Origin: a virus
Virus record (IMG/VR): IMGVR_UViG_3300042885_000037
Span: 1 to 20,156 of that record
Strand: one strand, 5' to 3'
Length of the DNA: 20,156 nucleotides
The notes beneath the pieces are model-generated. The model was given only the letters and a program-made list of their open reading frames with translations. It was not told the origin of the DNA and made no database searches. Every line of letters starts with the position of its first letter. Positions within the stretch are counted from its first letter, which is position 1. Below, piece after piece: positions 1-20,156 of the stretch. The position numbers and the translations under genes are program-made.

Positions 1-33
1 CCGTTTTGCACGTTACTTTCTAAAGGATAGAAA

Positions 34-183
34 ATGAAAAAATACATTATTGGTGTAGTGTTAGCTTTATCAGCCTCCGCAGCTTATGCGGCTTGCGTTA
101 CTAACACTACGTTCTCAGGCGGCAGGATGATCGTATGCACTATTTGTTGTTATTCAGGCAACTGCACCACTACCTGTTTTTAA
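34..183 (+). CDS. Small secreted cysteine-rich peptide (49 aa), function unknown
   Basis: The product has a basic start (MKKY), a hydrophobic core at residues 5-17 and an AYA signal peptidase I site at 17-19. This leaves a mature peptide of about 30 residues with six cysteines (C21, C35, C38, C39, C44, C48), including a CxxCC cluster. A strong AAAGGA ribosome-binding site sits 6-7 bases before the ATG. Export to the periplasm of an infected Gram-negative cell, with disulfide bonding, is an inference. It runs against the endolysin gene and the two stop codons overlap in the palindrome TTAA at 180-183. A lipoprotein reading is unlikely because the residues before C21 are YAA rather than a lipobox. 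I do not recognise a family with confidence. The promoter would lie at or beyond the left edge of the window. Confidence 0.75.
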   Translation: MKKYIIGVVLALSASAAYAACVTNTTFSGGRMIVCTICCYSGNCTTTCF

Positions 184-716
184 GCAAGCATTGAAGTCGA
201 TTTAACTTTTACTTGCGCTACACGGTTGAGCCAACCCGTACCGTATGTTTTGAACGAATCAAGACTGCGGTAAAAGGCTTCTTTTTCTGCACTAAACCTG
301 TCAATAAGTTCTACAGGGTCAGCAGCTAAAACCGCTTTCATGGTGATTGGCCCTAACCCACCATCAGCAGGTACACCTACCGCAGACTGCAAGAGCTTGA
401 TTGATCTGCCCGGCCCTGCATTGACACCCATATCAAACACCATGTAGTCAATGCCGCTAGGTAGCTCGTCAGCACGAACAGCGTCCCAATACTTCTTTTT
501 GTACAACGGTTCGACATCCGCAGGAGTGAGCTTTTTCATCTGCTCATGCGTGACTTGGTGTCCAATATGCTGTTCCCAATTAAATTGCGTCACACCAAGC
601 ATAGTCGAGCCTTTACGCCCGTCTGGTAGCTTGTTTCCGTTGTCACGCTCATCGTCAGTAAAACCACCCTCACTAGCAAGCATCTGCTCAAACGCCTGTT
701 TCCAATTACCAATCAT
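180..716 (-). CDS. Endolysin, GH108-type N-acetylmuramidase with C-terminal peptidoglycan-binding domain
   Basis: This 178-aa protein has the organisation of phage glycoside hydrolase family 108 lysozymes, which cut the beta-1,4 bond between N-acetylmuramic acid and N-acetylglucosamine. The motif SEGGFT at residues 15-20 carries the expected catalytic glutamate (E16). It is followed by the family-typical GVTQFNW stretch (41-47) and YKKKYWDAVRADELP region (72-86). Residues from about 90 resemble the PG_binding_3 half (FDMGVNAGPGRSIKLLQ). No signal peptide is visible, so release would depend on a holin. Its ATG overlaps the stop of the i-spanin gene as ATGA, which suggests coupled translation. 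It is the last minus-strand gene of the lysis cassette. Confidence 0.93.
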   Translation of the reverse strand: MIGNWKQAFEQMLASEGGFTDDERDNGNKLPDGRKGSTMLGVTQFNWEQHIGHQVTHEQMKKLTPADVEPLYKKKYWDAVRADELPSGIDYMVFDMGVNAGPGRSIKLLQSAVGVPADGGLGPITMKAVLAADPVELIDRFSAEKEAFYRSLDSFKTYGTGWLNRVAQVKVKSTSMLA

Positions 717-1120
717 TTAGAACGCTCCTGTTGTTTAAGAATCCATTGTTGTAAAGAAATCAATTGCTGCGTTGTTTCAGCGCAAAGTCCAGCAAGTCTA
801 CTGTCGGTGGCGAGTTCATCAGCTCTGGTGGTGGTGCTGGAGGAGGGGGACACTTGACCGCTACCGGAACTACATTGGCGCACCCGACCAGCGTACTGAC
901 TACGCAAAGTAGCAATGCGAGCTTCATATTCATTTTTAACGCCCTCAGTTATAACCTCCGCAATCTCGACTGCACTCTTGTTTGCAGCTTCCTGTGCGTC
1001 TCCAATAGCTTTGACTTCAGCAACAAACAACAGGTGCTTGTCACGCATCCTGTCATACCCTGCCCAGTAAGCTAGACCGAGAGCAATTATGACAGCAGCA
1101 ATCTTTGCGTACAGAAGCAT
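713..1120 (-). CDS. Rz: Rz-like inner-membrane spanin (i-spanin)
   Basis: This 135-aa protein has one N-terminal membrane segment (about residues 4-21, after a very short N-terminus) followed by a long charged and helical periplasmic part. That is the layout of i-spanins, which with an outer-membrane lipoprotein fuse the two membranes at the end of lysis. The assignment rests on topology, length, position next to the endolysin and above all on an Rz1-type lipoprotein embedded in its coding region at 760-933. Its start shares a TAATG junction with the stop of the upstream membrane-protein gene, and its own stop overlaps the endolysin start as ATGA. Sequence identity to lambda Rz is not evident by eye, as is usual for spanins. 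Confidence 0.85.
   Translation of the reverse strand: MLLYAKIAAVIIALGLAYWAGYDRMRDKHLLFVAEVKAIGDAQEAANKSAVEIAEVITEGVKNEYEARIATLRSQYAGRVRQCSSGSGQVSPSSSTTTRADELATDSRLAGLCAETTQQLISLQQWILKQQERSK
760..933 (-). CDS. Rz1: Embedded Rz1-like outer-membrane lipoprotein spanin (o-spanin, 57 aa)
   Basis: This reading frame lies entirely inside the i-spanin gene, in the +1 frame relative to it, as in lambda Rz/Rz1. The product starts MNMKLALLLC and has a hydrophobic signal segment ending in the lipobox LVGC (residues 15-18), so C18 would be lipidated. The mature part is about 40 residues and proline-rich (CPPPPAPPPE at 28-37), which is characteristic of Rz1 proteins. A GAGGG ribosome-binding site lies 8 bases before the ATG at 933. 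A second in-frame ATG at 927 is an alternative start. Lipidated on the outer membrane, it would pair across the periplasm with the i-spanin. Lipobox, proline run, frame and position together make this a strong call. Confidence 0.9.
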   Translation of the reverse strand: MNMKLALLLCVVSTLVGCANVVPVAVKCPPPPAPPPELMNSPPTVDLLDFALKQRSN

Positions 1121-1728
1121 TACTTTCCCTTGACCAACATATCAGCCACAATGGTCAGGATTGCACGGGCGTGTTCAAGGTCTGGCTCACCCACAAAACC
1201 CACTGTAATCTGCCCCACGAACTGTTCCCTCGCAGAGGGCGAACTCACACGACAGGTGTACTGAACACCTTGGCTAATATAGAACAAACCAGCGACGCTA
1301 CGTGGGCGTGTGTAAGGGCCGCATGGAAGTTCACCGTTCATCAATTTGATGACATCGTTGTTGTTACTAGCGTTGTTTGTGAATAGCTTAACATCAACAC
1401 CCTCAAGCGACTTCTGCCGCCCTCCAGTCTTGGTGTACGCCCTTACGAGTACACGCTTATTGAGGATGGGATCAACAGCAAATATCGACACGACCTCTGC
1501 GCCAGTCTCTTTAAACAGCGTCGCTGCTGCGTCATCAAACCGAGAGTCATCTAGCTTTGGCAATTCCCTTGACTGCATATACGCACCAATCATCACGCCT
1601 TGGTGGGTGTAGATGAAGTAGCCAAGGAATCCAAGTACGCCAAGGAGCAACACGACAAACAGCTTGAAGGGTGAATCAATCCAAGTGAGTACGCCCATTA
1701 GCGTATCTTTAGTGTCTTTACTTTCCAT
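1120..1728 (-). CDS. Single-pass membrane protein of the lysis region (202 aa), function unknown
   Basis: The frame stays open upstream to 1803, but the best start is the ATG at 1728 (MESKDTKDTL). GAGG lies 6 bases before it, and this start barely overlaps the preceding gene. An ATG at 1734 is directly adjacent to GAGG and is less likely. One strong membrane segment covers residues 21-40 (FKLFVVLLLGVLGFLGYFIY). It is preceded by a short charged N-terminus and followed by a soluble domain of about 160 residues with two cysteines near its end (LPCGPY and YTCRVS). I recognise no enzymatic motif. Its place between the holin candidate and the spanins suggests a role at the cell envelope during lysis, but this is inference. 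It ends in a TAATG junction with the i-spanin gene. Confidence 0.8.
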   Translation of the reverse strand: MESKDTKDTLMGVLTWIDSPFKLFVVLLLGVLGFLGYFIYTHQGVMIGAYMQSRELPKLDDSRFDDAAATLFKETGAEVVSIFAVDPILNKRVLVRAYTKTGGRQKSLEGVDVKLFTNNASNNNDVIKLMNGELPCGPYTRPRSVAGLFYISQGVQYTCRVSSPSAREQFVGQITVGFVGEPDLEHARAILTIVADMLVKGK

Positions 1729-1912
1729 TGACATCCTCGTAGGTAGCAAAGCCAAAGTAGGATGCAAGTACTGCGCTGATGAACCCGTAGAATGGTAACG
1801 CAATCGCCCCTAGCGTGGGAGATTCTGATGCCAATATAAGAAGAGGAAACAACAGACCAGCAATCATAGATAGCCACGCCATCTTACGCCTGTTCTTCCA
1901 TCGGTCTGTCAC
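1718..1912 (-). CDS. Two-TM membrane protein, holin candidate (64 aa)
   Basis: The protein has a basic N-terminus (MTDRWKNRRK) and two hydrophobic segments at about residues 12-28 and 34-54, separated by a short acidic turn (SESP). It ends with a short polar tail. That is the size and topology of class II holins, which open the inner membrane and let the endolysin out. The start is GTG, not ATG. It is supported by AAGG 7 bases upstream and by a GTGA overlap with the stop of the previous gene. No holin family signature can be read by eye, so the role rests on topology and on position in the lysis cassette. The neighbouring one-TM proteins are alternative holin candidates. Confidence 0.75.
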   Translation of the reverse strand: MTDRWKNRRKMAWLSMIAGLLFPLLILASESPTLGAIALPFYGFISAVLASYFGFATYEDVNGK

Positions 1913-2163
1913 TTGTCTACCTTCTGGTCTATCTTCTCGTATAGCTTGTCTAGCAGCATTTCGATACGATCAAAGCGCTTGTCCATATCGCTGCGAAAAT
2001 TTTCAACATCTAATTTCTTGACGTAGCTCTCGCTGACATGAAGTCGCATATCAGCAACTTCTTTTTTGAGCTCTTTGACGGAATCCCAGAGCTGACGGGC
2101 AAACCATCCACCGATTGTCAGTAAGCTACCTGCTGCAATGTTGATGATGATTTGCCAGTCCAT
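1909..2163 (-). CDS. N-terminal TM plus coiled-coil protein of the lysis cassette (84 aa)
   Basis: The product has one N-terminal membrane segment at residues 4-22 (IIINIAAGSLLTIGGW) and then a long charged coiled coil to the end. Heptad-like leucines, valines and isoleucines run through residues 28-80. The start is the ATG at 2163, with AAGGA 6 bases upstream. A TTG two codons earlier is in frame but directly abuts the AAGGA and would be poorly placed. Small phage proteins with this layout (XhlA-like, for example) occur next to holins and may help membrane lysis or its timing. The similarity here is architectural only. The stop overlaps the GTG start of the holin candidate. Confidence 0.8.
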   Translation of the reverse strand: MDWQIIINIAAGSLLTIGGWFARQLWDSVKELKKEVADMRLHVSESYVKKLDVENFRSDMDKRFDRIEMLLDKLYEKIDQKVDK

Positions 2164-2172
2164 GCCCAATCC

Positions 2173-3438
2173 TTAAACTTTAGCTTTATATGCGTCAAAA
2201 TCTGTTTTTAATTCTTGGATGGCTTTAACCAAAATTGCAGTTAAATTTGCGTAATTAATTGACTCTACTTGTTCACCTTTTTCTGGGTCTTCTGAATCAA
2301 TCATTGATTTATTCACAAGTCTTGGCTCAGGAAAATCTTCAGCAATAAATCCAACTTGTGAAACGCCACCGTTCTTTAAGTTATAACTTACTGGGTTCAT
2401 CTGCATGACAAGATCAAGACCAACATCAATTGGCTCTACATTTTCTTTGTACCGAAGCGAAGAAACGTTTGCTACAAAAAAACCACTAGCGTCAATAACA
2501 AGGGGAGTTCCTGTCCCCGTACCTATTGATGGAGCTTGTACTGTTGAAGCAAAAAACACAGTTCCATCAACGGTTAATTTTCTAGTTGAATTACTTACGC
2601 CAATTCCCACATTACCAGCGGAATCAATTCGCATTCTTTCTGATGTAGTTACGGTGTTTCCTGAATAAAACTCCATTCCTCCAGAATTTGTTCCAGAAAG
2701 CGCACCTCTTAGAACAATTGCCGCACCACTTCCACCGCTTAAATCATTGCCTCCAACAAGTTGCAGCGAATCGTTTGCGCCTGTTGTGTTTGCCCGAATA
2801 AGTCCGCCACGAACAGTAATAGCGCCAACAACATCTAATTTAGATGTAGGTGCGTCTGTACCAATTCCTAAATTTCCTGCATTATCTAGCCTAGCCCGCT
2901 CCGTACCGCCTGTTCCAATTCTTAATGGTACAGCCGAAACAGAACCAAAAAACGGGCCATTGGCATCGGTTCTAGTTAGCAGCAAATCTTCGCTTATGCC
3001 AACAGTACCAAGAATGCTTACTTTATATGCGGGACTAGTTGTACCGATTCCGATATTGCCGCTTGCGTCTTTATATAGCTGCCCCGAACCAATATTTACA
3101 ACACCTGTGCCACCCGTAAGTGTGCCGCTATACTCTAAATTAATAAATCTACCGTTGATAATTCCGTCTTGGATTTGCGCCAATCTGACAGCATCATTTG
3201 GGCTTGTGCCTGCACCCAATCCAGTAATCTTAAAATTACTCATTGGAATATTTGCTGTAACTGTGCTTTGCCCGTCTTTTGTGATTGCGTTTGTCAAACC
3301 ATTGGCTAAGTCAGCGGTCAACAAGTTAAACGTTGTTGCGCTAATAACAGTATTAGGGACAACAGGTTGTCCTGCTGTGTTAATTAAAAATACTCCATTT
3401 CCGTTGAAACTCACTTGCGTACTCCATGAGTAAGACAT
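2173..3438 (-). CDS. Tail fibre/spike with C-terminal S74 intramolecular chaperone
   Basis: The C-terminal ~100 residues match the peptidase S74 chaperone that trimerises phage fibres and then cuts itself off. The SSLRYKEN stretch holds a Ser and Lys five apart (326 and 331 from this start), as in the catalytic dyad of endosialidase-type fibres, and [10 protein letters not shown] follows. The middle has three repeats of the type GN(I/L/V)GIG, each followed by a K-x-x-V element. The N-terminus ([20 protein letters not shown]) would attach to the virion. The start is uncertain. ATG 3438 is chosen because the frame begins at the expected MSYSW, but it has no clear ribosome-binding site. ATG 3471 also lacks one and lies inside the HNH gene. 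GTG 3414 has GGAG 7 bases upstream. The fibre probably contributes to host recognition. Confidence 0.88.
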
Positions 3439-3441
3439 ATA

Positions 3442-3455
3442 CTGTTTACAAACAG
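3442..3455. repeat. 14-bp palindrome between divergent fibre and HNH genes
   Basis: CTGTTT-AC-AAACAG is an inverted repeat with 6-bp arms and a 2-base centre. It fills half of the 26-bp gap between the fibre start (3438, minus) and the HNH start (3465, plus). It could be an operator, a protein-binding site at the endonuclease insertion point, or chance. Confidence 0.5.
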
Positions 3456-3464
3456 GAAATGTCG

Positions 3465-4025
3465 ATGACATATAAAATTAAAAATTCTACTCAATGTACG
3501 CTTTGCGAAGAAAAAGCAATAGCACGACATTTGTGCAGAAACCATTACAACAAAGCTAGAAAAAATAATAGTTTGAATCTTTACAAGGCTGTAACTATTG
3601 AAGAATCTTTTTACGCACGAATTAAAAAAACTGACTCTTGTTGGTTGTGGACTGGCAGCAAAAACTCTTACGGTTACGGGATAATCATTTGTAACAAAAA
3701 ACAAGTAAGAACGCACCGATTTTCTTATGAACATTTTGTTGGGGAAATACCTCAAGACAAAATTATTATGCACTTGTGTGATAACCCGCCTTGCGTAAAC
3801 CCAGATCATTTGAGAATAGGTACAAAAGCCGAAAACAATGCTGATACATCTGTTAAACGTAGACATAATTACGGACTGAACCATTGGAACGGCAGACTTT
3901 CCGAGCAAGACATTGCTAGCATTCGGGAAAGCACCGAAAAACAAGTTGTTCTTGCTAAAAAGTATGGAGTCGATCAATCTCATATTAGTCGTTTAAAAAA
4001 CCTTGAAAAAGGATATAAAAGGTAA
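3465..4025 (+). CDS. Free-standing HNH homing endonuclease (HNH_3 type) with zinc-finger-like N-terminus and HTH tail
   Basis: The 186-aa protein has three parts. Residues 11-27 form a C-x2-C-x9-C-x2-H cluster (CTLCEEK...HLCRNH), a likely zinc-binding module. Residues about 58-130 are an HNH_3 nuclease with [28 protein letters not shown] and the core [15 protein letters not shown] (H103, N112, H115). Residues about 145-178 ([12 protein letters not shown] then [12 protein letters not shown]) look like a helix-turn-helix. The start at 3465 has AGGA 7 bases upstream; in-frame ATGs at 3426 and 3459 are alternatives. It opposes all surrounding structural genes and is tucked between the ejection-protein gene and the fibre gene, as expected for a selfish endonuclease rather than a virion gene. 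Its AT-rich, lysine-rich coding differs from its neighbours. Confidence 0.9.
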
Positions 4026-4038
4026 GGCATAATTACCT
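4017..4038 (-). terminator. Weak hairpin after the 746-aa gene, possible terminator
   Basis: On the minus strand AGGTAA and TTACCT form a 6-bp stem around a 7-base loop. The stem starts 2 bases after the stop codon at 4040 and is followed by TTTTATAT. It has only two GC pairs per arm, so efficiency would be low. The T tract lies inside the end of the opposing HNH gene. Confidence 0.3.
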
Positions 4039-4039
4039 C

Positions 4040-6280
4040 TTATTGACCAATTTGCCGCAACAAATCAGGGTTAGATAAAAACCCTGCGTAAACTGAAGCA
4101 GGAACAGCCCGTTGACCCAGCGAGATACCGGGTGTTTCATTAGCTAACGCTTTTGCCATATCTAAAGCTTTTTTCTGTTCTGATGCGCTTGTTGATGCGT
4201 TTATTTTGCCTTGCAGCAGCTTTTTACCCATTGGCACAGCAACCGTTGCAACACCGGGGAAACCTACACCCAAAGCGTTCGTAATAACGTCAATGCCAGC
4301 ACCAAGCACTAAAGCACCAGAATTACTGTTGTTGACAGCAGAGCCAGCAGGTTGCAGCGTCATGTATTCAGCAACACGACCCAATCTCTTTAGCTCTGTA
4401 ATTTCCTCTGGGCTAAAGAACAATTCTAGCTTTTTGTCACCAATGTCTTTAATCGCTTTATTGTAGGTAGCAGCACCAAACTTGCCTGTTTCATCACTTC
4501 TGCCGCCCAATGCTTTGTCTTTAAGGTGCGTCAAAATAGCTGACTTTGTGGCTGTTGGATCACCTGCTTTAGCAACCGCAGCAGCGTCAGCAACGTCACC
4601 TGAAAGCACAAACTTGCGTACAAATTGATCTGGCTGCATCCCGTTTATGGTAGATTCAACAGGTTTAGATGATTCTACCCATGCCATGCGCTCACGGTGG
4701 GATGCTCTTGCCTTGTTTAAAGCGTCCAGCAATTCTTTTGGTTGAGCGTCAGCAAGTCTTAATCCCGCAGCAGTTTCAGCGGTTACCAATCCACCGCCTA
4801 AATCAGCTTTTATTGGCTTGATTTCTGTCTTATCAATGGCTTCACGAACCAACTTTAGCGCAGCTTTTACGTTGCCATCAGTCGTTGACCGTGATGCTGT
4901 TGCGATAGTGGTCATCAAGTTATCTAGCGCATTTACATCAAATGGCACAGGAAAAGATTTACCATCTATGGTTGTTTCGCCCTTCGCAATAGCATTGAGC
5001 GTACTTCTAATTTCTGCTGGCAAAAATGCGTTTTTGTTTTGTGCAGACAAAGCTGCATCAATGTTATTTATTAAGCCTGAACGATCAAGGGGGATAGTGC
5101 CACCAGCGGTGTCTTGCGCTGCTTTGTAGAGTGCAGACGTTTCCGCTTGTTTAGCAGCGTCCATCGCAGAGATTTTGCCTACGTTAGCTTCACCTGCTTC
5201 TAGTAAATATGGGCTTCTCACATCCCCTGCACCACGCTGATTTAAAGCGTTAATCAAAGCTTGATTGTTTTGATTTTGCACGTTGCCAAGCGTTTGCAGG
5301 TTAGTGTCCTGCGAATTCATTCCTGCTTTTGCAAGGTTTTGCTCAAGGGTAATCTGTCTTGGGTCAAGCGTTACCATGCCCTTTGTAGGCGTAGCACCCT
5401 CAATCATGCGGAAATCAAGCAATCGACGCATAGCGTCACCGCCTAAATCGCCGCCTGTTTTCATAGCGTTTTGTACATCCGCCCGCAAAGACTTTTGCAC
5501 TTGCTCTGGCAAACGACTGAAATCTAGTCCAGATTGACCTAGTTTTAACGTGATAACTTGATCTACGTCTGCAATGCTAGGTTCTGGTTTAAATCGTTGG
5601 GTTGCTCCTGTTGCACCTGCCTTTAACCCGCCAGCCGCTAATGGTGCAACCATGCCACCAACAAGTGAAGCACCAAGCTGCTGCAATGGATCACCGCCAG
5701 TTTCACGAACAGAACCGCCGCCGTAGCCACTACCCGCAGCAGCTAATGTTTGCAAACTAGGATTGGATGCTAATTGACCCGCTACGTTGCTAGTTACGCC
5801 TGTTGTAGCTTTTTGTACAGCAGACGCAGCGGGAATCATAGTGCCAGCTGAAACCAACGAACGAGCTACATCACCCACAACTTCTTCACTTGGTAAGTAA
5901 TTGGCCAAGCCTGTTGGTCTGTCCATAACGGACGCTGAACGAGGCTTTGGCAAACCAAGCAAGTCAGCTAACTTTTGACCCATTGTTGACAGCGGCATGG
6001 GTTCTGGCCCGCCCACCGCACTAGATATAGCACCAATAGCTTGACGCAATGGTTCTACAGGCATACCAAGAGTATTGGCTGTTCCTTCAAATCCATATCG
6101 TGCTGTTAAGCCTAATTGTCTAGGAATGTCTGCAAAAACAGAACCACTCCTTTCTGGTGTAGGTTCTGGAGGCGTTGACGCATGAAATTTATTGGCTAGT
6201 TGCCACGCTTCGGCTTCGTCTTTAGCGTCAACCTCGTAGACTTCTTTACCAATTTTGACTTCAAATGTTCCGCTGCTCAT
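4040..6280 (-). CDS. Probable internal virion/DNA-ejection protein (746 aa)
   Basis: This large protein is rich in Ala, Gly, Lys and Gln. It begins with a small domain (SSGTFEVKIGKEVYEVDAKD) and has two long Gly/Ala-rich hydrophobic stretches, roughly residues 135-225 and 645-690 (SGALVLGAGIDVITNALGVG). Between them are long helical, charged segments. No lysozyme or transglycosylase motif is visible. Size, composition and position after the other ejection-type genes suggest a protein stored in the capsid and injected with the DNA. This is inference, not a domain match. Its ATG shares one base with the stop of the 520-aa gene (TAATG), implying coupled translation. An alternative is a large structural protein of the tail tip. 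Confidence 0.85.
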   Translation of the reverse strand: MSSGTFEVKIGKEVYEVDAKDEAEAWQLANKFHASTPPEPTPERSGSVFADIPRQLGLTARYGFEGTANTLGMPVEPLRQAIGAISSAVGGPEPMPLSTMGQKLADLLGLPKPRSASVMDRPTGLANYLPSEEVVGDVARSLVSAGTMIPAASAVQKATTGVTSNVAGQLASNPSLQTLAAAGSGYGGGSVRETGGDPLQQLGASLVGGMVAPLAAGGLKAGATGATQRFKPEPSIADVDQVITLKLGQSGLDFSRLPEQVQKSLRADVQNAMKTGGDLGGDAMRRLLDFRMIEGATPTKGMVTLDPRQITLEQNLAKAGMNSQDTNLQTLGNVQNQNNQALINALNQRGAGDVRSPYLLEAGEANVGKISAMDAAKQAETSALYKAAQDTAGGTIPLDRSGLINNIDAALSAQNKNAFLPAEIRSTLNAIAKGETTIDGKSFPVPFDVNALDNLMTTIATASRSTTDGNVKAALKLVREAIDKTEIKPIKADLGGGLVTAETAAGLRLADAQPKELLDALNKARASHRERMAWVESSKPVESTINGMQPDQFVRKFVLSGDVADAAAVAKAGDPTATKSAILTHLKDKALGGRSDETGKFGAATYNKAIKDIGDKKLELFFSPEEITELKRLGRVAEYMTLQPAGSAVNNSNSGALVLGAGIDVITNALGVGFPGVATVAVPMGKKLLQGKINASTSASEQKKALDMAKALANETPGISLGQRAVPASVYAGFLSNPDLLRQIGQ

Positions 6281-7842
6281 TATTGCCTCGGCGTTATTCT
6301 ACGAACCGCACCCTTAGGTGGCTGTGCGCCACCTTGGGCATATTTTTGATTTAACTCAATAATGGTATTTAATGACTTAATGCGGGTTTGATAAGGAATG
6401 TTTCCATTCGCTACGTCAGCAGCCGCTTGACGATACAATTTTACGTCAGCATCGCTTTGTGGGCCTTCCATCCTAGGTACGTTAGATACCAATTGTGCGC
6501 TAATAACCTTTAATTGACCATCGGCAGCGGATTTGTTGGTTGGAATACCAGCCGCATCCGTTGCCATTGTTGCAAGGTTGCTTATTGCGCCAGAAGTTGC
6601 AGAAGGCAATATTTCTTGCGCTCGTTGCGCCAATTCAATCATTGACTGACCTTGTGCAACTTTTTTGTCAACTTCTGCTACTAATGGAGTTCCAGCGGCG
6701 GATAATTCAGCAGCTCTAGATTTAGGAACTAAGATTTTTTGTGCAGAATTATTAGGATCGGGAGCAGTAACAAAATCAAATTCTGCTTTTGCGGCCTCTA
6801 CCGCCCCCGCTTCTGCGCCTCTAAATTTAGCGTTTAGTTCTCTAGCTTGGTCAATTGGCATCGCTGTGGGTTTACCATCAATGAGTACATTTACTGTGCC
6901 GGGTTCTGGTGGTGGCATTGCCTGTCTTGTTCCTGATGGCCCTTGAATAGTTGCGTTAGCTCCAAAAGATTGAGTTGCTTCTTTTTCAATCAATCCTTCA
7001 ACAACTTTTCTATCTGGGCTGTCTATTGGCAGCGTGTCACGCAAAGCCATTAATCTTTGGATTGGCAATTCATTTGCAGGTGGCATAATGCCTTCCATGA
7101 CAATCTTTTCGCCGCCCTTGCCAATTTGAACGTAACGCAATTGTCCGTTAACCATTGCTGTAATAGGCGCACCAGACGGCATATTGACAACAGTTCCGGG
7201 TGGGCGCATAGACATTCTAAAATCTTGCAATGTGCCTTGGAAACCTTGTTTATCTCTAGCGTACTCGTATTCTTTAATAGTAGAAGGTGCTTTTTGCATA
7301 TCTTCTAGCATGAATTTAGCAGCAGGGGCAGCGTAAGGATTGCCACCAGTAAGAATTTGAATAAGTCGTTGCCTTCTTTCGGGTTCACTTAAAGGAATCG
7401 CTGGAATTGCAGGTCTACCGGGTGATCCTGCAACCTCTACATCACCTGAAGCAGCAATGGGTAGGTTAGGATTGTCCTCAAAGTCTGCGCCCGTTGGCGT
7501 AAACGATGTGCCGGGAGTCGGTGCAATAGCAGGTTGTGCGGGCGTACCTTCAAGAGCAGCAATTTGCGCTGCGCCTTCTGTTTGCATACGCTGACCAAGA
7601 GCAGCCCTAGCATCGTCTGATCTATCTCCAGCGGTTACTGCTGCATACATTTGCAGCGCTTTAGCCAATGGTTGTAGCGGAGAAATAGGGGCTTGAATAC
7701 CTTGATAGCTATTAATTTCAAGTGGCTGCAACGCTTGTTGCTGCATTATCTGCGCCATGCGCTCTCGTCTAGCAATAGCTGAAAGCTCTTTGTCATACGG
7801 GGTAGGCGTTCTAAGCCCGCCTTGAGGTTGATTAAATACCAT
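6280..7842 (-). CDS. Probable internal virion/ejection protein (520 aa)
   Basis: The protein has a Gln-rich N-terminus (RRERMAQIMQQQALQP at about residues 26-41), then a Pro/Ala-rich low-complexity region (about 100-155, with repeats such as PAQPAIAPTPG and GRPAIPAIP). A long helical C-terminal region includes the stretch PRMEGPQSDADVKLYRQAAA, which I associate with phage virion proteins of this class. No enzymatic motif is seen. AAAGG lies 6 bases before the ATG at 7842. A capsid-internal or ejected role is inferred from its neighbours and composition. Its N-terminal segment resembles that of the adjacent 77-aa protein, and the DNA shows a matching 34-bp imperfect repeat. Confidence 0.85.
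   Translation of the reverse strand: MVFNQPQGGLRTPTPYDKELSAIARRERMAQIMQQQALQPLEINSYQGIQAPISPLQPLAKALQMYAAVTAGDRSDDARAALGQRMQTEGAAQIAALEGTPAQPAIAPTPGTSFTPTGADFEDNPNLPIAASGDVEVAGSPGRPAIPAIPLSEPERRQRLIQILTGGNPYAAPAAKFMLEDMQKAPSTIKEYEYARDKQGFQGTLQDFRMSMRPPGTVVNMPSGAPITAMVNGQLRYVQIGKGGEKIVMEGIMPPANELPIQRLMALRDTLPIDSPDRKVVEGLIEKEATQSFGANATIQGPSGTRQAMPPPEPGTVNVLIDGKPTAMPIDQARELNAKFRGAEAGAVEAAKAEFDFVTAPDPNNSAQKILVPKSRAAELSAAGTPLVAEVDKKVAQGQSMIELAQRAQEILPSATSGAISNLATMATDAAGIPTNKSAADGQLKVISAQLVSNVPRMEGPQSDADVKLYRQAAADVANGNIPYQTRIKSLNTIIELNQKYAQGGAQPPKGAVRRITPRQ
7735..7768 (-). repeat. Imperfect 34-bp repeat, copy in the 520-aa gene
   Basis: This stretch matches 8026-8059 at 27 of 34 positions by eye. 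It encodes the RMAQ-x-x-QQQ motif near the N-terminus of the 520-aa protein and includes the shared blocks TTGTTGCTGCA and GCCATGCGCT (plus strand). Confidence 0.6.
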
Positions 7843-7851
7843 GATTTACCT

Positions 7852-8085
7852 TTAATCGCCGTACATCATGCCTGTTGATGGAATGTAGCCTTGTGGTGCT
7901 TGTGGTGCAGCACCTTGCAATTGCTTGTTACGCATATACATCTGCATCATTGCAGGGATGTCTTGCATAGGATTTTGCTGTTGCGGAGCTTGCATTTGCT
8001 GCATTTGCATACCTTGTTGTTGCTCTTGTTGCTGCAAAGCCTGAGCCATGCGCTGTTGTGGGCTTAAATTAACGTATCGGTTCAT
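7852..8085 (-). CDS. Glutamine- and methionine-rich small protein (77 aa)
   Basis: The sequence is low-complexity. It begins MNRYVNLSPQQRMAQALQQQ, continues with Gln/Met-rich runs to about residue 52, and ends with a Pro/Gly tail (APQGYIPSTGMMYGD). No family is recognised. AAAGGA lies 5 bases before the ATG, and the first 17 bases overlap the 3' end of the PP-loop enzyme gene, so it is a real, tightly packed gene. Its N-terminal RMAQALQQQ motif resembles RMAQIMQQQ in the 520-aa protein directly downstream. This suggests a partial duplication or a shared binding element. It may be a minor virion component, but nothing shows this directly. Confidence 0.75.
   Translation of the reverse strand: MNRYVNLSPQQRMAQALQQQEQQQGMQMQQMQAPQQQNPMQDIPAMMQMYMRNKQLQGAAPQAPQGYIPSTGMMYGD
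8026..8059 (-). repeat. Imperfect 34-bp repeat, copy in the 77-aa gene
   Basis: This is the partner of 7735-7768, at 27 of 34 identical positions by eye, in the same orientation and about 290 bp away. It encodes the RMAQALQQQ segment. Confidence 0.6.
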
Positions 8086-8770
8086 TGCAGTCCTTTAGTA
8101 ACTGAGCAACAGGTAACACAGCAGTTTTTAATCTATCCATACTTATTTTATATTCTTCGTAGAGTTTTGGGTGCTTTTCTTTTGTGTAAGCAACCCTGTC
8201 TGCGGAGTGATTTAAATAAGCCGTACAGTCGTAACAATCCAAACTTGAATGGTCAATCTTAAAGTGTTCAGGCAAATCGCCTTGCGTTCTTAAAAATGCA
8301 AATACTTGGTCTTTTGTCCAAGTTTCAATCGGTTGTATAAACGTAATTCCATTAACAACAGAACCATGCCTAGCTATGCTTTTATGACTATCATCAAGCC
8401 TTTGACCACGAATCATTTGCGTAATGCCCCGCTGTTTTGCAGATTCTAGCAAGGGTTTTGCTTTGTTTTCGTAGCAGCAATTAAAGTAACTCTGCACCAT
8501 CACAGGTTTTTGACCCGTTAAAAGCATTCCTTCTTTTGTGCTATCTACTGGAACAATGTCGCTTGGTAATCCAAACGCTTCAATTTGCCCTTTTTGGTCT
8601 GTCTTTACTTCTATAAACTCTACCGATTCACTTTTAATCTTGTTTATTAAATCAATTGTTTCAGGGTATGCTTTACCAGTATTTACCCAAAAAACTATTG
8701 GATTTTGGTCTTTATACAAATACCAGCAAGCAAGCGAATCTTTGCCTCCAGAAAACGCTAGTCCAAGCAT
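8069..8770 (-). CDS. PP-loop ATPase-fold enzyme of the PAPS/APS reductase family
   Basis: The 233-aa protein starts with the adenylate-binding PP-loop SGGKDS (residues 7-12) of the PAPS reductase/ATP sulfurylase-like fold. It also has adjacent cysteines C98-C99 followed by YENKAKPL, the segment RGQR (121-124), IQPIETWTKDQV (145-156) and C179-x-x-C182-T. The CC...CxxC pattern, about 80 residues apart, is the one that binds a [4Fe-4S] cluster in assimilatory APS reductases. The ECGLH catalytic end of those reductases is absent; the C-terminus is KDCNEPIR. True sulfate reduction is therefore uncertain, and a role in nucleotide or DNA modification is possible. It sits among ejection-protein genes and its ATG is coupled to the upstream stop (TAATG). 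Confidence 0.88.
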   Translation of the reverse strand: MLGLAFSGGKDSLACWYLYKDQNPIVFWVNTGKAYPETIDLINKIKSESVEFIEVKTDQKGQIEAFGLPSDIVPVDSTKEGMLLTGQKPVMVQSYFNCCYENKAKPLLESAKQRGITQMIRGQRLDDSHKSIARHGSVVNGITFIQPIETWTKDQVFAFLRTQGDLPEHFKIDHSSLDCYDCTAYLNHSADRVAYTKEKHPKLYEEYKISMDRLKTAVLPVAQLLKDCNEPIR

Positions 8771-9915
8771 TAATACATTGCCGCAGCCAGAGCAAGCGAC
8801 CCAATTCCTTGCGTTGTAGCGTTAGCACCTGCTTGCTGAATTCCGTAATTTTGAATAGCAGCTTGGTTTGCAGCTTGTGTAGCGGCAAATGTCGGTGCGG
8901 GAGCTATGTTTGTGCCTTGGTATCCTGCAAATTGCGGAAGCTGAATCTGTGAGCCACCTAATAGACCAATAATCTCGTTCATTGGTTGACCTCTAAGAGT
9001 CAAGTCTTGAGCAAGTTGCTGTTGTTGTGCTTGGTTGCCAAACTGCGCTCTTGACAAGCCTTGTGAGAAGTCTTGACCTAAAGCTGTGTTGTATAGACCT
9101 GCTCGGTTCATTAACTCGCCAAAACCTTGCTGACGAGCGTTCATATCTAGCCCGATACCTTGCAAAGCAGCTTGACTATACAGGTCATTCTTGCTCATCT
9201 CACGGTTACGAAAAGCTGTGTTGTACGCTTGCGTTCCCGGTGCTAAACCTTGATTTGCAAGTGTTTGTGCAAATGATCTATCGCCAGCTTCAATGGTTGG
9301 GCTTAACCGCTGCAAGATTAAGTCTTGAGCAGTTGTGCCAGCATTAATTGGCATAGCAGCTAAATTGCTAGTGTCAATATCGCCTCTTGCTCGACCGTAA
9401 TCAGCAAAACTTTTTTCAATATTTGTAGAGGTAGGCGTAAATGGCGTAGAAAGCATCGTGCGAGCATTACCGATGCCTGTTTCTGATAAACCAGCCATCG
9501 CACGTTGCACACGCATTTGTGCGTCTAATGTAGCTTGCGCTTCAGGAGTAAGGGTTTGCGTAACAGTAGGAATGCCGCCACCAGACATATATGCGTTACG
9601 GTCAGGTGCTGAACCTGCTCTTTTTTTTGCCATTTCGTAAGCACGATTGTCAAAAAATGTTTCGCCGCTATCGTAATCACTTTGATAAAACGATTCAGGG
9701 TCAATTTTTTTGTTGTACTCCGACAAATCAGCGTCATAACGTGCTTGATCAAATGTTGGATCGCTGTACTTAACCGTCTGCGTTCCAAAAGGAGTAAACA
9801 TATTTGGATTGCTAAGAATTGCACTCTCACGGGCAGAAATTCGGTTTTCATTGCCCTGCTCTCTAGCAGCAGCAACATAATCCGGTGCTGGCGGTGGACT
9901 AGCTGACTTACCCAT
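8770..9915 (-). CDS. Probable virion protein (ejection or tail-associated, 381 aa)
   Basis: The protein begins MGKSASPPPAPDYVAAAREQ and is rich in Gln, Ala and Asn. It contains SNPNMFTPFGTQTVKY, a Tyr/Asp-rich segment (about residues 52-95), and a long Gln-rich helical region from about 115 to 310. The C-terminus is Ala-rich and hydrophobic (TTQGIGSLALAAAMY). I associate this layout with internal or tail-associated proteins of short-tailed phages encoded just after the tail nozzle gene. No catalytic motif is seen. AGGGG is placed 7 bases before the ATG, and the start overlaps the acetyltransferase gene by 8 bases. Its exact place in the virion cannot be read from sequence. Confidence 0.85.
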   Translation of the reverse strand: MGKSASPPPAPDYVAAAREQGNENRISARESAILSNPNMFTPFGTQTVKYSDPTFDQARYDADLSEYNKKIDPESFYQSDYDSGETFFDNRAYEMAKKRAGSAPDRNAYMSGGGIPTVTQTLTPEAQATLDAQMRVQRAMAGLSETGIGNARTMLSTPFTPTSTNIEKSFADYGRARGDIDTSNLAAMPINAGTTAQDLILQRLSPTIEAGDRSFAQTLANQGLAPGTQAYNTAFRNREMSKNDLYSQAALQGIGLDMNARQQGFGELMNRAGLYNTALGQDFSQGLSRAQFGNQAQQQQLAQDLTLRGQPMNEIIGLLGGSQIQLPQFAGYQGTNIAPAPTFAATQAANQAAIQNYGIQQAGANATTQGIGSLALAAAMY

Positions 9916-10306
9916 AACGTACCCCTAAGAATCGGCAATCGTTTCGTGCCAATGTCATAAATATAATGTCACCATTTGGTGAACCGTCTTTGATTCGTGC
10001 TTCTTCTGCGAAACCCATATTCTTTACTAATTTTATGCTTTTTTGGTTATCTGTGACCACAGGAACGATGATTTTTTCTACATTTAACACATTGAACGGA
10101 TAGTCAAAAATAGCCTTTAAATACGACTTTGTTAACCGTCCTTCCGCTGCTATATGACAAAAAACCGTTCTCTTATTCCAGTTTTCGTAGATAACACCCG
10201 CAATTGTTTTAGCGTCCTTCTGTAAACCTATTGCGCTAGACTGTTCTGCAAAGTAGCCGCCATCAATCTTTTGAGCAACCCAATTGCCAATCTCTGCGCC
10301 TTGCAC
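9908..10306 (-). CDS. GNAT-family N-acetyltransferase (132 aa)
   Basis: The sequence fits a compact GNAT acetyltransferase, which transfers an acetyl group from acetyl-CoA. The strand AIGLQKDAKTIAGVIYENWN is followed by IVPVVTDNQKSIKLVKNMGF, the usual helix-strand ending (N..S..L....GF) of this fold, and then EEARIKDGSPNGDIIFMTL. The frame is open further upstream to 10429, but those codons overlap the nozzle gene and look like a shadow. The GTG at 10306 shares one base with the nozzle gene's TAG stop (TAGTG) and gives VQGAEIGNWV as the start. No good ribosome-binding site is seen, so coupled initiation is likely. The substrate is unknown. It lies in the middle of the virion genes. Confidence 0.85.
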   Translation of the reverse strand: MQGAEIGNWVAQKIDGGYFAEQSSAIGLQKDAKTIAGVIYENWNKRTVFCHIAAEGRLTKSYLKAIFDYPFNVLNVEKIIVPVVTDNQKSIKLVKNMGFAEEARIKDGSPNGDIIFMTLARNDCRFLGVRYG

Positions 10307-11850
10307 TATATGCCAGCCCAGCCTGTCTGATAAACAATGTCCGTCGATGCCCAAAGTATCGTTATCCCTTGTGATGCAGATTGAAACTGTGTCGATCCGC
10401 AATACCCTAACCCTGTAATGCCTTGCCAATTGTTGTTTATGACGTTATTAGAACCCCATGACGCCACATCCCACAACGCAACACCCCAAAGAGCAAAGCC
10501 TGATGGAGTAAATTCTATTGATGCAGCAGAGTCTTGCACATCAAAATCTACGTTCATACCAATTAAAACAGACGGCGTTCCATTGGTAAAAATACTAGGT
10601 CTAGCTCTAGTGAAGTATTTCTTTACGCCTCTGCTATCAAAATAATTAAACGCTTGTTGTGCAACTGTGTTGATGTTTGCACCATCGTCTGCATAGGTTT
10701 CGTCCCAAGCGTGTCCGACAAACCCGTTGCCGCCAAAGTAGGGTTCGTTGTTATATATTTCCCAACAATTTGCATTCCAATTTGTAAAGTTACACCACGC
10801 TTTTGTGATGTTATTCATTACATATTGTTGTTGTTGACCTAAGCCAATTGGCACATTTACAGTCAAAGCATTGTGCTTTGGGTCAAATATCATTTGCCAA
10901 CCAAAGTTATTGCCGTAAAGTTGTGCTGCTCTAGCAAAAGCACCTTGAATCTTGTCTGATAACGCAACCCTTGGGTCTAATCGTGATGATTGCAAACTAG
11001 CAGCAAGCGGATAAACGCCGTTATAAGTTAAAACAACAATATCGCCGCCATACTTTATTAAGCATCGCTTACCAATAGGCTTGCCTGTACGCCAGACGCC
11101 TATCAAAGCCCATTTGGTAGCGTCTGAAGGGTCTGTGCCTGCATATACAATGACTTCGCCGTTAGACGTAATAAACACTAGGTTATCGTCTACGCCATAA
11201 CCAGCGTCAATTGTCCATGTGCCAACAGCAACTATGTAACCGCCAAGTTGTGCTACCGCACTCATGTCAATGTAGTCTGCTACGCCTTGAATTGACAAAG
11301 TTGGCAAATACCATGCAAGCAACGTTTCTTTTTGCGTAAACCAAACTTGGTTTTTAAACGTTGTGATGTTAGTAAATGTTGTGTCATCAACACCCGTAAT
11401 CGTTGGATTTGTCCATGACGTGCCATCGTAAAGCAATGGATGATCTATGCCATTAACAGCGTATACATAACCCCCAGCAGGGGTTGTAACGTTTACATAT
11501 TCCCATTGAGCGTTTGCTAAACCAGTTTCTACGGGTGCGCCAACTACGCCGCCAAGCGTTACATCGTAGATTGCCGTACCAACACAAGCAAACAATTCGT
11601 TTGTTTCACCAGACGAATAACCTATTAAAGTGTCTACTTGACCAGGCAAACCCGTTGCGTACTTGGTAAAGCCTGGGCGCAATATCACATTATTAACGTT
11701 TGGAAACAAGTTAGTAAGCTGGACAGCGTCCAACAAATCCATGTTTGCAATAGAATCTCGTGCGTTCCAACCACCTACGGGAGAAGGTAAAGACGCAACT
11801 TGTGCTGCTGTTCTCTGAACTAAAGAATTGACACCTCTGCGAGTAGCCAT
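10306..11850 (-). CDS. Tail nozzle / packaged-DNA stabilisation candidate (514 aa)
   Basis: The protein is rich in Trp, Tyr, Asn and Gly with many short beta-like segments, and its start region reads SLPSPVGGWNARDSIANMD. Size, beta-rich composition and place directly after the adaptor candidate match the tail tube/nozzle or gp10-like stabilisation proteins of short-tailed phages. The match is by organisation, not by a catalytic or invariant motif. The start chosen is ATG 11850 (MATRRGVNSL), with AAGGGA about 9 bases upstream; an in-frame ATG at 11868 sits too close to that site. On the opposite strand its first codons contain the promoter of the second HNH gene. The gene ends coupled to the acetyltransferase start. 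Confidence 0.85.
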   Translation of the reverse strand: MATRRGVNSLVQRTAAQVASLPSPVGGWNARDSIANMDLLDAVQLTNLFPNVNNVILRPGFTKYATGLPGQVDTLIGYSSGETNELFACVGTAIYDVTLGGVVGAPVETGLANAQWEYVNVTTPAGGYVYAVNGIDHPLLYDGTSWTNPTITGVDDTTFTNITTFKNQVWFTQKETLLAWYLPTLSIQGVADYIDMSAVAQLGGYIVAVGTWTIDAGYGVDDNLVFITSNGEVIVYAGTDPSDATKWALIGVWRTGKPIGKRCLIKYGGDIVVLTYNGVYPLAASLQSSRLDPRVALSDKIQGAFARAAQLYGNNFGWQMIFDPKHNALTVNVPIGLGQQQQYVMNNITKAWCNFTNWNANCWEIYNNEPYFGGNGFVGHAWDETYADDGANINTVAQQAFNYFDSRGVKKYFTRARPSIFTNGTPSVLIGMNVDFDVQDSAASIEFTPSGFALWGVALWDVASWGSNNVINNNWQGITGLGYCGSTQFQSASQGITILWASTDIVYQTGWAGI

Positions 11851-11858
11851 GTTATACT
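11828..11858 (+). promoter_or_regulatory. Sigma70-type promoter for the second HNH gene
   Basis: A perfect -35 box TTGACA (11828-11833) is followed by an extended -10 element TG-T-TATACT (11850-11858). The spacing is 19 bases, slightly long, but the TG extension compensates. Transcription would begin near 11865, about 23 bases before the GTG start and ahead of AGGGGA. The -35 lies inside the opposing nozzle gene and the -10 just ahead of its start codon. Confidence 0.6.
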
Positions 11859-11887
11859 TTCCCTTCATTTAACATTAGGGGATTATT

Positions 11888-12373
11888 GTGGAACAATGGC
11901 TTGATGTTGTTGGCTTTGAGGGCTTGTACCAAGTGTCTAATTTTGGCAGCGTTAAAAACGCAAAAACTGGTCATGTTAAAAAATTGCATTTGAATAAACG
12001 ACTCAATAGACCGCAAATTTGCCTTTCTAAATTTGACAAAACAACTACTTATTATCCGCATAAATTGGTCATGGAAGCGTTTGTTGGAAAACGTCCTGAA
12101 GGAATGGAGTGTTGTCATGCTGATGGTAATCCTTGGAATAATGCTCTGAGCAACCTTAGATGGGACACTAGAAACAATAATAGCCAAGACAAATTTAAAC
12201 ACGGAACGCAAAAGATGGGTGAAAAACATCCAATGTCGAAATTGACGGTTGAAAAAGTTATTGCAATACGACAAGATGATCGTGTTCATAGAATTATTGC
12301 AATTGATTATGGCGTTAGCCAATCCGTTATTTCTGAAATTAAATCAAAAAAATCTTGGGCACACGTTAGTTAG
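11888..12373 (+). CDS. Free-standing HNH homing endonuclease with NUMOD4 and HTH modules
   Basis: Residues 4-45 form a NUMOD4 DNA-binding module (WLDVVGFEGLYQVSNFGSVK). Residues about 56-101 form an HNH_3 nuclease with PHKLVMEAFVG and CCHADGNPWNNALSNLRW (H77 and N84/N85 in the core). Residues about 117-153 are a helix-turn-helix-like tail (SKLTVEKVIAIRQD then YGVSQSVISEIK). The start is GTG at 11888, supported by AGGGGA 5 bases upstream. The gene runs against the structural operon, between the adaptor and nozzle genes, and its stop overlaps the adaptor's by 8 bases. It has a promoter of its own. The C-terminal module resembles that of the other HNH gene (3465-4025), although the N-terminal modules differ. 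Confidence 0.92.
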   Translation: MEQWLDVVGFEGLYQVSNFGSVKNAKTGHVKKLHLNKRLNRPQICLSKFDKTTTYYPHKLVMEAFVGKRPEGMECCHADGNPWNNALSNLRWDTRNNNSQDKFKHGTQKMGEKHPMSKLTVEKVIAIRQDDRVHRIIAIDYGVSQSVISEIKSKKSWAHVS

Positions 12374-13277
12374 CTGGCCCATAACCTTGATCGGGTATGT
12401 TATCATATCCAATCAAAACCGTACCCGGTCTTGGAGCAAACGACAAGTTAGCAGCACTCATATCTTGACCCATTACGGTTTCAAGCTCAGTTAAGAAGTT
12501 TCTATACATTGCTGTTGTATCGAAGCCTTTAGCCTCAAAATACTTCAGTTTTGTCATCAAAACCATTACACGATCAGGATAGATACAAGTATCTAAATCG
12601 TTTGTAAACGAGTTTTTAGGTGTTCCGTCAGCAGCTTCTGCCCATGCTTGTGAGCGATACTCATAACCAAGTAGCTCATTGGTAGAAACGCCAGGCCATA
12701 TCTGAAAGAAGTTGCCAAGCAACCGCCAACGAATACGAGGGCCAGTCGAGATATAACCCGACAACAGCCATTCCCATTGCTGTGCGTCGGTTGGGCCTAA
12801 CATCTCCCAATGCTTTGACTTATCCCAATGAGTGCGAGGCACAGACGCATCGTAGTCAGCAGGTAGCGGATACTTTACTTTCATAAAGCACAAGTCAGCA
12901 CCTACATACGTTCCCGTAGAAGGCTGATTGACCGTTACTTGAGTTGGGGAGTCTACGCTCACAATGTATGTAGCGTTCCCAAGCCCGTTGCCAGTAACCT
13001 GATACGTTGTATCAAATCCTGCGGTGCTTGGGATGTTTGTAATTGTGTAGGTATTTAAAGTGACGTTACCCGTTGTATTGGTAAAGTCTGTCGTAAACAA
13101 ATGCTGCTTGGTTATTCTGCGCCAATCATGCTTTTTAAGCAATTCGTAACCCGATGCGTTCATCAGAGCTAGGATTTGGATAACGTCTTGATTAGTGCTT
13201 CCTGCTACTGTCGCAGGAGTTGGCACACCTAACTCATTTGTCACTTGCGTGACTAATTGCAGCATCGTTGATGACAT
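12366..13277 (-). CDS. Head-tail adaptor candidate (gp4 / tail tubular protein A-like, 303 aa)
   Basis: The N-terminus (MLQLVTQVTNELGVPTP...DVIQILALMNASGYELLKKHDWRR) is the helical start common in short-tailed phage adaptor proteins that dock on the portal. The middle is beta-rich (about residues 60-130), and the C-terminal half is helical with many Trp residues (WDKSKHWEMLGPTDAQQWEW). I infer an adaptor role from this layout and from the position just before the nozzle candidate. AGAGGA lies 4 bases before the ATG, which directly follows the stop codon of the previous gene. The 3' end overlaps the opposing HNH gene by 8 bases, so an endonuclease gene now separates this gene from its expected partner. 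Confidence 0.85.
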   Translation of the reverse strand: MSSTMLQLVTQVTNELGVPTPATVAGSTNQDVIQILALMNASGYELLKKHDWRRITKQHLFTTDFTNTTGNVTLNTYTITNIPSTAGFDTTYQVTGNGLGNATYIVSVDSPTQVTVNQPSTGTYVGADLCFMKVKYPLPADYDASVPRTHWDKSKHWEMLGPTDAQQWEWLLSGYISTGPRIRWRLLGNFFQIWPGVSTNELLGYEYRSQAWAEAADGTPKNSFTNDLDTCIYPDRVMVLMTKLKYFEAKGFDTTAMYRNFLTELETVMGQDMSAANLSFAPRPGTVLIGYDNIPDQGYGPAN

Positions 13278-13823
13278 TTATTCCTCTTTCTTTGGTCTAC
13301 CAACCTTCTTTTCAGCCATGAAAGAAGCAAGTTGCTCTTTTAGTTCAGCTAACTCTTGCTTCGTTTTTTCCATCTCTACTTGGCTGTCAGACTGATTTTT
13401 GTTCATTAAATACGCTCTAGCACGTTCACGCAACCCTGCTGCGCCCATGCCTACCTTTTGAAGCTGCATATCCGAAGCTGTTGCTACTTGCTCAACGGTC
13501 TGAAACTTCAAAATACTTAATTCTTCCATCTGCATCTGATTAAACTCAGCAGGTCTAGCAATGTGCCATTCTTTTAGCGGTGTACCAATTACGTCTGCAT
13601 TGCTGTTTTGCATTTGATAGTGCAGCCATTGGCGGGGAAATCGCTGCTTATGGCTTTCACGCACAGGTTGCTCAACAACATTAGTCTTATCGCCCGGTAC
13701 TACGATACGCACAAAAGGCACATCTTGATACGGTTTCTGCACATCAGAGCTTGGATGCTCAAAAGTGTAGAACTCTACAAACAATTGCGAATCTGCATTA
13801 CGAATATCGCTATCTAGTCCCAA
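13278..13823 (-). CDS. Hypothetical phage protein with coiled coil and AT-hook-like tail (181 aa)
   Basis: The N-terminal half is globular (FVEFYTFEHPSSDVQKPYQD, FVRIVVPGDKTNVVEQPVRE). Residues 97-140 include LSILKFQTVEQVATASDMQL and a GLRERARAYL helix. Residues 145-171 form a short coiled coil, and the end VGRPKKEE resembles an AT-hook DNA-binding tail. No function is recognised. The start is TTG at 13823, with GGAG 6 bases upstream; no ATG lies near. It is the first gene after the capsid-module terminator and its stop directly abuts the adaptor's ATG. A role in head completion or DNA handling is possible but unproven. Confidence 0.8.
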   Translation of the reverse strand: MGLDSDIRNADSQLFVEFYTFEHPSSDVQKPYQDVPFVRIVVPGDKTNVVEQPVRESHKQRFPRQWLHYQMQNSNADVIGTPLKEWHIARPAEFNQMQMEELSILKFQTVEQVATASDMQLQKVGMGAAGLRERARAYLMNKNQSDSQVEMEKTKQELAELKEQLASFMAEKKVGRPKKEE

Positions 13824-13840
13824 AATCCTCTCCCGTAGAT

Positions 13841-13872
13841 TTAAAAAAAGGGGGAAGGTTTCCCAACCCCCT
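13841..13872 (-). terminator. Strong rho-independent terminator after the capsid genes
   Basis: On the minus strand AGGGGG pairs with CCCCCT. An internal TT/TT loop and a GG-GAAA-CC tip with a GNRA tetraloop lie between them, and a run of seven Ts follows. The hairpin starts 8 bases after the stop of the 98-aa gene. It would end or reduce capsid-gene transcripts before the adaptor and tail genes. Confidence 0.85.
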
Positions 13873-13880
13873 GTACTATT

Positions 13881-14177
13881 TTACACCGATGCCTTGCTGA
13901 ACCAAGCATAATCACCAGAAGCTAGTGCATAAGCGGGGCTTGTGTAAGCTCCACCAGTTGCAGCAACGACAAATGTAGCTGGGTCAATGTCGCAAACAGC
14001 GGTTGATGCAGCAATAGTTGCACCAGCTTTTGCCAAGACATATAGCTTACCGTCTGAACCAAACGCTTGCAGACCCAAAGGGCCTTCTGTCGGTACTGCG
14101 AGTCCAGCAGAATTAAGGTTTGTGTTGACGGTTGAACCAATGGTTGTGCCAATAATTGGCGATACTGAATAAGCCAT
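13881..14177 (-). CDS. Small capsid-associated protein candidate (98 aa)
   Basis: The protein is small, neutral and beta-rich, with many Ala, Thr, Gly and Val residues (MAYSVSPIIGTTIGSTVNTN and LYVLAKAGATIAASTAVC). AAAGGA lies 7 bases before the ATG. Position directly after the major capsid gene and before a strong terminator suggests an abundant head decoration or stabilisation protein. This is inference from context and composition. There is no motif to confirm it. Confidence 0.8.
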   Translation of the reverse strand: MAYSVSPIIGTTIGSTVNTNLNSAGLAVPTEGPLGLQAFGSDGKLYVLAKAGATIAASTAVCDIDPATFVVAATGGAYTSPAYALASGDYAWFSKASV

Positions 14178-14214
14178 GATTTTTCCTTTTAAATTGATAG
14201 ATGATTTAATGCAA

Positions 14215-15213
14215 TCAAGCTATCAAAACTCCATTGAACTGAGGGCCAGAGGACGTAAGGTTGCCGGCCCAGCCAATCAGCTTAACGATAGCGTCTTGGT
14301 TGACAGCTTGACGCTCTCCACCAATCGGCACAAAGTTACGATCAACGTGAGGACGGAACATCATGTACTTAGTGTTCAGGAAGAACATATGGTTTGCAGT
14401 CGCATCGTTACCGATACCACCGTCAAGCACCACATCAGAAGCCATACCAGCACCGTAGTACTTGAGTGACGCAAAGCCCGAACCTGCTGAACTGTTGCCA
14501 CCGTCAGTAATACGCTGAATAGCTTGCAGCGACTGAAGATACAGGCTGTAGTAGTTGTTGTCGCAAACGATCAGATCAGGCTTGTCTGTTCCACGAATCA
14601 ACTGAACAGCGACCGAATCCATGTACTTCTGGATGTTGGAAGCAGAAACAGCACCACCGTTTGCAGCACCTGAGAATGATACGGAACGCCAGAACGACCA
14701 AGTAGCACGATTAATGCCACCGTATGTGCCTGACGATGGTGCATCAGGAACAGCCGCAGCCAAACCTGTGATGTTCTTGCCGCTGTTGCCAGTACCGTCA
14801 CCGTAAATGTCTTGCGAAATACGGTTAGCTAACTGAGCCTCAGCCACTTGCATACGACCATCAAGCAAATCGATGATTGCTTCTTTGCCGCTGTTCTGGA
14901 TCATTTCCAGACCAGAAATCGACACAGCAGCAGCGTACTGAGTGATAGAGAATTGAGCAGCCGAAATTGGGCTGTTCTGCGACACGTTCAACACTTCGTA
15001 ACCCGAATAGGAGTTAGTGTTGTCGGTAGCTGCATCCGTGTACATAATTTCTTGCAAAATTACGTTACCACCGGAAAAGGTCTTTACGTTGCCACGTTCT
15101 TTGAGGCGGCGCAAAAGTGCATTGTTATTTGTGACGTTGTCAGCAAGCTCACCACTACGGCTTTGAATGTTAGTCGCAATGATGTCGCTGATCGAGCTAT
15201 TGGCAAATGCCAT
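14215..15213 (-). CDS. Major capsid protein (HK97-like fold expected)
   Basis: This 332-aa protein directly follows the scaffold gene. It has features typical of phage coat proteins: a helical N-terminus (ISDIIATNIQSRSGELADNV), an early beta region (GNVILQEIMYTD), a long helix (GKEAIIDLLDGRMQVAEAQL) and a TDKPDLIVCDNNYYSLYLQS segment in the middle. The C-terminus carries FRPHVDRNFVPIGGERQAVN and ends in a beta strand. GGAG lies 6 bases before the ATG. Its codon use is less AT-rich than most neighbours (frequent C-ending codons), as often seen in highly expressed coat genes. The fold assignment is inferred from family behaviour, not from a visible catalytic site. Confidence 0.92.
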   Translation of the reverse strand: MAFANSSISDIIATNIQSRSGELADNVTNNNALLRRLKERGNVKTFSGGNVILQEIMYTDAATDNTNSYSGYEVLNVSQNSPISAAQFSITQYAAAVSISGLEMIQNSGKEAIIDLLDGRMQVAEAQLANRISQDIYGDGTGNSGKNITGLAAAVPDAPSSGTYGGINRATWSFWRSVSFSGAANGGAVSASNIQKYMDSVAVQLIRGTDKPDLIVCDNNYYSLYLQSLQAIQRITDGGNSSAGSGFASLKYYGAGMASDVVLDGGIGNDATANHMFFLNTKYMMFRPHVDRNFVPIGGERQAVNQDAIVKLIGWAGNLTSSGPQFNGVLIA

Positions 15214-15233
15214 AGTAATCTCCGATTAGGTTG

Positions 15234-16157
15234 TCAAAAGCGTTCATTTAGTCCGTCAAATGCTTCGGCTAATAATGAACGTCTATCTTGCGCTTTGGCT
15301 GCCGTGTTCACTCCGGGTGTAGAGCTTTTTACGCTGACCGCTGCCGCCCGAGCAGCTTTCGCTGCTTTGTTAGCTGAATCTCGTTTTGCTGCCTCAGTTT
15401 GAGCTTGTGTGCTTTGCTGTAGCTTGCTAGACAGAGCTTCATCTAGGCGTAATGCTTTGTTATACGCTTCGTCCAAGTTTTGAGCCATTCCTGAATTTAG
15501 GAGTTGGATCATTGTTGGTCTAGCTTCTTCAAAAAACTCAGCTTTCTGAGAAAAAGCACTAATTTCACCCAAAAGGGCTTGGTTTTGTGCCGCTTCTTGC
15601 TGCTGTTTCCATGACATTACTTCATTACGGACGCTATAAAGCTCGTTTTGAAGCATTGACACGGTAGGATCAACAGGCTGTTGTTGCAGATTGTTGATTT
15701 CCCCTAAATTTACACCATATTGCTGCGAAAGTGTAGCAAACATCTGCGCTTTTTGTTGTGCAGAACCATGACGCAAGACATTATCTGCGTCCATTAACGC
15801 TCTAATTGCTTGCGTAGGTTCAATACCTAGCGACTTAATGTTGTTTTGATAGGGTTCAATAGCTTGCTGAATTTGGTCTGCAAATTGTGCTTTAGAAAGT
15901 AAAGGTTCAACACCTTTCTTCATTTCTTCTTCACGTTGCCAAGCGTATTCTTTCAGTTTTGGGTCAGCGGTTTGCCAAACTTCGTGATAATCCTTCTTCC
16001 ACGATGCTGGTGGACGCTCCCAAATTGCGGGTTCTGGCGCTGGTTCTGATTGCACAGTTTCAGCGGGTGTTGCCTCTACTTGCGGCTGGGCTTCGTCAAA
16101 CTGCTGTGACAGTAATTCTCGACGGTCTGGTTGCCCAACATTGTCAGCTTCGCTCAT
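15234..16157 (-). CDS. Capsid scaffolding protein
   Basis: The 307-aa product is highly helical and rich in Gln, Glu, Ala and Lys. An acidic, Pro-rich N-terminus (QVEATPAETVQSEPAPEPAI) leads into AIWERPPASWKKDYHEVW and long coiled-coil-like regions. The C-terminus is basic and Ala-rich (AANKAAKAARAAAVSVKSS). This composition, together with placement immediately before the major capsid gene, is the usual signature of scaffolding proteins. They guide procapsid assembly and leave before or during DNA packaging. GAGGGAG precedes the ATG by about 5 bases. No protease domain is visible, so it is probably a separate scaffold rather than a protease fusion. Confidence 0.88.
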   Translation of the reverse strand: MSEADNVGQPDRRELLSQQFDEAQPQVEATPAETVQSEPAPEPAIWERPPASWKKDYHEVWQTADPKLKEYAWQREEEMKKGVEPLLSKAQFADQIQQAIEPYQNNIKSLGIEPTQAIRALMDADNVLRHGSAQQKAQMFATLSQQYGVNLGEINNLQQQPVDPTVSMLQNELYSVRNEVMSWKQQQEAAQNQALLGEISAFSQKAEFFEEARPTMIQLLNSGMAQNLDEAYNKALRLDEALSSKLQQSTQAQTEAAKRDSANKAAKAARAAAVSVKSSTPGVNTAAKAQDRRSLLAEAFDGLNERF

Positions 16158-16167
16158 TCTTACTCCC

Positions 16168-16494
16168 TCAAGTATATTTTCTGCGTAATTGCGTCAAAAT
16201 CTTTTGTGCTTCTTTATGTGTCATGTTGCCTAATTGTTGGCGCAACACCTCCCTGCGGTTGTCCTGAGAAATGGGTGTGTACTTAGTTTCCATCTTCTCG
16301 TTTCCAACCTCAATGCAACCGTGTGCGTTCAAATGCTCACGATGTCTTGATCTACTTGTAATTAATGACCCGTCAATCATCGACTGATACGGCTGAATGT
16401 CAGGCATAACGAACGGGCCATACAACTTGTCCAAATGCTCATCCGAACCCTTTTCGACCAACTTTCCATCAACATAAACAAAAGTCTTTCTCAT
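16168..16494 (-). CDS. Hypothetical phage protein (108 aa)
   Basis: The N-terminus reads FVYVDGKLVEKGSDEHLDKL. It is followed by PDIQPYQSMIDGSLITSRSR and a basic stretch with HREHLNAHGCIEVGN. The C-terminus is a basic helix (REVLRQQLGN, AQKILTQLRRKYT). I recall similar small proteins encoded just before scaffold genes in other phages but know of no assigned function. The ATG overlaps the previous gene's stop (ATGA), so it is translated together with it. No membrane segment or signal peptide is seen. Confidence 0.8.
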   Translation of the reverse strand: MRKTFVYVDGKLVEKGSDEHLDKLYGPFVMPDIQPYQSMIDGSLITSRSRHREHLNAHGCIEVGNEKMETKYTPISQDNRREVLRQQLGNMTHKEAQKILTQLRRKYT

Positions 16495-16919
16495 AGCAGA
16501 GCTAAAACCTCCTCATCGTCCATTTCAATGTATGCGTCATAGATTTGCTGAACCTTCACCAAGTCAGCCATCAACGCATCAAAGTCTATAGTATTAATAA
16601 AATCTATCGACTTTAGATTGCTTATTGTAGCTTCCTTAATGAAGGGTGCAGCAATTTCTTCTGCAACTAATGGTTTACCCTCAATGATGTGTTCAAACAG
16701 CGCAATGACTTCTTCTCTGCGTTTCTTCTGTTTGTCAGCTTCTTTCTTGCGCCGTTTCGGGCCACCATCGTGCATATCCATCACGATAATTGGCGCAACT
16801 TGCACAACGCCTGTAAATGCACCAGAGTCGTTTTCGTCCGTAGCGTTGAGTACGCCAGTAACGGTTAGCGTTTGAAACGCATTAGGCTGAAACGCATTAA
16901 GCTGGAACGCTGCTGTCAT
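16491..16919 (-). CDS. Hypothetical phage protein with AFQ repeats (142 aa)
   Basis: The N-terminus is a short repeat (AFQLNAFQPNAFQT, residues 4-17) encoded by tandem 15-bp units. A small beta region (LTVTGVLNATDENDSGAFTG) follows, then a very basic linker (PKRRKKEADKQKKRREE). The C-terminal half is acidic and helical and ends in DDEEVLALL. The function is not recognised. No good ribosome-binding site precedes the ATG at 16919, but a possible promoter lies just upstream (16940-16969). It heads the capsid subcluster and its stop is coupled to the next gene. Confidence 0.8.
   Translation of the reverse strand: MTAAFQLNAFQPNAFQTLTVTGVLNATDENDSGAFTGVVQVAPIIVMDMHDGGPKRRKKEADKQKKRREEVIALFEHIIEGKPLVAEEIAAPFIKEATISNLKSIDFINTIDFDALMADLVKVQQIYDAYIEMDDEEVLALL
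16873..16910 (-). repeat. 15-bp tandem repeat encoding AFQxN units
   Basis: On the plus strand TGAAACGCATTAGGC (16873-16887) is followed by TGAAACGCATTAAGC (16888-16902) and the partial unit TGGAACGC. The array encodes the NAFQ-type repeats at the N-terminus of the 142-aa protein. Copy number could vary by slippage. Confidence 0.75.
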
Positions 16920-16939
16920 TGGTAAGCCATTGAGTTTTA

Positions 16940-16969
16940 ATTATGTTGCAACACTATTTTCTTAGGCAA
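16940..16969 (-). promoter_or_regulatory. Possible sigma70 promoter ahead of the capsid genes
   Basis: On the minus strand TTGCCT (16969-16964) and CATAAT (16945-16940) are 18 bases apart. They match 4 of 6 and 5 of 6 consensus positions. It lies in one of the few gaps in the operon, with a start site expected near 16933, about 14 bases before the 142-aa gene. Confidence 0.35.
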
Positions 16970-16972
16970 AAA

Positions 16973-17107
16973 TTATTCAATTTCTTCTTTGACTGTTGCT
17001 GCTTGCTGAATAGCCTGAATCATTTGGAAAACTTCTGCGTAAGGACGGTTAGCCAAATAGCTCAAAATTGTGTTCGCAGTTTCAATAGGAATAGTTATTT
17101 CTTTCAC
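16973..17107 (-). CDS. Small phage protein (44 aa), function unknown
   Basis: This short frame begins with GTG at 17107, preceded by AAGGTGA 5 bases upstream, and ends TAA at 16973. The product begins VKEITIPIETANTILSYLAN and continues RPYAEVFQMIQAIQQAATVK, then EEIE. It looks like two amphipathic helices with no membrane segment. The strong ribosome-binding site, the fit into a gap in an otherwise packed operon, and a protein-like composition make it credible. I recall similar short proteins in other tailed phages but no known role. An in-frame GTG at 17116 is directly adjacent to AAGG and is less likely. Confidence 0.7.
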   Translation of the reverse strand: MKEITIPIETANTILSYLANRPYAEVFQMIQAIQQAATVKEEIE

Positions 17108-17122
17108 TTTAATCACCTTAAA

Positions 17123-17314
17123 TTAGTTAGCATTTATTTCGCTTAATTCTATATCTTGTAATTGCAAGTCAGTCGGACGGGGAAGTGTTGGATGTTCCCA
17201 TAAGGAAATGTAATCTCCAAAACCATTTAAATCATTTTGCAAACGTATGGCTGTAAGAAAATCTTTGGGTGTCAATTCTGGATAAATGGATATAATTTTT
17301 TCATATAAAGACAT
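17123..17314 (-). CDS. Small protein after tail fibre, possibly XkdW-like (63 aa)
   Basis: The sequence starts MSLYEKIISIYPELTPKDFL and contains TAIRLQNDLNGFGDYISLWE followed by HPTLPRPTDLQLQ. The YPELTP...LQND..G.GDYI..W pattern resembles small XkdW-type phage proteins encoded beside fibre genes, but I am unsure of this. Its ATG shares one base with the stop of the 708-aa fibre gene (TAATG), so production is probably tied to the fibre. A fibre-assembly or fibre-tip role would fit; no function is shown directly. Confidence 0.8.
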   Translation of the reverse strand: MSLYEKIISIYPELTPKDFLTAIRLQNDLNGFGDYISLWEHPTLPRPTDLQLQDIELSEINAN

Positions 17315-19440
17315 TATGCAGACCTCACAAGTGCGCCAGAAAATTTAGTAGTTGACCCGCCTGCTCCAGCAATAAAAGTAGCAGTACCTGAGACAAGTAT
17401 GGAAAACCCATACAATTCGACATAATCTGTAGATCCATTTAAATACAATACTGTGGATATTGAAGAAAGAACTTCACCAACAGTACTATTAATAAAGCTT
17501 CCAGAAAGATAAACAGAACCATTTTTATAAATGCTGCAACCGGAGTATTGACCAGTTCCAGAAACATATATCGAGCCATTAATTTGATAGTAGCCAGCTA
17601 CGGTTGGTGTAAATCTGTTTGTTGTTGTATTAAAACAAGAATTTGTATCAAAATCTTCTGCGTTAAATGCTACTTTGGTGTTAGTTGAGCTAGCTACTCC
17701 TGTTTGGCTAGCTGTTAAATAAGCACTAAACGCTGGCCCGCCGCTAGACATTCCTGTACCGCCATTAGCGATAGGCAAAATGCCCGTGACTTGCGTTGTT
17801 AGAGATACGCCACTTAGCGTACCGCCTAAAGCCAGGTTTCCAGACGTTGTGACTGTGCCTGTCAGCGTGATTCCGTTGACTGTGCCTGTGCCGCCTACGC
17901 TTGTTACCGTACCGCCGCTAGATGGTGCAGTATTCGTAATGGTAAAGTTTGGGTACGTTCCGCTAGTCGATATACCAGTACCCGCAGTCAACGCTACCGT
18001 TTGGTCAGGTGCTGTGTTTGCGACAGTTAAAACACCAGTAGATGATGCGGTGACAGAAATAGCTGTTCCCGCTGTTAATGCTGTGTTTTTCCAGTAACCG
18101 TCTAAACCGTCATAAGTAATGATTTGACCGTTAGTAGGAGTAACAATTTGTGCATTGCTGTCAGTTCCACCAAGCGTCGAACCTGCGCTAATACGAATCA
18201 AAATTGTGCCGCCGCCAACTGAGCCACCATTGATGACAGCAGCCATTTGCGCCTTTACATTTGGTGCTACAGGTTTGGTTTTGGTTAATCCACCAGTAAC
18301 TGCTGGGTTATACCAAAGAATATCGCCATCAGCGTACCCTGAAGTGTTTACATTTCGCAATGTTCCAAAGGATTGGACTAGCCCAAATCCGTTGTTAGCA
18401 ATGTTTTCAGCGGCAACACCCATGATGTAATTGCCATCGGTGATGCCTGTCGCTGGTGCGCCTAGGGGTACTCCACTTGCACCGACTGCTCCCGTAAACA
18501 TGACAACTTGACCCTTTGTGATAGTCGCTGTTGCTTTTGTGTAAAAAAACTGATCTTCGCCAATATGTTGAATGACGTTGCCGCCAATCATGCCTAAACC
18601 TAACGTATCGTTACCGTTCCATCCTAATTGACCGACTCCAAGCGTTGTAGCGTAAGTTGTATCAAAGTCTATGTAATCAATGTTTGTAATGGTAGTTGCG
18701 CCATTAATTGCACCTGTGTCGCTTACCGTTACAACGGAGTTTTGAATTAATTTGCCAGTAGTCGTATCAAAACGAGCAATTGCATTGTCCGTAGCGGAGG
18801 CTGGGCCAACCACCCCACCTGTTGAAATGGAATTAAATGTATTCCAATCGGTGCTTGTTAAATAACCGCTTGTAGTGCTATTAGCGGCTGGCATTGCAAT
18901 AGTTGGGGTTGTGCCGCCTGTGCTTGTAACGGGGCTAGTTGCGCTCACAGAAGTCACATAAGTGCCAGCGGGTTGCGCCCCAACGTCAGCAGCGGTTAAT
19001 ACCACCGTACCTGTCTGACCGTTTACGCTGGTCACTTGGTCTGTGTTATCGACCTTTTGCCAAGCTGTGCCGTTATAGACCGCCCAATCGCCTACCTTCC
19101 AATCCGTTACACCGTCAAGGTTTGTAGACCCTGCTACCGATACAACATAGTAGTAACCCTTCACACCAACGCCAGACGCAAGGGTAGGGGTGTTAGTTGA
19201 CGCATTCCAAGTACCTTGATAGCTCAAAGCACCTAAAACCGCCGCAGGAAGTTCAGAAACAGGTACTTTACCGCCAGCGTCAAGGGAAGCTACACCGTTA
19301 GCAACGCCTACGTCTTTCTCTGCTGCTGTACCTAGACCGATAATGGTGTGGTCAGCGTTCCAATTACTAGGACGTACTAAGCTAGTGTCCCCAGAATCTG
19401 CGACAGCACTTACAAATGGGTGTTTGACTGTTACGCTCAT
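17314..19440 (-). CDS. Tail fibre / receptor-binding protein with C-terminal C1q-like domain (708 aa)
   Basis: The N-terminus (SVTVKHPFVSAVADSGD...RPSNWNADHT) and the following VPVSELPAAVLGALSYQGTW region are typical of phage appendage proteins. Residues about 305-425 form a beta-rich domain (ATITKGQVVMFTGAVGASG onward). Residues about 430-565 are Thr/Gly/Ser-rich repeats (SVGGTGTVNGITLTGTVTTS) consistent with a fibrous shaft. The last ~140 residues (from about 567: GPAFSAYLTASQT, TKVAFNAEDFDTNSC, FTPTVAGYYQINGSIYV) resemble a C1q/TNF-like trimeric head, a plausible receptor-binding tip. The ATG overlaps the upstream stop as ATGA. It is encoded far from the S74 fibre, between portal and capsid genes. 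Confidence 0.87.
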   Translation of the reverse strand: MSVTVKHPFVSAVADSGDTSLVRPSNWNADHTIIGLGTAAEKDVGVANGVASLDAGGKVPVSELPAAVLGALSYQGTWNASTNTPTLASGVGVKGYYYVVSVAGSTNLDGVTDWKVGDWAVYNGTAWQKVDNTDQVTSVNGQTGTVVLTAADVGAQPAGTYVTSVSATSPVTSTGGTTPTIAMPAANSTTSGYLTSTDWNTFNSISTGGVVGPASATDNAIARFDTTTGKLIQNSVVTVSDTGAINGATTITNIDYIDFDTTYATTLGVGQLGWNGNDTLGLGMIGGNVIQHIGEDQFFYTKATATITKGQVVMFTGAVGASGVPLGAPATGITDGNYIMGVAAENIANNGFGLVQSFGTLRNVNTSGYADGDILWYNPAVTGGLTKTKPVAPNVKAQMAAVINGGSVGGGTILIRISAGSTLGGTDSNAQIVTPTNGQIITYDGLDGYWKNTALTAGTAISVTASSTGVLTVANTAPDQTVALTAGTGISTSGTYPNFTITNTAPSSGGTVTSVGGTGTVNGITLTGTVTTSGNLALGGTLSGVSLTTQVTGILPIANGGTGMSSGGPAFSAYLTASQTGVASSTNTKVAFNAEDFDTNSCFNTTTNRFTPTVAGYYQINGSIYVSGTGQYSGCSIYKNGSVYLSGSFINSTVGEVLSSISTVLYLNGSTDYVELYGFSILVSGTATFIAGAGGSTTKFSGALVRSA

Positions 19441-19832
19441 TGGTTGCCTCTAATAATTGTGCCTGATGTGATGTCAACGCTCTGACCAGAAGCAATGTCT
19501 ACTGAATTAAGTATTAAATCCGCACCAGAAAGACCAACAGAACCGTCCATAATGACGGAGTTATCAGCCTTAAAGATACGGAAAAAGCTCGCTGTGCCTG
19601 TGCCTGATGCGTTTGCAGGGGTTACTGAGCCAAGGGTCAATGTGCCGTTTGTATCCGTACCAAACACCCCTGCAATTGGCATACTGACTAAAAGAACTTG
19701 CGTAGTAATCGCTGTATTAGCATTTGCAGGTTGTGTACCGCTGTAGATATTAAATAACGAATTTGTGCCAGCATAGGTGATTAACCCCTCATTTTGAGCG
19801 TGTCTTGTAGCATTTGAGTATTCGAGTGTCAT
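19437..19832 (-). CDS. Small beta-rich appendage-associated phage protein (131 aa)
   Basis: The protein starts MTLEYSNATRHAQNEGLITY and continues with LFNIYSGTQPANANTAITTQ, MPIAGVFG, a Gly/Thr/Ala-rich stretch and GSVGLSGADLILNSVDIASG near the end. It is beta-rich, without charge clusters or membrane segments. I recall many tailed-phage proteins of this type near fibre genes, but no solid function. Both ends are coupled by ATGA overlaps, with the upstream portal-type gene and the downstream 708-aa fibre gene. A tail or appendage component is the likely role, by context only. Confidence 0.82.
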   Translation of the reverse strand: MTLEYSNATRHAQNEGLITYAGTNSLFNIYSGTQPANANTAITTQVLLVSMPIAGVFGTDTNGTLTLGSVTPANASGTGTASFFRIFKADNSVIMDGSVGLSGADLILNSVDIASGQSVDITSGTIIRGNQ

Positions 19833-20156
19833 TGGACAACCTCAACTCCTGCTGCTTTACCGTCTGCTCCCCTGATAATCCTCTTGGGTGCAGCAAGCAT
19901 TTGCATCACGCCATTTAGACGGTTAGACGTTTCGCCTTGCATATTAGCCATTTGGTTCTGCATTTCAGCCATACGGTTAATAGCTTGAGCTACGTTATCG
20001 CCTAATTCAGCAACGATGTGTCTGCTTGCAGCTTCTTGAGCTTCCAAGAGGGGCAAATCAAGACCCGGATTAGCACCGATTCTAGCGACCATGATCTTAG
20101 TAGACGCTTCAAGCTCTGATTTCCAACGCTCGTAACGCTCTTTCATCTCGATTTCT
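19829..20156 (-). CDS. C-terminal part of a larger protein, probably the portal protein (partial)
   Basis: The frame is open to the right edge with no stop, so the ATG at 20146 is probably internal and the gene continues beyond the window. The visible part is helical and charged (YERWKSELEASTKIMVARIG, LLEAQEAASRHIVAELGDNV), then a Gln/Met-rich coil (AEMQNQMANMQGE), and ends APKRIIRGADGKAAGVEVVQ. A helical Gln-rich C-terminus followed by fibre, scaffold and capsid genes fits a podovirus portal, the ring through which DNA is packaged and ejected. Without the N-terminal region this remains an inference. Another large virion protein is possible. Confidence 0.7.
   Translation of the reverse strand, partial: EIEMKERYERWKSELEASTKIMVARIGANPGLDLPLLEAQEAASRHIVAELGDNVAQAINRMAEMQNQMANMQGETSNRLNGVMQMLAAPKRIIRGADGKAAGVEVVQ

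Follow-up and report, generated by a model that had tools for sequence, protein, structure and literature searches.

What reaction would be catalyzed by a phage protein that carries the cysteine motif of [4Fe-4S] APS reductases and lacks the C-terminal end supplying their catalytic cysteine? The question is raised by an open reading frame of 233 amino acids with an ATG start, encoded on the minus strand of a viral DNA stretch of 20,156 nucleotides (IMG/VR virus record IMGVR_UViG_3300042885_000037; hereafter the window). An earlier note on this DNA had pointed out the motif and suggested a sulfur-metabolism gene, a thiolation or phosphorothioation-type enzyme, or something new delivered with the particle. 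Its observation was right and is stronger than it was stated; its suggestions about function fared less well. Judging from sequence comparisons, we lean slightly toward a phage-specific PF01507 subfamily of Fe-S-carrying, ATP-using PP-loop enzymes that would be made late and would not be sulfonucleotide reductases. The features on which the analysis draws are collected in Table 1.

Table 1. Features of the PAPS-reductase-like gene and its neighbors in the window.
Feature	Position	Strand	Basis
PP-loop / PAPS-reductase-like protein with APS-reductase-type cysteine quartet	8069..8770	-	PF01507, phrog_424, AlphaFold, 2goy
FSGGKDS PP-loop of the ATP-pyrophosphatase type, residues 6-12 (SGGKDS = 7-12)	8735..8755	-	Relatives and CysD/DndC/SspD
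C98-C99, first half of putative [4Fe-4S] site	8474..8479	-	162/162; aligned to CC of the hosts' APS reductases
GQRLDDSHKS motif, residues 122-131, with acidic D127	8378..8407	-	D/E at 127 in 162/162
C179-x-x-C182 (CYDC, then T183), second half of putative [4Fe-4S] site	8225..8236	-	162/162
C228, lineage-specific cysteine	8087..8089	-	39/162 relatives
Small Gln-rich protein, start inside 3' end of PAPS-reductase-like gene	7852..8085	-	ORF list, sequence; homolog in 48/198 loci
Downstream protein, putative ejection cassette	6280..7842	-	phrog_33352 1.3e-24; homolog in 76/198 loci
Virion structural/ejection-type protein, upstream	8770..9915	-	phrog_6121 9.3e-39; TAATG stop/start overlap
GNAT acetyltransferase, conserved neighbor	9908..10429	-	phrog_4470 1.4e-31; homolog in 110/198 loci, also in Bcep22-like phages

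Motifs and predicted structure

The window protein matches PF01507 (PAPS_reduct) at 4.7e-14, with 53.2 bits against a Pfam gathering cut-off of 22.5, and phrog_424, 'phosphoadenosine phosphosulfate reductase', at 6.7e-26. The elements reported in the earlier note are all present: the SGGKDS loop, the paired cysteines at 98–99, the KPL (within YENKAKPL, which directly follows the pair) and CxxCT at 179–183. An ECGLH-type C-terminal end is missing, and a lone cysteine, C228, lies near the C-terminus, both as described.

The AlphaFold2 model (alignment A5) has a pLDDT of 95.7 and a pTM of 0.90. The structural comparison that had been proposed as a check bears out the resemblance: the best solved Foldseek match of the model is the [4Fe-4S] APS reductase 2goy (E 1.4e-6, TM-score about 0.5). 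Below 2goy, the PDB matches comprise PAPS reductases and, further down, the sulfur transferases TtuA and LarE, whose PP-loop fold resembles the window protein at the level of the fold only and whose cysteine arrangement differs. The best viral structural match is 'CysH' of an uncultured phage, with a TM-score of 0.86. Sequence, model and Foldseek matches agree on an SGGxDS loop in a HUP fold, which places the protein in the N-type ATP pyrophosphatase (PP-loop) superfamily. Since solved APS reductases reach a TM-score of only about 0.5 with the model, the active site described below is inferred from the motifs, and the geometry of the cysteines in the putative cluster site is presumed from homology.

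Conservation among viral and bacterial relatives

A tblastn search against phages returned 10 records, comprising eight records of Burkholderia Bcep22-like phages (whose proteins are 37–39% identical to the window protein), one spring-water phage and one Aeromonas phage. Relatives are encoded in at least 293 viral-contig stretches, and further scans gave 80 and 20 loci; viral contigs scanned with an alphaproteobacterial relative gave no match. Bacterial genomes carry copies too, several of which lie inside recognizable Bcep22-like prophages. Some of these scans used peptide patterns containing CC or CxxC, whereas other scans and the whole-protein tblastn did not.

All 162 distinct full-length relatives, a set that counts the window protein itself and includes many close kin rather than independent events, retain C98, C99, C179 and C182 as well as an acidic residue (Asp or Glu) at position 127. 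The four cysteines and the SGG-DS residues are likewise invariant among 56 sequences of less than 85% identity, although the invariance of the loop arises partly by construction, since both sets had been selected by a motif filter for loops resembling SGG[KR]D[ST]. Five further relatives bear NGGKDS, SGGADS or SGGIDS at the loop and keep CC and CxxC. In one subclade (L217–L220) the lysine of the PP-loop is replaced by alanine or isoleucine (SGGADS, SGGIDS), with CC and CxxC retained.

The missing C-terminal end is equally uniform: a CG[LIM][HR] motif occurs in none of the 162 relatives. Truncation or decay into a pseudogene can be dismissed, because full-length relatives have the same short C-terminus and the dN/dS of the window gene against its nearest relatives is 0.08–0.13. 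C228 cannot stand in for the catalytic cysteine of the reductases, as it is found in only 39 of the 162 proteins. With PF01507 matched above its cut-off, the cysteines invariant and dN/dS low, the motif set of the window gene is, on these comparisons, not a product of chance.

Two variant architectures were observed among bacterial sequences. A group drawn mostly from Firmicutes genomes (L103–L117) consists of longer PF01507 proteins of about 400–450 amino acids that join SGGKDS with CC and CxxC. On a Comamonas thiooxydans plasmid (L119, 7440–8699), a relative carries an additional fused N-terminal part, about 185 amino acids long and annotated as methyltransferase type 11. That annotation was rejected, because Pfam detects no methyltransferase in this part and reports only PAPS_reduct, below the cut-off; phrog_424 spans it.

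Comparison with reductases, CysD, DndC and SspD

For comparison we assembled APS reductases (from genomes carrying prophage relatives and from other sources), PAPS reductases, CysD, DndC and SspD. The residue table comprises 12 usable APS reductases, with one row (L126) left out because its reading frame was wrong, and 6 PAPS reductases; CysD residues were taken from one of the six CysD rows (L260) and from CysD sequences read directly. Profile alignment by hhalign relates the phage family to APS reductases with a probability of 98.1 (E 1.3e-13) and sets CC on CC and CxxC on CxxC. In this sense the motifs are spaced as in APS reductases, as the earlier note had put it, but the distance from CC to CxxC differs by a few residues. 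Conservation, profile alignment and the confident APS-reductase-like model thus agree on an APS-reductase-type quartet that lacks the catalytic end. The phage proteins share with [4Fe-4S] APS reductases of the CysH type (2goy, 7lhr) the fold, the CC and CxxC cluster cysteines and the GQR motif. They differ from the cluster-free PAPS reductases, also called CysH, in having the quartet and no ECGLH tail.

Other features diverge from those of the reductases. A CG[LIM][HR] tail is present in 17 of the 18 reductases (11 of the 12 APS and all 6 PAPS reductases). Reductase loops read, for example, SFSGAED or SSFGAQ, whereas the phage loop is SGGKDS. Within the reductase motif G-x-R-R-x-Q, glutamine occupies the last position in 17 of 18 enzymes and histidine in one, and the phage family has Asp or Glu there. 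The lysine of the APS-reductase RK motif, four residues past CC, occurs in 12 of 12 usable APS reductases and is not conserved in the phage proteins (K103 position; Lys in 5 of 162). CysD, DndC and SspD, by comparison, have SGGKDS or SGGRDS loops and a glutamate at the position of residue 127; in CysD, a subunit of ATP sulfurylase, the motif is GxRRDE. CysD has no CC/CxxC quartet at these positions, is longer and works with a partner, CysN. From the residue table, then, the phage family combines what appears to be the cluster site of APS reductases with the nucleotide site of those relatives that use ATP.

These differences bear on the possibility that the protein is a genuine reductase of the assimilatory APS or PAPS type, an auxiliary metabolic gene supplying cysteine to the host, with its catalytic cysteine provided by another residue or another protein. 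The fold and the quartet are common to both readings, and the gene has been published as a PAPS reductase, and as a moron, in phages JC1 (PMC9144972) and CSP3 (PMC10269572). We nevertheless regard a reductase as improbable. Apart from the uniformly absent tail, no catalytic cysteine is conserved in the family, and the loop and the acid at 127 are of the ATP-using type. The window protein falls far below the cut-off of every NCBIfam reductase model (37.9 bits against 235.3 for TIGR02055). Three Burkholderia or Caballeronia genomes with a prophage relative own a complete APS reductase that scores above the cut-off. A tree inferred by maximum likelihood unites the phage proteins in one clade on a long branch (support 100/100), outside the clade of APS and PAPS reductases (100/97). 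A role in sulfur metabolism in the sense of sulfate reduction is accordingly disfavored.

The same tree separates the phage clade from the clade of DndC and SspD (98/89), enzymes with which it shares the SGGKDS loop, a GxRxxE/D motif and CxxC. A DndC/SspD-like sulfurtransferase would place phosphorothioates in the phage DNA or, as a decoy subunit, block a host phosphorothioation system. DndC is itself a PP-loop Fe-S protein (PMC10853773), and PADLOC returns weak SspD and DndC matches for the window protein. Such a role seems still harder to credit than that of a reductase. DndC and SspD have a single cysteine (RWCT) at the first site where the phage family has CC, and DndC is much larger than the window protein. 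The profile match to DndC (probability 96.4, E 1.3e-9) is weaker than that to APS reductases, and the window protein scores 11.5 bits against a cut-off of 290.4 for TIGR03183 (DndC/SspD). No adjoining DndD-, DndE-, SspB- or SspC-like gene or desulfurase gene was recognized in the window fragment or in the neighborhoods of annotated relatives, a search that leaves room for distant Dnd or Ssp partners. The earlier proposal of phosphorothioation in the Dnd/Ssp sense has neither recognized partners in these neighborhoods nor the right cysteine pattern.

Genomic setting and proposed function

The gene lies among ejection genes, as had been noted: PHROG families and synteny identify its neighbors as virion or ejection-type. 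BcepIL02, CSP3 and a Chromobacterium phage-plasmid share a gene order that runs from an acetyltransferase through a virion protein and the relative to ejection-type genes and a giant polyvalent protein. The window matches this arrangement through the PAPS-reductase-like gene and slightly beyond it, with the phrog_4470 acetyltransferase and phrog_6121 virion protein upstream and uncharacterized proteins thereafter; the downstream genes diverge from those of Lessievirus, and no giant DarB gene was seen in the window. The Lessievirus 'PAPS reductases' (BcepIL02 gp67, JC1 gp65, CSP3, DC1, BcepMigl; 37–39% identity over 93%) have the same four cysteines, loop and place after the acetyltransferase and virion protein, and differ in a short N-terminal extension that the window protein lacks. 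The window gene is thus one already known and annotated in Bcep22-like phages, their 'PAPS reductase', and does not count as a new gene; what survives of the suggestion that it is something new is that the annotated function looks wrong.

Elsewhere in the window, two homing-type endonuclease genes lie on the plus strand, opposite the genes around them. One, at 3426–4025, encodes a free-standing HNH endonuclease (HNH_3 4.6e-12, zf-His_Me_endon 2.5e-7) on the strand opposite the virion genes; the second, at 11888–12373 (NUMOD4 and HNH_3), sits between two tail or virion genes. A tail-fiber-like protein encoded on the minus strand at 17314–19440 ends in a C1q domain match (4.8e-5).

The TAA of the upstream virion gene overlaps the ATG of the PAPS-reductase-like gene (TAATG), an arrangement found in 85 of the 91 loci with a detectable homolog of the virion protein. 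Co-translation with this virion/ejection protein would point to action in the cell late in infection, without delivery. In the proteomic study of JC1 virions, gp64, gp67, gp68 and gp69 were found and neither gp65, the relative of the window protein, nor gp63, the acetyltransferase, was listed (PMC9144972), which is negative evidence from mass spectrometry and concerns a relative of only about 37% identity. The proposal in the earlier note that the protein is delivered with the particle thus finds no support. The least probable alternative is a virion component, structural or delivered, in which the enzyme fold serves as a scaffold: it would fit the position between virion and ejection genes, which overlap tightly in several lineages of phages, but the invariant part of the protein is its active-site and cysteine residues, and gp65 is not listed in a virion proteome that includes its neighbors.

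Most simply, the protein can be read as an enzyme that is made late, stays out of the virion and is translated together with an ejection protein. As the motifs suggest, such a PP-loop enzyme, carrying a [4Fe-4S] cluster, would likely use ATP to activate an acceptor. The putative cluster would be held by C98, C99, C179 and C182, and ATP would be bound by the SGGKDS loop. Conversion of ATP to AMP and pyrophosphate would activate the acceptor, to which sulfur or another nucleophile would probably then be transferred. A cluster ligated by four cysteines, as in APS reductase, would leave no iron free for the kind of sulfur chemistry that has been proposed for thiolases with three cysteines. Sulfur transfer is uncertain for this reason, and none of the neighbors examined was recognized as a dedicated sulfur donor. 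It is conceivable, though unlikely, that the family, with its putative four-cysteine [4Fe-4S] and ATP-pyrophosphatase sites, acts with the neighboring acetyltransferase to modify a virion ejection protein or a nucleic acid late in infection, for example by thiolation.

If the family is such an ATP-using enzyme, its annotation as a PAPS reductase is probably a wrong label. Viral 'cysH/PAPS reductase' genes have been counted as auxiliary genes of sulfur metabolism in published viromes and phage genomes; because the enzyme encoded here is apparently another one, claims of sulfate reduction drawn from this family would be wrong. The family is common in environmental viral contigs and strictly keeps its catalytic residues. 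That it is consistently paired with an acetyltransferase, in a position between ejection genes, suggests a function common to the two late in infection, one that can be tested.
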